The translations under genes were made by a program, and so were the position numbers. DNA of 64,000 bases from Mesorhizobium sp. M4B.F.Ca.ET.058.02.1.1 (GTDB lineage Bacteria; Pseudomonadota; Alphaproteobacteria; Rhizobiales; Rhizobiaceae), in contig NZ_CP034450.1 in assembly GCF_003952505.1 (NCBI RefSeq), positions 186,001-250,000 on the forward strand, read 5' to 3'. Under the pieces are notes generated by a model that worked only from the letters and a program-made list of their open reading frames with translations, was not told the DNA's origin and made no database searches. Below, piece after piece: positions 1-64,000 of this stretch (position 1 is the stretch's first letter; each line of letters opens with the position of its first letter).

Positions 1-30
1 CGAGGCGGATGTGGTGGTGAGGATGTGCAT
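1..30 (-). CDS. cobN: CobN N-terminus (partial, cobaltochelatase large subunit)
   Basis: An ATG at the extreme left edge on the minus strand opens a frame reading MHILTTTSAS before the window ends. CobN proteins of rhizobia commonly begin with MHIL followed by Thr/Ser, and cobN normally follows cobW directly in these genomes. CobN is the large subunit of the ATP-dependent cobaltochelatase that inserts cobalt into hydrogenobyrinic acid a,c-diamide in the aerobic B12 pathway. Only ten codons are visible, so the call rests on this short match and on the position 17 bases after cobW. Confidence 0.55.
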   Translation of the reverse strand, partial: MHILTTTSAS

Positions 31-47
31 GGCGGTTCGGGTTTGCC

Positions 48-1085
48 TCAGCCGGCGAGGATACGCTCGATCGCCGGGCGGTTCAGCCCCTTCAGGCCGA
101 TGACGACGAGGCGCGAGCGACGGTCGTCTTCGGCGGTCCAGGCGCGGTCGTAGTAGTGGTTGACGCGCGGCCCGACGGCCTGCAGCAAAAGCCGCATCGG
201 CTTGCCGCCGACCTCGACGAAACCTTTTACGCGCAGCACGTTTTCCTCTTCGGCGGCGGCGGCGACGCGTTTTGCGAGCTCGTCCGGATTGGCGATCGAT
301 GGAATGTCGACAATGAAAGTGTCGAAGTCGTCATGTTCGTGGTCGAATGCGCCGTCATGATGGGATTTGCGATTCTCGATGTCGTCCTCGACGGCAAGAC
401 CAAGCCCCAGCAGCAGGGAAGGATCGACCTTGCCGTGCGACGTCGGCACGATCTTCACGGCGCGGGCGGAGTGTTCGTTGATGATGGCGTTGGCGCGGGC
501 CGAACCGGCGGCGTCCATCAGGTCGCTCTTCGACAGGATGATCAGGTCGGCGCAGGCGACCTGATCTTCGAACACTTCCTCGACCGGATCGTCGTGGTCG
601 AGCGTCTCGTCTTGCGCGCGCTGCGCCTGCAGGGCGTCCATGTCGTTGGCGACGCGGCCTTCGGCCAGTGCCGGGCCATCGACCACGGCGATGACGCCAT
701 CGACGGTCACGCGGCTCTTCACGCTCGGCCACTGGAAGGCCTGGACCAGCGGCTTGGGCAGAGCGAGGCCGGAGGTTTCAATCAGGATGTGGTCGACCTT
801 CGGCGTCAGCGACAGGATCTGGTCGAGCGCCGGCACGAAATCGTCGGCGACGGTGCAGCAGATGCAGCCATTGGCCAGTTCGACGATGTTCTCCTCCGGA
901 CAGGTGTCAATGCCGCAGCCCTTCAGGATCTCGCCGTCAATGCCGATATCGCCAAACTCGTTCACAATGATCGCAATACGCTTGCCGCCGGCGTTTTCCA
1001 GGAGGTGGCGGACCAGTGTCGTCTTGCCGGCGCCGAGGAAGCCGGTGACGACGGTGCAGGGAACACGTGAGACGGAAGCGGTCAT
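48..1085 (-). CDS. cobW: Cobalamin biosynthesis protein CobW (G3E GTPase)
   Basis: 345-residue G3E-family P-loop GTPase of the COG0523/CobW group, thought to handle metal for the cobalt chelation step of aerobic cobalamin synthesis. Visible motifs are Walker A GFLGAGKTTL near residue 16, the metal-binding CICC motif near residue 75, and a His/Asp-rich stretch (HHDGAFDHEHDD) before the C-terminal CobW_C domain. The chosen ATG at 1085 gives MTASVSRVPCTVVTGFLGAG, the usual start; a further 26 upstream in-frame residues overlap the previous gene and look non-coding. The gene is two bases downstream of the DUF1636 gene and is followed by cobN, so it should be under the same B12 riboswitch. Confidence 0.93.
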   Translation of the reverse strand: MTASVSRVPCTVVTGFLGAGKTTLVRHLLENAGGKRIAIIVNEFGDIGIDGEILKGCGIDTCPEENIVELANGCICCTVADDFVPALDQILSLTPKVDHILIETSGLALPKPLVQAFQWPSVKSRVTVDGVIAVVDGPALAEGRVANDMDALQAQRAQDETLDHDDPVEEVFEDQVACADLIILSKSDLMDAAGSARANAIINEHSARAVKIVPTSHGKVDPSLLLGLGLAVEDDIENRKSHHDGAFDHEHDDFDTFIVDIPSIANPDELAKRVAAAAEEENVLRVKGFVEVGGKPMRLLLQAVGPRVNHYYDRAWTAEDDRRSRLVVIGLKGLNRPAIERILAG

Positions 1086-1087
1086 GG

Positions 1088-1516
1088 TCAGTCCTTCAGC
1101 AGATCGAGGGGAGGGATGCGGGCAACAAGGCCGCGCTTCAGGGAATCGGGCCGGCCGCGCCACGGGATGAGGCCGTCGGTCGAGGTGGCGAAGAGCTTGG
1201 CGCAGGTGACGAGGTCGGTGCCACGGGTCGCATCCAGATCGCCGAAGACGTAGCTCCAGCAGCCATCGCGCAGAAGTGCCGCGCTCAGTCGGCGCTTACA
1301 ATTGCCGAGGCATTCGACGGTGCGGATGTTGATCTTTTCGCCGGAAGCCGCCCGGCGCGTGTCCTCGGCGAGCAGCGCGCCGGCGCGCGGATGGGCATCG
1401 GAACCGGTCTCGTCGCGGCAGGACGAGCAGACGATGACGGTCACGCCGGCCGGACCATCGTCGTCGCCGGACGGTAAGTCCGCTCTATCAGCCGGAAAAC
1501 TGCTGTCGCGCTCCAA
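1088..1516 (-). CDS. DUF1636 family metal-binding protein
   Basis: 142-residue protein of the DUF1636 family, small cysteine proteins usually encoded just before cobW in alphaproteobacteria. Two cysteine pairs are visible, CSSC near the start and CLGNC in the middle, a spacing like that of thioredoxin-fold ferredoxins. The exact role is unknown; context suggests metal or redox handling in cobalt chelation. The open frame runs upstream to 1690, but that part lies inside the cobalamin riboswitch and cannot be the true start. I place the start at the TTG at 1516, which has AAGGAG seven bases before it; this gives MERDSSFPAD. No in-frame ATG lies between the riboswitch and the cysteine region. 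Confidence 0.82.
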   Translation of the reverse strand: MERDSSFPADRADLPSGDDDGPAGVTVIVCSSCRDETGSDAHPRAGALLAEDTRRAASGEKINIRTVECLGNCKRRLSAALLRDGCWSYVFGDLDATRGTDLVTCAKLFATSTDGLIPWRGRPDSLKRGLVARIPPLDLLKD

Positions 1517-1564
1517 ATCAGGCTCCTTGCCCGGAAACCCGCCGGGCGATCGGATTCTTTTCTC

Positions 1565-1750
1565 GCAGACGGCAGGTCTCCTGGCTCGCGGGTCATCGCC
1601 TTGGTTAGCCGCCTTCCCGGGGAACATCCCAGTGGCTTTCGGCCTTGGCTCTTCGCTTACAGTTGCGGGGACAGCCGCGGATTTGGGCATTTTTCCCGCA
1701 CCGCATTCCCTCTTGGCTCCTCCTTTTGCCGGGAGGAGACCGTCTGGCCA
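1565..1750 (-). promoter_or_regulatory. Cobalamin (B12) riboswitch upstream of DUF1636-cobW-cobN
   Basis: Read on the minus strand this region has the cobalamin riboswitch landmarks in order: AAGAGGGAATGCGGTG, then CCGCGGCTGTCCCCGCAACTG, then the B12 box GCCACTGGGA (about 1625-1635), then GGGAAGGCGG, and finally CGCGAGCCAGGAGACCTGCC at the 3' side (about 1570-1592). It lies about 50 bases before the TTG start of the DUF1636 gene. AdoCbl binding would be expected to repress this biosynthetic operon. Boundaries are estimated from the conserved blocks. Confidence 0.93.
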
Positions 1751-1819
1751 TGGATTTAGGCTTCTGCGGGCAGATGTGTCAACGCGCGGCTACGACATGG
1801 CTATGTCGGTCAGAGGCTG

Positions 1820-2512
1820 TCATGTGCCGCCAATCGGCAGGGCCAGGATAACTTGCCGGACTGCTTGATAACCATCGCCGTGGTCCCAGTCATGGCTGAG
1901 GGCTAGGTCCTGTCCTTCTTGCCAAACCTTATTATCCAGAAGGACCTCGGTGCAAATAAGCTCGCCTTTCAAGGCTGCAAAAAAGGTGCGTACAAAGTGA
2001 CTGCCAGGGGAAACGGAAGCTATGAACAGCTTTTCCAGCTTGGCGTAGAACGTTGGATAACCCCGGTTCAGCGAATTAAGCTCGGTGGTGGCCTGGGAAA
2101 TAACCGGTCCACCATAGATTTTCCAGCGAACATTTTTTTGCCAGATCTTCCAACAGGGACTGCTTTGCTGCCAAACCTCTACTTCGGCCTGCATGTTGTC
2201 GCAGACATGATCAGCCAGTCCCTCGATCGCCACGTGGAAAACGCCACGAAGAAATTTTTCAAACGCCTGATTTAATTCTTGTTCTCGCGTGTCACCGAAG
2301 CCAGCAAAGGATTCAATGACCGGCTGAACATCAAGCAGTGGGGAAAAAATGTAGATTTCGAGGACCAGCCGGCCAGCTTCCGCCTCGAATACCTCAGCCT
2401 CAAACCGAAGTTGCCTCGACTGTAGCAGAACGTCCTGATCTCTACGCACTGCATCGATCCCATGCGCAATCAATGCGCCATGGATCATGTCGAGCACTTT
2501 GTCCGATGCCAT
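1820..2512 (-). CDS. Hypothetical protein
   Basis: 230-residue protein that I do not recognise. It starts MASDKVLDMIHGALIAHGID, is rich in aromatic residues (several Trp and Phe), has no signal peptide or membrane segment, and shows no catalytic motif I can name. The layout of an N-terminal region with LEIYIFSPLLD followed by a conserved-looking middle (NAFEKFLRGVFHVAIEGL-like) suggests a globular cytosolic protein of unknown function. Its composition is visibly more AT-rich than the cob and nuo genes on either side, which hints at recent acquisition. No operon partner: the cob riboswitch lies beyond its 3' end and a DNA glycosylase gene is 54 bases upstream on the same strand. Confidence 0.6.
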   Translation of the reverse strand: MASDKVLDMIHGALIAHGIDAVRRDQDVLLQSRQLRFEAEVFEAEAGRLVLEIYIFSPLLDVQPVIESFAGFGDTREQELNQAFEKFLRGVFHVAIEGLADHVCDNMQAEVEVWQQSSPCWKIWQKNVRWKIYGGPVISQATTELNSLNRGYPTFYAKLEKLFIASVSPGSHFVRTFFAALKGELICTEVLLDNKVWQEGQDLALSHDWDHGDGYQAVRQVILALPIGGT

Positions 2513-2566
2513 TGCACAACCTACGAGGTTTGTTGGAGCGTGTATGACAGAGGCTGCAGGGGTTGG

Positions 2567-3796
2567 CTATCTTATCTCGCCAGCCAGCGCCGGCCCCAAA
2601 TCGCCGGCCGGCGTCACTTCGATGCGCTCAAGCCCAAGCCAGCCCTGCATCTGCTTCAATTCCTCGAAGAGTTCACCGGCCGTTTCGGGCGGAGCGTCGG
2701 CCTCGGCATAGGCGGCATGGACGCGCAGCACGCTGGCCGGGCGATCGGCCCGCAGATCGACGCGGGCGACGATCCGGTCGCCGAGCAGGAAGGGCAGCAC
2801 ATAATAGCCGTACTGGCGTTTTTCGGCCGGCGTGTAGATCTCGATGCGGTAGCGGAAGTCGAATAGCTTTTCCGTCCGCGTGCGCTCGAAGACCACCGGA
2901 TCGAAGGGAGCGAGCAGGGCGCGGGCCTTTATTCGGCGCGGAAAGCGGGCGTCCTTGTGGAGATAGGCGGGCCTGTCCCAGCCCTCGACGCGCACCGGCA
3001 GCAGCTCGCCCGCCTCGACCAGTTCCTCGATCCGGTCCTTGGTGTCGCCGGGCGCCAGGCGAAAATAGTCGCGCAGGTCGCCATAGGTGGCGATGCCATG
3101 GGCGCGGGCGGAAATGCGCAGCAGCTCGCGATGCGCTTCCTCGACCGAGGGAACCGGCAGGTCGAGGACCGCCTGCGGCAACACGCGCTCCGGCAGGTCG
3201 TAGTAACGTTCGAAGCCGCGCCGGTAGGCGGTGGTGATGCGGCCGGCCCAGAACAGCCATTCGAAGGCGTGCTTGGCCTCGCTCCAGCCCCACCAGCCGC
3301 CATTGCCCTTGTGGCCCTCGATGTCGGAGGCGGCGATCGGCCCGCGTTCGGCGACTTGCCCGTAGATCTCCTCGATCATCGCCTTGCGCTCGCGGCCCCA
3401 TTTGGCGAGGCCGAGATACATTTCCTCACCCCGCTCGGCGCGCAGCATGCGCCAGCGCAGCAGCGGCCAGGTCTCGACCGGCAGGAAGGAGGCCTCGTGC
3501 GCCCAGTATTCAAACACCTTGCGTTTGCGCGTTACGGCGGCATTGTCGAGCAGCGCCAGCGGGTAGGGGCCGAGGCGCGAATAGAGCGGCATATAGTGGG
3601 CGCGGACCACCGCGCTTACGGAATCGATCTGGAGCAGGCCGGTCCGGGAGAGAACGCGGGCGAGGTGGCGGCGATCAGGCGTGCCGGCCGGTTGCGGGTC
3701 GGTGAAACCCTGCGCGCCGAGCGCGATGCGCCTGGCCATGGTGAGAGATATCTTTTCCTTCATCCGGAAGCCTTGTCCTGATCCTTTGGCCCGCAT
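2567..3796 (-). CDS. YcaQ/AlkX-type winged-helix DNA glycosylase
   Basis: 409-residue protein of the HTH_42 (YcaQ/AlkZ) superfamily. Members unhook alkylated bases or interstrand cross-links from DNA; E. coli YcaQ uses a QxD catalytic motif and Streptomyces AlkZ a QxQ motif. Here QID is seen at residues 56-58 in the context LLQIDSVSAVVRAHY, so the protein fits the YcaQ subtype. The length matches YcaQ (about 410). The ATG at 3796 is preceded by AGGAA six bases upstream; an internal ATG at 3763 (MKEKISLTMARR) is a possible alternative. It stands alone between the hypothetical gene and the nuo promoter region. The substrate is inferred from the family only. Confidence 0.85.
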   Translation of the reverse strand: MRAKGSGQGFRMKEKISLTMARRIALGAQGFTDPQPAGTPDRRHLARVLSRTGLLQIDSVSAVVRAHYMPLYSRLGPYPLALLDNAAVTRKRKVFEYWAHEASFLPVETWPLLRWRMLRAERGEEMYLGLAKWGRERKAMIEEIYGQVAERGPIAASDIEGHKGNGGWWGWSEAKHAFEWLFWAGRITTAYRRGFERYYDLPERVLPQAVLDLPVPSVEEAHRELLRISARAHGIATYGDLRDYFRLAPGDTKDRIEELVEAGELLPVRVEGWDRPAYLHKDARFPRRIKARALLAPFDPVVFERTRTEKLFDFRYRIEIYTPAEKRQYGYYVLPFLLGDRIVARVDLRADRPASVLRVHAAYAEADAPPETAGELFEELKQMQGWLGLERIEVTPAGDLGPALAGEIR

Positions 3797-4096
3797 TTGC
3801 GGTTCCTGATTCCGGCCATGCTAGCAGGCAAATGGCGGGAGATATGTCAGGAGAGAAAAGTGGAGTAAAAAATGAAGGAAATCAAACAGGAGCGGATCGG
3901 ACCAGTTTCATTCGATAAGGCGTCGAGCGTCGCGTTTTGAACAAGGTTTGACTTGCTTCGCCGAAAGCGCTGCGCTAACCCTCGCCGCGTTGCAGCATAG
4001 GCCCTTAAAACGGTTCAGCGGTGAATCTGTCACGCTTCCGCAATAGGATCGCTTGCTGTAATCAACGTGGATTGACCGCCAACGGAAAGCCGCAGC
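3797..4096. promoter_or_regulatory. Intergenic region with probable nuo promoter
   Basis: 300 bases between the divergent glycosylase gene and nuoA; it must hold the promoter of the complex I operon. A TTGACT hexamer at 3948-3953 followed about 17-20 bases later by TGCGCTAAC (3971-3979) is the best sigma-70-like candidate, but the -10 element is poor. GAAAGC lies before the nuoA ATG as a weak ribosome site. Nothing else with clear structure was seen. Confidence 0.3.
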
Positions 4097-4462
4097 ATGA
4101 ACGCACTTTTGAGTTCGTATCTGCCCATCGTCCTGTTTATCGGCGTGGCGCTTGTCGTCGGCTTGGCGCTGCTCGTGGCGCCGTTCCTGGTGGCCTACCG
4201 CAGCCCCGATCCGGAAAAGCTTTCCGCTTATGAATGCGGCTTCAACTCGTTCGACGACGCCCGAATGAAGTTCGACATCCGCTTCTACCTGGTGTCGATC
4301 CTGTTCATCATCTTCGATCTGGAAGTGGCCTTCCTGTTCCCGTGGGCGGTGTCCTTCTCGAAGATCGGCATGCTCGGGTTCTGGTCGATGATGGTGTTTC
4401 TGGCGGTGCTGACCATCGGCTTTGCCTATGAATGGAAAAAAGGAGCGCTGGAATGGGATTGA
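4097..4462 (+). CDS. nuoA: NADH-quinone oxidoreductase subunit A
   Basis: 121-residue membrane subunit of proton-pumping complex I, first gene of the nuo operon. It shows the three expected hydrophobic segments (near residues 5-30, 60-85 and 90-112) and the conserved loop [21 protein letters not shown] between helices 1 and 2, which borders the quinone tunnel. Length is typical. Its stop overlaps the start of nuoB by ten bases, implying translational coupling. Confidence 0.98.
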
Positions 4463-5034
4463 ACGACAGTTCAGGCACCCTCGTCGCGCCGAAGCCCAAG
4501 GGCATCATCGATCCCAACACCGGCCGGCCGGTGGGGCAGGATGACCCGTTCTTCCTCGAGATCAACAACGAGCTGGCCGACAAGGGCTTCCTCGTCACCT
4601 CCACTGAGGCGCTGATCACCTGGGCGCGCAGCGGCTCGCTGATGTTCATGACCTTCGGCCTCGCCTGCTGCGCGGTGGAGATGATCCACACCTCGATGCC
4701 GCGCTATGACTCGGAGAGGTTCGGCGTCGCGCCGCGCGCGTCCCCGCGCCAGTCCGACATCATGATCGTCGCCGGCACGCTGACCAACAAGATGGCGCCG
4801 GCGCTGCGCAAGGTCTACGACCAGATGCCGGAGCCGCGCTACGTCATCTCCATGGGCTCCTGCGCCAATGGCGGCGGCTACTACCACTATTCCTATTCGG
4901 TGGTGCGCGGCTGCGACCGTGTCGTGCCCGTCGACATCTATGTGCCCGGCTGCCCGCCGAGCGCGGAAGCGCTGCTTTACGGCATTCTTCTGCTGCAGAA
5001 GAAGATCCGCCGCACCGGCACGATCGAGCGGTGA
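4453..5034 (+). CDS. nuoB: NADH-quinone oxidoreductase subunit B
   Basis: 193-residue peripheral-arm subunit carrying the terminal [4Fe-4S] cluster N2 that passes electrons to quinone. The ligands are visible as the tandem cysteines in GLACCAVEM, the cysteine in [15 protein letters not shown] and the one in [10 protein letters not shown]. The ATG at 4453 ([10 protein letters not shown]) has AAAGGAG nine bases upstream inside nuoA and is preferred over the in-frame ATG at 4432. It is followed after four bases by nuoC. Confidence 0.98.
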
Positions 5035-5038
5035 ACCA

Positions 5039-5641
5039 ATGAGCCAGAAGCTGAATGAACTCTCGACCTATCTGGGCGAGAAGATGACCGACCGGATTGG
5101 CGAAGCGGTGCTGGCCTATGGCGAACTCACCGTCTCCGTGGAGCCGATCAACCTGATCGAGGTGGCGACCTTCCTGCGCGATGATCAGCGCTGCCAGTTC
5201 ATCTCGATCATCGACGTCTGCGGCGCTGACTATCCGTCGCGAGCCAAGCGCTTCGATGTCGTCTATCACCTGCTGTCGCCGAAGCAGAATGTGCGCATCC
5301 GCCTCAAGGTCCAGGCCGACGAGGAGACGCTGGTTCCCTCGCTCACCGCCGTCTATCCTGGCGCCGACTGGTTCGAGCGCGAGACCTACGACCTCTATGG
5401 CGTGCTGTTTTCGGGCCATCCCGACCTGCGGCGCATCCTCACCGACTACGGTTTCGAAGGCCATCCGCTTCGCAAGGATTTCCCGCTCACAGGCTTCGTC
5501 GAGGTGCGTTACGACGACGAAGCCAAGCGCGTCATCTACGAGCCGGTCGAGCTCAAGCAGGAATTCCGCAATTTCGATTTCCTCTCCCCATGGGAAGGCA
5601 CGGATTACGTGCTGCCGGGGGATGAAAAAGCCAAGCAGTGA
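5039..5641 (+). CDS. nuoC: NADH-quinone oxidoreductase subunit C
   Basis: 200-residue 30 kDa-type peripheral subunit of complex I. The family signature is visible as [22 protein letters not shown], followed by [17 protein letters not shown]. It is separate from NuoD, as usual in alphaproteobacteria (they are fused in E. coli). The ATG at 5039 gives [16 protein letters not shown]. Its stop codon is directly followed by a purine-rich repeat arm and an inserted S23-type gene before nuoD, an unusual break in this operon. Confidence 0.98.
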
Positions 5642-5649
5642 GTAGGGAA

Positions 5650-5667
5650 GTAGTGAGTAGTCAGTAG
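5650..5667 (+). repeat. Left arm of inverted repeat flanking the S23-type gene
   Basis: GTAGTGAGTAGTCAGTAG, nine bases after the nuoC stop. The reverse complement of bases 6073-6090 is the same 18-mer with one mismatch, so the two arms bracket the four-helix-bundle gene. Similar GTAGGGAA/TAGGG purine runs form the large hairpin at 22904-23009. Confidence 0.7.
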
Positions 5668-5675
5668 GGAAGGAA

Positions 5676-6053
5676 TTGGAAAAGCGGATCGAATCTTATC
5701 GCGACCTGATGGTGTGGCAATCGGCGATGGTTCTCGCCGAAGATTGTTACCGTGTCACCAAAGGTTTCCCGAAAGACGAGATTTATGGAATGACCTCTCA
5801 GATGCGTCGCTCGGCGGTATCTATCGCCGCCAACATCGCCGAGGGATATGGTCGCGAAAACAGAGGGTCGTTCGTTCAATTCCTGCGCATGGCGCAGGGT
5901 TCGTTGAAGGAACTCGAAACACACGTATTGCTGGCATGTCGTTTCGGCATGCTGGAAAAGCCAACGAGATTGAGCTGCTGCTGCGATGCGAAGAGATTGG
6001 GAAAATGATGCGATACTTATCGGACGGTGCAGGCAAAACAGGCGAATAAGTAG
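5676..6053 (+). pseudogene. Four-helix-bundle protein (S23/IVP family), frameshifted
   Basis: Resembles the S23 ribosomal/intervening-sequence four-helix-bundle family (about 115-120 aa), first known from inserts in 23S rRNA genes and of uncertain function. From a TTG at 5676 the frame gives the family-like SYRDLMVWQSAMVLAEDCY, then MRRSAVSIAANIAEGYGR and FLRMAQGSLKELETHVLLA. At the A-run 5956-5959 one base appears to be missing: the family continuation (NEIELLLRCEEIGKMMRYL) is found in the next frame, and near 6020 a second shift is needed to reach the usual ending QAKQANK. The uninterrupted frame from the TTG ends at 6008 with an unrelated tail. I read it as a decayed mobile cassette inserted between nuoC and nuoD. 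Confidence 0.72.
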
Positions 6054-6072
6054 GCATTGAGATTGATGATCA

Positions 6073-6090
6073 CTACTCACTACTCACTAC
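6073..6090 (-). repeat. Right arm of inverted repeat flanking the S23-type gene
   Basis: CTACTCACTACTCACTAC, inverted match (17 of 18) to the left arm at 5650-5667. It lies 25 bases before the nuoD start, so nuoD keeps its own short leader with AGAGG. Confidence 0.7.
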
Positions 6091-6114
6091 TGACTCTTCG
6101 CCAGAGGCGCCAGA

Positions 6115-7305
6115 ATGGCTGAAACCTCCGTCCGCAACTTCAACATCAATTTCGGACCGCAACATCCTGCGGCGCATGGCGTTTTGCGCCTGGTGCTGGA
6201 GCTGGACGGCGAGGTGGTCGACCGCGTCGATCCGCATATCGGGCTGCTGCATCGCGGCACCGAGAAGCTGATCGAGGCCAAGACCTATCTGCAGGCGGTA
6301 CCCTATCTCGACCGGCTCGACTATTGCGCGCCGATGAACCAGGAGCACGCCTTCGCGCTCGCCGCCGAGCGGCTGCTCGGCATCGAGGTGCCGAAGCGCG
6401 GCCAGCTGATCCGGGTGCTCTATTCCGAGATGGGCCGCATCATGTCGCACATCCTCAATGTGACGACGCAGGCGATGGACGTCGGCGCGCTGACGCCGCC
6501 GCTGTGGGGCTTCGTCGAACGCGAAAAGCTGATGGTGTTTTACGAGCGCGCCTCGGGTTCGCGCATGCACGCGGCCTATTTCCGCCCCGGCGGCGTGCAC
6601 CAGGACCTGCCGCAGAAGCTGGTCGAGGACATCGGCAAGTGGATCGATCCGTTCCTGAAGTCGATCGACGACCTCGATGCGCTGCTCACGCCAAACCGCA
6701 TCTTCAAGCAGCGCAATGTCGATATCGGCACGGTGTCGCTGGCCGATGCCTGGGCCTGGGGCTTCTCCGGCGTGATGGTGCGCGGCTCGGGCGCTGCCTG
6801 GGACCTGCGCAAGTCGCAGCCCTATGAATGCTATTCCGAGATGGATTTCGACATCCCGATCGGCAAGAACGGCGACTGCTACGACCGCTATCTCGTGCGC
6901 ATGGAAGAGATGCGCCAGTCGGCGAAGATCATGCGCCAGTGCGTCGACCTGCTGCTCGGCAAGGAAAGCAGCGGCCCGGTGTCCAACCTCGACGGCAAGG
7001 TGGTGCCGCCGAAGCGCCAGGCGATGAAGCGCTCGATGGAAGCGCTGATCCACCACTTCAAGCTCTACACCGAGGGCTACCGCGTACCTGCCGGCGAGGT
7101 CTATGCCGCCGTCGAGGCGCCGAAGGGCGAGTTCGGCGTCTATCTGGTCTCCGACGGCACCAACAAGCCCTACCGCTGCAAGCTGCGCGCGCCCGGCTTC
7201 GCGCATCTGCAGGCCATGGATTTCCTGTGCCGCGGCCACATGCTGGCCGACGTCACCGCCGTGCTGGGTTCGCTCGATATCGTGTTTGGTGAGGTCGATC
7301 GCTAA
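6115..7305 (+). CDS. nuoD: NADH-quinone oxidoreductase subunit D
   Basis: 396-residue 49 kDa-type subunit that forms the quinone pocket next to NuoB and is related to NiFe-hydrogenase large subunits. The N-terminal hallmark [22 protein letters not shown] is present, as are [14 protein letters not shown], the quinone-site-proximal PYLDRLDY and the C-terminal DIVFGEVDR. Length is typical. It is separated from nuoC by the 473-base S23-type insert and abuts nuoE with no gap. Confidence 0.98.
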
Positions 7306-8583
7306 ATGTCAGTCCGCCGTCTCGCAGATGCCAGCGTCCAGCCAGCTTCCTTCGCCTTCAACAGGGCGAATACGGCCGCGGCCAAGCAGTGGATCAAGAA
7401 ATATCCGAAGGGCCGCGAGCAGTCGGCGATCATCCCGCTGTTGATGCTGGCGCAGGAGCAGGAAGGCTGGGTCACCAAGGCGGCGATTGAGACGATCTCC
7501 GACATGCTCGGCATGCCGCGCATCCGCGGGCTCGAGGTCGCGACCTTCTACACGCAGTACCAGCTCAACCCGGTCGGAACGCGCGCGCATATCCAGGTCT
7601 GCGGCACCACGCCCTGCATGCTGCGCGGCTCGGAAGGACTGATGGATGTCTGCCGCTCGAAGATCCACCACGACCAGTTCCACACCAACGACAAGGGCAC
7701 GCTGTCGTGGGAGGAGGTCGAATGCCTCGGCGCCTGCGTCAACGCGCCGATGGTGATGATCTTCAAGGATACGTTCGAGGACCTGACGCCGGAGCGGCTG
7801 GCCGAGATCATCGACCTCTACGAAGGTGGCAAGGGCGCCTCGGTGACGCCTGGCCCGCAGAATGGCCGCACCGGCTCGGAGCCAGCCACCGGCCTGACGA
7901 CGCTGAAGAGCGAGAAGGCGATCCTGAAGTCGACACGCGAGAAGGAAGCCAAGGCGGCGGCGAAGGCGGCCAAGGCCGCTCCCGACGCCATTATCGCAAC
8001 GGAGGTGCCGGCGCCGGCTGCCCCCGTGGGCCCGTCGAAGGCCGGCAAGCCGAAGACCGATGCGCCCGAGACCAGCCCGGCGCTGAACACGCCTTCGCCG
8101 GTCAAGGTCGCGCTGGCCGTGGAAAAGGCGGCGAGCGTGTCGGCCCCGCGGCATTCGGCCGCCAATGCCAACAAGGCTTCGCCGGAAGTCGAGGGTGTCT
8201 CGAAGCAGCGCAGTGGTCCGAGGGCCAAGGCCGAGCCGGCTTCCGCCTTCAAGGCGCCGGAAGCCAAGCAGCCAGCCGTCAAGCAGGCAAAGCCTTCACT
8301 CGACGACAAGAACAGGCCCGCTGGCATAGAACGGCCCGTTGCGGTCGACGACCTCAAGCTGATCTCCGGCGTCGGTCCGAAGATCGAGGGCACGCTGCAT
8401 TCGCTGGGCATCTACACCTTCGCGCAGGTCGCGTCGTGGAAGAAGGCCGAGCGCGACTGGGTGGACGCCTATCTCTCCTTCCATGGCCGCATCGAGCGCG
8501 ACGACTGGGTCAAGCAGGCCAAGGCGCTCGCCAAGGGCGGGGTGGCCGAATATATCCGCGTCTTCGGCAAGAAGCCGGTCTGA
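7306..8583 (+). CDS. nuoE: NADH-quinone oxidoreductase subunit E with long C-terminal tail
   Basis: 425 residues, far longer than the roughly 160-200 of ordinary NuoE. Residues 1 to about 180 are the thioredoxin-fold NuoE domain, with the [2Fe-2S] ligands in [10 protein letters not shown] and [13 protein letters not shown]. It is followed by about 150 residues of Ala/Lys/Pro-rich low-complexity linker. The last 80 residues or so form a separate small domain ([20 protein letters not shown], then [18 protein letters not shown]) with a helix-hairpin-helix-like GVGPK turn. The same domain ends the protein encoded at 9973-10668 in this operon. NuoE is part of the NADH-input module with NuoF and NuoG. 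The tail's role is unknown. Confidence 0.95.
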
Positions 8584-8593
8584 GGGACGAACA

Positions 8594-9898
8594 ATGCTTC
8601 AGGACAAAGACCGCATCTTCACCAACATATACGGCCTCTTCGACAAGTCGCTCAACGGAGCGATGGCGCGCGGCGCCTGGGACAACACGCCAGGCATCAT
8701 CGCCAAGGGGCGCGACTGGATCGTCAACGAGATGAAGGCGTCGGGCCTGCGCGGACGCGGCGGCGCCGGCTTCCCGACCGGACTCAAGTGGTCGTTCATG
8801 CCCAAGCAGAGCGACGGCCGGCCGAGCTATCTGGTCATCAACGCCGACGAATCCGAGCCCGGCACCTGCAAGGACCGCGACATCCTGCGCAACGATCCGC
8901 ACACGCTGGTCGAGGGCGCGCTGCTCGCTGGCTTCGCCATGGGCGCGATCGCCGCCTACATCTATGTGCGCGGCGAGTTCATCAGGGAGCGCGAAGCGCT
9001 GCAGCGGGCCATCGACGAGGCCTATGAGGCCAAGCTGATCGGCAAGAACAACACTTCCGGCTACGACTTCGACGTCTATATGCACCATGGCGCCGGTGCC
9101 TATATCTGCGGCGAGGAGACGGCTCTGCTCGAAAGCCTCGAAGGCAAGAAGGGCCAGCCGCGTCTGAAGCCGCCGTTCCCGGCCAATGTCGGCCTCTATG
9201 GCTGCCCGACGACGGTCAACAATGTCGAGTCGATCGCGGTCGCGCCAACCATCCTGCGCCGCGGCGCTGCCTGGTTCTCGTCCTTCGGCCGGCCGAACAA
9301 TGTCGGCACCAAGCTGTTCTGCGTCTCCGGTCACGTCAACAACCCGTGCACCGTCGAAGAGGCGATGTCGATCCCGTTCCGCGAGCTGATCGACACGCAT
9401 TGCGGCGGCATCCGCGGTGGCTGGGACAATCTTCTGGCGGTCATTCCGGGCGGCGCTTCGGTGCCGCTGGTGCCGGCCGAGCAGATCATCGACACGCCGA
9501 TGGATTTCGACGCGTTGCGCGACTTGAAATCGGGCCTCGGCACGGCGGCTGTCATCGTCATGGACAAGTCGACCGATATCGTGAAGGCGATCGCCAGGCT
9601 TTCCTACTTCTACAAGCACGAAAGCTGCGGCCAGTGCACGCCGTGCCGCGAAGGCACCGGCTGGATGTGGCGGGTGATGGAGCGGCTGGTGCGCGGCGAG
9701 GCGCAGAAGCGCGAGATCGACATGCTGCTCGACGTCACCAAGCAGGTCGAGGGGCACACGATCTGCGCGCTGGGCGACGCGGCGGCATGGCCGATCCAGG
9801 GCCTGATGCGGCATTTCCGTGGCGAGGTGGAGCGCCGCATCGATGAGTTTTCGCGCAACGCGCACCGGGTGGAGCCGGTGATGGTGGCGGCGGAATAA
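8594..9898 (+). CDS. nuoF: NADH-quinone oxidoreductase subunit F
   Basis: 434-residue flavoprotein that oxidises NADH with FMN and passes electrons to a [4Fe-4S] cluster. Motifs: the glycine-rich [16 protein letters not shown] (nucleotide/FMN binding), [32 protein letters not shown], and the cluster ligands [12 protein letters not shown] with a distal cysteine in [13 protein letters not shown]. The ATG at 8594 ([16 protein letters not shown]) is chosen over upstream in-frame codons that overlap nuoE. Length is normal. Confidence 0.98.
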
Positions 9899-9972
9899 GG
9901 TTGGAATTGCGGGCGAGAGCCCGGAACAGGAATAACGGGCGGGGCATACGAAGAAACGACCAGGAGCACTCG

Positions 9973-10668
9973 ATGGCGCTGTATTCGATACCCTATGCAC
10001 TGATGCCCGACATGGACCAGTTAGAGAAGATGAACCAGGATCTGACCAGGATGATGCCGAAGGAGATGGCCAGCGCCGTCAATCTCCTGGCGCATCCTGT
10101 CGCCGGTGTCGCCGCCATGTCGGCGATCAGCATCGGGCTGGCCAATCATGCCCTCGGCGTGTGGCTGGGCGCGCTTTCGGGCGCCACCGAGGCCTCGCAG
10201 CGGCTGTTCCAGCCGATCGTCGATGATTTCGAGGCGCGGAGCGAAGAGCTGGAGCAAGCCCAGAAGACCTCGTCCAAGGCGCGCAAGGCGACAAAGACGC
10301 TGATCGCCGAGGCGCAGACCTTCGCCAGGGATGTGACCGACATTGCCCAGGCCTCCGTGGAAAAGGTGCAGGACACCACCGGCACTGACACTGTGGCAAG
10401 CAGTGCCGCGACCGGGCTGATGCCGGAGGATTTCAGGCAGCCCAAGGCCATGGACCGGCCGGCGGCGCCGGCCGACCTGAAGGCGATCTCAGGCATTGGC
10501 CCGAAGCTGGAGAAGGTCCTCAATGGCCTCGGCATCTGGACATATGGCCAGATCGCGGCCTGGACGGCGGAAGAGATCGCCTGGGTCGAGGACTATCTGT
10601 CGCTCGCCGGCCGCATCGGCCGCGACGACTGGACTGGCCAGGCAACGGCGCTGGCGGCCAAAGGTTGA
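9973..10668 (+). CDS. Conserved nuo-operon protein with C-terminal helix-hairpin-helix-like domain
   Basis: 231-residue protein between nuoF and nuoG. Its N-terminal two thirds are helical and look phasin- or coiled-coil-like (LEKMNQDLTRMM, SEELEQAQKTSSKARKATKT), with a mildly hydrophobic stretch VAAMSAISIGLANHALGVWL. The C-terminal 75 residues (LKAISGIGPKLEKVLNGLGI, then GRIGRDDWTGQATALAAKG) closely match the tail of NuoE. ATG at 9973 has CAGGAG eight bases upstream. I do not know a named family for the whole protein. The shared domain and position suggest a complex I accessory or assembly role; this is inference. Confidence 0.85.
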   Translation: MALYSIPYALMPDMDQLEKMNQDLTRMMPKEMASAVNLLAHPVAGVAAMSAISIGLANHALGVWLGALSGATEASQRLFQPIVDDFEARSEELEQAQKTSSKARKATKTLIAEAQTFARDVTDIAQASVEKVQDTTGTDTVASSAATGLMPEDFRQPKAMDRPAAPADLKAISGIGPKLEKVLNGLGIWTYGQIAAWTAEEIAWVEDYLSLAGRIGRDDWTGQATALAAKG

Positions 10669-10742
10669 AATTCAATGCCGGGCGCGGTTTTGGCCGCGCC
10701 CGGAAAGAGGATTGCGGGACGTCCGCAGAGGTTTGAGGCGAG

Positions 10743-12824
10743 ATGGCAAAGCTCAAGGTCGACGGGAAAGAGATCACTGTACCCGACCACTACACGCTGC
10801 TGCAGGCAGCCGAGGATGCCGGCGCGGAAGTGCCGCGCTTCTGCTTCCATGAGCGGCTGTCGATCGCCGGCAACTGCCGCATGTGCCTGATCGAGGTGAA
10901 GGGCGGCCCGCCCAAGCCGCAGGCCTCCTGCGCCATGGGCGTGCGCGACCTGCGTCCGGGCCCGAACGGCGAGCCACCGGAAATCTTCACCAACACGCCG
11001 ATGGTCAAGAAGGCCCGCGAAGGCGTGATGGAATTCCTGCTGATCAACCATCCGCTGGATTGCCCGATCTGCGACCAGGGCGGCGAATGCGACCTGCAGG
11101 ACCAGGCGATGGCCTTCGGCGTCGATTCCTCGCGCTATCACGAGAACAAGCGCGCGGTGGAAGACAAGTATATCGGGCCGCTCGTGAAGACGGTGATGAA
11201 CCGCTGCATCCACTGCACGCGCTGCGTCCGCTTCACCACCGAGGTCGCCGGCATTTCCGAACTCGGCCTGATCGGCCGCGGCGAGGATGCCGAGATCACC
11301 ACCTATCTCGAACAGGCAATGACCTCGGAATTGCAGGGCAATGTCATCGATCTCTGCCCGGTCGGCGCGCTGACTTCCAAGCCCTTCGCGTTCCAGGCGC
11401 GGCCGTGGGAACTGACCAAGACGGAATCGATCGACGTCATGGACGCGGTCGGCTCGGCGATCCGCGTCGATTCCAGGGGGCGCGAGGTGATGCGCATCCT
11501 GCCGCGCGTCAACGAGGCGGTGAACGAGGAGTGGATCTCGGACAAGACCCGCTTCATCTGGGACGGGCTGCGCACGCAGCGCCTCGACCGCCCCTATGTG
11601 CGTAAGGATGGCAAGCTCGTCGCGGCAAGCTGGGCCGAAGCCTTCGCAGCGATCAAGGACGAAGTGGGCAAGACCACGCCCGAGCGGATCGGCGCCGTCG
11701 CCGGCGATCTCTCCGCCGTCGAGGAGATCTATGCGCTGAAGCTTCTGATGGCGGCGCTCGGCTCGAAGAATACCGACTGCCGCCAGGATGGCGCCGCGCT
11801 CGATCCGTCGCTCGGCCGCGCCAGCTACATCTTCAACCCGACCATCGAGGGCATCGAGCAGGCCGACGCGGTGCTGATCATCGGCGCCAACCCGCGCTTC
11901 GAGGCCTCGGTGCTCAATGCCCGCATCCGCAAGCGCTGGCGCATCGGCAACCTGCCGATCGGCGTTATCGGCGAGATCGGTGACACGCGCTACGACTATG
12001 AGCAGATCGGCGCCGGTCCGGAATCGCTGAAGGACCTGGCCGACGGCAACGGCAAGTTCTTCCAGGTGCTGAAAAAGGCGACGCACCCGCTGATCATCGT
12101 CGGCCAGGGCGCGCTGGCGCGCGCCGACGGTGCCGCCGTGCTCGGCCAGGCGGCCAAGCTCGCCGCGGCGGTCAATGCCGCCCGTGCCGACTGGAACGGT
12201 TTTGCCGTGCTCCATAATGCTGCCGGTCGCGTCGGCGGTCTCGACCTCGGCTTTGTGCCGGGCGAGGGCGGCAAGGGCGTCGCGGGCATGCTCGGCGAGA
12301 CAGATCTTCTGTTCCTGCTCGGCGCCGACGAGATCGACATGGCCAAGACCGGCGGCGCATTCGTCGTCTATATCGGCACGCATGGCGACGCCGGCGCGCA
12401 CCGTGCCAACGTCATCCTGCCGGCCGCCGCCTACACCGAAAAGTCCGGCACCTACGTCAACACGGAAGGCCGCGTGCAGCATACCAATCGCGCCGGTTTC
12501 GCGCCCGGCGATGCACGCGAGGACTGGGCGATCCTCAGGGCATTGTCTGATGTGCTCGGCAAGAAGCTGCCTTTCGACTCGCTGCCGCAACTGCGCGCCA
12601 AGCTCTATGGCGAATATCCGCATCTTGCCCGCATCGACCAGGTTCTGGCCGGCAGCGCCGATGACGTCGCCAGGGCGGCGAAGCTCGGTGGCCGGCTGAA
12701 CAAGGGCACCTTCACCTCGCCGGTGAAGGACTTCTACCTGACCAACCCGATCGCGCGGGCCTCTGCCGTGATGGCCGAATGCTCGGCGCTGGCCAAGAGC
12801 GGCTTCAAGCAGGCGGCGGAATAA
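10743..12824 (+). CDS. nuoG: NADH-quinone oxidoreductase subunit G
   Basis: 693-residue iron-sulfur subunit of the NADH module. The N-terminus is a ferredoxin-like [2Fe-2S] domain ([15 protein letters not shown], then CAMG). It is followed by the HxxC/C region with [14 protein letters not shown], the [4Fe-4S] motif [12 protein letters not shown] and DLCPVGAL. The remainder is a molybdopterin-oxidoreductase-like fold without catalytic Mo, normal for NuoG. Length matches alphaproteobacterial NuoG. ATG at 10743 is preceded by GAGGCGAG. Confidence 0.98.
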
Positions 12825-12826
12825 GC

Positions 12827-13870
12827 ATGGAAACCTTCTTCTCCTTCTACGTGCTGCCGGCGCTGATCATCCTGCTGAAGTCGGTCGTGCTGATCGTCGT
12901 GCTCTTGGTCTTCGTCGCCTACATTCTCTACGCCGACCGCAAGATCTGGGCGGCGGTGCAACTGCGCCGCGGACCGAACGTGGTTGGCCCCTGGGGCACG
13001 CTGCAGGCTTTCGCCGACCTGTTGAAGTTCGTCTTCAAGGAGCCGGTGATCCCGTCCGGCGCCAACAAGGGCGTCTTCCTGCTGGCGCCGCTGGTGTCGG
13101 CGGTGCTGGCGATCTCGGCCTGGGCGGTCATTCCGGTCAACCAGGGCTGGGCGATCGCCAACGTCAATGTCGGTATCCTCTATGTCTTCGCCATCTCCTC
13201 GCTCGAGGTCTATGGCGTGATCATGGGCGGCTGGGCGTCGAACTCGAAATATCCGTTCCTCGGCGCGCTGAGGTCGGCCGCGCAGATGGTGTCCTACGAA
13301 GTCTCGATCGGCTTCGTCATCGTCACCGTGCTCTTGTGCGTCGGCTCGCTCAACCTGTCCGACATCGTCATGTCGCAGCACGATGGGCTCGGCACCCGGC
13401 TCGGCCTGCCCAACACCTTCCTCGACTGGCACTGGCTGTCGCTGTTCCCGATGTTCGTCATTTTCTTCATCTCGGCGCTGGCCGAGACGAACCGCCCGCC
13501 TTTCGATCTGGTGGAGGCCGAATCGGAACTGGTCGCCGGCCACATGGTCGAATACTCGTCGACGCCGTTCTTGCTCTTCTTCCTTGGCGAGTATGTCGCC
13601 ATCGTCCTGATGTGCGCGCTGGCGACCATCCTGTTCCTCGGCGGCTGGCTGCCGCCCTTCGACTTCGCGCCCTTCACCTGGGTGCCGGGGCTGATCTGGT
13701 TCGTGCTCAAGGTCTGCCTGGTGTTCTTCGGCATTTCCATGGTGAAGGCGTTCGTGCCGCGCTACCGCTATGACCAGCTGATGCGGCTAGGTTGGAAGGT
13801 CTTCCTGCCGATCTCGCTGTTCATGGTCATCGCCACCGCAGCCTTCCTCAAGCTCACGGGGTTTGCGTAA
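12827..13870 (+). CDS. nuoH: NADH-quinone oxidoreductase subunit H
   Basis: 347-residue membrane subunit at the junction of the two arms of complex I, contributing to the quinone channel. Family segments are present: [22 protein letters not shown], the acidic loop [29 protein letters not shown] (split here by position: [16 protein letters not shown] near residue 220), and [14 protein letters not shown] near the C-terminus. Multiple hydrophobic helices are evident. The ATG at 12827 lies two bases after the nuoG stop. Its stop overlaps the nuoI start by one base. Confidence 0.98.
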
Positions 13871-14361
13871 TGTCCGCTCTTTCCCAAGCCGCAAAGGCGC
13901 TGCTGCTGAAGGATTTCGTCAGCGCCTTCTTCCTGTCGATGCGCCAGTTCTTCGCGCCGAAGGAGACGATCAACTATCCGCACGAGAAGGGGCCGATCAG
14001 CCCCCGCTTCCGCGGCGAGCATGCGCTGCGCCGCTACCCCAATGGCGAAGAGCGCTGCATCGCCTGCAAGCTGTGCGAGGCGATCTGCCCGGCGCAGGCG
14101 ATCACCATCGAGGCCGGCCCGCGCCGCAACGACGGCACGCGCCGCACCGTGCGCTACGACATCGACATGGTGAAGTGCATCTATTGCGGCTTCTGCCAGG
14201 AGGCCTGCCCGGTCGACGCCATCGTCGAGGGGCCGAATTTCGAATTCGCGACCGAGACGCGCGAGGAGCTTTACTACAACAAGGAAAAGCTGCTCGCGAA
14301 CGGCGATCGCTGGGAACGCGAACTGGCGCGCAACATCGCTCTGGACGCGCCCTACCGCTGA
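13870..14361 (+). CDS. nuoI: NADH-quinone oxidoreductase subunit I
   Basis: 163-residue ferredoxin-like subunit carrying two [4Fe-4S] clusters (N6a, N6b) that connect NuoG to NuoB. The two motifs are [15 protein letters not shown] and [15 protein letters not shown]. The ATG at 13870 shares its first base with the nuoH stop; the upstream in-frame extension lies inside nuoH. It is followed by a 129-base gap, the only sizeable gap in the second half of the operon. Confidence 0.98.
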
Positions 14362-14445
14362 CATTTGACGCATGGACGGGGCGAGGGGCCTCGTTTAAGG
14401 ACAACGCGGCTTCGGCACCGGAGGCGGTACGAAGCCAGAAAGAGC

Positions 14446-14467
14446 GAACAGGACGAACGTCCTGTTC
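14446..14467 (+). other. Perfect hairpin in the nuoI-nuoJ gap
   Basis: Arms GAACAGGACG (14446-14455) and CGTCCTGTTC (14458-14467) are exact reverse complements separated by two bases; as RNA it would form a 9-bp stem with a GAAC loop. There is no T-run after it on the plus strand, so it is not a classical terminator. It sits 24 bases before the nuoJ ATG and could affect nuoJ translation or mRNA stability. Confidence 0.6.
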
Positions 14468-14490
14468 GGACAGGAACCCGGGGGATCCCC

Positions 14491-15111
14491 ATGCTGAGTG
14501 GACTAGAGGCGGCTTTCTTCTACCTCTTCGCCTTTGTCGCGGTGGCGTCGGCCTTCATGGTCATTTCGTCGCGCAACCCTGTGCATTCGGTGCTGTTCCT
14601 GATCCTGACCTTCTTCAATGCCGCCGGCCTGTTCATGCTGACCGGCGCCGAGTTCCTGGCGATGATCCTGCTCGTCGTCTATGTCGGCGCCGTGATGGTG
14701 CTGTTCCTGTTCGTCGTCATGATGCTCGACGTCGACTTCGCCGAGATGAAGGAAGGCGCGCTGCAATACGCCCCGATCGGCGCGCTGGTCGGGCTGATCC
14801 TGGCGGCGGAACTGATTGTCGTGCTCGGCGGCTACACTTTCGCGCCGCAGCTGGCCTCGACAGTGGCCAAGCCCATCCCGGATCTCGCCCAGCGCACCAA
14901 CACGGCCGCGCTCGGCGATATCCTCTACACGGACTACCTCTACTACTTCCAGATCGCCGGCCTCGTGCTGCTTGTCGCCATGATCGGCGCCATCGTGCTG
15001 ACGCTGCGCCACAAGCCGGGCGTCAAGCGGCAGTCGATCGCAGCCCAGGTCGGCCGCACGCCGGCGACCGGCATGGAAATCCGCAAGGTCAAATCGGGCG
15101 AGGGCATCTGA
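14491..15111 (+). CDS. nuoJ: NADH-quinone oxidoreductase subunit J
   Basis: 206-residue membrane subunit of complex I with about five hydrophobic helices. The characteristic [16 protein letters not shown] (the pi-bulge-containing third helix in known structures) is visible, preceded by [20 protein letters not shown]. The ATG at 14491 follows a G-rich leader (GGGGGAT). It ends one base before the nuoK start. Confidence 0.97.
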
Positions 15112-15112
15112 G

Positions 15113-15421
15113 ATGGTCGTCGGCATCGCGCACTACCTCACCGTATCGGCGATCCTGTTCACGCTCGGCGTGTTCGGCATCTTCCTGAACCGCAAGAACG
15201 TCATCGTCATCCTGATGTCGGTCGAGCTGATCCTGCTTGCGGTCAACATCAATTTCGTCGCCTTCTCGGCGGCGCTCGGCGATCTCGTCGGGCAGGTGTT
15301 CGCGCTGTTCGTGCTGACGGTCGCCGCGGCCGAGGCCGCGATCGGTCTTGCCATTCTCGTCGTCTTCTTCCGCAACCGCGGCTCGATCGCGGTCGAAGAC
15401 GTCAACATGATGAAGGGTTGA
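15113..15421 (+). CDS. nuoK: NADH-quinone oxidoreductase subunit K
   Basis: 102-residue membrane subunit, homologous to MnhC/MrpC antiporter proteins, with three transmembrane helices. Conserved intramembrane glutamates are seen in [20 protein letters not shown] and [20 protein letters not shown], both part of the proton path. Length and order are typical. Confidence 0.98.
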
Positions 15422-15431
15422 CGGGGCAGTC

Positions 15432-17405
15432 ATGTATCAAGCAATCGTCTTCCTTCCGCTGCTCGGCTTCCTGATCGTCGGCCTGTTCGGCACGTCGCTC
15501 GGCGCCAAGGCGTCCGAATACATCACCTCCGGCTTCCTGGTGATTTCGGCCGTGCTGTCGTGGATCGCCTTCTTCTCGGTCGGCTTCGGCGAGGGCGAAG
15601 TGTTCACCGTGCCGGTGCTGCGCTGGATCCAGTCGGGCGGGCTCGACGCGTCCTGGGCGCTCAGGATCGACACGCTGACGGTGGTGATGCTGGTCGTCGT
15701 CAACACCGTGTCGGCGCTGGTCCACATCTACTCGATCGGCTACATGCATCACGATCCGAACCGGCCGCGCTTCTTTGCCTATCTGTCGCTGTTCACCTTC
15801 GCCATGCTGATGCTGGTGACGGCCGACAATCTGGTGCAGATGTTCTTCGGCTGGGAAGGTGTCGGTCTCGCCTCCTACCTGCTGATCGGCTTCTGGTACA
15901 AGAAGCCGTCGGCCAATGCCGCGGCAATCAAGGCCTTCATCGTCAACCGCGTCGGCGATTTCGGCTTCGCGCTGGGCATTTTCGGCGTGTTCGTGCTTTT
16001 CGGCTCGGTCAATCTCGGCACCATCTTCGCCAATGCGGCGAGCTTCGTTCCGACAGAGGGCGCCGAGCACGGCGCAACCGTGCTCACCTTCCTCGGCTAT
16101 ACGCTCGACAAGCACTCGGCGCTGACCGTCGTCTGCCTGCTGCTCTTCATGGGCGCGATGGGCAAGTCGGCGCAGGTGCCGCTGCACACCTGGCTGCCCG
16201 ACGCCATGGAAGGCCCGACCCCGGTCTCGGCGCTGATCCATGCCGCCACCATGGTGACGGCGGGCGTGTTCATGCTGGCCAGGCTGTCGCCGCTGTTCGA
16301 GCTGTCGCATTCGGCGCTGACGGTCGTCACCTTCATCGGCGCCTTCACCGCCTTCTTCGCGGCCACTGTCGGCCTCGTCCAGAACGACATCAAGCGCGTC
16401 ATCGCCTATTCGACCTGCTCGCAGCTTGGCTACATGTTCGTGGCGCTCGGCGTCGGCGCCTATGGCGCCGCGATCTTCCATTTGTTCACGCACGCCTTCT
16501 TCAAGGCGCTGCTGTTCCTCGGTTCGGGCTCGGTGATCCATGCCGTCTCCGACGAGCAGGACATGCGCAACATGGGTGGCCTCAGGACGCTCATTCCGAA
16601 GACCTACTGGATGATGGTGATCGGCACGCTGGCGCTGACCGGCGTCGGCATTCCGGTGACGGTCATCGGCACCGCCGGCTTCTTCTCCAAGGACGCCATC
16701 ATCGAGAGTGCCTTTGCCAGCCACAATCTGTTTGCCGGCACCGCCTTCGTGCTGCTGGTTGTCGCCGCGGCCTTTACCTCCTTCTACTCCTGGCGGCTGA
16801 TCTTCATGACTTTCCATGGCCAGCCGCGCGCCAGCCACGAGGTCATGCACCATGTCCATGAATCGCCGCCGGTGATGCTGGTGCCGCTGTTCATCCTGGC
16901 CGTGGGCGCGCTGTTTGCCGGCATCATCTTCCATGGCGCCTTCATCGGCGAGGGCTATGCCGAGTTCTGGAAGGCGTCGCTGTTCACACTGCCGGAAAAC
17001 CACATCCTTCACGAGATCCACGAACTGCCGCTGTGGGTCGAACTGGCGCCGTTCATCGCCATGGTCATCGGCTTCGCGGTCGCCTGGAAGTTCTATATCC
17101 GCTCGCCGGAACTGCCCGCCAGCGTCGCCGCCAACCATCGCCTGCTCTACGCCTTCCTGCTCAACAAGTGGTACTTCGACGAGCTCTACGACGTCCTGTT
17201 CGTGCGGCCGGCGAAGCGCCTCGGCAGGTTCCTGTGGAAGACCGGCGACGGCGCCGTCATCGACGGGTTCGGGCCTGACGGGGTCTCGGCGCGCGTCGTC
17301 GACGTCACCAACCGGGTCGTCAAGCTGCAGACCGGCTACCTCTACCACTACGCCTTCGCCATGCTGATCGGCGTTGCCGCACTCGTCACCTGGATGATGC
17401 TCTGA
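15432..17405 (+). CDS. nuoL: NADH-quinone oxidoreductase subunit L
   Basis: 657-residue antiporter-like proton-pumping subunit of complex I, with the long lateral amphipathic helix at its C-terminus. Visible signatures: [19 protein letters not shown] (glutamate in helix 5), [20 protein letters not shown] (key lysine) and [18 protein letters not shown]. Length fits. Start ATG at 15432, ten bases after nuoK; its stop overlaps the nuoM start by one base. Confidence 0.98.
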
Positions 17406-18910
17406 TGACCGCCTGGCCAATCCTCTCGCTGGTCACCTTCCTGCCGCTGGTTGGTGTGCTGCTCATCCTGTTCATCAATGATGACAGCGAAAACGCGCGC
17501 CGCAACATCCGCGCCATCGCGCTGTGGACGACGAGCATCACCTTCGTCATCTCGCTGTTCATCTGGAAGGGTTTTGACAATTCGCAGGCCGGCTTCCAGT
17601 TCGTCGAGAAGGTCGCCTGGCTGGATTCGGGCATTTCCTACCACATGGGTGTCGACGGCATATCGATGCTGTTCGTCATCCTCACCACCTTCCTGATGCC
17701 GCTCTGCATCCTGGCTTCGTGGGAAGCGATCGAGAAGCGGGTCAAGGCCTACATGATCGCCTTCCTGCTCCTGGAAACGCTGATGATCGGCGTGTTCTGC
17801 GCGCTCGACATCGTGCTGTTCTACGTCTTCTTCGAGGCCGGCCTGATCCCGATGTTCATCATCATCGGCGTCTGGGGCGGCAAGCGGCGCGTCTACGCCT
17901 CGTTCAAGTTCTTCCTCTATACGCTCGCCGGCTCGGTGCTGATGCTGCTCGCCGTCATGGCGATGTTCTACCAGTCGGGTACCACCGACATCACGACGCT
18001 GCTGACGCACAACTTCCCGGCCAACATGCAGACCTGGCTGTGGCTCGCCTTCTTCGCCTCCTTCGCGGTGAAGATGCCGATGTGGCCGGTGCACACCTGG
18101 CTGCCGGACGCGCACGTCGAGGCGCCGACGGCGGGCTCGGTGATCCTGGCCGCGATCCTCCTGAAGATGGGCGGATATGGCTTCCTGCGCTTCTCGCTGC
18201 CGATGTTCCCGCTGGCGTCGGAAATGTTCGCGCCGCTGGTGTTCACGCTGTCGGTCGTCGCCATCATCTACACCTCGCTGGTGGCGCTGATGCAGGAGGA
18301 CATGAAGAAGCTGATCGCCTATTCGTCGGTCGCCCATATGGGCTTCGTCACCATGGGCATCTTCGCCATGAACCAGGAAGGCGTGCAGGGCGCGATCTTC
18401 CAGATGCTCAGCCACGGCCTCGTCTCCGGCGCGCTGTTCCTGTGCGTCGGCGTCATCTACGACCGCATGCACACGCGCGAGATCGATGCCTATGGCGGGC
18501 TGGTCAACAACATGCCGAAATACGCCACCGTGTTCATGGTCTTCACCATGGCCAATGTCGGCCTGCCTGGCACCAGCGGCTTCGTCGGCGAGTTCCTGAC
18601 CATGCTGGGTGTGTTCCGGGTCAACACCTGGGTGGCGTTCTTCGCCGCCACCGGCGTCATCCTGTCGGCGGCCTACGCGCTCTGGCTCTATCGCCGCGTG
18701 ATCTTCGGGTCGTTGACCAAGGACAGCCTGAAAGATCTGCTCGACCTCTCGGCGCGCGAGAAGGCGATCATCTATCCGCTGGTGGTGCTGGTCATCTTCT
18801 TCGGCGTCTACCCGGCGCCGGTCTTCGATGCGACGGCCGCCTCGGTCAAGGCGCTCGTCACTAACGTCACCGCATCCATCAATACCGCGCAGACCGCGGC
18901 GGCGAACTGA
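17405..18910 (+). CDS. nuoM: NADH-quinone oxidoreductase subunit M
   Basis: 501-residue antiporter-like membrane subunit. Landmarks are [20 protein letters not shown] (helix 5 glutamate), [20 protein letters not shown] (helix 7 lysine) and [19 protein letters not shown]. It is translationally coupled to nuoL by a TGATG overlap and followed by nuoN after 18 bases. Confidence 0.98.
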
Positions 18911-18928
18911 CTGGGGATATCGCGAACC

Positions 18929-20365
18929 ATGACGCCGGACCTTCTCTCCAGCCTTTCGCTCTCGACGCCGGAGCTTATCCTCGCCATCGGCGCGCTGGCG
19001 CTGTTGATGGTGGGCGCCTATTCGCGCACCGACAGCACGGCCACCGTCAACGGTCTTGCCGTCGCCATACTTGCGCTCGCCGGCTTCTGGGTGGTCTCTT
19101 CCAGCGGGCAGGGCACCGCCTACGGCAGCGCCTTCGTCCAGGATTCCTTCGCCCGCTTCATGAAGGTGCTGGCGCTGATCGGCTCGGCGGTGACGCTGGT
19201 CATGTCGATGCGCTTCGCCAGACAGGAGCATTTCGACAAGTTCGAATATCCGGTGCTGATCCTGCTGTGCACGCTCGGCATGTTGCTGATGATCTCGGCC
19301 AACGGCATGATCGGGCTCTATCTCGGCCTCGAGCTGCAGTCACTGGCGATCTACGTGCTCGCCGCGATCAACCGCGACAGCGTCCGTTCGACCGAAGCCG
19401 GCCTCAAATATTTCGTGCTCGGCGCGCTGTCGTCCGGCATGCTGCTCTACGGCATCTCGCTGATTTACGGCTACACCGGCAACACCGGCTTCCAGGAGAT
19501 CGCGACCGCGCTCGGCAGTGGCGAGCGGCAGCTCGGCCTCGTCTTCGGCCTGGTCTTCGTGCTGGCCGGCCTTGCCTTCAAGATTTCGGCGGTGCCGTTC
19601 CACATGTGGACCCCGGACGTCTATGAGGGCGCGCCGACGCCGATCACCGCTTTCCTGGCCGCCGCCCCGAAAATGGCGGCGATGGCGCTGATCGTGCGCG
19701 TCACCATGGGCGCCTTCAAGCCGATCGCGTCGGACTGGCAGCAGATCATCGTCTTCATTTCGATCGCCTCGATGGCGCTTGGCGCCTTCGCGGCAATCGG
19801 CCAGACCAACATCAAGCGGCTGATGGCTTATTCCTCGATCGGTCACATGGGCTACGCGCTGGTCGGCCTCGCCGCCAACAGCCAGGCCGGCGTGCGCGGT
19901 GTCGCCATCTACATGCTGATCTATCTGGTGATGACGCTCGGCACCTTCGCCTTCATCCTCGCCATGCGGCGCAAGGAGGGCAATGTCGAGCAGATCAACG
20001 ATCTCGCCGGCCTCGCCTCGACCAATCCGATCATGGCGACGATCCTCACTATCCTGATGTTCTCGCTGGCCGGCATTCCGCCGCTCGCCGGCTTCTGGGG
20101 GAAGTGGTACGTCTTCCTCGCCGCCATCAACGCCAACCTCTATGCGCTGGCGATCATCGGCGTGCTGGCCTCGGTGGTGGGCGCCTACTATTATCTGCGC
20201 ATCATCAAGCTCATGTGGTTCGACGAACCGGTCGGCGGCTTCGTGCCGATGGCCAGCGAACTGCGCCTCGTGCTCGGCGTCAGCGGCGCCTTCGTGCTGT
20301 TCTACGTGCTGATCGGCGGGCCGATCGGCACCTATGCCGAAGCCGCGGCGAAGACCTTCTTCTGA
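18929..20365 (+). CDS. nuoN: NADH-quinone oxidoreductase subunit N
   Basis: 478-residue antiporter-like membrane subunit, last gene of the nuo set. Landmarks are [20 protein letters not shown] (helix 5 glutamate), [20 protein letters not shown] (helix 7 lysine) and [17 protein letters not shown]. Typical length. birA starts four bases after its stop, so the operon may continue into birA, rnj, mce and DUF1467. Confidence 0.98.
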
Positions 20366-20369
20366 CGGC

Positions 20370-21191
20370 ATGGCGTTTAGGTTGGCTCCAACCGCGGCGT
20401 CGGAAGGGTTCCGGCTCGAAGCCCATGACACGGTCGGCTCCACCAACGCGCTGGCGCTCGCCCATGCCCGGGCCGGCGATCTGGGCAAGCTGTGGGTCGT
20501 TTCCAAAAAGCAGGAAAGCGGGCGCGGCCGGCGCGGCCGGAGCTGGGCGACGCCGGAAGGCAATCTGGCGGCGACTTTGCTCATCGTCAGCGGTGGCGAA
20601 TTGCGGCTCGCCGCGACGCTGGGCTTCGTCGCCGGGCTGGCACTTGCCGACGCGCTCGATGCCGTCGTGCCGCAAGGCAGGATCGCGATCGGCGTTGACG
20701 GTGCAAGCCAGGGCAAGAACCGCTTCGAGCTGAAATGGCCGAACGACGTGCTTGCCTCCGGCGCCAAGCTCGCCGGCATATTGCTGGAATCGGCGCTGCT
20801 CGAAGGCGATCGCTTCGCGGTGGCAGTCGGCATCGGCGTCAACGTGGTGGCATATCCGGAGAATTTGCCTTATCCGGCGACATCGCTGCGCGCGCTTGGC
20901 GCGAATTGCGATGCCGAAACCCTGTTTCTGGCGCTGTCGGATGCCTGGAACGAGAATGCCCGGCTGTGGGACGACGGGCGCGGGCTTGCCGCCGTCAGGC
21001 GGCGCTGGCTGGCGCGCGCCGCGGGGCTCGGCGGTGAGGTTGCTGTCAGGGTTGACGGTAATGTGGTGCGCGGGACGTTCGAGACCATTGACGAGGACTG
21101 CCGTTTCGTGATCCGCGACGATGAGGGATCTGTCGTGACGATCGCCGCCGGCGACGTGCATTTCGGCGCTGTCGCGTCGGCCCAAAGGTAA
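20370..21191 (+). CDS. birA: Biotin--[acetyl-CoA-carboxylase] ligase
   Basis: 273-residue biotin protein ligase that forms biotinyl-5'-AMP and attaches biotin to carrier lysines such as AccB. Motifs: VGSTNALAL, the biotinyl-adenylate loop SGRGRRGRSW and FELKWPNDVLASGAKLAGIL. There is no N-terminal helix-turn-helix, so unlike E. coli BirA it is a ligase only. The ATG at 20370 (MAFRLAPTAASEGF) is chosen over an in-frame codon inside nuoN. The nuoN-birA-rnj order is conserved in rhizobia. Confidence 0.95.
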   Translation: MAFRLAPTAASEGFRLEAHDTVGSTNALALAHARAGDLGKLWVVSKKQESGRGRRGRSWATPEGNLAATLLIVSGGELRLAATLGFVAGLALADALDAVVPQGRIAIGVDGASQGKNRFELKWPNDVLASGAKLAGILLESALLEGDRFAVAVGIGVNVVAYPENLPYPATSLRALGANCDAETLFLALSDAWNENARLWDDGRGLAAVRRRWLARAAGLGGEVAVRVDGNVVRGTFETIDEDCRFVIRDDEGSVVTIAAGDVHFGAVASAQR

Positions 21192-21226
21192 CGGACTTGG
21201 CCTGACCGGCCAGGAAGGGAAGAAAC

Positions 21227-22897
21227 ATGGCGAAAGCGGAAAACGCCGAACTCGTCTTCGTGCCGCTTGGCGGCGTCGGCGAGATCGGCATGAACTTCGC
21301 CCTCTACGGCTACGGGCCGGCCGATGCGCGCGAGTGGATCGTCGTCGATGTCGGCGTCACCTTTCCGGATTCGGCGCATCCGGGCGTCGACCTGATCCTG
21401 CCCGACACGCGCTTCATCGAGGAGAACCTCGACAGTCTGCGCGGCATCGTCATCACTCACGCACATGAGGACCATTACGGCGCTCTGCTCGACATCTGGC
21501 CGAGGCTGAAGGCGCCGGCCTGGATGACGCCGTTCACCGCCGGCCTGCTGGAGGCCAAGCGGCAGGGCGAGCAGAATGCGCCGAAGGTGCCGGCGATGAT
21601 CTACCGGGCCGGCGAGAAATTCACCATCGGTCCGTTCGAGATCGAGGCCATCCCGGTCGCCCACTCGATTCCCGAGCCGATGTCGCTGGCGATCACCACT
21701 CCGGCTGGCACCGTCATCCACACCGGCGACTGGAAGATCGATCCGGAGCCGACGATCGGGCCGAAGACCGACGAGGCGCGCTTCCGCGCCTATGGCGACA
21801 AGGGCGTGCTGGCGCTGGTCTGCGATTCGACCAATGCGCTGCGGGAAGGGGAATCGCCTTCGGAAGTGGCGGTCGGCGAGGGGCTGAAGGGCGTCATCCA
21901 GAGCGCCAAGGGCCGCGTCGCCGTCACCACCTTCTCCTCCAATGTCGGCCGCATCGTTTCCATCGCCAGGGCGGCGCGCGACGCCGGCCGCCAGTGTCTG
22001 GTGCTCGGCCGTTCGCTGAAGCGCGTCATCGATGTCGCCGGCGAGCTCGGCTACATGGACGGGCTGCCGGAGTTCATCGCCGAGGAGGATTACGGCTTCA
22101 TCCCGCGCGAGAACCTGGTCATCATCTGCACCGGCAGCCAGGGCGAGCCGCTGGCGGCACTTGCCAAGCTGTCGCGCGACGAGATGAAATCGGTGTCGCT
22201 GACGGCCGGCGACACCGTGGTGTTTTCCTCGCGCACCATCCCCGGCAACGAGAAGGCGATCCTCGAGATCAAGAACCGGCTGATCGACCTCGGCATGAAG
22301 ATCGTCGAGGACGGCGATGCGCTGGTGCACGTCTCCGGCCATCCGCGCCGCAGCGAATTGCGCAAGATGTATGAATGGGTGCGGCCGCAGATCGGCGTGC
22401 CGGTGCATGGCGAGGCGGCGCATCTGGTGGCGCAAGGGTCGCTGATGTCGATGTCCGGCATCGGCCAGGTGGCGCAGGTGCGCGACGGCGACATGCTGAG
22501 GCTCTATCCGGGCGCCGCGACCATTGTCGACCAGGTGCCGTTCGGCCGCGTCTACAAGGACGGCCGGCTGATCGGCACCGACCAGGCGATGGGCATCCGC
22601 GACCGGCGCAAGCTGTCCTTTGCCGGTCATGTCGCCGTCAATGTCGTGCTCGACGACAAATATGAGCTTGCCGGCGATCCCGACCTGGTGGCGATCGGCG
22701 TCGCCGAGGCGGACGCAAGCGGCGAGACGCTGGAGGACCTGATGCTCGATGCGGCAATCGGCGCCGTGGACTCGATCCCCCGTCAGCGCCGAAAAGACCT
22801 CGACCTGGTGCAGGAGGCGGTGCGCCGCGCGGTGCGCGGTGCCGCCAACGAAGCCTGGGGCAAGAAGCCGCTGGTGACGGTGTTCGTCACGCGGTGA
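21227..22897 (+). CDS. rnj: Ribonuclease J
   Basis: 556-residue metallo-beta-lactamase/beta-CASP ribonuclease with 5'-exonuclease and endonuclease activity in rRNA and mRNA processing. The catalytic metal motif HAHEDH is visible in VITHAHEDHYGALLDIWPRL; other family blocks are GGVGEIGMN, HTGDWKID, CDSTNA, ARAAGRQCLVLGRSLKR-like beta-CASP sequence, and HVSGHPRRSEL / GVPVHGEAAHL. Size fits alphaproteobacterial RNase J (about 555). The leader has GGAAGG before the ATG. Confidence 0.95.
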   Translation: MAKAENAELVFVPLGGVGEIGMNFALYGYGPADAREWIVVDVGVTFPDSAHPGVDLILPDTRFIEENLDSLRGIVITHAHEDHYGALLDIWPRLKAPAWMTPFTAGLLEAKRQGEQNAPKVPAMIYRAGEKFTIGPFEIEAIPVAHSIPEPMSLAITTPAGTVIHTGDWKIDPEPTIGPKTDEARFRAYGDKGVLALVCDSTNALREGESPSEVAVGEGLKGVIQSAKGRVAVTTFSSNVGRIVSIARAARDAGRQCLVLGRSLKRVIDVAGELGYMDGLPEFIAEEDYGFIPRENLVIICTGSQGEPLAALAKLSRDEMKSVSLTAGDTVVFSSRTIPGNEKAILEIKNRLIDLGMKIVEDGDALVHVSGHPRRSELRKMYEWVRPQIGVPVHGEAAHLVAQGSLMSMSGIGQVAQVRDGDMLRLYPGAATIVDQVPFGRVYKDGRLIGTDQAMGIRDRRKLSFAGHVAVNVVLDDKYELAGDPDLVAIGVAEADASGETLEDLMLDAAIGAVDSIPRQRRKDLDLVQEAVRRAVRGAANEAWGKKPLVTVFVTR

Positions 22898-22903
22898 CGA
22901 ACA

Positions 22904-23009
22904 AGGGAATAGGGGAGTACGGCAGTAGGGGAATAGGGAAGAATAAGCAGTCTGTATTTGTTCAGACTCGTTTCCCTACTCCCATACTGCCCTACTCCCT
23001 TACTCCCCT
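22904..23009. repeat. Long purine/pyrimidine inverted repeat (hairpin element)
   Basis: Left arm 22904-22940 is a run of AGGGAATAGGGGAGTA-type purine repeats. The right arm 22971-23009 (TTTCCCTACTCCCATACTGC onwards) is its near-complete inverse. A second small stem, AGTCTG/CAGACT, sits in the loop at 22949-22968. It fills the whole rnj-mce gap and ends just before the mce ribosome site. Similar GTAGGGA/TAGTGAG arms flank the S23-type gene at 5676-6053, so this may be an empty or solo form of that repeat family. Confidence 0.75.
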
Positions 23010-23024
23010 AAAGCGGAGCGCTTT

Positions 23025-23429
23025 ATGCTCGGACGCCTGAACCATGTCGCGCTTGCCGTGCCGGATCTGGCCGCGGCAATGGCGGCCTATCGCGACACGC
23101 TCGGCGCGCGGCTGAGCGCGCCGCAGGCGCTGCCGGAACATGGCGTGACCGTGGTGTTCGTCGATGTCGGCAACACCAAGATCGAATTGCTGGAACCGTT
23201 GGGCGAGAACTCGCCGATCACAGCGTTCCTGGAGAAGAACCCCTCGGGCGGCATGCACCATGTGTGCTATGAGGTGGATGACATCGTGGCCGCGCGCGAC
23301 CGGCTCAAGGCCAGCGGCGCGCGCGTGCTGGGTGACGGCAGCCCGAAGATCGGCGCGCATGGCAAGCCGGTGCTGTTCCTGCATCCCAAGGATTTCTTCG
23401 GCACGCTGGTCGAACTGGAGCAATCATGA
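23025..23429 (+). CDS. mce: Methylmalonyl-CoA epimerase
   Basis: 134-residue VOC-fold protein that interconverts (2S)- and (2R)-methylmalonyl-CoA, needed between propionyl-CoA carboxylase and B12-dependent mutase. The family blocks are MLGRLNHVALAVPDL (metal His), GGMHHVCYEVDDI (His) and FFGTLVELEQ (Glu), with LEPLGENSPITAFLEKN typical of the bacterial enzyme. It overlaps the DUF1467 gene by four bases (ATGA), a pairing conserved in rhizobia. Confidence 0.95.
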   Translation: MLGRLNHVALAVPDLAAAMAAYRDTLGARLSAPQALPEHGVTVVFVDVGNTKIELLEPLGENSPITAFLEKNPSGGMHHVCYEVDDIVAARDRLKASGARVLGDGSPKIGAHGKPVLFLHPKDFFGTLVELEQS

Positions 23430-23710
23430 GCTGGGTCTCGTTCATCGCGCTGTTCTTCGCCACCTGGTGGGTGGTGCTGTTTGCCGTCCTGCCGTTCAGC
23501 CTCAGAACCCAGGATGAGGACAAGGATGTGACACTGGGCACCGTTCCCAGCGCGCCGCGCGGACCGCATATGCTGCGTGCGGCGTTCCGGACGACGATCG
23601 CCACGCTGGTTCTTCTCGGCATCTTTTACGGCATCACGCGGGGGCTTGGCCTCGGCATCGACGACATCCCGCACATCGTGCCGGACTTCAACCAGACGCC
23701 GAAGAATTAA
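23426..23710 (+). CDS. DUF1467 family membrane protein
   Basis: 94-residue protein with two hydrophobic helices (about residues 5-25 and 55-75). It begins MSWVSFIALFFATWWVVLFA and carries the family-typical LPFSLRTQDED. DUF1467 proteins are small inner-membrane proteins of alphaproteobacteria of unknown function, almost always next to mce and proS. Translational coupling with mce is likely. It is the last gene of the plus-strand run before the proS leader region. Confidence 0.92.
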   Translation: MSWVSFIALFFATWWVVLFAVLPFSLRTQDEDKDVTLGTVPSAPRGPHMLRAAFRTTIATLVLLGIFYGITRGLGLGIDDIPHIVPDFNQTPKN

Positions 23711-23850
23711 CGACGCAGTCGACCCAAAGTCATCCCATTGCTTGCGACTCGCTTCAGCCGGAAATCCGATAGCCGGCTGTCGAACTCTCGTTGAGATGAC
23801 GTTAGGTGAAGCAGTTTGGCAACCTGCCAGACTAAGCAGATGATTGCACA
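23711..23850. other. Gene-free stretch after DUF1467
   Basis: 140 bases containing no convincing open frame. It ends in an A-run (23850-23857) which, read on the minus strand, is the T-tract of the small RNA terminator. No clear plus-strand terminator for the nuo-DUF1467 transcript was seen here, although the hairpin at 23858-23878 may also act on that strand. Confidence 0.5.
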
Positions 23851-23878
23851 AAAAAAATGCAAGGCACGAGGCCTTGCA
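23851..23878 (-). terminator. Rho-independent terminator of the small RNA
   Basis: Stem TGCAAGGC (23858-23865) and GCCTTGCA (23871-23878) with loop ACGAG. On the minus strand the stem is followed at once by at least seven T residues, a textbook intrinsic terminator. There is no minus-strand protein gene between here and the proS start that it could serve. Confidence 0.85.
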
Positions 23879-23999
23879 ATTTAAACGCGTCCGATCTGTT
23901 TCCGGTGTCCGGCGGCAGCGAGTGACCGCGCCTAGATCGCATCCTCCCAAGACTTTGACCGCGTAGGAGAGCAGATTATTTTCCGCCCTCTCGGTTATC
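23851..23999 (-). ncRNA. Candidate trans-encoded small RNA (alpha-r9 / Smr9C-like)
   Basis: A minus-strand unit with a promoter (GTGACA, 17-base spacer, CTAGTG), about 149 bases of non-coding sequence and a strong intrinsic terminator. The predicted length and the position between a DUF1467 gene and proS fit what I recall for the Rhizobiales alpha-r9 family (Smr9C of Sinorhizobium meliloti, about 149 nt). That assignment is from memory of locus and size, not from alignment. No open frame with a ribosome site was seen inside. The 5' end is placed seven bases after the -10 element. Confidence 0.6.
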
Positions 24000-24005
24000 G
24001 GGGCA

Positions 24006-24034
24006 CACTAGCCTAAGGCAGATGAAATTGTCAC
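24006..24034 (-). promoter_or_regulatory. Promoter of the small RNA
   Basis: Minus strand -35 GTGACA (24029-24034) and -10 CTAGTG (24006-24011) separated by exactly 17 bases. It resembles the rhizobial vegetative promoter. The -10 is a moderate match. Confidence 0.55.
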
Positions 24035-24241
24035 GAAGAATTTTGCCCGCAAACGGGCAATATCGTGCTGCACTGCACAATAGTACGGCAGGCCTTGCTT
24101 GTGAAACGATCAACCGGGCGGTTGCGGCACTTCGGGCGCTCGCTCGGGTTTCCAATCCGCCATGAAATGGCTATGAAGCCGGGGCAAGCAGCCCATGCCG
24201 CGCCGATTCCGGCGAGGCCATCCTCTCTCACGGACCAGTCC

Positions 24242-25570
24242 ATGCGTTTGTCGCGCTATTTCCTGCCCATTCTCAAAGAAAATCCGCGCGAGGCCGAGAT
24301 CGTCTCGCACCGGCTGATGCTGCGCGCCGGCATGATCCGCCAGCAGGGACAGGGCAGCTTCTCCTGGCTGCCGCTCGGCAAGCGGGTTCTGGACAAGGTT
24401 TGCCGGATCATCCGCGAGGAGCAGGACCGCGCCGGCGCCCTGGAGATCCTGATGCCGACCATCCAGTCGGCCGAGTTGTGGCGCGAAAGCGGCCGCTATG
24501 ACGACTACGGCAAGGAGATGCTGCGCATCAAGGACCGGCAGGAGCGCGAGATGCTCTACGGGCCGACCAATGAGGAAATGGTCACCGAGATCTTCCGCGC
24601 TTATGTGAAGTCCTACAAGGACCTGCCGCTCAACCTCTACCACATCCAGTGGAAATTCCGCGACGAGGTGCGGCCGCGCTTCGGCGTTATGCGTTCTCGC
24701 GAATTCCTGATGAAGGACGCCTATTCCTTCGACCTCAACTACGAGGGCGCCAAGGCCGCCTACAACCGGATGTTCGTGTCCTATCTCAGGACGTTCACGC
24801 GCATGGGCCTGCAGGCGATCCCAATGCGCGCCGACACCGGGCCGATCGGCGGCGACCTAAGCCACGAGTTCATCATCCTGGCCGACACCGGCGAGAGCCA
24901 GGTGTTCTGCCATCGAGACTATCTCTCGCTCGCCGTGCCGGGCGCGAACACCGACTTTTCCAACGACGCCGAGATCGCCGACATCGTCAAGACGTGGACG
25001 ACCCCCTATGCCGCCACCGACGAGATGCATGACGAGGCGGCCTGGGACAAGGTCTCCGAGGGCGACAAAGTCTCGGCGCGCGGCATCGAGGTCGGCCATA
25101 TCTTCCATTTCGGCGAGAAGTACTCCAAGCCGATGGGCGCCAAGGTGACCGGGCCCGACGGCAAGGATCATTTCGCTTCGGGCGGCTCCTACGGCATCGG
25201 TCCCTCGCGGCTGGTCGCGGCGATCATCGAGGCGAGCCATGACGACAACGGCATCATCTGGCCCGACGCGGTGGCGCCGTTCGACATCGGCCTGATCAAC
25301 ATGAAGGTGGGCGACGCCGAATGCGACCGCGTCTGCGACGAGCTCTATGCCGCACTCTCCGGCGCCGGCAAGGACGTGCTCTATGACGACACCGACCAGC
25401 GGCCGGGTGGCAAGTTCGCCACCGCCGACCTGATCGGCCTGCCCTGGCAGGTGATCGTCGGGCCGCGCGGCGTAGCCGCCGGTGAGATCGAGATCAAGAA
25501 CCGCAGGACCGGCGAGCGCGAGACGCTGCCGATCGAAGCGGCGAAGAAGCGCCTCGGTATCGCCGCATGA
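24242..25570 (+). CDS. proS: Proline--tRNA ligase
   Basis: 442-residue class II prolyl-tRNA synthetase of the short alphaproteobacterial type, which lacks the editing insertion domain of E. coli ProS. Class II motifs are visible: motif 2 [25 protein letters not shown] sequence near residue 140, [11 protein letters not shown], and motif 3 [17 protein letters not shown]. The ATG at 24242 gives [19 protein letters not shown], the normal start; the in-frame extension to 24065 overlaps the leader region. It is translationally coupled to lolC by a four-base overlap. Confidence 0.97.
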
Positions 25571-26868
25571 GCCAGGCGGCCGCAGCCAAAGCCCCGGCCG
25601 TCAAAGCCCCAGCCGCCGGCGCCTTTTCGGTGTTCGAGCGCATGGTTGCCTGGCGCTACCTGCGCTCGCGGCGCAAGGAGACGGTGATCTCGGTCATCGC
25701 CTCGATCTCCTTCCTCGGCATCATGCTGGGGGTGGCCACGCTGATCGTCGTCATGGCGGTGATGAACGGGTTCCGCGCCGAGCTGTTGACCCGCATCCTC
25801 GGCGTCAACGGCCATCTGATCGCGCAGCCGCTCGATTCGCCGCTCGAGGACTATGCCCAGGTGGCGAGCCGCATCAACGGCGTGGCAGGCGTCAAATACG
25901 CGATTCCCCTGATCGACGGCCAGGTGCTGGCGCAAGGCAATGTCGGCGGCGGCACAGGCGCGCTGGTGCGCGGCATACGCGGCGAGGATCTCGGCAAGAT
26001 CTCGATCGTCTCCGGCAACATCAAGCAGGGCACGCTGGACGGCTTCGACACCGGCGAGGGCGTGGCGATCGGCAAGCGCATGGCCGAGAATCTTGGCCTC
26101 GTGCTCGGCGACACCATCACGCTGATCTCGCCGGAAGGCGACGTGACGCCGCTTGGCACGACGCCGCGCATGAAGGGCTACAAGATCGCGGCGATCTTCG
26201 AGGTCGGCATGTCGGAGTATGACAGCTCGATCGTCTACATGCCGTTCTCGGAGGCGCAGCTCTATTTCAACATGGACGGGCGGGCGCAGACCATAGAGAT
26301 CTATGTCGACAATCCCGACAATGTCGATGCGCTGAAGCCGCTCGTCGAGCAGGCGGCGCAGCGGCCGATCGACCTTGTCGACTGGCGCCAGCGCAACGAG
26401 ACGTTCTTCTCGGCGCTGCAGGTCGAGCGCAACGTTATGTTCATGATCCTGACGCTGATCGTGCTGGTGGCGGCTCTGAACATCATTTCCGGCCTCGTGA
26501 TGCTGGTGAAGGACAAGGGTCACGACATTGCCATCCTGCGCACGATGGGCGCCTCGCGTGGCGCCATCCTGCGTATCTTCCTGATGACGGGGGCGGCCAT
26601 CGGCGTCACCGGCACTGTCGCCGGCGTGCTGCTCGGCGTCGTCATCTGCCTCAACATCGAATCGATCCGCCAGTTCTTCTCGTGGATGACGGGCAGGATC
26701 CTGTTCAATCCCGAGCTTTATTTCCTCAGCCAGCTGCCGGCGAAGATGGACCCGCGCGAGACGACCTATGTCGTCATCATGGCGCTGGTGCTCTCCTTCC
26801 TGGCGACTGTGTTTCCGGCATGGCGGGCCGCCCGCCTCGATCCGGTCGAAGCCTTGAGGTACGAGTGA
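25567..26868 (+). CDS. lolC: Lipoprotein-releasing ABC transporter permease (LolC/E)
   Basis: 433-residue inner-membrane permease of the Lol system, which releases mature lipoproteins from the inner membrane to LolA. The architecture is one N-terminal helix ([20 protein letters not shown]), a large periplasmic MacB-type domain of about 230 residues, and three C-terminal helices with the FtsX motif [20 protein letters not shown] and [17 protein letters not shown] at the end. A single permease paired with LolD is usual in alphaproteobacteria. It overlaps both neighbours. Confidence 0.95.
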
Positions 26869-27548
26869 TGGCCGAGGCCATTATCGAGCTGAAGAGCGTC
26901 GAGCGGCACTATGTCCAGGGCCCGCGCAAGCTCACCATTCTTAACGGCGCCGACTTTTCGCTGCGGCGCGGCGAGATGGTGGCGCTGGTGGCGCCGTCCG
27001 GCACCGGCAAGTCGACGCTGCTGCACACGGCCGGGTTGCTTGAGCGGCCCGACGCCGGCGACGTGATTCTGAGCGGGCGCGCCTGCGGCCGGCTCTCCGA
27101 CGAGGAACGCACGGCCATCCGCCGCAACGACGTCGGCTTCGTCTATCAGTTCCATCACCTGCTGCCGGAGTTTTCCGCGCTGGAAAACATCATGATGCCG
27201 CAGCTGATCAAGGGGCTGACGCGCAAGGAGGCGGCCGAGCGGGCGGCACAGCTGCTCGACTACATGCAGATCGGCAAGCGCGCGCATCATCGGCCGTCGG
27301 AGCTCTCGGGCGGTGAGCAGCAGCGCGTGGCAATCGCGCGCGCCGTCGCCAACGCGCCGCTGGTGCTTTTGGCCGACGAGCCGACCGGCAATCTCGACCC
27401 GGTCACCGCTTCCTATGTGTTCGAGGCGCTGGAGGCGCTGGTCAGGCAATCGGGCCTCGCGGCGCTGATCGCCACCCACAACCACGAGTTGGCATCGCGC
27501 ATGGATCGGCGGGTGACGTTGGCCGAGGGCAAGGTCGTCCCCCTTTAG
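26868..27548 (+). CDS. lolD: Lipoprotein-releasing system ATP-binding protein LolD
   Basis: 226-residue ABC ATPase. Walker A is APSGTGKST (first residue Ala rather than Gly), the Q-loop is [20 protein letters not shown] with the LolD-typical region, the signature is [17 protein letters not shown] and Walker B is [13 protein letters not shown]. The ATG at 26868 shares its first base with the lolC stop; the longer upstream frame lies inside lolC. It powers lipoprotein extraction with LolC. Confidence 0.96.
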
Positions 27549-27817
27549 GTCACGGCGATATTCGGGTGAGGCCGGCCTGCGAAAGGCGGCTTCCTGCGCT
27601 TCCGGTGCTCACGTACTTCAAGTGCGCTCCGCTCCGGTTCTCGGAACCCACCATTCTCGACTCGGCCTGCCCCGAATCTCGGCGTGCACGGCGACCTGAC
27701 TGCCAAGACTTTCTGTCCGCCGTGAACGCAAGACCGGCGCGCATTCGCCTGTCAACCTTTCCTTAACCCTGCCGGATTGAGGGCCCGAAATTTCCGGGCG
27801 GCGCCTTTTTGCGGTCG
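27549..27817. other. Gene-free stretch after lolD
   Basis: About 270 bases with no supported gene. A short hairpin GCCCG/CGGGC (27783-27799) followed by GGCGCCTTTTT (27800-27810) may terminate the lol transcript. The part around 27605-27650 (ACGTACTTCAAGTGCGCTCC) is imperfectly palindromic and resembles dispersed rhizobial intergenic repeats, by impression only. Confidence 0.35.
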
Positions 27818-27852
27818 TTGACATTCGAACAAAATTAGAACAAATTACGAAC
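27818..27852 (+). promoter_or_regulatory. Promoter overlapped by double LexA (SOS) box
   Basis: TTGACA (27818-27823) is a perfect -35 hexamer. Directly after it come three evenly spaced GAAC words at 27827-27830, 27838-27841 and 27849-27852, each pair separated by seven bases. GAAC-N7-GAAC (GTTC-N7-GTTC on the other strand) is the established alphaproteobacterial LexA operator; here two copies overlap and would cover the -10 region. It lies 22 bases upstream of the small gene at 27875. Confidence 0.8.
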
Positions 27853-27874
27853 ATACTAACAACTGGAGAGAGTT

Positions 27875-27961
27875 ATGTCGGACCTTGTTCAGGATGTTGT
27901 GTCGCTCGTTTGCATGAGCACGTTTCTGATTTCCATGGCGATCTGGATCGGCGCCATGTGA
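27875..27961 (+). CDS. Small (28 aa) putative membrane peptide, SOS-controlled
   Basis: A 28-residue frame starting MSDLVQDVVSLV, with one hydrophobic helix through most of its length (STFLISMAIWIGAM at the end) and two acidic residues near the N-terminus. The ATG is preceded by GGAGAG six bases upstream and by the promoter with a double LexA box. A short hydrophobic peptide under SOS control recalls SOS-induced membrane peptides such as TisB or division inhibitors such as SidA/SulA analogues, but I see no direct sequence kinship. The function is unknown; the reading frame is supported by its expression signals rather than by length. Confidence 0.68.
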   Translation: MSDLVQDVVSLVCMSTFLISMAIWIGAM

Positions 27962-28059
27962 GGACCATGCCTTGCGGCCGGCTGTCGCAAGCGCTTCGAC
28001 GTTAAGCTTTTCTTGTCCGCCAAGACGCTAGGTTGCACCGAAGACAGGGAGCAATACCG

Positions 28060-29310
28060 GTGTCGCCGATCGTGATGGCCATCCTCCTGGCCGGCAATCT
28101 CGGACTGATTTTTCTGCTGATGACCGTGCCGCTGGGTTTGCGTACGGTCACGGTGTCCCGGCTGGTGGCGGCGGACCGCCATCGGCTCTGGCAGGCGCTA
28201 TGGCCGTTCGGCAGCGATGCCGGCTGGTCGGGCGAGATCGTTTCGACGCAGGCACTGGATGGGGAGGGCATGGCCCGGATCACCCTGTCCTGGGAGGGGC
28301 GCGATGGCCAGCCGATCGAACGCAGGGTCGCGCTTGAAAATGTCGTCGAGGCCAGCCGGTTCTCCATGCGCGTCCTCGACGATTCTTCGCTCGATGCCTC
28401 GTTCTGGGCAAACTATCGCGAAACCATCGAGCTCGCGGCCGAAGGCGGCGCGACCCGGGTGAGTCTCAGCCAGACCGATCGCTATCGCGGCGTCGCGTTC
28501 CTGATCTTCCGCTATTTCGCCATGCGTCGCGAGCTCGGCAAGCTGCAGCGCTGGGCGAGGACCGGAGAGTATCGCAAGGGCGGCTGGTTCGAGCATCCGC
28601 TGAGCCAGGTCGGATTCGCCGTGCTTTCGGCCTTCATCCTGTGGCCGTTCTTCGGCCTCAGCCTTGGCGGCCTGGCGCTGGCCGCGATCCTGACCTCGGT
28701 GGTCGCCCTGCACGAGCTCGGCCATATGGCGGCATTCCGGCTGATGGGACATAGCAGGGCGCGCATGATCTTCATCCCGCTGCTCGGCGGTATCGCCATC
28801 GGCGGCAGGCCCTACGACAGCCGCTTCGAGGTGGCCTTCGTGGCGCTGATGGGCGCCGGCTTCTCGGCCTTCCTGGTGCCCGTGCTGATTGCCGCCAGCG
28901 GGCTTGCCAGAGGCGAGGGGCATGGCGCAGTCGCCGCGCTGCTGGCGACGCTGGCAGGCTTTTCCGCGCTCTTCAACATCGCCAATCTGGTGCCGGTGTG
29001 GAAGTTCGACGGCGGCCAGGTGCTGCGCCAGATCTGCCCCGGACCGATCGCGCTGGCACTGGCTTCGTTCCTGCTGCTGTCAGCCCTGCTGGCGCTCGGC
29101 TGGCTGGCCGGCTTTTCGCCGGGCTTCCTGCTTGCGGCCGGCGTCGTGTTCCTGATCCTCAGCCTGCTCACCATGGGCAGCGCGGTGAAGCCGCGCCATG
29201 AGCTGAAGCCGATTCGCACCTTGGACCGTTTCGCCATGGCCGGCGCGCTACTCGCGGTCTTCGCCATCCACGGCTACGGGGTGCTGTGGGCGTCGGCGCA
29301 ACTGGTCTGA
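28060..29310 (+). CDS. M50-type (site-2 protease) membrane metalloprotease with N-terminal SRPBCC-like domain
   Basis: 416-residue membrane protein. The N-terminus has one hydrophobic helix, then about 120 residues resembling the SRPBCC/polyketide-cyclase fold (RTVTVSRLVAADRHRLWQAL, then GATRVSLSQTDRYRG). After this comes a multi-helix M50 domain with the zinc motif HELGH in VVALHELGHMAAFRLMGHSR and the distal metal-binding motif NLVPVWKFDGGQVLR. No PDZ domain is seen. I start it at the GTG at 28060, which has AGGGAG eight bases upstream; an ATG at 28075 is the alternative. The domain pairing is uncommon. The substrate is unknown; site-2 proteases usually release regulators from the membrane. 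Confidence 0.82.
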   Translation: MSPIVMAILLAGNLGLIFLLMTVPLGLRTVTVSRLVAADRHRLWQALWPFGSDAGWSGEIVSTQALDGEGMARITLSWEGRDGQPIERRVALENVVEASRFSMRVLDDSSLDASFWANYRETIELAAEGGATRVSLSQTDRYRGVAFLIFRYFAMRRELGKLQRWARTGEYRKGGWFEHPLSQVGFAVLSAFILWPFFGLSLGGLALAAILTSVVALHELGHMAAFRLMGHSRARMIFIPLLGGIAIGGRPYDSRFEVAFVALMGAGFSAFLVPVLIAASGLARGEGHGAVAALLATLAGFSALFNIANLVPVWKFDGGQVLRQICPGPIALALASFLLLSALLALGWLAGFSPGFLLAAGVVFLILSLLTMGSAVKPRHELKPIRTLDRFAMAGALLAVFAIHGYGVLWASAQLV

Positions 29311-29329
29311 GCCGAATTCGGCATAGGCT

Positions 29330-30073
29330 TCAGCCGGCCTTGCGGATCGCCTCGACGGCTGAAGCGGCGGCGGGGCCGAACGCATGTTCGAAAGCGGATT
29401 TCAGCGCCAGGTCAAGGTCGGCCATGGTCACCGGCAGGCCGAGGTCGACCAGGCTGGTCACGCCATGGTCCTCGACGCCACAGGGCACGATGCCGGTGAA
29501 GTGTCCGAGTTCCGGCTCGACATTGATGGCGATGCCATGAAAGCTCACCCAGCGCCTCAGCCTGATGCCTATTGCCGCGATCTTGTCCTCGGCCGGCGTG
29601 CCGTCGGCAAGCGCAGGGCGGTCCGGCCGCACCACCCAGACGCCGACCCTGTCCTCGCGCCGCTCACCGCGCACGTTGAAGGCGGCGAGCGTCGCGATGA
29701 TCCACTCTTCGAGCGCGGCAACGAAAGCGCGCACATCCTCGCGTCGGCGCTTGAGGTCGAGCATAACATACGCGACCCGCTGGCCAGGACCGTGATAGGT
29801 GTATTCGCCGCCGCGGCCGGCCGAAAAGACCGGAAACCGGTCGGGCTCGATCAGGTCCTCGATGCGGGCGCTGGTGCCGGCCGTGTAGAGCGGCGGATGC
29901 TCGACCAGCCAGACCATCTCGCCGGCGGCACCGCTGCGGATCGCCTCGGCGCGCGCCTCCATGAAGGCGATCGCCTCGGGATAGGCGGTGAGGCCAGGCT
30001 CGATCACCCATTCGACAGGTGCTGAACCGGGCAGGGGCAGGAACGACGTGGCGATCTGGCTGCGTTCTGGCAT
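29330..30073 (-). CDS. lipB: Octanoyltransferase LipB
   Basis: 247-residue lipoyl(octanoyl) transferase that moves octanoate from acyl carrier protein to lipoyl domains of 2-oxoacid dehydrogenases and GcvH. Family motifs: [34 protein letters not shown], the catalytic Lys segment [20 protein letters not shown] and the catalytic Cys in [17 protein letters not shown] at 30073 ([13 protein letters not shown]) is taken; eight more codons upstream are possible. It is convergent with the M50 gene. Confidence 0.96.
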
Positions 30074-30175
30074 GATAAATCTCTTGTGCCCTCTCATATG
30101 GCGGCAATGGCTGCAAACGTCCAGTTCCCCGGCATTTTCCGAAGCTGTGGGACGTTATGCCGGCAGCTCTGTCCG

Positions 30176-30224
30176 ATGCATGTCGTTCCCCCAAAACCGC
30201 TACGCACTTTTGGGCGACATGCAT
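30176..30224. repeat. Palindromic intergenic repeat (copy 1)
   Basis: 49-base imperfect palindrome with outer arms ATGCATGTCG and CGACATGCAT and inner arms CCCAAAA / TTTTGGG. A second copy in the opposite orientation lies at 51689-51737. The cores (GTGYGYAGCGG) match apart from a few bases, which marks it as a dispersed REP-like element of this genome. Confidence 0.8.
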
Positions 30225-30311
30225 TGGCGAATATTCCGCGCGGCGCACTTGTTTCGCCGGAAACGATTTGCTACAGGCCCCGAGCCGGTTCGTTCCGGCT
30301 CCTACCACGTG

Positions 30312-30395
30312 CGGTCGTGGCGGAATTGGTAGACGCGCAGCGTTGAGGTCGCTGTGGGGCAACCCGTGGAAGTTCGAGTCTTCTCGACCGCACCA
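30312..30395 (+). tRNA. tRNA-Leu (GAG)
   Basis: Acceptor stem GCGGTCG / CGACCGC, leucine-type D arm (GCGGAATTGGTAGACGCGC), anticodon stem CAGCG/CGCTG with loop TTGAGGT giving anticodon GAG, a long class II variable arm (TGGGGCAACCCGTGG), T arm GTTCGAGTC and an encoded ACCA end. It reads CUC/CUU leucine codons. It sits on the plus strand between lipB and ppc, both on the minus strand. Confidence 0.95.
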
Positions 30396-30539
30396 ATCTC
30401 TTCCCGAAAGTTCCTTTGAACAGCCTTTGGACTTAGGCTGGCGCGAGCGCTTGCGGCCGCCCGCGCGGGGCAAATCAGAAGCGATCGCCCGTAGGAATCA
30501 ATGCCGCCGGTGATGCAGGCAGCTCGGCAAAGGCCGGTC

Positions 30540-33223
30540 CTACCCCGTCCACCCCAGCCCCGCCGAGATGCAGTTGATCGAGACGAGCAGGGCGTCGGTC
30601 GCCCGCTTTTGATCCGCTGCGCCGGTATTGGCGCGAACTTCACGCAGCAGATCGACCTGCAGCCGGTGGATGTCATCCATCTGTCGCCGCAGATTGTCGA
30701 AACGCCGCTTGAACATCGGAAAGCGCGCGGAGAGATCGCCTCCCGTGAGGTCGCCGATCAGGCGTCGCGTCAACTCATATTCAGCGGCGATGCGGGCGTG
30801 GATTCGTCCGGCCGCATCGCTGTCGGACACCAGGCCGGCGTAGAGCCGCGCGATCTCCATGTCGGACTGGTAAAGCGTCTTCTCGGCCTCGTCGACGATC
30901 AGGCGGAAGAAGCGCGAGTGCTCGAACATGCGGGCCAGAAGGTCGCGCCCGGCCTCGCCGCGCACGGTGACGAAGGAGCTCATCGCGCTGCCGATGCCAT
31001 ACCAGCCGGTCAACAGATGACGGTTCTGGCTCCAGGCGAACACCCATGGAATGGCGCGCAGGTCGGCGATGCCGCTGGCGCCAAAACGGCGGTCCGGCCG
31101 CGAACCCATTTTCAAGAGCGCCAGCTCCGCGACCGGGCTCGCCTGGTTGAAATAGTTGAGGAAGCCGGGCTCGGCCATCAGCCCGGCATAGGATGCCTGC
31201 GACATGCCTGCCAGCGCTTCCAGCGCTTCGTCGAACTCCGGCGCTTCCTTCAGCTCGACATCGCCGGGCGATCCTACACTGTGAGCCAGCACGCCAGCGG
31301 CGAGAATCTCGAGCTGGTTGAGGCCGGTGCCGCGATTGGCGAATTTCGACGAGACGACCTCGCCCTGCTCGGTCACCCGCATGGTTCCGGCGACGGTGCC
31401 TGCCGGCTGCGCCGCGATTGCCCGCCCGGTCGGCGCACCGCCACGGCTGACGGAGCCGCCGCGGCCGTGGAAGAAACTGATCCTGACCTTGTGCTTGCGC
31501 CCGATCGCCGCGAGGCGCTTTTGCGCTTTTGCCAGTTCCCAATTGGAGGCCAGGAAACCGCCGTCCTTGTTGGAGTCCGAATAGCCGAGCATGATTTCCT
31601 GGCGCGCGCCGAAATCTTGCACCGTGCGCCTCACCAGCGAAACGCCGAGCAATCCGTTCAGGATGCCCGGGGCGGCCTGCAGATCGGCGATGGTCTCGAA
31701 CAAGGGCACGATCCGCAGCCGGATTGTGCCGCCGCCACCGGGCGCGGTCGAAAGGCCGCAATATTGCGCCAGCAGATAGACAGCGAGCAGGTCGTCGGCC
31801 GAGCGGGTCATGCTGAGAACGAAAGCGCCGACCGCGTCGCCATCCGATCCGGAGATGTGCCTGGCGATGACCGAGAACGTCGAAAGTAGTTCGCCTGCTT
31901 CAGGCGAGAGCCGGTCTGCGTTGATCTTCAGCTGCTCGCCCTGGCTCAAGGCAGCACGAATGCGCGCCGACCATAGCGGCGTGCCGACTGCCACCGGGTC
32001 AGCGGGATTTGTCAGCGCAAACAGCTCGGCCAGCACGCGGTTGACGACCGTGGAGTTCTGCCTGACGTCGAGCGAAACCGTGCGGAAGCCGAAGCTTCCG
32101 ACCTGCCAAAGCAGCGGCTGGACGAAACGCCTGGCTACCGCGCGTCCGCCGATCGCTTCGAGCACTGAAGACAGGGCGTTGAGATCGGTCCGAAACGCCT
32201 CCGCCGAGGGGTACGCTGGCGTCCCGCCATCCCGCGTGGCGATCAGCCGGGCAAGCAGGGCCGAGGCGAACTGGCGAAGTGGTTCGTCAGGGTTGCGGGC
32301 GGCGAGCTCGTGTCCCTGTCCGCTTTTATCGAGCGCCGTTTGCAGCACCGGCTCGAAGCTGGCCGGCAGGTCGATAACGTTCGAGCTGGCGCTGAGCACC
32401 GACACCAGCCGCTGCACCTGCGCCAGATACCAGCCTATGGCGGTATTGCGGTATTCGGCCATGGCATGGGCCGTGACCGCGGCCGTCACGTTGGGATTGC
32501 CATCGCGGTCGCCGCCGATCCACGAAGCATAGCGCATGAAGGAGGGAACTCTGATCGGCTCTTCCGGATAGTGACGCTCGAAGGCGCCTTGGAGCTTGCC
32601 ATAGAGCTGCGGCGTCGCCTCGAAGATGACTTCGCGAAAGAAATGCAGGCCCCAGGCGATTTCGCGTTCGACCGTCGGGCGCTCCAGCCGCAGTTCACCC
32701 GTCATCCACAAAAGCTCGATTTCGCTTTCCAGATCGGCGACCAGCAGGTCGCGCTCGCGCGGCGCCCAGCGCGGCTGGTCGAGCTCGGTCAGCTTGCGAT
32801 AGATACGGCGGTGGATCTCCAGCACCGTGACGCGCTTGGCCTCCGTCGGGTGCGCGGTCATGGTCGGGCCGACACAAAGCTCGCTGAGCGCCGTCTGGAC
32901 TTCTTTCGCGGAGTGACCGTTCGCTGCCATCTGCGCGATCACGCTGGCAAAGGACCCGGGCACCTCATCGACACCGGCGCCTTGTTCGAGTTCGCGGCGC
33001 GCCCGCATGGCAAGCAACTCGTCGGCAATCGCCAGCAACTGGAACCATACGCCGCTCGCCTGGAGCGCCGGGATGCGCTGCTCGGGGCGAGGGAGACAAG
33101 CGACCTGCGTCCGCTCAGAACGGCGGCGATCTCCGGCTCGCGCGCGCTTGCGACCTGAAGCAGCAGGCGCAACAAAAGGCTGCGCTCATCCTCACGAAAC
33201 TTGATGCGTCTGCTCTGTTCCAA
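30540..33223 (-). pseudogene. ppc: Phosphoenolpyruvate carboxylase, one-base frameshift
   Basis: PEP carboxylase makes oxaloacetate from PEP and bicarbonate; in the serine cycle it fixes CO2. The N-terminus starts at a TTG at 33223 with CAGGAG upstream (MEQSRRIKFREDERSLLL). Near 33084, at a run of four G, the frame shifts by one: the expected continuation QRIPALQASGVWFQLLAIAD is in the other frame. That frame stays open to 30540 and carries the catalytic motifs TAHPTEAKR, GYSDSNKDGG and FHGRGGSVSRGG. Restoring one base gives about 894 residues, normal for the family. It could be a real mutation or a sequence error. Without repair, only an internal-start product of at most 832 residues would be made. 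Confidence 0.88.
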
Positions 33224-33294
33224 AGCGCTCTCCTGATCCCGTCCGCATCGGCTGCCGCTGTAGCCGCGCCCTGAATCGAGGGTGGCGCCGGCTG

Positions 33295-34263
33295 TCAGGC
33301 GACCCGGTCGGGAACCGGACGCCCCTCGAAGAAGGCGGTCAGGTTCTCCACCACCTTCATGCCCATCGCCACCCGCGTTTCCTCGGTCGCGCTGCCGAGA
33401 TGCGGCAGCAGCACGACATTCTCCAACTGCTTCAGTGCCTCCGGAACGGCCGGCTCCTCGGCAAAGACGTCGAGGCCAGCGCCGGCGATCTCGCGCCTTT
33501 GCAGCGCGCCGATCAGGGCGTCCTGGTCGACGACGTCGCCGCGCGCGGTGTTGATCAGGAACGCGCTATCCTTCATCAACCGCAGGCTTCGGGCATCGAT
33601 CAGATGGCGGTTTTCCGCGCCGCCCGGACAGTGCAGGGACACGAAATCGGATGCCGCGAGCACACCTTCCAGAGTCTGCATCTGCACCGCGCTCATGGCG
33701 CGCGTCTCCTCATCATCGACCGGCGAGCGATTGAAGAACACGATCTTCATGCCGAAGCCGAAATGCGCGCGCCTGGCCGTCGCCTTGCCGATGCGCCCCA
33801 TGCCGACAATACCCAAGGTCTTGCCCGACACCTTCGCGCCGGCCATGTGGGTCGGTGACCAGCCGCGCCACTCTCCGGCCCGCAGCTGCCGTTCGCCTTC
33901 ACCGGTCCGGCGCGCGACAGCCAACATCAGGCTAAGCGCGAGGTCGGCGGTGCAATCGGTCAGCACGCCAGGCGTGTTGGTCACCACGATGTCGCGGTCG
34001 CGGGCCGCCGCGACATCGATATGGCTGAAGCCGACGCCGAAATTGGCGATGATGCGGGTGCGGGCGTCGCCGTCGGGAAACACGGCGGAAGGCAAGCGGT
34101 CGCTGACCGTTGCCAGGATGGCGTCAAAATCCGCGAAGGCGGAAGTCATCGCGGCAGCACTCAGCGGCGTGTCGTCTGCGTTGAGGGTCGTGTCGAAGCG
34201 CTCGGCGAGGATCGCTTCGACGGCGGCCGGCCATTTGCGGGTGACAATCAAACGCGGTTTCAT
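33295..34263 (-). CDS. D-2-hydroxyacid dehydrogenase, probable hydroxypyruvate/glyoxylate reductase
   Basis: 322-residue NAD(P)-dependent D-isomer-specific 2-hydroxyacid dehydrogenase. The nucleotide motif is GIVGMGRIGKATARRAHFGF; the active-site residues are seen as the Arg in INTARGDVVDQ, the Glu in VFAEEPAVPE and the His in VLLPHLGSAT. In the serine cycle the matching step is hydroxypyruvate to D-glycerate (HprA), which fits its place between mtkB and ppc. By sequence alone it could also be a glyoxylate reductase (GyaR). The gap to mtkB is 88 bases. Confidence 0.9.
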   Translation of the reverse strand: MKPRLIVTRKWPAAVEAILAERFDTTLNADDTPLSAAAMTSAFADFDAILATVSDRLPSAVFPDGDARTRIIANFGVGFSHIDVAAARDRDIVVTNTPGVLTDCTADLALSLMLAVARRTGEGERQLRAGEWRGWSPTHMAGAKVSGKTLGIVGMGRIGKATARRAHFGFGMKIVFFNRSPVDDEETRAMSAVQMQTLEGVLAASDFVSLHCPGGAENRHLIDARSLRLMKDSAFLINTARGDVVDQDALIGALQRREIAGAGLDVFAEEPAVPEALKQLENVVLLPHLGSATEETRVAMGMKVVENLTAFFEGRPVPDRVA

Positions 34264-34351
34264 CGAATTTCCTGCCGATCGACGGGCCGCCGCGATGCTT
34301 GCGCCGGCCCGATACAGACTTTCACTTGCGTTATGTGGCCTTCAGCGGCCG

Positions 34352-35251
34352 TCACGCCGCCTTCTTGGTCCGCGCCAGCGTGTCGGCCACGACCTCGCCA
34401 AAGGAGGCGGGAGTCGGCACGATGACGACGCCGGCTTCCTTCAGGATCTCGACCTTTTCCTGCGCCGACTCGCCGAAGGCGGAGATGATCGCGCCGGCGT
34501 GGCCCATGCGGCGGCCCTTCGGCGCCGAAAGCCCGGCGATGTAGGCGATCAGCGGCTTGCGCATGTTGTCGCGCGCCCAGATCGCGGCTTCGGCTTCCTG
34601 CGGACCGCCGATCTCGCCGATCATGACCACGGCGTCGGTATCCTCGTCGCGTTCGAAGAGCTGCAGGATGTCCTTGAAGGACGAGCCGTTGATCGGGTCG
34701 CCGCCGATGCCGACGCTGGTCGACACGCCGATGCCGAGCGCCTTCATCTGCGAGGCCGCCTCGTAGCCCAGCGTGCCGGAGCGGCCGACGATGCCGACGC
34801 GGCCGGGGAGGTAGATGCTGCCGGGCATGATGCCCATCAGCGCCTGTCCGGGCGTGATGACGCCGGCGCAGTTCGGACCGACGAGGCGCATGCGGTCCTC
34901 GAAGCGATAACGGCGCATGTAGCGCTTGACCTGCATCATGTCCTGCGACGGGATGCCGTCGGTGATGCAGACGCAAAGCTTGATGCCGGCGTCCGCCGCT
35001 TCCATGATCGAATCGGCGGCGAAGGGCGGCGGCACGAAGACAATGCTGGCCTCGGCGCGGGTCTCGCGCACGGCGCCCTTGACGGTGTTGAAGATGGGCA
35101 GGCCGAGATGGGTCTGGCCGCCCTTGCCGGGGGTGACGCCGCCGACCAGCTTGGTGCCGTAGCGCTTCATGTCCTCGGCATGGAAGCTGCCGATCTTGCC
35201 GGTGAAGCCCTGGACGATGACGCGGGTGCTGCGATTGAGCAGGATTGCCAT
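34352..35251 (-). CDS. mtkB: Malate--CoA ligase alpha subunit (MtkB; SucD-like)
   Basis: 299-residue subunit of the succinyl-CoA synthetase alpha type. The CoA-binding domain opens with TRVIVQGFTGKIGSFHAEDM; the phosphohistidine is in GRRMGHAGAIISAFGESA, and the ligase motif GPNCAGVITPGQ is present. The neighbours (mtkA, malyl-CoA lyase, serine-glyoxylate aminotransferase) identify it as malate thiokinase, which makes malyl-CoA from malate, CoA and ATP, rather than the citric-acid-cycle enzyme. It is 14 bases downstream of mtkA. Confidence 0.9.
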   Translation of the reverse strand: MAILLNRSTRVIVQGFTGKIGSFHAEDMKRYGTKLVGGVTPGKGGQTHLGLPIFNTVKGAVRETRAEASIVFVPPPFAADSIMEAADAGIKLCVCITDGIPSQDMMQVKRYMRRYRFEDRMRLVGPNCAGVITPGQALMGIMPGSIYLPGRVGIVGRSGTLGYEAASQMKALGIGVSTSVGIGGDPINGSSFKDILQLFERDEDTDAVVMIGEIGGPQEAEAAIWARDNMRKPLIAYIAGLSAPKGRRMGHAGAIISAFGESAQEKVEILKEAGVVIVPTPASFGEVVADTLARTKKAA

Positions 35252-35265
35252 TTTTTCGGTCTCCC

Positions 35266-36453
35266 TCAGGCTGCTTTTTTCTTCTTGGCGGCCGCGCGCC
35301 AGGCGGCGACGGCCTTTTCGGCGGCTTCGGCCAGCGTGTCGGCGACGATCACCGCCTCGCCGGAATCGGCCAGGATCTTGCGTCCTTCCTCGACCTTGGT
35401 GCCGGAGAGCCGCACCACCAGCGGCACGTCGACGCCGACTTCGCGGATCGCCTTGATGACGCCTTCGGCGACCCAGTCGCAGCGGTTGATGCCGGCGAAG
35501 ATGTTGACCAGGATGGTCTCGACATTCTTGTCGCCGAGCACGGCGCGGAAGGATTTCGCCACCCGCTCCGGAGAGGCGCCGCCGCCGATGTCGAGGAAGT
35601 TGGCCGGCTCGCCGCCGGCGATCTTGATCATGTCCATCGTCGCCATGGCGAGGCCGGCGCCATTGATGATGCAGCCGATATTGCCCTCCAGGCCGACATA
35701 GGAAAGGCCGCGGTCACTGGCGAAGGTTTCGCGCGGGTCTTCCTGGCTCTTGTCGCGCAATTCGGAGATCTCCGGGCGGCGGAACAGGGCGTTCTCGTCG
35801 AACGACATCTTGGCGTCGAGCGCGACCAGGCTGCCGTCGCGGGTCACCACCAGCGGATTGATCTCCAGCATCGAGGCGTCGTAATCGCGGAACACCTGGT
35901 AGCAGCCGAGGATGGTTTCGGTCGCCTTGCCGATCAGATTGCTCTCGAGCCCGAGGCCGAAAGCGATCTCGCGCGCCTGGAAGCCCTGCATGCCGACGCC
36001 GGGATCGACCGTGGCGCGGATGATCGAATCCGGCTTCTTTTCGGAGATATCCTCGATCTCCATGCCGCCGGCGGCCGACGCCACGATCATGACGCGCTCT
36101 TCCTTACGGTCGAGCACGAAGCCGAGATAGAGCTCCTGGGCGATGTCGACCGCCTCCTCGAGATAGAGGCGCGAGATCAGCTTGCCGCGCGGGCCGGTCT
36201 GCTGGGTCACCAGCTTGCGGCCGAGCATGGCTTCGGCGGCGTTGGAGATTTCCTCGTCGTTGGCGCAGAGCTTGATGCCGCCGGCCTTGCCGCGCGCACC
36301 GGAGTGAACCTGCGCCTTCAGCACCCATCTCGAGCCGCCGATCTCGCGCGCCCGGTAGGTCGCCTGCTCGGGGCTGTAGGCGAGGCCGCCGCGCGGCACG
36401 TGCACGCCGTGGCGGGCGAGCAGTTCCTTGGCCTGATATTCGTGAATGTCCAT
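35266..36453 (-). CDS. mtkA: Malate--CoA ligase beta subunit (MtkA; SucC-like)
   Basis: 395-residue ATP-grasp subunit of the succinyl-CoA synthetase beta type. The N-terminus [20 protein letters not shown] and the [18 protein letters not shown] segment are characteristic, with the ligase domain [27 protein letters not shown] following (seen as two adjacent blocks). It pairs with MtkB to form malate thiokinase in the serine cycle. The housekeeping SucCD would be expected elsewhere, next to sucA and mdh. An Ala/Lys-rich C-terminus (AAAKKKKAA) is typical of rhizobial copies. Confidence 0.9.
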
Positions 36454-36471
36454 TTTTTCCTCCGAAAACTC

Positions 36472-37428
36472 TTAGTGGGTCGCGGCCTGGCCAGCGCGCT
36501 CGATCGCCTCGCTGACCACCAGCACGTTGCGCGCCATGCGTTCCGACGCCGCGTCGATCATCTTGCCGTCGAGCGCAGCCGCGCCCTTGCCGAGCGCCTC
36601 CGCCTCCTTCAGCACCTCCAGGATGCGCCTGGCGCGGGTGACCTCTTTCTCCGGCGGCGAGAACACGTCGTTGGCGAGCGCGATCTGCGATGGATGGATC
36701 GCCCATTTGCCTTCGATGCCGAGTGCCGCGGCACGCCTTGCGGCCGCATTGTAGCCTTCGGGATCGGAGAAATCGCCGAACGGCCCGTCGATGGCGCGCA
36801 GGCCGTAGGCCCTGCAGGCGACAGTCATCCGCGACAAAGCGAAATGCCACTGGTCGCCGGGATAGTCGGGATTGAGGCCGCCGATGTTGACGGTGCGCGC
36901 CTTGTTGCTTGCGGCATAGTCGGCAACGCCGAAATGCATCGCTTCCAGCCGGCCCGGCGTGGCAGCGATCGCCTCGACATTGGCCATGCCGAGCGCTGTC
37001 TCGATCAGCGCCTCGAGGCCGACGCGAGTCTTGTAACCCTTGGCCATCTCAATCTGGTTGACCATGGCCTCGACCATATAGAGGTCGGCCGGGACGCCGA
37101 CCTTCGGAACCAGGATGGTGTCCAGCCGATCGCCGGCCTGCTCCATGACGTCGACCACGTCGCGATACATGTAGTGCGTGTCGAGGCCGTTGATGCGCAC
37201 CGAGACGGTCTTGCCCTTGGCGCGCCAATCGATGTCGTTGAGCGCCTCGATGATGTTCTTGCGGGCGCGCTCCTTGTCCGGCGGCGCGACCGCGTCCTCG
37301 ATGTCGAGAAAGACGAAGTCGGCGGCGCTGTTCGCCGCCTTTTCGATCATCTCCGGGCTCGAACCCGGAACCGCCAGCTCGCTGCGCTGCAGCCGGAGCT
37401 TCTTCAGGTGGTTGATGGTGTGGCTCAT
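36472..37428 (-). CDS. mcl: Malyl-CoA lyase (HpcH/HpaI/CitE family)
   Basis: 318-residue TIM-barrel lyase that cleaves L-malyl-CoA to acetyl-CoA and glyoxylate, closing the serine cycle. Visible features are the N-terminal RSELAVPGSSPEMIEKAAN, the metal ligands in FVFLDIEDAVAPPDKERARK and ALIETALGMANVEAIA, and the CitE-like KWAIHPSQIALANDVFSP. Length matches Mcl1-type lyases (about 320). It lies between sgaA and mtkA with gaps of 12 and 18 bases, so it is clearly co-transcribed. A plain citrate lyase beta subunit is less likely because no citDF genes are present. Confidence 0.92.
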   Translation of the reverse strand: MSHTINHLKKLRLQRSELAVPGSSPEMIEKAANSAADFVFLDIEDAVAPPDKERARKNIIEALNDIDWRAKGKTVSVRINGLDTHYMYRDVVDVMEQAGDRLDTILVPKVGVPADLYMVEAMVNQIEMAKGYKTRVGLEALIETALGMANVEAIAATPGRLEAMHFGVADYAASNKARTVNIGGLNPDYPGDQWHFALSRMTVACRAYGLRAIDGPFGDFSDPEGYNAAARRAAALGIEGKWAIHPSQIALANDVFSPPEKEVTRARRILEVLKEAEALGKGAAALDGKMIDAASERMARNVLVVSEAIERAGQAATH

Positions 37429-37440
37429 GGTCGGTCCTCC

Positions 37441-38631
37441 TCAGGCGGCTTCGGCAACTGGCACGGCGGCCGAGGCGCGGAAGTGCTGGATGGCGGCGCC
37501 GACGCCGGAGCCCGGCGCCAGCTTGACGCCGCAGTCGAGCAGCGTCAGCTCGGCGGCCGACAGCGAGGCCAGCACCATCACCTCGTTCAGCCAGCCGAGA
37601 TGGCCGATGCGGAACACTTTGCCGGCCACCTTGTTGAGGCCGCCGCCGAGCGATGTCTGGTAGGTCCCGTAGGCTCGCTTGACGACGTTGGCGCTGTCGA
37701 TGCCTTCGGGCACCAGGATGGCGCTGACCGTATCGGAGTGCCATTGCGGAGTCTTGGCGCACAGCTTCAGGCCCCAGGCGTCGACGGCCTTGCGCACGCC
37801 TCCAGCGAGGCGATGGTGGCGAGCGAAGATGTTCTCCAGCCCTTCCGCGGCGATCAGGTCGAGCGAGGCGCGAAGGCCACGCAGCAGTTGTGTGGCCGGC
37901 GTATAGGGGAAGTAGCCCGTATCGTTGACGCGGATCATGTCCTCGAAGGAGAAGTAACAACGCCGGTGGGTCGCGACCCGCGACGCGGCAAGCGCCTTCT
38001 GGCTGACCGACAGGAAGCCGAGGCCGGCCGGCAGCATGAAGCCTTTCTGCGAGCCGCTGACGGCGCAGTCGACGCCCCATTCTTCCTGACGGAAGTCGAT
38101 CGAGCCGATCGACGAGACGCCGTCGACGAAGAGCAGGGCAGGGTGGTTTGCGTCGTCGAGCACCGCGCGGCAGCCGGCGACATCGCTGGTGACGCCGGTC
38201 GCCGTCTCGTTCTGCGTGCAGAACACAGCCTTGATGCGGTGCGCCTTGTCGGCCTGCAGCCTCTCGGCATAGAGCTCGAGCGGGACGCCGGTTCCCCATT
38301 CGCAGTCGATGACGTCGACCTCGAAGCCGAGACGCTCGGCCATGTCGACCCACAGGTGCGAGAATTGGCCGAAGCGCGACATCAGCACCCGGTCACCGGG
38401 GCTGAGCACGTTGGTCATTGCCGATTCCCAGGCGCCGGTGCCGGACGACGGGTAGATGAAGACGCGGCCGGTCTCGTTCTTGAAGACCTTCTTGATGTCC
38501 TCGAACAGCGGCAAGGTCAGATCCGGGAACGAGGAGGCGCGCATGTCCTCCATCGGCAGGTTCATGGCCTGCCGGACCTGCTCCGGAATGTTGGTGGGTC
38601 CTGGAATGAAAAGATGGGTGAACCCAGCCAT
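37441..38631 (-). CDS. sgaA: Serine--glyoxylate aminotransferase
   Basis: 396-residue class V PLP aminotransferase that converts serine and glyoxylate to hydroxypyruvate and glycine, the entry step of the serine cycle. The N-terminus HLFIPGPTNIPEQVRQAMN, the PLP lysine in CAVSGSQKGFMLPAGLGFL and the C-terminal FRIGHLGWLNEVMVL are characteristic of SgaA/AGT. It has a strong ribosome site, GGAGGAG seven bases before ATG. It is the first structural gene of the block, 121 bases downstream of the regulator gene, with a palindrome in the gap. Confidence 0.95.
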   Translation of the reverse strand: MAGFTHLFIPGPTNIPEQVRQAMNLPMEDMRASSFPDLTLPLFEDIKKVFKNETGRVFIYPSSGTGAWESAMTNVLSPGDRVLMSRFGQFSHLWVDMAERLGFEVDVIDCEWGTGVPLELYAERLQADKAHRIKAVFCTQNETATGVTSDVAGCRAVLDDANHPALLFVDGVSSIGSIDFRQEEWGVDCAVSGSQKGFMLPAGLGFLSVSQKALAASRVATHRRCYFSFEDMIRVNDTGYFPYTPATQLLRGLRASLDLIAAEGLENIFARHHRLAGGVRKAVDAWGLKLCAKTPQWHSDTVSAILVPEGIDSANVVKRAYGTYQTSLGGGLNKVAGKVFRIGHLGWLNEVMVLASLSAAELTLLDCGVKLAPGSGVGAAIQHFRASAAVPVAEAA

Positions 38632-38726
38632 GCTCGAACTCCTCCGGTCGTTTGGGATGGTAGAGGAAGTGTCGTTTGGGTGGGCCTGAGCAACAACACT
38701 CTGGCGGGTAAGTTGTCACCGCGCGC

Positions 38727-38745
38727 GGGTAGGCCCAGCCTACCC
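38727..38745. promoter_or_regulatory. Palindrome with CCTACCC half-sites between regulator and sgaA
   Basis: Perfect inverted repeat GGGTAGGC / GCCTACCC around CCA, with a third half-site (CCTACCC, 38752-38758) seven bases on. It is about 95-115 bases upstream of the sgaA start and 8 bases after the regulator stop. No T-run follows on the minus strand, so an operator is more likely than an intrinsic terminator, though a structured attenuator is possible. Confidence 0.5.
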
Positions 38746-38752
38746 GGTCGTC

Positions 38753-39478
38753 CTACCCGAAAGGCGATTTGGGCGCGCGGCGCTTCTCGCTCGAATAAAG
38801 CGCGACCGCCATGGCGCGGTTGCGGACGTCGAGCTTGTCGTAGAGATTCTTGAGGTGATACTTCACCGTATTCTCGGAAATCCCGGTTCGCGTTGCGATC
38901 TGCAGATTGGTCCATCCGTCAGAAAGCACCGCCAGGAGCTCACGCTCGCGCACGGTGAGCTGGGCCAACGGCGTGTCATTGACCTTGTTGATGTCGATGT
39001 AAGGGATGCAGATGCGGCCATGCGCCACCGCCAGGATGGTCTCGAAGATGATCGGCGGATCATCGAACTGGAAGCAATAGCCCTGGGCGCCGAGCCGCAC
39101 GCACTGCTTGAGGATGCCGATGTCATGGTCGTTGGAAAAGACGGTGATGCGCACGTCGAGCTTGCGGCTCTGGACTTCGGCCAGGATGTCGGCACCGTCC
39201 ATGTCGGAGAGCTTCCAGCCGATGACGGCGACGTCGAATTCAGGTTCCGCAGCCAAGTCCAGGAATTGCTTGCCGCTCTGCACCGAAGCCACGAGTTCGA
39301 AGCGGCCGTCGCATTCCAGCATTTCACGAAGGGCCGAGACGACGAGCGGATTGCGTTCGGCGACGATCACGCGAACGCGTCGCTCCTCAATTGACCCGTT
39401 TCCTCTCTCCGGCTTCGTCGTCAAGGGTTTCCGGTTTTTCTCTTTGCGGCCGGGGCGAGCCCGATCGTGGTCCTGCAT
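38753..39478 (-). CDS. LuxR/NarL-type regulator with degenerate receiver domain
   Basis: 241-residue protein: a response-regulator-like receiver (about residues 35-150) and a LuxR helix-turn-helix near the C-terminus (LTVRERELLAVLSDGWTNLQ, then TGISENTVKYHLKNLYDKLD). The receiver lacks key residues: the acidic pocket reads VIVAERNP instead of a DD pair, and the phosphoacceptor region reads FDVAVIGWKLSDMDG, with Gly where Asp is expected. It is therefore probably not phosphorylated. It lies just upstream of sgaA on the same strand and is a likely regulator of the serine-cycle genes. The start is uncertain: the ATG at 39478 has no clear ribosome site and gives a 30-residue basic extension. Confidence 0.85.
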   Translation of the reverse strand: MQDHDRARPGRKEKNRKPLTTKPERGNGSIEERRVRVIVAERNPLVVSALREMLECDGRFELVASVQSGKQFLDLAAEPEFDVAVIGWKLSDMDGADILAEVQSRKLDVRITVFSNDHDIGILKQCVRLGAQGYCFQFDDPPIIFETILAVAHGRICIPYIDINKVNDTPLAQLTVRERELLAVLSDGWTNLQIATRTGISENTVKYHLKNLYDKLDVRNRAMAVALYSSEKRRAPKSPFG

Positions 39479-39813
39479 TCTGACAATTCTGCCGCAACCG
39501 CGCGGGCGTGCTCTTTCCCCAGCGACATGCGCTGTCGCGTCGCCTGAAGCCGGACCGGCATCCTCTTTTGGTGGAATCGGCTTTTTCGGTGGTTACCGGA
39601 CGATGTCTCCTACCAACGGAATTGATCGGGCGGGAAAGAGCGTATTTCGTTTGATATACCCGGGCGTTAGAGCGATAGGTTCGCAAATCGAATCGTGCTG
39701 CCGAACCATCATTCTTTCGCGCGTCGGATTTCCCAAATGCGGTTTCCCCTTTGGGTTCGATGCTCTAGACCTGAACTCTAGCTTTTCCGGAATCCTGACG
39801 GCGGGAGGCGCTG
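39479..39813. other. Intergenic region between divergent regulator and mgtE
   Basis: 335 bases that must hold both divergent promoters. No convincing -35/-10 pair, riboswitch or terminator was recognised. A small inverted repeat CTAGA/TCTAG (39766-39782) lies about 35 bases before the mgtE start. No M-box or other magnesium sensor was seen. Confidence 0.4.
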
Positions 39814-41232
39814 GTGGAAGCCCAGGACAATCAGACGACCGACGCCAGGCCGCATGAGGAGGCCCACGCCGACATCTATGGCGAGGACGGCGCCGTCCTG
39901 TCGTCCTTCCTGGCCCATGTCGGCGCGGCCATCGCCGACCGCGACACGCTGACCCTCAAGCGTGACGTCGGCGACCTGCACCAGTCGGAGCTTGGCGACC
40001 TGCTCGAGGCGCTGCATCCGGAGCAGCGCCGCGCGCTGGTCGAACTGCTCGGTTCCGACTTCGACTTCTCCGCGCTGACCGAGGTCGACGAGGCGATCCG
40101 CCTCGACATCGTCGACAATCTGCCGAACGAGCAAATCGCGCAGGCGGTGCAGGAGCTCGATTCCGACGACGCGGTCTACATTCTGGAGGACCTCGACCAG
40201 GAGGACCAGGACGAGATCCTGTCGCAACTGCCGTTCACCGAGCGCATCAGGCTCAGGCGCTCGCTCGACTATCCGGAGGAGTCGGCCGGTCGGCGCATGC
40301 AGACGGAATTCGTCGCCGTGCCGCCGTTCTGGACTATCGGCCAGACCATCGACTACATGCGCGAGGACAACAACCTTCCCGACCGCTTCAGCCAGATATT
40401 CGTCATCGATCCGAGCTTCAAGCTCGTCGGCGCCATCGACCTGGACCAGATCTTGCGCACCAAGCGGGCGGTGAAGGTCGAGGACGTCATGCATGAGACG
40501 AGGCATGCCATCCCCGCCACCATGGACCAGGAAGAGGCGGCGCGGGAATTCGAGCAATACGACCTGTTGTCTGCCGCGGTGGTCGATGAGAACGAGCGGC
40601 TGGTCGGCGTGCTCACCATCGACGACGTCGTCGACGTCATCCAGCAGGAGGCCGAGGAGGACCTTCTGCGCATGGGCGGCGTCGGCGACGAGGAACTGTC
40701 CGACACGGTGCTCGCGACCTCGCGCTCGCGCGTGCCGTGGCTGCTGGTCAACCTTCTGACGGCCTTCCTCGCGGCCTCGGTAATCGGCCTGTTCGACCAG
40801 ACGATCGAGCATATCGTTGCGCTGGCCGTGCTCATGCCGATCGTGGCCGGCATGGGCGGCAATGCCGGCTCGCAAACGATGACCGTCACCGTGCGCGCGC
40901 TGGCGACGAAGGATATCGACATCTACAACGCCGCCCGCATTATTCGCCGCGAAGTCGGCGTCGGCCTCATCAACGGCATCGTGTTCGCGGTGCTGATCGG
41001 CATCGTCGCGGCGGCATGGTTTCGCGACCCCAATCTGGGCGGCATCATTGCGGCGGCGATGATCATCAACATGTTCGCGGCGGCGCTGGCCGGCATCCTG
41101 ATCCCGCTGCTGCTCGACCGCTTCAAGATCGATCCGGCGGTGGCGTCGGCCGTCTTCGTCACCACGGTCACCGACTGCGTTGGCTTCTTCGCCTTTCTGG
41201 GCTTGGCCACCTGGTGGTTCGCCGTACCCTGA
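39814..41232 (+). CDS. mgtE: Magnesium transporter MgtE
   Basis: 472-residue Mg2+ channel. An N-terminal MgtE superhelical domain (LGDLLEALHPEQRRALVELL, LDSDDAVYILEDLDQED) is followed by two CBS domains (about residues 145-275, EDVMHETRHAIP, VGVLTIDDVVDVI) and five C-terminal membrane helices with the pore signature VLMPIVAGMGGNAGSQTMTV. The start is GTG at 39814 with GGGAGG eight bases upstream. CBS domains gate the pore by Mg2+ in known structures. It precedes a MerR regulator but is probably not in operon with it. Confidence 0.95.
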   Translation: MEAQDNQTTDARPHEEAHADIYGEDGAVLSSFLAHVGAAIADRDTLTLKRDVGDLHQSELGDLLEALHPEQRRALVELLGSDFDFSALTEVDEAIRLDIVDNLPNEQIAQAVQELDSDDAVYILEDLDQEDQDEILSQLPFTERIRLRRSLDYPEESAGRRMQTEFVAVPPFWTIGQTIDYMREDNNLPDRFSQIFVIDPSFKLVGAIDLDQILRTKRAVKVEDVMHETRHAIPATMDQEEAAREFEQYDLLSAAVVDENERLVGVLTIDDVVDVIQQEAEEDLLRMGGVGDEELSDTVLATSRSRVPWLLVNLLTAFLAASVIGLFDQTIEHIVALAVLMPIVAGMGGNAGSQTMTVTVRALATKDIDIYNAARIIRREVGVGLINGIVFAVLIGIVAAAWFRDPNLGGIIAAAMIINMFAAALAGILIPLLLDRFKIDPAVASAVFVTTVTDCVGFFAFLGLATWWFAVP

Positions 41233-41240
41233 AGGCGCAA

Positions 41241-41256
41241 TTGACTTTTACGTAAA
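41241..41256 (+). promoter_or_regulatory. Probable MerR operator/promoter
   Basis: TTGACT (41241-41246) followed at once by the perfect palindrome TTTACGTAAA (41247-41256), about 100 bases before the MerR gene. A palindrome placed between -35 and -10 is the usual MerR-family arrangement, and TACGTAAA-type sites are known for LiuR-like regulators. Autoregulation is inferred. Confidence 0.5.
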
Positions 41257-41357
41257 TGCCGTGCGAGGTTCGGCCGGCTTCCATTCGATTCCGCTCATGG
41301 AACGGAGGCGAGGGCGACGCCACCGGACGGCGCCCAGTACCGGCATCGGGAGCAACA

Positions 41358-41744
41358 ATGCGGGAATACTACACGATCACCGAACTGACCCGCGAATTCG
41401 ACGTGTCGACGCGCACGCTGCGCTTCTACGAGGACGAGGGCCTGGTGCAGCCGGTGCGGCGCGGCCGCACGAGGCTGTTCCGCCCGTCCGACCGGCATCT
41501 GATCCGCCAGATCATGCGGGGAAAAAGGCTCGGCTTCTCGATCAACGAGATCCGCGAAATCATCCAGATGTACAAGGAGCCGCCCGGCGAGGTCGGCCAG
41601 CTCAAGCTGATGATCAAGCGCATTGAGGAAAAGCGCGAGGATCTCAGGCAGAAGCGGCGCGACCTGGAAGAAACGCTGGCCGAGCTCGACCAGGCGGAAG
41701 AATCCTGCGTCGAGCGTCTGGTGGAGCTCGGCGTAAACACCTGA
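41358..41744 (+). CDS. MerR family transcriptional regulator (LiuR-like)
   Basis: 128-residue regulator. The N-terminal MerR helix-turn-helix reads YYTITELTREFDVSTRTLRF and YEDEGLVQPVRRGRTRLF, followed by the second wing and a C-terminal coiled coil (KRIEEKREDLRQKRRDLEET). There is no metal-binding cysteine cluster; the single Cys near the end (EESCVERL) does not make a metal site. Sequence style resembles LiuR/PsrA-type MerR proteins that control branched-chain amino-acid or fatty-acid degradation. The ATG at 41358 is chosen; 34 upstream in-frame codons are not supported. The target genes are not in this window. Confidence 0.88.
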   Translation: MREYYTITELTREFDVSTRTLRFYEDEGLVQPVRRGRTRLFRPSDRHLIRQIMRGKRLGFSINEIREIIQMYKEPPGEVGQLKLMIKRIEEKREDLRQKRRDLEETLAELDQAEESCVERLVELGVNT

Positions 41745-41765
41745 ACTCAGTGGGGTACCTCCGGC

Positions 41766-42242
41766 TCAAATCCAGCGCCGCACCCGCTTGGCGTAGTCGC
41801 GGTATTTCTTGCCGAATTTAGCCGCCAGCACCTTCTCCTCCTTTTCGACCGCCAGCTTCTGCGTGGCGAACGCGGCGACGAAGGCGAACAGCAGGAACCA
41901 GGCGATCCCGGTGATGAAGGCGACGCCGATCAACAGCAGCGTGTTGGCAAGATACATCGGATTGCGGGTGATCGAGAACGGGCCCGATGTGACGAGATGG
42001 TCCGGCACCGCGTTCGGATTGAACGTCGTCTTCGCTCGCAGCATGACCCGGATCGCCGTGAACCAGAGCGCGGCGACAAAGAACAGCGCCACCCAGCCGG
42101 CGGCAAACAGGAGGTCGCCGAGGAGATCGCCGATCCACGGCAGCGGAAAGAAGAGGCCGAGCACGACGCTGGCGGCGATGGCGATGACGTAGATCAGCGG
42201 CGGCCACGGGATGAGCCCGGGTTTCGGCTGACTGTCGGTCAT
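41766..42242 (-). CDS. Isoprenylcysteine carboxyl methyltransferase-like membrane protein
   Basis: 158-residue membrane protein of the ICMT/PEMT-like methyltransferase group. It has four hydrophobic helices and the SAM-binding signature VTSGPFSITRNPMYLANTLL plus the C-terminal EEKVLAAKFGKKYRDYAKRV. In bacteria these proteins methylate lipids or unknown small molecules; no substrate can be assigned. ATG at 42242 (MTDSQPKPGLIPWPPL) overlaps the stop of the upstream DUF1624 gene by four bases, so the two are co-translated. Confidence 0.85.
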   Translation of the reverse strand: MTDSQPKPGLIPWPPLIYVIAIAASVVLGLFFPLPWIGDLLGDLLFAAGWVALFFVAALWFTAIRVMLRAKTTFNPNAVPDHLVTSGPFSITRNPMYLANTLLLIGVAFITGIAWFLLFAFVAAFATQKLAVEKEEKVLAAKFGKKYRDYAKRVRRWI

Positions 42243-43252
42243 TGCTGTCCTCCCTCCATCGCGCTGTCGGTGCTCGCCGTGCAAGCGCCGGCGAGCTCGG
42301 CGAGATGCGCCTTGAACCCCGGTGTCTGGTCGCCCTTGTAGAGCCTGTCCAGTATCCCTTCGCCCTGCAGCGTACCCAGCATGCAGCCACAATAGCTCGT
42401 ACAGAATTTGCTGTCGCGCTGCTGTTCACAGGATATCTGGCAGGATTTGAGGAAGCTGGCGTCCTGGTCCAGCGGCGCCGCCGGCATCACCTGCGAAAAC
42501 AGCCAGACCGAACCGAACAGCAGTGGCTGATGGATCAGATAGAAGGCGAGGCTGTGGCGGCCGATGAAGACCAGCGGGTTCGACCAGCGGCCGGGCGCCA
42601 ATTTCGCCAGCCTGGCAAGCAGGCCGCAGGTGGAAGCGAGTTTCGCCGCGGCAATGCCCAACAGCACGGCGCCGAACCATGGGAAGAGCGGCACATAGTC
42701 GTTGGAGCGCGGGTTGGTCGCCGACAGGCCGACCCACCACAGCGCCGGATGGTCGAAGGCTTCCGAGCGCAGATAGAGCGGGGCGGCGATCACAAGCGCC
42801 GCGACGGCGATGGTCAGCAGCGAGGGCAATCGCAGGAAGGCGAGGCCGAGCAGGGATGCGAGCGCGATCTCGTGCAATATGCCGAAGAAGATGAAGCCAT
42901 CCGGCGTGGCGATGCGAGTGATCAACGAAATGGCCAGCGCCGCCACGGCGACCATGGCAAAGCGCTTCCAGAAGCCCGGCCAACGGATCTGCCTTCCATG
43001 GGCGAGGAACAGGCTGACGCCGACCAGGAACAGGAAGGTCGAGGCGATGCAGCGCGCGTAGATCTTCCACCAGCCGAAGGCGGTGAGGCCGGGATCGGCA
43101 TAGCCGAAATTCTCGAGGTCCCAGGTGAAATGGTAGCTCGCCATGGCCAGCAGGGCCAAGCCGCGCACGATGTCGATGGCGACGATGCGTCCTTGCTTCG
43201 GCGTGTCCTGAACAGGTTCGGCCGGCGATTGAAGGCTCATCGTGTCTCGCAT
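42239..43252 (-). CDS. DUF1624 / heparan-alpha-glucosaminide acetyltransferase-like membrane protein with Cys-rich tail
   Basis: 337-residue membrane protein of the acyltransferase-like DUF1624 family. The family signature is RIVAIDIVRGLALLAMASYHFTWDL (read as RIVAIDIVRGLALL then MASYHFTWD), followed by about seven further helices and the conserved FIGRHSLAFYLIHQPLLFGS. The last 70 residues or so are unusual, a soluble tail with five cysteines (SCQISCEQQRDSKFC, then YCGCMLG). Function in bacteria is unknown; acetylation of cell-envelope sugars is a guess from the eukaryotic relative. It is coupled to the downstream ICMT-like gene. Confidence 0.85.
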   Translation of the reverse strand: MRDTMSLQSPAEPVQDTPKQGRIVAIDIVRGLALLAMASYHFTWDLENFGYADPGLTAFGWWKIYARCIASTFLFLVGVSLFLAHGRQIRWPGFWKRFAMVAVAALAISLITRIATPDGFIFFGILHEIALASLLGLAFLRLPSLLTIAVAALVIAAPLYLRSEAFDHPALWWVGLSATNPRSNDYVPLFPWFGAVLLGIAAAKLASTCGLLARLAKLAPGRWSNPLVFIGRHSLAFYLIHQPLLFGSVWLFSQVMPAAPLDQDASFLKSCQISCEQQRDSKFCTSYCGCMLGTLQGEGILDRLYKGDQTPGFKAHLAELAGACTASTDSAMEGGQQ

Positions 43253-43456
43253 TCCGATTCAGTGATACCAAACGACTATCATGGTTCAGCCAGACAAAAG
43301 AAGGCGGGACCTCTGTCGCCTGGTATCAAGCTGCCCGCCGTTTTCTTTCGAGCGGTTCGAGGGCCGGCCGTGAGCCTGGGTTCAGCGTTCGCCACGCGCG
43401 CGGGCTGCCGGCGGCGGCCGTGGCTTTGTCACCTGGCGGCATCTGCCGAAGTCGCT

Positions 43457-44635
43457 CTAGGGTTTGGGCGAAAATGCCTGATGCCGCGCGCGCACCCATT
43501 CGTGGAAACGGTGCAGGTCGTACTCCTCCGGCATCAGCACACCGGCCTCGTGGCGCATCGAACGCAGGCCCTTCTGGTTGACCTCGCAGATCGCCGCGTC
43601 CTCTTCCAGCACCTGCCTGCCAAAGGCGACGATGTTGTCGATGTCGGCTTCCGGCGAGGCGAGCGCTTCGGCCGGGAACAGCCATTCGGCTGACAGTTCC
43701 GTCTGCTCGGGGCCGAGCGGCACAAGCCGCACGGTGCGCACATAGTCGACATGGCCGACGATGAACATCGACGGCAGGCTTGTGGCGTAGGTCTGGCCGG
43801 CGGCGCATTCGGCCGGCGTCAGGCCGGCAAACACCGGGCCGTGCGCGCGGCCGTCGCGCGACCAGGTCTCGGCGCCGGCTCGGAGGCCGCCGGAATATTC
43901 CGGCGCGTCATTGTCGGCGTGGCGCGCCCATTCTGGATCGTCGTGCCTCGTCATCAGGCCACGGCCATACATCGGCACCAGCCGCGACAGGTCCTTGTGG
44001 ACGCCAGGGCAATGCAGGCACTCGTTGAAATTCTCCCAGAAGATCTTCCAGTTGCAGTTCATGACCTTGCGCAGCGCATGGCCGGTGACCAGCGTCTCCA
44101 GCGGCCAGTTGGCGAGATTGCCGGAAGCTCTGTCGAACGAAGCTTCCGCCGAGCCGGCGGCATCTTCGGCGAGGTTGATGAAGACGAAGCCGCGCCACAC
44201 CGACAGCGCCACGCCATAGAGCGGGTAGTCTGCCTTGTCGAAGCCTTCGGGCAGCGACTTCGACGGCACGCGCACGAGATCGCCGCGCAGCGAATAGGAC
44301 CAGGCGTGGTAGGGGCAGGTCAGCAGCCTGGCCTTCAGCCTTCCCTCGCTCTCCTGGCAAAGCTGCGAGCCGCGATGCCGGCAGGTGTTGTGGAAGGCGC
44401 GCAATTCGCCGGCCTCGTCGCGCAGCACCACGATCTCCTGCGTGCCGACGCGGAATGTCCTGAAAGCCAGCGGCTGGGCAAGATCGGCCTCACGGCAGAC
44501 CAGCAGCCAGCTTTTGTACCAGATCGCGTCGAGGTCACGACCGTGGGCCCCGGCATCCCAATAGGCCGACGACGGCAGCGTCGGCGCAAGCCTGGTCAGG
44601 CCGGTGTAGAGGTCGTCGCTCGGTTTGGGCTGCAT
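43457..44635 (-). CDS. Rieske non-heme iron oxygenase alpha subunit (betaine/stachydrine demethylase type)
   Basis: 392-residue ring-hydroxylating-dioxygenase-type oxygenase. The Rieske [2Fe-2S] site is CRHRG...CPYHAW (about residues 90-110). The mononuclear iron region reads NCNWKIFWENFNECLHCPGV followed by HKDLSRL. This sequence style and length are those of rhizobial oxygenases acting on quaternary amines (GbcA glycine betaine monooxygenase, Stc2 stachydrine demethylase, carnitine oxygenase) rather than aromatics. ATG at 44635 has GGGAG upstream. No reductase gene is adjacent, so electrons must come from elsewhere. The substrate is inferred. Confidence 0.85.
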   Translation of the reverse strand: MQPKPSDDLYTGLTRLAPTLPSSAYWDAGAHGRDLDAIWYKSWLLVCREADLAQPLAFRTFRVGTQEIVVLRDEAGELRAFHNTCRHRGSQLCQESEGRLKARLLTCPYHAWSYSLRGDLVRVPSKSLPEGFDKADYPLYGVALSVWRGFVFINLAEDAAGSAEASFDRASGNLANWPLETLVTGHALRKVMNCNWKIFWENFNECLHCPGVHKDLSRLVPMYGRGLMTRHDDPEWARHADNDAPEYSGGLRAGAETWSRDGRAHGPVFAGLTPAECAAGQTYATSLPSMFIVGHVDYVRTVRLVPLGPEQTELSAEWLFPAEALASPEADIDNIVAFGRQVLEEDAAICEVNQKGLRSMRHEAGVLMPEEYDLHRFHEWVRARHQAFSPKP

Positions 44636-44767
44636 AGGCGGCTCCCTGAATGGTCCAGCCGACACCCGGGCAGGATGTTTGTCAATCGCTCGCGCCGTGG
44701 CCATTGTGGCACGCAATCGCCGCCCCTAAGGTCGGCGCTTCACAAGTCGGGTGCCCAGGGACAGTTC

Positions 44768-45460
44768 ATGCCGCCAAGGACAATGTCGCTCACCGAGGAG
44801 CTGGTCGCGCGCTGCTTTCGCGTCGTCGAGGACAGCGGGCCTGATCCCAACGCGATGCATCTGGACGATGCCGACTATGATGCGATGCTGGACACGCTGG
44901 AGGCTGAGCTGCCTGGCAGCGAGCCGCTCTGGCTGTTCGGCTACGGGTCGCTGATCTGGAAGCCCGAGATCGACCATGTCGAAGAGCGGGTAGCGGTCGC
45001 GCGCGGCTGGCACAGATCCTTCTGCATGAAGATGACGCGCTGGCGCGGCACCAGGGAGCAGCCTGGCCTGATGATGGCGCTGGACCGGGGCGGGCAGTGC
45101 AAGGGCGTCGCCTTCAGGCTTGGCGATGCCGACCGGCGCCAGCAGCTCGACAAGGTCTTGCGGCGCGAGGTGACGCTGAAGCCGACCAGCTACCATCCGC
45201 GCCTGCTCAACCTTTCGAGCGATGGTGGCACGTTGCGGGCGCTGGCCTTCGTCATCAACCGCAAGGGCACAACCTATGCCGGCCCGCTTGAGGAAAAAGA
45301 GGTGGTCGAAAGGCTGGCGACGTCCTGCGGGCACTGGGGATCGGGCGCAGACTATCTTTACAACACGGTGAAGAACCTGGAGCAGCGCGGCATCCATGAC
45401 AGCCATCTGTGGCGGCTGCAGCATCTGGTTGCTGAACGAATTGCCGCGTCGGACAGCTAG
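44768..45460 (+). CDS. Gamma-glutamylcyclotransferase (ChaC-like)
   Basis: 230-residue ChaC-type enzyme that degrades glutathione to 5-oxoproline and Cys-Gly. Visible motifs: the substrate loop WLFGYGSLIWKPE, the RSFCMKMTRWRGT block and GPLEEKEVVERLATSCGHWG near the C-terminus. The catalytic Glu is probably in the EQPG or downstream region by family knowledge. The ATG at 44768 (MPPRTMSLTEELVARCFR) follows GGGACAG; an ATG at 44783 is an alternative. It is divergent from the Rieske gene, with a 132-base shared promoter region. Confidence 0.9.
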   Translation: MPPRTMSLTEELVARCFRVVEDSGPDPNAMHLDDADYDAMLDTLEAELPGSEPLWLFGYGSLIWKPEIDHVEERVAVARGWHRSFCMKMTRWRGTREQPGLMMALDRGGQCKGVAFRLGDADRRQQLDKVLRREVTLKPTSYHPRLLNLSSDGGTLRALAFVINRKGTTYAGPLEEKEVVERLATSCGHWGSGADYLYNTVKNLEQRGIHDSHLWRLQHLVAERIAASDS

Positions 45461-45537
45461 GCCCGGTGGCGCATTTGCGCTGGTGGCCGCCGGAATTTGG
45501 TTTGCCGGGCGCGACGATTCTGCCTATAGTCCTGCCG

Positions 45538-45706
45538 TCGTCGGTTCCGTTTTTGGAGCCAAGAGGGAATGCGGTGAGGGCGAATTCGTCCAATGCCGTG
45601 GCTGCCCCCGCAACTGTGTGCGGTAGTCCTCTCCAAGACCACTGAGGAAATTCCTCGGGAAGGTGGGGAAGGGCGCTGATCCGCGAGCCAGGAGACCTGC
45701 CGGCGA
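45538..45706 (+). promoter_or_regulatory. Cobalamin (B12) riboswitch upstream of cbtBA-cobPO
   Basis: Plus-strand cobalamin riboswitch with landmarks AAGAGGGAATGCGGTG (45561-45576), GTGGCTGCCCCCGCAACTGT (45598-45617), a B12-box-like GACCACTGAGG and the 3' block CGCGAGCCAGGAGACCTGCC (45682-45701). It ends about 50 bases before cbtB. It matches the riboswitch at 1565-1750 block by block, so cobalt uptake and corrinoid genes are under the same ligand control. Confidence 0.93.
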
Positions 45707-45755
45707 CAGAAACGTTGAATTCTATGCCCTCGGGTGGAGGGCGAAAGGACAAGAC

Positions 45756-45935
45756 ATGACGACCGCTTCCGTCTCCCTCGGCACCTCCGTCTCCTCGCAG
45801 TCGCGCTTCATGCAGCTGGCCATGGCCGCGTTGCTCGGCATTTTCGTCGTCGGCTTTGTCGGCTTCTCGCATCTCGATGCCGTCCACAATGCCGCTCACG
45901 ACTACCGCCACTCGATGGCCTTTCCCTGCCACTGA
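45756..45935 (+). CDS. cbtB: Cobalt transporter subunit CbtB
   Basis: 59-residue membrane protein with one helix (LAMAALLGIFVVGFVGF) and a C-terminal His-rich end (HNAAHDYRHSMAFPCH) likely to bind cobalt. CbtB and CbtA form a B12-riboswitch-controlled cobalt uptake system in alphaproteobacteria. The ATG at 45756 has AAAGGAC upstream. cbtA follows after 15 bases. Confidence 0.93.
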   Translation: MTTASVSLGTSVSSQSRFMQLAMAALLGIFVVGFVGFSHLDAVHNAAHDYRHSMAFPCH

Positions 45936-45950
45936 CAAGGGCCTGACATC

Positions 45951-46751
45951 ATGAACCTGTTTCGCAACGTCGTGTTCATCGCGGCGATCGCAGGGCTCGT
46001 GGCCGGCGTTGTTCTCGCTTGCCTGCAGGCCTATGCAACCGTGCCGCTGATCCTCAAGGCCGAAGTCTACGAACAGGCCGGCGGCGGCCATCATCATGAT
46101 CATGCCGCGGCGCCTGCCGAGACCGGCAACGCCATGAGCTCCGCCGCTCCGGCCGGAAATGCCATGAGTTCCGTGGCGCCGGCTCCGGCCGAAGCGGCCG
46201 CGCCAGCGGAAGACGAGGGCTGGGCACCGGCCGACGGCTTCGAGCGTTTCGCCTTCAACGTCGTCGCCAACATCGTCACCGGCATCGGCTTCGCGCTGAT
46301 CCTGGTCGCGGTTTCGGAATTCGCCGGCGGCATCGGCAGCTGGCGCCAGGGCGTGTTCTGGGGGCTCGCCGGCTTTGCCGTGTTCACCCTGGCCCCCGGC
46401 CTCGGCCTGCCGCCGGAACTGCCGGCGATGCCGGCGGCCGAACTCCTGCCGCGCCAGATCTGGTGGACGGCGACAGCGGTCGCGACCGCCGCCGGACTCG
46501 GCCTGATCGCCTTCCGCAAATCGCTGCCGCTGGCGATCCTGGCCGTAGCCCTGATCGTCGCGCCGCACATCGTCGGCGCGCCGCAGCCGGAAAGCTTCAA
46601 GACGCCGATTCCCGAAGGCCTGCATCACCAGTTCGTGGTCGCCGTGACACTCACCGATCTGGTGTTCTGGCTGGTGCTGGGTGCCGCCGTCGGCGTGGTG
46701 CGCGGCCGCTTCACCGGCACGGCCACCAGCCTGCGCGACAGCTTTGCCTGA
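45951..46751 (+). CDS. cbtA: Cobalt transporter subunit CbtA
   Basis: 266-residue membrane protein with about five hydrophobic helices. After the first helix there is a metal-binding stretch GGGHHHDHAAAP and a repetitive Ala/Pro/Met-Ser linker (NAMSSAAPAGNAMSSVAPAP). Conserved GLAGFAVFTLAPGLGLPPEL and ELLPRQIWWTATAVATAAGL blocks identify CbtA. It acts with CbtB in cobalt import. Its 3' end overlaps the likely TTG start of cobP by eight bases. Confidence 0.93.
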   Translation: MNLFRNVVFIAAIAGLVAGVVLACLQAYATVPLILKAEVYEQAGGGHHHDHAAAPAETGNAMSSAAPAGNAMSSVAPAPAEAAAPAEDEGWAPADGFERFAFNVVANIVTGIGFALILVAVSEFAGGIGSWRQGVFWGLAGFAVFTLAPGLGLPPELPAMPAAELLPRQIWWTATAVATAAGLGLIAFRKSLPLAILAVALIVAPHIVGAPQPESFKTPIPEGLHHQFVVAVTLTDLVFWLVLGAAVGVVRGRFTGTATSLRDSFA

Positions 46752-47259
46752 TCGCAGGGGACTGACCTTCATCATCGGCGGTGCGCGCTCCGGCAAGAGC
46801 GCGCATGCCGAAACCCTGGTGACGGCGAGTCCCTCGCCATGGGCTTACATCGCCACCGCGGAAGCCTATGACGATGAGATGCGCGAGCGCATCGCGCTGC
46901 ATCGGGCGCGTCGCGGCGAGGGCTGGGCGACGGTCGACGCGCCGCTCGATCTTGCCGCCGCGATCGAGGCGCTGCCTGACCACGAACCCGTCTTGATCGA
47001 CTGCCTGACTCTGTGGCTGACCAATCATATGCTGGCCGAGCGCGACCTCGATGCGGAATGCCGGCGGCTTGTGGATGTTCTATCGCGGCCGCGCGGGCCG
47101 TGGTTCGTGGTGTCCAACGAGGTTGGCCTGGGCATCGTGCCCGACAATGCGCTGGCGAGGCGGTTTCGCGATGCCGCCGGCCGGCTCAACCAGCAGGTCG
47201 CCGCCGTCGCCGATACGGTGCTGCTGATGGTGGCCGGTCTGCCGCTGAAAGTGAAGTGA
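46744..47259 (+). CDS. cobP: Bifunctional adenosylcobinamide kinase/guanylyltransferase
   Basis: 171-residue P-loop enzyme that phosphorylates adenosylcobinamide and adds GMP, giving AdoCbi-GDP for nucleotide-loop assembly. Walker A is LTFIIGGARSGKSAHAE; the kinase/GTP motifs WAYIATAEAYDDEMRERIAL, LIDCLTLWLTN and FVVSNEVGLGIVP are present. No ATG is available near the family start; I take the TTG at 46744 (giving MPDRRGLTFIIGG), overlapping cbtA, but the ribosome site is weak. Only one base separates it from cobO. Confidence 0.92.
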   Translation: MPDRRGLTFIIGGARSGKSAHAETLVTASPSPWAYIATAEAYDDEMRERIALHRARRGEGWATVDAPLDLAAAIEALPDHEPVLIDCLTLWLTNHMLAERDLDAECRRLVDVLSRPRGPWFVVSNEVGLGIVPDNALARRFRDAAGRLNQQVAAVADTVLLMVAGLPLKVK

Positions 47260-47260
47260 G

Positions 47261-47875
47261 ATGACCGAGACTGATGACAAGGATGCCGAGCGCCATCGCG
47301 CCAAGATGGCCAAGCGCAAGGCTGTTCAGGACGCCGAGGTGGCGGCAAAGACGATCGAGAAGGGACTGCTGATCGTCAACACCGGACCGGGCAAGGGCAA
47401 GACTACGGCCGCCTTCGGGCTGGCGCTCAGGATGCTCGGCTACGGCAAGCGTGTCGGCGTCGTCCAGTTCATCAAGGGCAAATGGCAGACCGGCGAGAAG
47501 GACGCCTTTGCCGCCTTCGGCGACCGCGTCGTGTGGCATGCGATGGGCGAGGGCTTCACCTGGGAGACGCAGGACCTGAAGCGCGACATCGCCGCCGCCG
47601 AGGCTGCCTGGGCAAAAGCACTGGAGCTGATGGCGGATCCGTCGATCAGCCTTGTCGTGCTCGACGAGCTCAACATCGCGCTGCGCTACGACTATCTCGA
47701 TCTGGAAAAGGTCGTTGCCGCGCTGAAGGCGCGCCGTGCTGACCTGCATATCATCGTCACCGGCCGAAACGCCAAGCCGCTGCTGGTCGAGGCGGCCGAT
47801 CTCGTCACCGAAATGGGGCTGACCAAGCATCATTTCTCGGCCGGCGTGAAAGCCCAGCAAGGCATCGAGTTCTGA
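47261..47875 (+). CDS. cobO: Cob(I)yrinic acid a,c-diamide adenosyltransferase
   Basis: 204-residue CobA/CobO-type corrinoid adenosyltransferase that attaches the 5'-deoxyadenosyl group to cob(I)yrinic acid diamide. The P-loop is NTGPGKGKTTAAFGLALRML; further family blocks are GVVQFIKGKWQTGEKDA, LVVLDELNIALRYDYL and HIIVTGRNAKPLL, with the C-terminal HHFSAGVKAQQGIEF. It ends exactly one base before the stop codon of the convergent cobD gene, leaving no space for a separate terminator. Confidence 0.96.
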   Translation: MTETDDKDAERHRAKMAKRKAVQDAEVAAKTIEKGLLIVNTGPGKGKTTAAFGLALRMLGYGKRVGVVQFIKGKWQTGEKDAFAAFGDRVVWHAMGEGFTWETQDLKRDIAAAEAAWAKALELMADPSISLVVLDELNIALRYDYLDLEKVVAALKARRADLHIIVTGRNAKPLLVEAADLVTEMGLTKHHFSAGVKAQQGIEF

Positions 47876-48853
47876 TCACATCGTCAGATAGATCAACAGC
47901 GCCGACAGGATGCCGAACAGCGCGATCAGCAGCCGGTCGGCCACCTGGTAGAGCTTCAGCGCCTGCCTGATGTCGAGGCTTTCCGCCTCGCGCCGGCCGC
48001 CTTCGCCCATGTAGGCATCCTCGACGACGACGCCGCTATAGCTGCGCGGGCCGGCCAGGGCGAGACCCAGCGCGCCGGCCATCGCCGCCTCCGGCCAGCC
48101 GGCATTGGGCGAACGGTGCTTCCTGGCGTCGCGCCGCATGGCCTGCCAGGCGTTGCGGGGGTCCGCGCCCTTGACGAAGAAGGCAGCCAGCACGATCAGC
48201 AGCCCGGTCAGCCGCGATGCCGGCAGGTTGATCCAGTCGTCGAAGCGCGCCGCCGCCCAGCCGAAGGCCTCATGGCGTGGCGTGCGGTGGCCGATCATGG
48301 AATCGGCGGTGTTGGCGGCCTTGTAGGCGACGCCGCCGGCCAGCCCGCAGACCCCGCTCCAGAAGGCCGGTGCGACGATGCCGTCGGAGAAATTCTCGGC
48401 CAGGCTTTCGATCGCCGCGCGGGAAACGCCTGCCTTGTCGAGCTTTTCGGGATCGCGACCGACGATGCGCGAGACGGCGATGCGGCCGAGCGTAAGGCCG
48501 CCGGTGTCGAGCGCGTCGGCCACGGCCTCGACATGCTCGGCCAGGCTCTTCTGCGACATCAGCGACGATGCCAGGATCGCGGTGATGATCAGGCCTACAG
48601 GAAACATCTGCCAGAGCAGGAGCTGCACGGCAAAGGCGATGGCCGCCGGCACCAGTACGATGACAAGCAGAGCCATGACGCCCCGGCGGCGACGCCGAGC
48701 GTCGGAATCAGTGGCGCGGTTGAGCGCGCGATCGAGAAAGGATATCAGCCTGCCGAACCAGGTGACGGGATGGCCGATGGCCCCGAACAGCCAGTCCGGG
48801 TAGCCGAGTGCCCGCTCAATGACCAATGACAGGAAGGCAATCAGTATCGACAT
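47876..48853 (-). CDS. cobD: Adenosylcobinamide-phosphate synthase
   Basis: 325-residue membrane protein of the CbiB/CobD family, which joins adenosylcobyric acid to (R)-1-amino-2-propanol O-2-phosphate. Blocks seen: SLVIERALGYPDWLFGAIGH PVTWFG at the N-terminus (in two pieces), SRIVGRDPEKLDKAGVSRAA, ESLAENFSDGIVAPAFW and RDARKHRSPNAGWPEAAMAG. Several helices are evident. It is on the minus strand inside an otherwise plus-strand cobalamin block. Its ATG overlaps that of cobC on the other strand. Confidence 0.96.
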   Translation of the reverse strand: MSILIAFLSLVIERALGYPDWLFGAIGHPVTWFGRLISFLDRALNRATDSDARRRRRGVMALLVIVLVPAAIAFAVQLLLWQMFPVGLIITAILASSLMSQKSLAEHVEAVADALDTGGLTLGRIAVSRIVGRDPEKLDKAGVSRAAIESLAENFSDGIVAPAFWSGVCGLAGGVAYKAANTADSMIGHRTPRHEAFGWAAARFDDWINLPASRLTGLLIVLAAFFVKGADPRNAWQAMRRDARKHRSPNAGWPEAAMAGALGLALAGPRSYSGVVVEDAYMGEGGRREAESLDIRQALKLYQVADRLLIALFGILSALLIYLTM

Positions 48854-49907
48854 GAAGCTTCTTGATGGAGCGATTGCGGCAGTGGATCACGGCGGATCCC
48901 TTGGCCGGGCGAGCGCGCTCTTCCCTCACGCGCCACGGCCTTTCGTCGATCTCTCGACGGGTATCAATCCGCACTCCTATCCAATTTTCGAATTGCCCGC
49001 CACCACCCTGTCGCGATTGCCGGAAGCGGCGCGGCTCGGCGAACTTCGCGCGGTCGCGGCCAGCGCCTATGGCGCGCCGTCGGCGGCGCATGTGGCGGCC
49101 GCGCCCGGCACGCAGATCCTGCTGCCGCGCGTTGCCTCGCTGCTGAAGCCCGGCAAGGCGCTGGTGCTCGGGCCGACCTATGCCGAGCACAGCCGAGCCG
49201 CCGCCATCGCCGGCCATGCGGCGGCCGAGGTCGATGATGTCGAAGCGCTTACCGAGGCCGACCTCGCCGTCGTCGTCAACCCCAACAATCCGGACGGTCG
49301 CGTCGTTGAGCGCGAAAGACTGCTTCAGCTTGCCGCACGGCTTCGCGCCAGGGGCCGCCTGCTGGTCGTCGACGAGGCGTTCATGGATGTCGGGCCGGCA
49401 GCGGAAAGCCTGGCCGGCGATGTCAGGCAGGGCGGCATTGTCGTGCTGCGTTCCTTCGGCAAGTTCTTCGGCCTTGCCGGCGTCAGGCTCGGCTTCGCGC
49501 TGGCCGACACGCTGACGGTCCAGCGGCTTGAGACGCAACTGGGGCCCTGGGCGGTGGCAGGCCCGGCGCTCGAATACGGCATCCGCGCGCTTGGCGACAC
49601 GCAATGGCAGGCCGCCATGCGTGGGCGGCTGGCGCAGGACGCGGCGCGGCTCGACAAGCTGTTCGCCCGGTTCGGCGCTACCGTGGCCGGCGGCACCACG
49701 TTGTTCCGCTATCTGCGCCTGCCCGAAGCCGCCGGCCTGTTTTCGGCGCTGGGTGAGCGCGGCATCCTGCTCCGGCATTTCGCCCAGCGGCCACAGGTCC
49801 TGCGCGCCGGACTGCCGGGCGATGAGACCGAATGGCAGCGGCTCGAAGCGGCGCTTGCCGACTGGACCTCATTGCGCGAGCATCGGACGAAGGAAACCAG
49901 CCCATGA
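48852..49907 (+). CDS. cobC: L-threonine-O-3-phosphate decarboxylase (CobC)
   Basis: 351-residue class I/II PLP enzyme that makes the aminopropanol phosphate linker for cobalamin. The N-terminal DHGGSLGRASALFP and DLSTGINPHSYP are CobC/CobD-typical; VVVNPNNPDGRVVERE and the PLP lysine segment VVLRSFGKFFGLAGVRLGFA are clear. The ATG at 48852 fits the family start, but it overlaps the cobD start on the opposite strand; an in-frame ATG at 48819 would place the start inside cobD. It is coupled to the downstream phosphatase gene (four-base overlap). Confidence 0.95.
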   Translation: MKLLDGAIAAVDHGGSLGRASALFPHAPRPFVDLSTGINPHSYPIFELPATTLSRLPEAARLGELRAVAASAYGAPSAAHVAAAPGTQILLPRVASLLKPGKALVLGPTYAEHSRAAAIAGHAAAEVDDVEALTEADLAVVVNPNNPDGRVVERERLLQLAARLRARGRLLVVDEAFMDVGPAAESLAGDVRQGGIVVLRSFGKFFGLAGVRLGFALADTLTVQRLETQLGPWAVAGPALEYGIRALGDTQWQAAMRGRLAQDAARLDKLFARFGATVAGGTTLFRYLRLPEAAGLFSALGERGILLRHFAQRPQVLRAGLPGDETEWQRLEAALADWTSLREHRTKETSP

Positions 49908-50412
49908 TCCATGTCTGTTCGCTGTCGAAAGTCGAGGAGACCGTGGCGAGAACCGGCGCGCAGCGCCTGCTGTCGCTGCTTGCCGCCGGCACCGACGTGA
50001 TGCGCCCGGCCTCGATCGCGGCGGAAAACCATCTGCATCTGGTCATGCACGATATTGCCGTCGCGCAGGAGGGCATGACCATGCCGGGCGAGCAGCATGT
50101 CCGCGCGCTGCTCGATTTCGGTTATCGCTGGGATCGGGCAAAGCCGCTCGTCGTGCATTGCTATGCCGGCATCAGCCGGTCGACCGCCTCGGCCTATATC
50201 ATTGCCGCGGCGCTGGCGCCGAAGCGCGACGAGGTCGAGCTGGCGCAGACGCTGCGCGCGCTCTCCCCTCGGCGACCCCCAATCCGCGGTTGATCGCCGT
50301 CGCCGATGCCTTGCTTGGCCGCGATGGCCGCATGATCGCCGCCATCGAAGCGATCGGGCGCGGCGCCGACGCTTTCGAGGGCATACCTTTCGAGTTGAAG
50401 ATCGAAGCCTGA
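49904..50412 (+). pseudogene. Tyrosine-phosphatase-like protein, one-base frameshift near C-terminus
   Basis: Protein of about 168 residues if repaired, with the cysteine-phosphatase P-loop HCYAGISRSTASAYIIAAAL (HCx5R). It begins MIHVCSLSKVEETVARTGAQ. Such proteins are annotated in rhizobia as tyrosine phosphatase-like proteins next to cobC. At the C-run 50265-50268 the frame ends early (stop at 50291-50293), while the expected tail (ATPNPRLIAVADALLGRDGR, then GADAFEGIPFELKIEA) is open in another frame to 50412. One missing C explains it. The catalytic loop is intact in the truncated 129-residue form, so some activity may remain. Confidence 0.8.
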
Positions 50413-50422
50413 ATCCTTCGAG

Positions 50423-51226
50423 TTACGGCAGCCAGTCTGCGAGCTTCGCCTTGCGCACATCCCTGACCAGGCTGATGAACCCGTCGGCCTGATGCTCGGC
50501 GGTCAGCCGGCCCTTGTCGGGCGTGGCGATCGAGGCGTCGCCAACCACACCGTTCGGGTTGAGGTCGCTGGCGATCCAGGCGAAGGCGTGCGTGCCGGTG
50601 TGACGCAGCAGGGCGAATTCCTTCTCGGCGCGGCCGACATTGGAAACGAAGTTGTCGGCCTTGCCCATGTCGACGAGGTCGGGCCGGAAATGCAGCATCA
50701 GCGAGGTCTCGACGTCGCCGCCATGGATGCCCTGGCGGTCCTCAAGCTCGGTATACATGCCCGCCGGACGGCCGAAACGCTGCCAGCTCGTCTTCACCGC
50801 CAGCATTTTGGTCCGCACGCGCAGTTCGCGCGTGATGATGCCCATGATCTCCTCATTGCCGCCATGCGAGTTGACGACGATCAGCTTTCTCACCCCGGCC
50901 CTGGCGATGGACAGGCCGAGCTCGGTCCAGGCATCGACCAGCGTCGTCGCCGGCAGCGTGAGGGTGCCCGGCGCGTGCAGATGTTCATTGGATTTGCCCA
51001 CCGCCTGGACGGGCAGGATACGGATGTCGAGATCGGCGGGCAGGCGGGCGATCACGGTGTCCAGCATGCCATTCATGATCGAGGTGTCGGTCGACACCGG
51101 CAGATGCGGTCCGTGCTGCTCGATCGCCGCCACCGGCAGCACGGCGATCGTGGCTTCCGGATCGATCGTGGCGTATTCGGTGGTCCGGTAGTCGCCCCAC
51201 CACACGCGTCTGTTCGCAACGGTCAT
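50423..51226 (-). CDS. Creatininase family amidohydrolase
   Basis: 267-residue member of the creatininase superfamily (creatinine amidohydrolase, FAPy deaminase, MftE-like). The metal-site motifs match creatininase: VAAIEQHGPHLPVSTDTSI (Glu, His, Asp), VNSHGGNEEI (His) and IHGGDVETSLML (Glu). Family members hydrolyse cyclic amides, so this protein probably opens a ring or cleaves an amide in a nitrogen-compound pathway. ATG at 51226 has GAAGAGG upstream. It faces the same way as the RidA gene and away from the ABC operon. Confidence 0.9.
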   Translation of the reverse strand: MTVANRRVWWGDYRTTEYATIDPEATIAVLPVAAIEQHGPHLPVSTDTSIMNGMLDTVIARLPADLDIRILPVQAVGKSNEHLHAPGTLTLPATTLVDAWTELGLSIARAGVRKLIVVNSHGGNEEIMGIITRELRVRTKMLAVKTSWQRFGRPAGMYTELEDRQGIHGGDVETSLMLHFRPDLVDMGKADNFVSNVGRAEKEFALLRHTGTHAFAWIASDLNPNGVVGDASIATPDKGRLTAEHQADGFISLVRDVRKAKLADWLP

Positions 51227-51282
51227 GTCGTGCCTCTTCAAATCATCGCGCCAGACCTAGCGCGGCTGGCATCGCCTGTCGA

Positions 51283-51666
51283 TCATCCGGCGGCGATCAC
51301 CTCGACCTCGACCTTGAATTCCGGCCGGGCGAAACCGGAGACGATCATCAATGTCGAGGCCGGCGCCGGGCTGGCGAACAGCCGATCGCGCACCTCCATA
51401 TAGGGCCTGAGGAAGGCACGGTCGGTGACATAGGTGTTGATGCGCACGATGTCGGCAAGGCCAAGCCCTGCCTCGCCGAGAATCGCCGCTACGTTTGCGA
51501 AGCAGAGTTCCGCCTGCGCCCCGGCGTCATCCGGAATCTGGTCGTCGGCGGTCATGGCGACCTGGCCTGAACACAGCACCAGACGCTTGCCGGGAGGCAC
51601 TTCGACACCGTGGCTGTAGCGGGCAAAGGGCGGCTTGATCGACTTCGGCGCGAGGAATCGGAACAT
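51283..51666 (-). CDS. RidA family protein
   Basis: 127-residue YjgF/YER057c/UK114 (RidA) protein. Typical members hydrolyse reactive enamines/imines; others in catabolic loci are ring-fission or amidase-like helpers. Seen: LVLCSGQVAMTADDQIPDDA, QAELCFANVAAILGEAGLGL, DIVRINTYVTDRAFLRPYME and the C-terminal FKVEVEVIAAG. I do not see the catalytic Arg of canonical RidA (usually in the IVSG-xxR-P region; here STLMIVSGFARPEFKVEVEV has an Arg in a similar place). The start at 51666 is MFRFLAPKSIKPPF. It is 56 bases upstream of the creatininase-like gene. Confidence 0.9.
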   Translation of the reverse strand: MFRFLAPKSIKPPFARYSHGVEVPPGKRLVLCSGQVAMTADDQIPDDAGAQAELCFANVAAILGEAGLGLADIVRINTYVTDRAFLRPYMEVRDRLFASPAPASTLMIVSGFARPEFKVEVEVIAAG

Positions 51667-51688
51667 GGCAATCTCCTGTCTCAGCCTA

Positions 51689-51737
51689 ATGCATGTCGCC
51701 CAAAAGTGTGCAGCGGTTTTGGGATAACGACATGCAT
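51689..51737. repeat. Palindromic intergenic repeat (copy 2)
   Basis: 49 bases with outer arms ATGCATGTCG / CGACATGCAT and inner arms CCCAAAA / TTTTGGG; inverse-orientation match to 30176-30224. It lies in the divergent region between the RidA gene and the ABC operon. Confidence 0.8.
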
Positions 51738-51747
51738 GAAACAACAA

Positions 51748-51794
51748 CCTAAAGCGCGTCGCATTAGTGCCGTTCAGGCGCGACGGGCTTTAGG
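51748..51794. repeat. Imperfect palindrome CCTAAAGC...GCTTTAGG
   Basis: Arms CCTAAAGCGCGTCGC (51748-51762) and GCGCGACGGGCTTTAGG (51778-51794), ten bases after the previous repeat. CTAAAGCGCGTCGC-type palindromes are common between rhizobial genes. The rest of this 357-base divergent region (to 52023) shows no further gene. Confidence 0.6.
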
Positions 51795-52023
51795 TAAGGC
51801 ACGATCAAAGACGCCTTCAAGATGGCTGTGCCCATCGTCCTTGCGATTATGGACAGGCGTCCAAAAAATAGGCACGATGCCCTTCGTACAGCATGACCCG
51901 TTCGCTCCTCGCAGCGACTGTCGCGCAAGCAGGCGGCCCAGGCGGTGGCATGTGTCTTGCTTCTTGAACCAATGGTGTTGAGCCCGGCGCGCAGCGCGTC
52001 GGAGCAAATTGAGGGTGATGTTC

Positions 52024-53028
52024 ATGGTCGGAAAACGGAAGATTTTGGCGGGCGCTGTCGTCCTGCTTGCGGCGGGCACGCTGGGCGCGGCCGCCAACGA
52101 GAAAGTCACCTTCGGCACCAATTGGCTGGCCGAGCCGGAGCATGGCGGCTACTACCAGGCGGTCGCCGACGGCACCTATGCCGCGTGCGGCCTCGACGTC
52201 ACCATCATGCAGGGCGGCCCGCAGGTCAGCGGCCGGCCGATGCTGCTGGCCGGCAAGATCGATTTCTACATGGGCGGCAACCTTCTGTCGGCCTTCGACG
52301 CCGTGCAGCAGGGCATTCCGATGCGCGTTGTCGCCGCCGACTTCCAGAAGGACCCGCAGGTGATCATGTCCCAGCCGGGGCAGGGGCTGGACAAATGGGA
52401 GGACCTGAAGAACGCCGACCAGTACATCCTCGGCGACGAGGGTGCGCAGACCTTCTTCCAGTGGATGGTGACCGAGCTCGGCTTCGATGCCGCCAAGCGC
52501 GTGCCCTACACGTTCAACCCGGCGCCGTTCATCGCCAACAAGAAGTCGATCCAGCAGGGCTACGTCACCTCGGAACCGTTCGCGGTGCAGAAGGCGGGCG
52601 GCTTCGTGCCGAACCAGTTCCTGCTCGCCGACTATGGCTGGAATACCTACGCGACCACCGTCGAGGTCATGCAGGACACGATCGACAAGCGGCCCGAGGT
52701 GGTGCAGTGCTTCGTCGATGGCTCGGCCAAGGGCTGGTACAACTATCTCTACGGCGACAACAAGGCCGCCAACGACCTGATCAAGAAGGACAATCCGGAT
52801 ATGACGGATGAGCAGATCGCCTTCTCGATCGAGCAGCTGAAGAAGTTCGGCGTGGTCGATTCCGGCGATACCGAAAAGCTCGGCATCGGCGCCATGACGG
52901 AAGCGCGTATCCAGAGCTTCTACGACAAGATGGTCAAGGCCAAGGTGGCGCAGCCGGGCATCGACATCAAGAAGGCCTATACGCTGGCCTTCATCAACAA
53001 GGGCGTCGGGCTGGACCTGAAGAAGTAA
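52024..53028 (+). CDS. ABC transporter substrate-binding protein (NMT1/THI5-like)
   Basis: 334-residue periplasmic binding protein of the NMT1/THI5/SsuA group (NitT/TauT-type importers). It has a signal peptide (KRKILAGAVVLLAAGTLGAA) and then VTFGTNWLAEPEHGGYYQAV, the typical first strand and ligand loop; AGKIDFYMGGNLLSAFDAVQ follows. Members bind nitrogen or sulfur organics such as pyrimidine precursors, taurine or cytosine-like compounds. The ATG at 52024 is chosen because GAGGG is eight bases upstream; an ATG at 52018 and a TTG at 52009 are also in frame. First gene of the plus-strand catabolic operon. Confidence 0.92.
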   Translation: MVGKRKILAGAVVLLAAGTLGAAANEKVTFGTNWLAEPEHGGYYQAVADGTYAACGLDVTIMQGGPQVSGRPMLLAGKIDFYMGGNLLSAFDAVQQGIPMRVVAADFQKDPQVIMSQPGQGLDKWEDLKNADQYILGDEGAQTFFQWMVTELGFDAAKRVPYTFNPAPFIANKKSIQQGYVTSEPFAVQKAGGFVPNQFLLADYGWNTYATTVEVMQDTIDKRPEVVQCFVDGSAKGWYNYLYGDNKAANDLIKKDNPDMTDEQIAFSIEQLKKFGVVDSGDTEKLGIGAMTEARIQSFYDKMVKAKVAQPGIDIKKAYTLAFINKGVGLDLKK

Positions 53029-53030
53029 CC

Positions 53031-53855
53031 GTGAAGCTGGAAAAAGTGGCGCAGGCGCCGGCAACGGCATCGGGCGAAGGCCCGATGCTCTTGGCGCTGC
53101 GCAATGTCGGCAAGGCCTTTTCCAACGGTGTGACGGCGCTGAGCGACGTTGACCTGACAATCCGGGAAGGCGACTTCCTCAGCCTGCTCGGACCGTCGGG
53201 CTGCGGCAAGTCGACGGCTCTGCGGCTTATTGCCGGCCTGTCGACGCCGACCTCGGGGCTGCTCGACTGGCGCGGCAATATCGACCGGTCGAACATCGGA
53301 TTTGTCTTCCAGGAGCCGACGCTGCTGCCCTGGGCGAGCGTCTTCGACAATGTCTGGCTGCCGCTCAGGCTGAAGGGCGTGTCGCGCGCCAAGGCGGCAC
53401 CTGCGGTGATGGCAATGCTGGCGCGCGTGCATCTCAACGGCTTCGAAAATGCCGTGCCGCGCGAGCTCTCCGGCGGCATGAAGATGCGTGTCTCGATCGC
53501 GCGGGCCATGGTGACCAAACCGCGCATCCTTTTGATGGACGAACCGTTCGCGGCGCTCGACGAGATCACCCGCTTCAAGCTCAACAACGACCTTCTGGAA
53601 CTGTGGCAGGACGAGCGTTTCACCGTCGTCTTCGTCACCCACAGCGTCTTCGAGAGCGTGTTTCTGTCCAGCCGCGTGGTGGTGATGGCGGCGCGGCCGG
53701 GCCGCGTTTACGGAGAGCTTGCAGTCGACGCGCCCTATCCGCGCGACGAGGCGTTCCGCACCTCGCCCGACTATGCCGCGCTCTGCCGCCAGGCGTCCGA
53801 CGTGCTGGTCAGCGCCATCAACTCAACCGCTGGACCGCACCATGACGGCCATTGA
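53031..53855 (+). CDS. ABC transporter ATP-binding protein (NitT/TauT type)
   Basis: 274-residue ABC ATPase. Walker A LLGPSGCGKSTALRLIAG, Q-loop VFQEPTLLPWASVFDNVWLP, signature ELSGGMKMRVSIARAMVTKP, Walker B ILLMDEPFAALDEITR and switch His FVTHSVFESVFLSSR are all present. FQEPTLLPW is typical of the nitrate/taurine/thiamine-precursor subfamily. The GTG at 53031 starts three bases after the binding protein stop. It overlaps the permease gene by 14 bases. Confidence 0.93.
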   Translation: MKLEKVAQAPATASGEGPMLLALRNVGKAFSNGVTALSDVDLTIREGDFLSLLGPSGCGKSTALRLIAGLSTPTSGLLDWRGNIDRSNIGFVFQEPTLLPWASVFDNVWLPLRLKGVSRAKAAPAVMAMLARVHLNGFENAVPRELSGGMKMRVSIARAMVTKPRILLMDEPFAALDEITRFKLNNDLLELWQDERFTVVFVTHSVFESVFLSSRVVVMAARPGRVYGELAVDAPYPRDEAFRTSPDYAALCRQASDVLVSAINSTAGPHHDGH

Positions 53856-54693
53856 AGACACAGCCCTAAAGCTCGATCCCGAAGAGGCGCGCCGCGTCCG
53901 CCAGGCGCGCCTGGAACGGATCGGCAGATGGGTGCTGCCGCTGGCGATCATGGTGCTGGCGATCTGGCTGTGGGACCGCATCTGCGTCTGGAACGAGATC
54001 CCGCAATACATCCTGCCGCGCCCGGGCGTGGTGCTGCAGACGCTGCGTGACGATGCCGGGCTGCTGTTCTCCTCGCTCCTGGTGACGCTGAGGATCACCT
54101 TCCTCAGCCTGCTTCTCGCCGTTATCGGCGGCGTCGGGCTGGCGGTGCTGTTCGCGCAGTCGAAATGGGTGGAGATGTCGTTCTTCCCGTTCGCCATCGT
54201 TTTGCAGGTGACGCCGATCGTCGCCATCTTCCCGCTGATCAACATCTACATCAACAACCAGACGACCAAACTGCTGCTGTGCGCCTGGATCGTCGCCTTC
54301 TTCCCGATCCTCTCCAATACCACGCTTGGGCTGAACTCCGTCGACCGCAACCTGCGCGACCTGTTCAAGCTCAACGGCGCGACCCGCTGGCAGCAATTGC
54401 GTTATCTGCGCCTGCCGGCGGCGATGCCCTATTTCCTCGGCGGTCTGAAGATCGCCGGTGGCCTGTCGCTGATCGGCGCGGTGGTTGCCGAATTTGTCGC
54501 CGGGGCGCAGGGGCAGTCGTCGGGGCTCGCCTCGCGCATCATCGAGGCCGGCTACCGGCTCAACGCGCCGCGCCTGTTCGCGGCGCTGTTCCTGATCTCG
54601 CTGACCGGCATCCTGATCTTCCTGGTGCTGTCGCTGGTGTCGCATCTGATCCTGCGCCGCTGGCACGAGAGCGCGCTGAAGCAGGAGCGATAG
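53842..54693 (+). CDS. ABC transporter permease (NitT/TauT type)
   Basis: 283-residue inner-membrane permease with about six hydrophobic helices. The EAA-type coupling loop reads LNGATRWQQLRYLRLPAAMP, followed by GGLKIAGGLSLIGAVVAEFV. It completes a single-permease importer with the two preceding genes. ATG at 53842 lies within the 3' end of the ATPase gene. A 150-base palindromic repeat separates it from the amidohydrolase gene. Confidence 0.93.
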   Translation: MTAIEDTALKLDPEEARRVRQARLERIGRWVLPLAIMVLAIWLWDRICVWNEIPQYILPRPGVVLQTLRDDAGLLFSSLLVTLRITFLSLLLAVIGGVGLAVLFAQSKWVEMSFFPFAIVLQVTPIVAIFPLINIYINNQTTKLLLCAWIVAFFPILSNTTLGLNSVDRNLRDLFKLNGATRWQQLRYLRLPAAMPYFLGGLKIAGGLSLIGAVVAEFVAGAQGQSSGLASRIIEAGYRLNAPRLFAALFLISLTGILIFLVLSLVSHLILRRWHESALKQER

Positions 54694-54727
54694 GGTGGGC
54701 GACGTGATTGTGATGTTGGCGCCAAGC

Positions 54728-54880
54728 ACCCCCTCTGTCCTGCCGGACATCTCCCCCTCAAGGGGGAGATCAGCCTTCATTTCGGGTTTCGCCAATCACC
54801 GACATTGCAGGACGAGCGCTGTCGGCGAAGTTGCCAATCTCCCCCTTGAGGGGGAGATGCCCGGCAGGGCAGAGGGGGGT
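54728..54880. repeat. Long palindromic repeat (copy A)
   Basis: 153 bases beginning ACCCCCTCTGTCCTGCCGG and ending in the inverse CCGGCAGGGCAGAGGGGGGT, with inner copies of ATCTCCCCCTCAAGGGGGAG in both orientations. It is the same element as 57610-57761. The G-run at its right end supplies the only ribosome-site-like sequence for the next gene. Confidence 0.88.
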
Positions 54881-54885
54881 AAGCC

Positions 54886-56184
54886 TTGATACCGGCCTCT
54901 GGTTCTTACCATCTCGCCAATGTCCGCGTTCACCAATCACTGACGCCGGGCCTCGCCGCAATCTTCGACAGCGACGGCTTCGCGATCGCCGACATCGCTG
55001 TGACCGATGGCAGGATTTCCAGCATTGCGGCACGCGGCAAATCGAAAGCGCCGGCGGATGCCATAGACCTTGGCGGCCGCATTGTGCTGCCGTGCTTCGT
55101 CGACTGCCACACCCATATCGACAAGGGCCATATCTGGCCGCGCAAACCCAATCCCGACGGGACTTTCATGGGCGCTCTCAATGCCACGGGCACCGACCGC
55201 GCCGCGCGCTGGAGCGCCGAGGACGTCGCCCGGCGCATGGATTTCTCGCTGCGCAGCGCTTACGCGCATGGCACCAGGGCCCTACGCACGCATCTCGACA
55301 GCGTCGCGCCGCAGGAAGAGATTTCCTGGCCAGTGTTCGAGACGATGCGGGAGAAATGGCGCGGGCGTATCGAACTGCAGGCCGCCTGCCTGCTCGGCAT
55401 CGAAGGCGTGCGCGACAAGGCCTGGTTCGAACGGCTGGCCAAGCGCGTCGCCGCAGCCAAGGGTGTGCTCGGCGTCGTCACCTATATGGTGCCCGATCTG
55501 GAAGAGCTCCTCGACCGGGTGTTCGGGCAGGCGATCAGGCACGGGCTCGACCTCGATTTCCATGCCGACGAAACCGACGACGTCGCCGCCATGTCGCTGA
55601 AGAAGATCGCCGAAGCTTCGCTGTGGAACGGTTTTGAGGGCAACATCCTCGTCGGCCATTGCTGCTCACTGGCGCGCCAGCCCGACCTCGCAGTGCTCGA
55701 TACGCTGGACAAGGTGGCGAAGGCCGGACTGGCCGTGGTGTCGCTGCCTATGTGCAACCTCTATCTGCAGGATAGGCGCGGCGATAACACCACGCCACGC
55801 TGGCGCGGTGTGACACTGCTGCACGAGATGAGGGCGCGGGGCATCCCGGTAGCGGTCGCCTCCGATAACACGCGCGATCCCTTCTACGCCTATGGCGATC
55901 TCGATATGCTCGAAGTCTACCGCATGGCGACGCGCATCCTGCATTTCGACCATCCGGTTGGCGACTGGCCGCAAGCAGTGGCAGCGACGCCGGCGAAGGT
56001 GATGCGGCTCGACGGTTTCGGCACGCTCGCTGCCGGCGACAGCGCGGATTTCATCATCTTCAAGGGGCGGAGCTGGACCGAATTGCTGTCGCGGCCCGAA
56101 TCGGATCGCATCGTGGTGCGCGACGGCAGGACGATCGAGCGCCGGCTGCCCGACTATGCCGAACTTGACGAACTGATGGTGTGA
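54886..56184 (+). CDS. Amidohydrolase family protein (cytosine deaminase-like)
   Basis: 432-residue metal-dependent amidohydrolase close in layout to E. coli CodA. Metal and catalytic motifs line up: HxH in DCHTHIDKGHIW (His 75/77), DFHADETDDVAAM (His and Glu), NILVGHCCSL (His) and VAVASDNTRDPFYAYGDLDM (Asp). It probably deaminates or hydrolyses an imported N-heterocycle; cytosine is one option, not proven. No ATG is available at the start; TTG at 54886 is used, preceded by GGGGGGTAAG contributed by the repeat. Its stop overlaps the region of the next start (56181/56187). Confidence 0.9.
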   Translation: MIPASGSYHLANVRVHQSLTPGLAAIFDSDGFAIADIAVTDGRISSIAARGKSKAPADAIDLGGRIVLPCFVDCHTHIDKGHIWPRKPNPDGTFMGALNATGTDRAARWSAEDVARRMDFSLRSAYAHGTRALRTHLDSVAPQEEISWPVFETMREKWRGRIELQAACLLGIEGVRDKAWFERLAKRVAAAKGVLGVVTYMVPDLEELLDRVFGQAIRHGLDLDFHADETDDVAAMSLKKIAEASLWNGFEGNILVGHCCSLARQPDLAVLDTLDKVAKAGLAVVSLPMCNLYLQDRRGDNTTPRWRGVTLLHEMRARGIPVAVASDNTRDPFYAYGDLDMLEVYRMATRILHFDHPVGDWPQAVAATPAKVMRLDGFGTLAAGDSADFIIFKGRSWTELLSRPESDRIVVRDGRTIERRLPDYAELDELMV

Positions 56185-56186
56185 CG

Positions 56187-57584
56187 ATGGATATTGCGGC
56201 GCTGAAGCGCGACCTCGATGGATTGAAGATCGACGACCATCCGGCGATCGTCCAGCAGAAGAGCCGCGATTTCTACTGGTACAGCCCGGTGCTGAAGCAG
56301 CAGCTCGATCATGTCACCGGCGACCTGATCGTCACGCCGAAGACCGAGGATGAGGTGATCCGCCTGCTCGCAGCCTGCCATCGGCATGGCGTTCCGGTGA
56401 CGCCGCGCGGCAGCGGCACCGGCAATTACGGGCAGGCGATGCCGCTGTCGGGCGGCGTGGTGCTCAACCTCGCCGAGATGAACGCCGTCCAGGCGATCGC
56501 GCCGGGCCGTGTCGTGACTGGACCGGGTGCGGTGCTGGCCGAGATCGACAAAGCAACGCGCGCCCATTCGGCCCAAGAGCTGCGCATGTCGCCGTCGACC
56601 TACAATACGGCGTCGATCGGCGGCTTTGTCGCCGGCGGTTCGGGCGGCGTCGGATCAATCCGCTGGGGCGGCTTGCGCGACCTCGGCAACGTCATCCGGC
56701 TCAGGACCGTGACGATGGAGGCCGAACCGCGCGTCATGGAACTGACCGGCGAGGAGGTGCTCAAGGTCATGCACGCCTACGGCACCAACGGCATCATCAC
56801 CGAGGTCGAGATGCCGCTGACGGCCTCCTATGACTGGATCGACGTCATCGTCGGCTTTGACGATTTCATGGACGCGGCCGGCTTCGGCAACGACCTCGCC
56901 ATCCAGGACGGCATATTGGCGAAGCTGATCACGCCGATCGCCGCGCCGATCCCCTACGACTATTTCAAGCGGCACCAGAAATTCTTCCGACGCGAGCAGA
57001 GCATCGTGGTGTGCATGATCGCGCCGCATGCGATCGATGCCTTTGTCGCCTTCGTGAAGAGCGGCAAGGGCGAGATCGTCTTCCGGGCCGACCAGGAGGC
57101 CGATCTCAAGGGGCTGCCGCCGGCCTACGAGCTGACATGGAACCACACGACGCTGCGCGCCATCCGGGTCGATCCGACGATCACCTATCTGCAGGCCCGC
57201 TATCCATCGCCGGATCATCTCGCCCACGTCAAGGCGATGGTCGACCGCTTCGGCGACGAGGTGCCGGCGCATCTCGAATTCATCCGCTTCGACGGCGCGA
57301 TCGGCGCCGCCGGACTGCCACTGGTGCGCTACACCACGGAAGAGCGGCTGGACGAGATCATCCGCATCCATGAGGACAATGGCTGCTGGATCTTCAATCC
57401 GCACCGCTACACGCTGGAGGAGGGCGGCATGAAGCGGACTGACGATGTCCAACTCGCCTTCAAGCGCGAGACCGACCCGCAAGGCCTGCTCAACCCCGGC
57501 AAGATGATCGCCTGGGAAAATCCGGACTATGATTACCGCTCGAGCAAGTCGTTCCTGTTCAAGGGGCTGCAAAAGGCGGGGTGA
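56187..57584 (+). CDS. FAD-binding oxidase (GlcD/VAO family)
   Basis: 465-residue flavoprotein of the vanillyl-alcohol-oxidase/GlcD type. The FAD_binding_4 domain is seen as GVPVTPRGSGTGNYGQAMPL, then LAEMNAVQAIAPGRVVTGPG and STYNTASIGGFVAGGSGGVG. The C-terminal domain ends with the family-like DPQGLLNPGKMIAWENP. It would oxidise an alcohol, hydroxy acid or amine product of the pathway. ATG at 56187 is two bases after the preceding stop; an overlapping GTG at 56181 is possible. The substrate cannot be read from sequence. Confidence 0.9.
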   Translation: MDIAALKRDLDGLKIDDHPAIVQQKSRDFYWYSPVLKQQLDHVTGDLIVTPKTEDEVIRLLAACHRHGVPVTPRGSGTGNYGQAMPLSGGVVLNLAEMNAVQAIAPGRVVTGPGAVLAEIDKATRAHSAQELRMSPSTYNTASIGGFVAGGSGGVGSIRWGGLRDLGNVIRLRTVTMEAEPRVMELTGEEVLKVMHAYGTNGIITEVEMPLTASYDWIDVIVGFDDFMDAAGFGNDLAIQDGILAKLITPIAAPIPYDYFKRHQKFFRREQSIVVCMIAPHAIDAFVAFVKSGKGEIVFRADQEADLKGLPPAYELTWNHTTLRAIRVDPTITYLQARYPSPDHLAHVKAMVDRFGDEVPAHLEFIRFDGAIGAAGLPLVRYTTEERLDEIIRIHEDNGCWIFNPHRYTLEEGGMKRTDDVQLAFKRETDPQGLLNPGKMIAWENPDYDYRSSKSFLFKGLQKAG

Positions 57585-57609
57585 GACGATGACGGGCGTT
57601 TGGCGCTGC

Positions 57610-57761
57610 ACCCCCTCTGGCTTGCCGGCCATCTCCCCCTCAAGGGGGAGATTATTCGCTCCGCCGCTTTCGCCAATCTCCAACGTTGCAAGGACAGGCG
57701 TGGCGGAAAAGCTGCCAATCTCCCCCTTGAGGGGGAGATGGCCGGCAGGGCAGAGGGGGGT
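57610..57761. repeat. Long palindromic repeat (copy B)
   Basis: 152 bases with ends ACCCCCTCTGGCTTGCCGG and the inverse CCGGCAGGGCAGAGGGGGGT, and internal CTCCCCCTCAAGGGGGAG in both orientations. It is nearly the same as copy A at the ends but differs in the middle 60 bases. Located between the FAD oxidase and the first flavodoxin-fold gene. Confidence 0.88.
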
Positions 57762-57791
57762 GCCTGGCGCTGACCTAGGGAAATTCCTCCC

Positions 57792-58373
57792 GTGAACATC
57801 CTCGTCCTCTACGCTCATCCGGTGGAGACCAGCTTCAATGCCGGCCTGCACCGGACGATCGTCGAGCGGCTGGGCGCGGCAGGACACACGATCGACGATT
57901 GCGACCTTTATGCCGAGGATTTCGACCCCAGGCTCACACGGGCCGAGCGGCTCGGCTACCACGACCAGCGCGGACCGGGCGATGCCGTGGCCGGCTATGT
58001 CGAAAGGCTGCAAAAAGCGGAAGCACTGGTGCTCTCCTTTCCGGTCTGGAACTACGGTTATCCGGCGATCCTGAAAGGCTTTTTCGACCGTGTCTTCCTG
58101 CCTGGCGTCTCGTTCAAGCTGGTCGACGGCAAGGTGCGGCCAACGCTGCACAACATCCGCAAGCTGGCGGCCGTCACCACCTATGGCGGCAGCCGTTTTC
58201 GAGCCATGCTGATGGGCGATCCACCGCGCAAGGTGGTCAAGCGCATGCTGCGGGCCACCATCAAGCCCGGCGCTCCCGTCTCCTACCTCGCGCATTACTC
58301 GATGAACCTCTCGACCGACGCGTCGCGGGCTGCCTTCACGGCGAAAGTCGCGGCGAGCATGGATCAATTCTGA
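57792..58373 (+). CDS. NAD(P)H oxidoreductase, flavodoxin-fold (NQO1/MdaB type), copy 1
   Basis: 193-residue Flavodoxin_2 family protein, an FMN/FAD-dependent NAD(P)H:quinone or nitro reductase type. N-terminal MNILVLYAHPVETSFNAGLH binds the phosphate; VLSFPVWNYGYPAILKGFFD and VTTYGGSRFRAMLMGDPPRK are family blocks. The start is GTG at 57792. Its stop codon overlaps the ATG of a paralogue with which it shares LYAEDFDP/LYAENFNP and the WNYGYPAILKG/WWYGLPAMLKG motif. Possible roles are re-oxidation of the FAD oxidase products or reduction of the substrate ring. Confidence 0.88.
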   Translation: MNILVLYAHPVETSFNAGLHRTIVERLGAAGHTIDDCDLYAEDFDPRLTRAERLGYHDQRGPGDAVAGYVERLQKAEALVLSFPVWNYGYPAILKGFFDRVFLPGVSFKLVDGKVRPTLHNIRKLAAVTTYGGSRFRAMLMGDPPRKVVKRMLRATIKPGAPVSYLAHYSMNLSTDASRAAFTAKVAASMDQF

Positions 58374-58960
58374 TGCGCGTGCTGGTGGTCTATTGCCATC
58401 CGGTGCCGGAGAGCTTTTGCGCTTCGATCCGCGACAGCGCCGTCGAGGTGCTCACGCGACGCGGTTGGGAGGTGCGGCTGCTCGATCTCTATGCCGAGAA
58501 CTTCAATCCGGTGATGAGTTGCGAGGAGCGGCGTTTCTACAACGAGCGCGCGCCGCAGGACCCGGCGCTGAAGCCGCATTTCGATCATCTCATGTGGGCG
58601 GAGGCGATCCTCTTCGTCTATCCGACCTGGTGGTATGGGTTGCCGGCGATGTTGAAGGGCTGGCTCGACCGTGTGTGGGCGACGGATGTTGCGTTCCAGC
58701 TGCCCAATGGCAAGGGGCGGATCAAGTCGCTGATGCGACACGTCACGAAGGTCGGCGTGATCACCACCTGCGGCGCGCCGACCTGGTGGAGCGTCGTCGT
58801 CGGCCAGCCGGGCCGCAAGACCATCCTGCGCGGCATGCGCGCGCTCTGCGCCACGCGCTGCAGGACATTCTTCCTGGCGCACTATCTGATGGATTCCTCG
58901 ACGCCGAGGAGCCGGGCGGCGTTCCTGGCAAAGGTGAGGGCGAAGCTGGAAAGGTTTTGA
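58373..58960 (+). CDS. NAD(P)H oxidoreductase, flavodoxin-fold (NQO1/MdaB type), copy 2
   Basis: 195-residue paralogue of the preceding protein: MRVLVVYCHPVPESFCASIR, FVYPTWWYGLPAMLKGWLDR and GVITTCGAPTWWSVVVGQPG. ATG at 58373 shares one base with the previous stop, so the two are likely to be made together and may form a heterodimer. Last gene of the plus-strand run; a hairpin follows 11 bases after its stop. Confidence 0.88.
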   Translation: MRVLVVYCHPVPESFCASIRDSAVEVLTRRGWEVRLLDLYAENFNPVMSCEERRFYNERAPQDPALKPHFDHLMWAEAILFVYPTWWYGLPAMLKGWLDRVWATDVAFQLPNGKGRIKSLMRHVTKVGVITTCGAPTWWSVVVGQPGRKTILRGMRALCATRCRTFFLAHYLMDSSTPRSRAAFLAKVRAKLERF

Positions 58961-58970
58961 CGATTAGCGT

Positions 58971-58997
58971 CCTTCTCCCCGTAGAACGGGGAGAAGG
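58971..58997. terminator. Hairpin between convergent genes
   Basis: Perfect 12-bp stem CCTTCTCCCCGT / ACGGGGAGAAGG with loop AGA, placed between the ends of two convergent genes. No long T-run on either side, so it may act as a bidirectional block or as a repeat-derived mRNA-stabilising structure. CTTCTCCCC hairpins of this kind are frequent between rhizobial genes. Confidence 0.6.
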
Positions 58998-59007
58998 GAA
59001 AGGCGTG

Positions 59008-61470
59008 CTACATCCTGACCCGTTCCGCCTTCGGATCATACATCGGCTTCAGCGACGCCTCCGCCACAAAACGCTCGCCGGCGATCTCGACCTCGTAGGA
59101 TGAGGCAAGCACATCCGCCTCGCTCTCGCCCTGGCACGGCACATAGCCAAGCCCGATCGCGCCGCCGAGATGGTGGCCGTAATTGCCGGAGGTGATCGGA
59201 CCGACGATCTTGCCGTCGCGCAAGATCGCCTCGTTGTGGAAGAGCAGGGGTCGCGGGTCCTTGAGACGGAACTGCACCAGTCGACGGTCGAGGCCAGCCT
59301 CCTTCTTCCTGAGCACCGCATCGCGGCCGATGAAGTCGGCTTTGCTCGTCTTCACCGCGAAGCCGAGGCCAGCCTCCAGCACGTTGTCCTCGTCGGTGAT
59401 GTCGTGGCCGAAATGGCGGAAGGCTTTTTCGATGCGGCAGGAATCCAGGGTGTGCAGACCGCAAAGCTTCAGGCCGACCTCCGCGCCGGCGTCAGAGATT
59501 GCCTCGAACACGTGCGCCGCCTGCTCGGTCGAGACATAGAGCTCCCAGCCGAGCTCGCCGACATAGGTGACGCGGTGGGCGCGGGCGAGCCCCATGCCGA
59601 TCTCGATCTCGTGGAAGGTGCCGAAGGGGTTCCCCTCATTGGAAAAATCGTTGGGGCTCAACTTCTGGATCAGCTTTCGCGACTCTGGACCCATCAGGCA
59701 GAGCACGGCCTCGGCCGCGGTCACATCGGTGATGACGACGAACTCGTCGGCGACATGCCGCCTCAGCCAGGCAAGGTCACGCTGCAGAGTGGCGCCGGGC
59801 ACGACGAGGAAATAGGCCGTTTCCGAAAGCCGCGTCACCGTCAGGTCGCTCTCGATGCCGCCCTTGGCGTTGAGCATCTGCGTGTAGACGATCTTGCCCG
59901 GAGCGACGTCCATGTCGTTGGCGCAGAGCCTTTGCAGCAAGGCGCAGGCGTCGCGGCCTTCGACACGGATCTTGCCGAAGGAGGTCATGTCGAAAAGCCC
60001 GACGCCGTCGCGGACCGCGAGATGTTCCTCGCGCTGGTTGTCGAACCAGTTCTGCCGTTTCCACGAATAGCGGTACTCGCGCTCCTGGCCGTCGCGGGCG
60101 AACCAGTTGGCGCGCTCCCAGCCCGCCACTTCTCCGAACACAGCGCCGCGCGCCTTCAGATGCTCGTGCAAGGGCGAGCGGCGCACGCCCCGTGACGTCG
60201 CCATCTGGCGATAGGGGAAATGGTCGGCATAGAGCAGGCCGAGCGTTTCGGAGACGCGCTCCTTGAGATAGCGGCGGTTCTTCTGGAAGGGCTGGGCGCG
60301 CCGGATATCGACCTCCCAGAGATCGAAGGGAGCTTCGCCGTCATTGATCCATTGCGCCAGCGCCATGCCGGCGCCGCCGGAAGACACGATGCCGATCGAA
60401 TTGTAGCCGGTCGCCATCCAGTAGCCGGAAAGCTCCGGCGCCTCGCCGAGATAGTAGCGGTCGTCCGGCGTGAAACTTTCCGGGCCGTTGAAGAAGGTAT
60501 GGATGCCGGCGGTGCCGAGCATCGGCATGCGGTTGACGCCCATTTCGAGGATGGGCTCGAAATGGTCCATGTCCTCGGGCAGCTGGTCGAAGCAGAAATC
60601 CTCGCGAATGCCGTCCATGCCCCACGGCTTTGCAACGGGCTCGAAAGCGCCGAGCATCATCTTGCCTGCGTCCTCCTTGTAGTAGGCGCACTCGTCCGGC
60701 ACGCGCAGCACCGGCAGGCGGGTCAGCCCTGGGATCGGCTCAGTGACGAGATAGAAATGCTCGCAGGCGTGCAGCGGGATGGTGACGCCGTTCTGTCGGC
60801 CGAGCTCGCGTGCCCACATGCCTGCGCAGTTGATGACGATGTCGGTCTCGATCGTGCCTTGCTCCTCGCCCTGTGCCCAGGACACGCCGGAGACGCGGCC
60901 GTCCTTGGTGTGGACCTTGGTGACCTTGACGTTCTCGACGATGGCAGCGCCGCGCTGGCGCGCGCCCTTGGCTAGCGCCATGGCGATGTTGGCCGGATCG
61001 CATTGGCCGTCGAGCGGCAGGTGCACGGCGCCGACCACGTCGGACACATTGAGATGCGGGTACGTCTCCTTGACTTCGCGGGGCGAAATCTCGCGCACGT
61101 CGACATTGAACGCCCGGGCGAGAGACGCCTGCCGGTAGATTTCGTGCTTGCGCTCCTCGGTCAGTGCGACGGTGATCGAGCCGACCTGGCGCATGCCGGT
61201 GCCGACATCGGTCTCGGCCTCGAGCTTGACGTAGAGGTCGGCCGAATATTTCGCCAACCGCGTCATGTTCTGCGAGGCGCGCAACTGGCCGATCAGACCC
61301 GCTGCATGCCAGGTCGTGCCGCAGGTGAGCTGCTTGCGTTCGAGCAGCACGATGTCGGTCCACCCCAGCTTGGCCAGGTGATAGGCGACCGAGCAGCCGG
61401 AGACGCCGCCGCCGATGATGACGGCCCTTGCCTTGTTGGGAATGGCTTTGCCGGGAATGCTTTTGCTCAT
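59008..61470 (-). CDS. FAD-dependent dimethylglycine/sarcosine dehydrogenase-like protein with GcvT domain
   Basis: 820-residue two-part enzyme. Residues 1 to about 400 are a DAO-type FAD domain (ARAVIIGGGVSGCSVAYHLA, then CGTTWHAAGLIGQLRAS with the His used for covalent flavin in this family). About 430-820 are GcvT/aminomethyltransferase-like tetrahydrofolate-binding domains (VGLFDMTSFGKIRVEGRDAC, then LCGLHTLDSCRIEKAFRHFG). Enzymes of this type oxidise N-methyl groups of dimethylglycine or sarcosine and pass formaldehyde to tetrahydrofolate. ATG at 61470; it overlaps the upstream aminotransferase gene by four bases. The exact substrate is inferred. Confidence 0.92.
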   Translation of the reverse strand: MSKSIPGKAIPNKARAVIIGGGVSGCSVAYHLAKLGWTDIVLLERKQLTCGTTWHAAGLIGQLRASQNMTRLAKYSADLYVKLEAETDVGTGMRQVGSITVALTEERKHEIYRQASLARAFNVDVREISPREVKETYPHLNVSDVVGAVHLPLDGQCDPANIAMALAKGARQRGAAIVENVKVTKVHTKDGRVSGVSWAQGEEQGTIETDIVINCAGMWARELGRQNGVTIPLHACEHFYLVTEPIPGLTRLPVLRVPDECAYYKEDAGKMMLGAFEPVAKPWGMDGIREDFCFDQLPEDMDHFEPILEMGVNRMPMLGTAGIHTFFNGPESFTPDDRYYLGEAPELSGYWMATGYNSIGIVSSGGAGMALAQWINDGEAPFDLWEVDIRRAQPFQKNRRYLKERVSETLGLLYADHFPYRQMATSRGVRRSPLHEHLKARGAVFGEVAGWERANWFARDGQEREYRYSWKRQNWFDNQREEHLAVRDGVGLFDMTSFGKIRVEGRDACALLQRLCANDMDVAPGKIVYTQMLNAKGGIESDLTVTRLSETAYFLVVPGATLQRDLAWLRRHVADEFVVITDVTAAEAVLCLMGPESRKLIQKLSPNDFSNEGNPFGTFHEIEIGMGLARAHRVTYVGELGWELYVSTEQAAHVFEAISDAGAEVGLKLCGLHTLDSCRIEKAFRHFGHDITDEDNVLEAGLGFAVKTSKADFIGRDAVLRKKEAGLDRRLVQFRLKDPRPLLFHNEAILRDGKIVGPITSGNYGHHLGGAIGLGYVPCQGESEADVLASSYEVEIAGERFVAEASLKPMYDPKAERVRM

Positions 61471-62648
61471 GCGGCCTCGCGGCGGTAGGCGGAAGCGAAG
61501 CGGCGCAGGCGAAGCGCTGCCTCCTTGAGGATGGGCTCGGGCTGGCACAGGCTGACGCGGATGTGGCCGGCGGCGGCCTCGCCGAAGCTCGAACCCGGCA
61601 TGACGCCGACCCGTTCCTTGTCGAGCAGCGCCCAGGCGAACTTCTCGTCGTCAGGCTCGATCGCCGAAATGTCGAGCATGACATACATGCCGCCCTCGGA
61701 GCCGCGCACGGTGACGTCGTTCATGCCGCGGATCGCTTCGAGGAACAGCGTGCGCCGCGCGGCGTAACGCTCGGCAATCGCCTTGACGCCGTAGCCGTTT
61801 TCGAGCGCTTCGGCGCAGGCGATCGAGATGAAGGCCGGCAGGCCGTAGGTCGTCACCAGGTTGAGGTTGATGAGCAGCGCGATCATTTCCCTGGGGCCGG
61901 TCAGCCAGCCCATGCGCCAGCCGGTCATGCCGTGGCTCTTCGACATGGAATTGATGACCAACGTGCGCTCCGCCATGCCGGGCAGGGAACGCGGCGAGAT
62001 GTGCTCGCCGCCACCCAGCGTCCAGTAGACTTCGTCCGACAGCAGCCAGAGATCATGCTCCCGGCAGACTTTGGCCAGGTCCTCCAGCCGCTCGCGCGAA
62101 TAGACCGCGCCGGTCGGGTTGTTCGGCGTGTTGATCAGAATAGCGCGCGTGTTGGGCCGCAGTGCGGCGCGGATCATCTCGGCGCGTGGCTGGAAGCCGT
62201 CCTCGGCCGGCGTCTCGACAACGGTGAAGTCGGCGCCGGCGGCGCTGAAGGTATTGGGATAGGTGGCGTAATAGGGCGCGACGACGATGGCGTGATCGCC
62301 GGGGTCGAGCACGGCCTGCACGGCGGCATAGAGCGCCGCCTGTCCGCCCGGCGTGGCGATGACCTGGTCGGGCTCCGTCACGACGCCGGCGCAGGCGGTC
62401 GAGGCCGCCGCCATCGCCTTGCGCAGGCGCGGCTGGCCGGGAAGGGGCGTGTAGTGGTGGTTGCTGGCCCGAACCGCAGTCACGCAGGCCTCAATGGTTT
62501 CCGAAGGCGTGTCGAAGTCGTGGTCGCCGACCGAAAGCATGATGATGTCCTCGCCGGCCTGCTTGCGGGTCCAGGCCGAGAAATGCACCTCCCATCCGTC
62601 CTTGCCCGAGGGCACGATGCCGGCAATGCGCGATGAGGGTCTGGGCAT
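61467..62648 (-). CDS. Pyridoxal-phosphate-dependent aminotransferase (class I)
   Basis: 393-residue fold-type I aminotransferase. Substrate/PLP blocks: NTPNNPTGAVYSRERLEDLA, LLSDEVYWTL and the PLP lysine in NSMSKSHGMTGWRMGWLTGP; the C-terminal Arg region is AAGHIRVSLCQPE. AspC/arginine:pyruvate-type by length, but the amino donor is not obvious. It lies between the homocysteine methyltransferase gene (one-base TAATG overlap) and the dehydrogenase gene (four-base overlap), so it belongs to the same pathway. Confidence 0.92.
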   Translation of the reverse strand: MPRPSSRIAGIVPSGKDGWEVHFSAWTRKQAGEDIIMLSVGDHDFDTPSETIEACVTAVRASNHHYTPLPGQPRLRKAMAAASTACAGVVTEPDQVIATPGGQAALYAAVQAVLDPGDHAIVVAPYYATYPNTFSAAGADFTVVETPAEDGFQPRAEMIRAALRPNTRAILINTPNNPTGAVYSRERLEDLAKVCREHDLWLLSDEVYWTLGGGEHISPRSLPGMAERTLVINSMSKSHGMTGWRMGWLTGPREMIALLINLNLVTTYGLPAFISIACAEALENGYGVKAIAERYAARRTLFLEAIRGMNDVTVRGSEGGMYVMLDISAIEPDDEKFAWALLDKERVGVMPGSSFGEAAAGHIRVSLCQPEPILKEAALRLRRFASAYRREAA

Positions 62649-63547
62649 TACGGAACTCCCGAGATTTTGTGACCGGCCTGCTCGAGCCGGCCGCGTAGGG
62701 CAGCGATATGGGCGGGGCCGACCTCGCAGCAGCCGCCGACGATATGGGCGCCGGCCTCGACCCAGCCGATGGCCTGCCCGGCATAGGCTTCCGGGTCGAG
62801 ATCATGGCGCGCATGCAGCACGTCGACCGTGCCGCCATGCTTCAGCGCCTCGACCGCGGTGAAGCCGTTGGCATAGGCGCCGACCGGCCCCCCAAGCGCG
62901 ATCAATTCGGGCAATGCGGCGCTGACGGCTTCCGGCCGGCAGCAATTGACCAGCCTGGCGGCGACCGGCAGGTCACCGAGCGCGGCCGACGCGGCGGCGA
63001 TCGCCTCCCCGCTGCGCAGGCGCGGCGCGCCATGGTCGGCGAGCGTCCAGGATACCCAGACGGGTTTGCCGCTTTCGCTCGCCGCGGTGACGGCGGCGCG
63101 CGCCTCGTCGGCCGAGGCCATGGTCTCGCACAGGAAGAGATCGACGCCATCGGCCTGCGCGGCGACGATGCGGCGGTAGGTATCGAGTGTCTCCTGGAAG
63201 GAGATGGTCAGCGCCGGCGCGTAGCTGCCGAAAAGAGGCGACAGGCAGCCGGCGACGGCTGCGTCGCCGGCTTGTTCGCAAGCTTGCTTGGCAAGCTCGA
63301 CGCCGCGGGCCTGAAGCTGCTTGAACAGGTCTTCAGCGCCTTCGCGCGCCAGGCGCTCCGGGGTCGCGGAATAGGTGTTGATGGTGATGACGCGGGCGCC
63401 CGCCTGGATGAACTCCGCATGCAGGTCGCGCACCAAATCCGGTTCGTCGATCAGCACCCTGGCCGACCACAGTGGCGTCGGCTCGGATTTGCTGCGCCGG
63501 ACCAGTTCCTGGCCCATGCCGCCATCAGTGAGAATTACGGACTTCAT
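62648..63547 (-). CDS. Homocysteine S-methyltransferase family protein
   Basis: 299-residue zinc methyltransferase of the MmuM/BHMT family. Zinc ligands are visible as LVNCCRPEAV and the tandem cysteines of HIVGGCCEVGPAHIAALRGR; the N-terminus ILTDGGMGQELVRRS is typical. Such enzymes move a methyl group from S-methylmethionine or betaine to homocysteine. Next to dimethylglycine/sarcosine dehydrogenase genes, a betaine-type donor is plausible. It overlaps both flanking genes by one to four bases, showing tight coupling. Confidence 0.9.
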   Translation of the reverse strand: MKSVILTDGGMGQELVRRSKSEPTPLWSARVLIDEPDLVRDLHAEFIQAGARVITINTYSATPERLAREGAEDLFKQLQARGVELAKQACEQAGDAAVAGCLSPLFGSYAPALTISFQETLDTYRRIVAAQADGVDLFLCETMASADEARAAVTAASESGKPVWVSWTLADHGAPRLRSGEAIAAASAALGDLPVAARLVNCCRPEAVSAALPELIALGGPVGAYANGFTAVEALKHGGTVDVLHARHDLDPEAYAGQAIGWVEAGAHIVGGCCEVGPAHIAALRGRLEQAGHKISGVP

Positions 63548-64000
63548 GCCCTTAGTCTTTCATTGTTCGGATCCCAGAGCGGCTCGTCCTTCTGCACCAC
63601 CGCCTTGAAACGGTCGCCGAAGATCTCGATCTCCAACGGGGTGCCGGGCTCGGCGAGGTCGGCGCGCAGCATGCCGAGTGCGATCGATTTGTCGATGCGA
63701 TGACCCCAGCCGCCCGACGTCGTCTCGCCGACGATCCTGCCGTCATGCCAGAGCGTCGACATATAGGGCGCGTCGCAATCGCCGGGGTCCTCAACGACCA
63801 AAGTGACAAAGCGCTTCTTCACGCCCTGCTGCTTTTCGTTGAGCAGTGCCCCCTTGCCGCGGAACTCGGGCTTGTCCCATTTTACGAAGCGCTCCAGTCC
63901 GCCCTGCAGGATCGAATAGTCGGTCGAAAGATCGCCCTTCCAGGCGCGGTAGCCTTTTTCGAGCCGGAGCGAATCCAGCGCATACATGCCGAACGGCTTC
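63544..64000 (-). CDS. Second dimethylglycine/sarcosine dehydrogenase-like protein (C-terminal part)
   Basis: Only the C-terminal 152 residues or so are in the window; the gene continues past the right edge. The visible part is the end of a GcvT-type domain: KPFGMYALDSLRLEKGYRAW, KRFVTLVVEDPGDCDAP, VGETTSGGWGHRIDKSIALG and EIEIFGDRFKAVVQKDEPLW. It is a paralogue of the protein at 59008-61470, with the same DSLRLEKGYR/DSCRIEKAFR and SGGWGH/SGNYGHH signatures. It is first in the visible operon and overlaps the homocysteine methyltransferase gene by four bases. Confidence 0.9.
   Translation of the reverse strand, partial: KPFGMYALDSLRLEKGYRAWKGDLSTDYSILQGGLERFVKWDKPEFRGKGALLNEKQQGVKKRFVTLVVEDPGDCDAPYMSTLWHDGRIVGETTSGGWGHRIDKSIALGMLRADLAEPGTPLEIEIFGDRFKAVVQKDEPLWDPNNERLRA

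Follow-up and report, generated by a model that had tools for sequence, protein, structure and literature searches.

A conserved 28-residue peptide behind LexA-type boxes in Mesorhizobium probably belongs to the SidA family of SOS division inhibitors

Introduction

SidA of Caulobacter crescentus is described as a 29-residue inner-membrane protein of the SOS response that interacts with FtsW, its published partners being FtsW and FtsN (PMC4211646); the gene is CCNA_02004 (PMC11034885). Caulobacter has another small membrane division inhibitor, DidA, which also acts on FtsW, FtsI and FtsN but is longer (71 residues), SOS-independent and induced by DriD, not via LexA cleavage (PMC4211646). In other phyla, YneA of Bacillus, which acts on FtsW (PMC13396833), and SosA of Staphylococcus (PMC6851548) are described as SOS-induced division inhibitors. 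DidA, YneA and SosA are likened to the locus under study by their descriptions. TisB of Escherichia coli is an SOS-controlled short hydrophobic peptide that acts as a type I toxin and is paired with an RNA antitoxin.

In the literature searched, we found no report of SidA in Sinorhizobium in connection with LexA. A search for SOS small membrane proteins under LexA in Rhizobiales found none, its sole match dealing with copper oxidase. Rhizobiales were absent among the matches listed for the LexA regulon or the LexA box, and the search on SidA and the SOS response of Agrobacterium returned matches on plants, secretion and the like. Judged by title or abstract start, none of the papers found dealt with a phage SidA acting on FtsW.

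Here we analyse a 64,000-nucleotide stretch of Mesorhizobium DNA (the window), in which a first-pass annotation made from the sequence had proposed, at positions 27,818–27,961, an SOS-controlled hydrophobic peptide of either the TisB or the SidA kind. The observation is real and confirmed, and the sequence comparisons below support its interpretation as an SOS-controlled hydrophobic peptide, which appears right in kind. The locus resembles SidA in its short, predicted single-helix membrane peptide, its LexA-type operator, its position behind lolD (and ahead of dnaE in most of the lineages found), and the common motif (D/E)xxxLxSxxxF. It differs from SidA in that the peptide has 28 residues and an acidic N-terminus without arginine, that dnaE no longer adjoins it in the window's genus, and that the operator consists of three half-sites. 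With TisB it shares a short hydrophobic peptide apparently under SOS control; unlike TisB, which has its RNA antitoxin, the window locus is without a conserved flank for one.

Results and discussion

A conserved 28-codon gene

The 28-codon gene occupies positions 27,875–27,961 of the plus strand, from the ATG at 27,875 to the end of the TGA stop at 27,961, and is unannotated. Its product, MSDLVQDVVSLVCMSTFLISMAIWIGAM, is hydrophobic from residue 8 onward (best 17-residue Kyte-Doolittle mean 2.14) and contains two acidic residues, near the N-terminus, and no basic residue; its size and predicted single membrane helix fit SidA (about 29 residues). A GGAG ribosome site on the same strand (27,865–27,868) precedes the ATG, and the first-pass coordinates of this small hydrophobic frame and its good ribosome site were correct.

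The peptide is present in all 61 genomes of the genus, the window's own included, at E 5.6e-10 or better; the same search covered 40 genomes from other families of the order and matched 2 of them, weakly (E 0.58 and 0.82). In a sample of the family, 169 of 297 genomes match it at E ≤ 10, 96 of these at E < 1e-3. Two family members tried against Pfam and NCBIfam gave no matches. When 31 same-genus loci are compared, the operator, the ribosome site and the ORF make up a conserved island with identities of 0.93–0.96 (0.96 from −60 to −20, 0.93 over the last 20 bases upstream of the ATG and 0.95 across the ORF), as against 0.51–0.67 in the flanks (0.62 upstream; 0.67 and then 0.51 downstream). Among the 25 distinct coding sequences from these loci, dN/dS is 0.064 and third positions account for 18 of the 22 variable sites; the ORF is under purifying selection. 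Conservation had been set beforehand as the test on which the proposal could fall, and operator and peptide are both kept in the same-genus loci compared, with change that is mostly synonymous.

Operator and promoter

On the plus strand upstream of the gene, a −35 promoter hexamer, TTGACA (27,818–27,823), is followed by three GAAC words at 11-base spacing (27,827, 27,838 and 27,849). These constitute two GAACN7GAAC matches sharing the middle half-site, that is, a predicted LexA-type box 1, GAACAAAATTAGAAC, at 27,827–27,841 and a predicted box 2, GAACAAATTACGAAC, at 27,838–27,852. Hexamer, words and overlapping boxes all lie where they had been claimed to lie. The Caulobacter LexA consensus, GTTCN7GTTC, is this motif read from the complementary strand (PMC12700426, PMC4211646), and about 97% of Caulobacter SOS promoters are described as having one box (PMC12700426).

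Within the window, the frequency of boxes is not above chance (1.70 matches expected; at least two in 45 of 100 shuffles). Because shuffles give as many, the box count was rejected as evidence, and chance had to be excluded via conservation. Among 75 genus and family loci (L001–L076 without L058), an exact box lies at most 75 bases from the ATG in 73, TTGAC stands immediately ahead of the operator in 63, and all three GAAC words are kept in 37. Half-site columns are 99% identical in the 31 same-genus loci, as against 69% upstream of TTGAC. Such conservation across loci raises the operator above chance. A LexA operator at the promoter, which is a trait of SidA, is therefore present as sequence in nearly all of the 75 loci and conserved with the ORF, and we infer LexA control of the 28-residue peptide. 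The half-sites, one helical turn apart, could allow cooperative LexA binding, which would keep a harmful peptide tightly off. A sigma-70 promoter scan of the peptide locus returned none reaching the threshold and no −10 matching the TTGACA, which points to a −10 element that is weak or non-canonical.

A narrower pattern, GAACAWANNNNGAAC, occurs at 15 places in the window's genome, and its reversed form at 2. Of the 15, two are the peptide operator itself, three adjoin Pfam-marked genes (two IMS-family polymerases and one UvrA), and a further one adjoins a gene that looked ImuA-like without matching Pfam at 1e-5. Two more stand beside a DnaB-like helicase gene and a radical-SAM gene; together with the sites at the two IMS-family polymerase genes, these are L241, L243, L246 and L248.

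Gene order across Alphaproteobacteria

Directly upstream of the peptide unit, on the plus strand, lies a lolD-type ATPase gene (26,868–27,548), for which TIGR02211 LolD is the best model and which is the genome's best match to that model (258.5 bits, below the cut-off of 307.75). It is preceded by a lolC/lolE-type lipoprotein-release permease gene (25,567–26,868, plus strand; NCBIfam TIGR02212 lolCE, 500.9 bits, cut-off 362.45). The next gene downstream encodes an M50-family peptidase (28,060–29,310, plus strand; Pfam PF02163) and is outside the peptide unit, because lipB or dnaE comes next in other loci. The first-pass annotation had pointed to the place after lolD and before the M50 gene as worth following across Rhizobiales. 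Within the stretch available, LolD is upstream in 58 of the 75 family loci, while downstream we found M50 in 32, minus-strand LipB in 35 (some behind M50) and DnaE in 5. Since the downstream genes vary, we assign the operator to the peptide rather than to whichever gene comes next. What had gone unrecognised is that the place downstream of lolD is SidA's place; of the SidA order (lolD, sidA, dnaE), the window has the lolD side, and dnaE is not next here.

Elsewhere, lolD is followed by a LexA box, the gene of a small membrane peptide and then dnaE. An order-level search covered 18 loci (L080–L097, with L080, L089 and L090 from the window's own family), and an operator-like site with a small membrane ORF was found in 14 of them (with one departure in L096), LolD being upstream in 12 of the 14 and DnaE downstream in every one. 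The remaining four loci (L082, L089, L090 and L093) are without this arrangement. L089 and L090 have dnaE and a family-profile match (E about 0.0017), without operator and membrane ORF by the criterion used; their copy is possibly decayed or re-regulated.

Searched across the class, the family profile, A1, gave a list of hits that were weak outside the window's genome (best E 3.5e-4), and those fetched (L100–L128) had no lolD-box-ORF arrangement; LolD was accordingly taken as the search anchor. A LolD match was obtained in 120 of 143 genomes, the window's own included, and the downstream region was read in 89 of the 119 others, two of which belong to the same order and one of which (L216) offered only about 140 bases. 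An exact box with a small membrane ORF occurs on the sense strand in 14 of these 89 genomes, with DnaE downstream in all 14, and on the opposite strand, from which alone the chance rate was taken, in 0 of 89. The arrangement is absent from the other 75 regions, which suggests a patchy distribution, loss of the gene or its control by a different operator in these genomes. Over the order-search and class-level loci together, DnaE follows box and ORF in 28 of 28. Where genomes of this type have LexA boxes ahead of dnaE, these may be those of the peptide rather than of the polymerase gene. The founding SidA paper and a 2004 comparative study of LexA left aside, the spread of SidA-like peptides seen here is wider than the literature found describes.

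Two class-level loci, L205 and L210, encode a longer form of the boxed peptide upstream of dnaE: counted from the likely start it has 47 residues, the common core being preceded by a charged extension at the N-terminus. Second matches in genome G176 (L254 and L263), considered as an extra copy, were rejected as one gene on two contig ends.

Relation to SidA of Caulobacter

Four named Caulobacter genomes (602-1, Root343, BIN43 and one uncultured) were reached via the S-layer gene and searched with LolD. In each of the four, an exact LexA box is followed by a 29-residue ORF, MIR(I/V)ARESLALVSVA(S/G)FVWMMCTVA(N/Q)LVA, which lies immediately upstream of dnaE. The DnaE of one of them (L237) matches NCBIfam NF004226 at 1457 bits, with a cut-off of 1002. 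The ORF comes directly after lolD in Caulobacter 602-1. Long minus-strand frames separate the two in the other three genomes (L231–L233, L235–L237), and these are an insertion into an otherwise close lolD-sidA pair.

Judged by its length, its operator, its place and a remark on start codons, the 29-residue ORF before dnaE is very probably SidA. As to place, CCNA_02004 (sidA) and CC1926 (dnaE) are presumably neighbours in Caulobacter. The number CC1926 for Caulobacter dnaE is given in PMC1839093. sidA is named among the genes with a corrected start codon (PMC4117421), which fits an in-frame upstream ATG of the ORF that would give 40 residues.

Pairwise similarity would not connect the window peptide to SidA, and profiles were used for the sequence comparison. 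The family profile A1 scored the Caulobacter ORF weakly, at a level reached by 447 of 20,000 shuffles and by 4 of 84 controls, a control set that contained loci chosen by A1 itself. This test was discarded as weak, with compromised controls, and replaced by an order-level profile made from 13 peptides of the order search, of which one came from the window's family (L080) and none from Caulobacter; the peptides were aligned on their [KRQEH][DE] pair and the longer ones trimmed. This profile gives the window peptide a score of 41.5 and two variants of the Caulobacter ORF scores of 27.9 and 23.7, of which 27.9 is reached by 0 of 3000 shuffles. Three of 178 control ORFs score at least 23.7; all three, passed by the filter, are probably members of the peptide family on prophages, and the best other control scores 18.8. 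The window peptide is therefore related in sequence to the Caulobacter peptide by the order-level profile, and weakly so by the family profile alone. Eleven class-level peptides were scored as well, leaving out L130, L165 and L210: five (L133, L175, L182, L195 and L205) exceed the control at 18.8 and six (L150, L161, L169, L176, L181 and L203) do not. The kinship of these six, and of L130 and L165, rests on place and operator.

Proposed function and alternative explanations

We consider it probable, from the comparisons above, that positions 27,875–27,961 encode a SidA-family SOS division inhibitor, for which LexA binding, induction, FtsW binding and division arrest would be expected by analogy with the published work on Caulobacter. 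LexA bound to the two overlapping boxes would keep the promoter shut; upon DNA damage, RecA-triggered cleavage of LexA would open it, and a short mRNA would yield the 28-residue peptide, which would insert into the inner membrane as a single helix and hold the late septum-building complex (FtsW, FtsI and FtsN) inactive until repair is done.

Substitutions in Caulobacter FtsW are described that relieve SidA strongly (A31K) or relieve both SidA and DidA (F145L and A246T) (PMC4211646). A31, F145 and A246 are present in two Caulobacter FtsWs, which confirms the numbering. The FtsW of the window's genome agrees with them at all three aligned positions; by reading of the alignment, A31, F145 and A246 are kept by five non-Caulobacter FtsWs in 3, 4 and 4 cases, respectively. 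These kept residues are compatible with FtsW as the target, though they are not proof of it. Counted against SidA is the charge of the two peptides, the Caulobacter ORF having two arginines and the window peptide no basic residue.

Of the two kinds named in the first-pass annotation, that of SidA is favoured, because gene order, operator, size and sequence agree with it, and that of TisB is disfavoured. An SOS-induced toxin of the TisB kind would lower the membrane potential, be held in check by an RNA antitoxin and give rise to persister cells; an SOS-type operator before a short hydrophobic peptide would suit it, and TisB is described as depolarising E. coli after DNA damage by antibiotics (PMC11997105). 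Yet conservation in the 31 same-genus loci ends at both edges of operator and ORF, so that no conserved antisense RNA is apparent, and Rfam has no match in 27,500–28,300; the peptide is without a basic residue, and its place and sequence are common to the Caulobacter 29-mer. An antitoxin RNA that changes fast or lies at a distance may still exist, and we regard such a toxin as unlikely.

Somewhat less likely again is an SOS-induced membrane regulator whose partner is some membrane protein other than the divisome, such as a transporter, a protease or the neighbouring genes' lipoprotein-release complex. The peptide does stay beside lolC-lolD in many genomes, but Caulobacter has in this position the 29-residue ORF that is very probably SidA, and the described partners of SidA are those of the division machinery, FtsW and FtsN (PMC4211646). 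We find it very improbable that the operator controls the next gene, the M50 peptidase here and dnaE elsewhere, with the ORF as a leader or a chance frame: the regular presence of dnaE behind box and ORF in the order-search and class-level loci would fit, whereas operator and ORF persist in family loci where lipB follows on the opposite strand, and most variable sites of the ORF are third positions. As a SidA-family member, the peptide would provide rhizobia and other Alphaproteobacteria with a candidate SOS division inhibitor that has no Pfam or NCBIfam match, and its natural variants across the class make the contact between SidA and FtsW testable by covariation and exchange.

Relatives in phages and prophages

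Some genomes of the family have a second match away from lolD, without a box in the 100 bases shown, MRDLLHDIASFVAVSTFIATFAVWAGYLAEKV and MRDLVQDTCSFVAMGLFLISAAFWIGAL being examples. IMG/VR, scanned twice with DNA patterns, gave eight contigs with SidA-like peptides, and the box is absent from the 400 bases before the peptide in the seven contigs checked. Boxless SidA-like peptides on viral contigs or on probable prophages of rhizobial genomes are those of L256/L277, L255, L258/L271, L260, L266/L272, L058, L276 and L278–L283; L255, L257, L058, L260–L262 and other viral contigs were judged by eye to be phage regions, L257 least surely. Three peptide queries of deposited phages and one of plasmids gave no copies. 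The 15 records of phage-type peptides comprise 12 distinct coding sequences with a pooled pS of 0.55 and pN of 0.31, so constraint is visible, and weaker than in the host gene. By PHROGs, neighbouring genes encode exonuclease VIII and RecT (L277 and L271) or exonucleases and Ssb (L272), and one neighbour in L283 belongs to a family of unknown function.

Judged from titles and abstract starts, phage relatives of SidA are described nowhere in the literature found. That they block division is a guess from homology, and their existence raises the possibility that phages, too, act on this septal switch. An evenly balanced possibility is that many Alphaproteobacteria have long had SidA as an SOS division inhibitor, kept in the gap between lolD and dnaE while its sequence drifted, and that rhizobial phages acquired a copy, freed it from LexA control and put it beside their recombination genes, arresting host division on their own schedule. 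When viral loci were found via the neighbouring exonuclease, 5 of 25 had the peptide, all on contigs already found; the peptide was accordingly rejected as a general partner of the phage exonuclease gene. One IMG/VR contig and the genome contig of L256 are both 42,186 bases long and carry an identical peptide.
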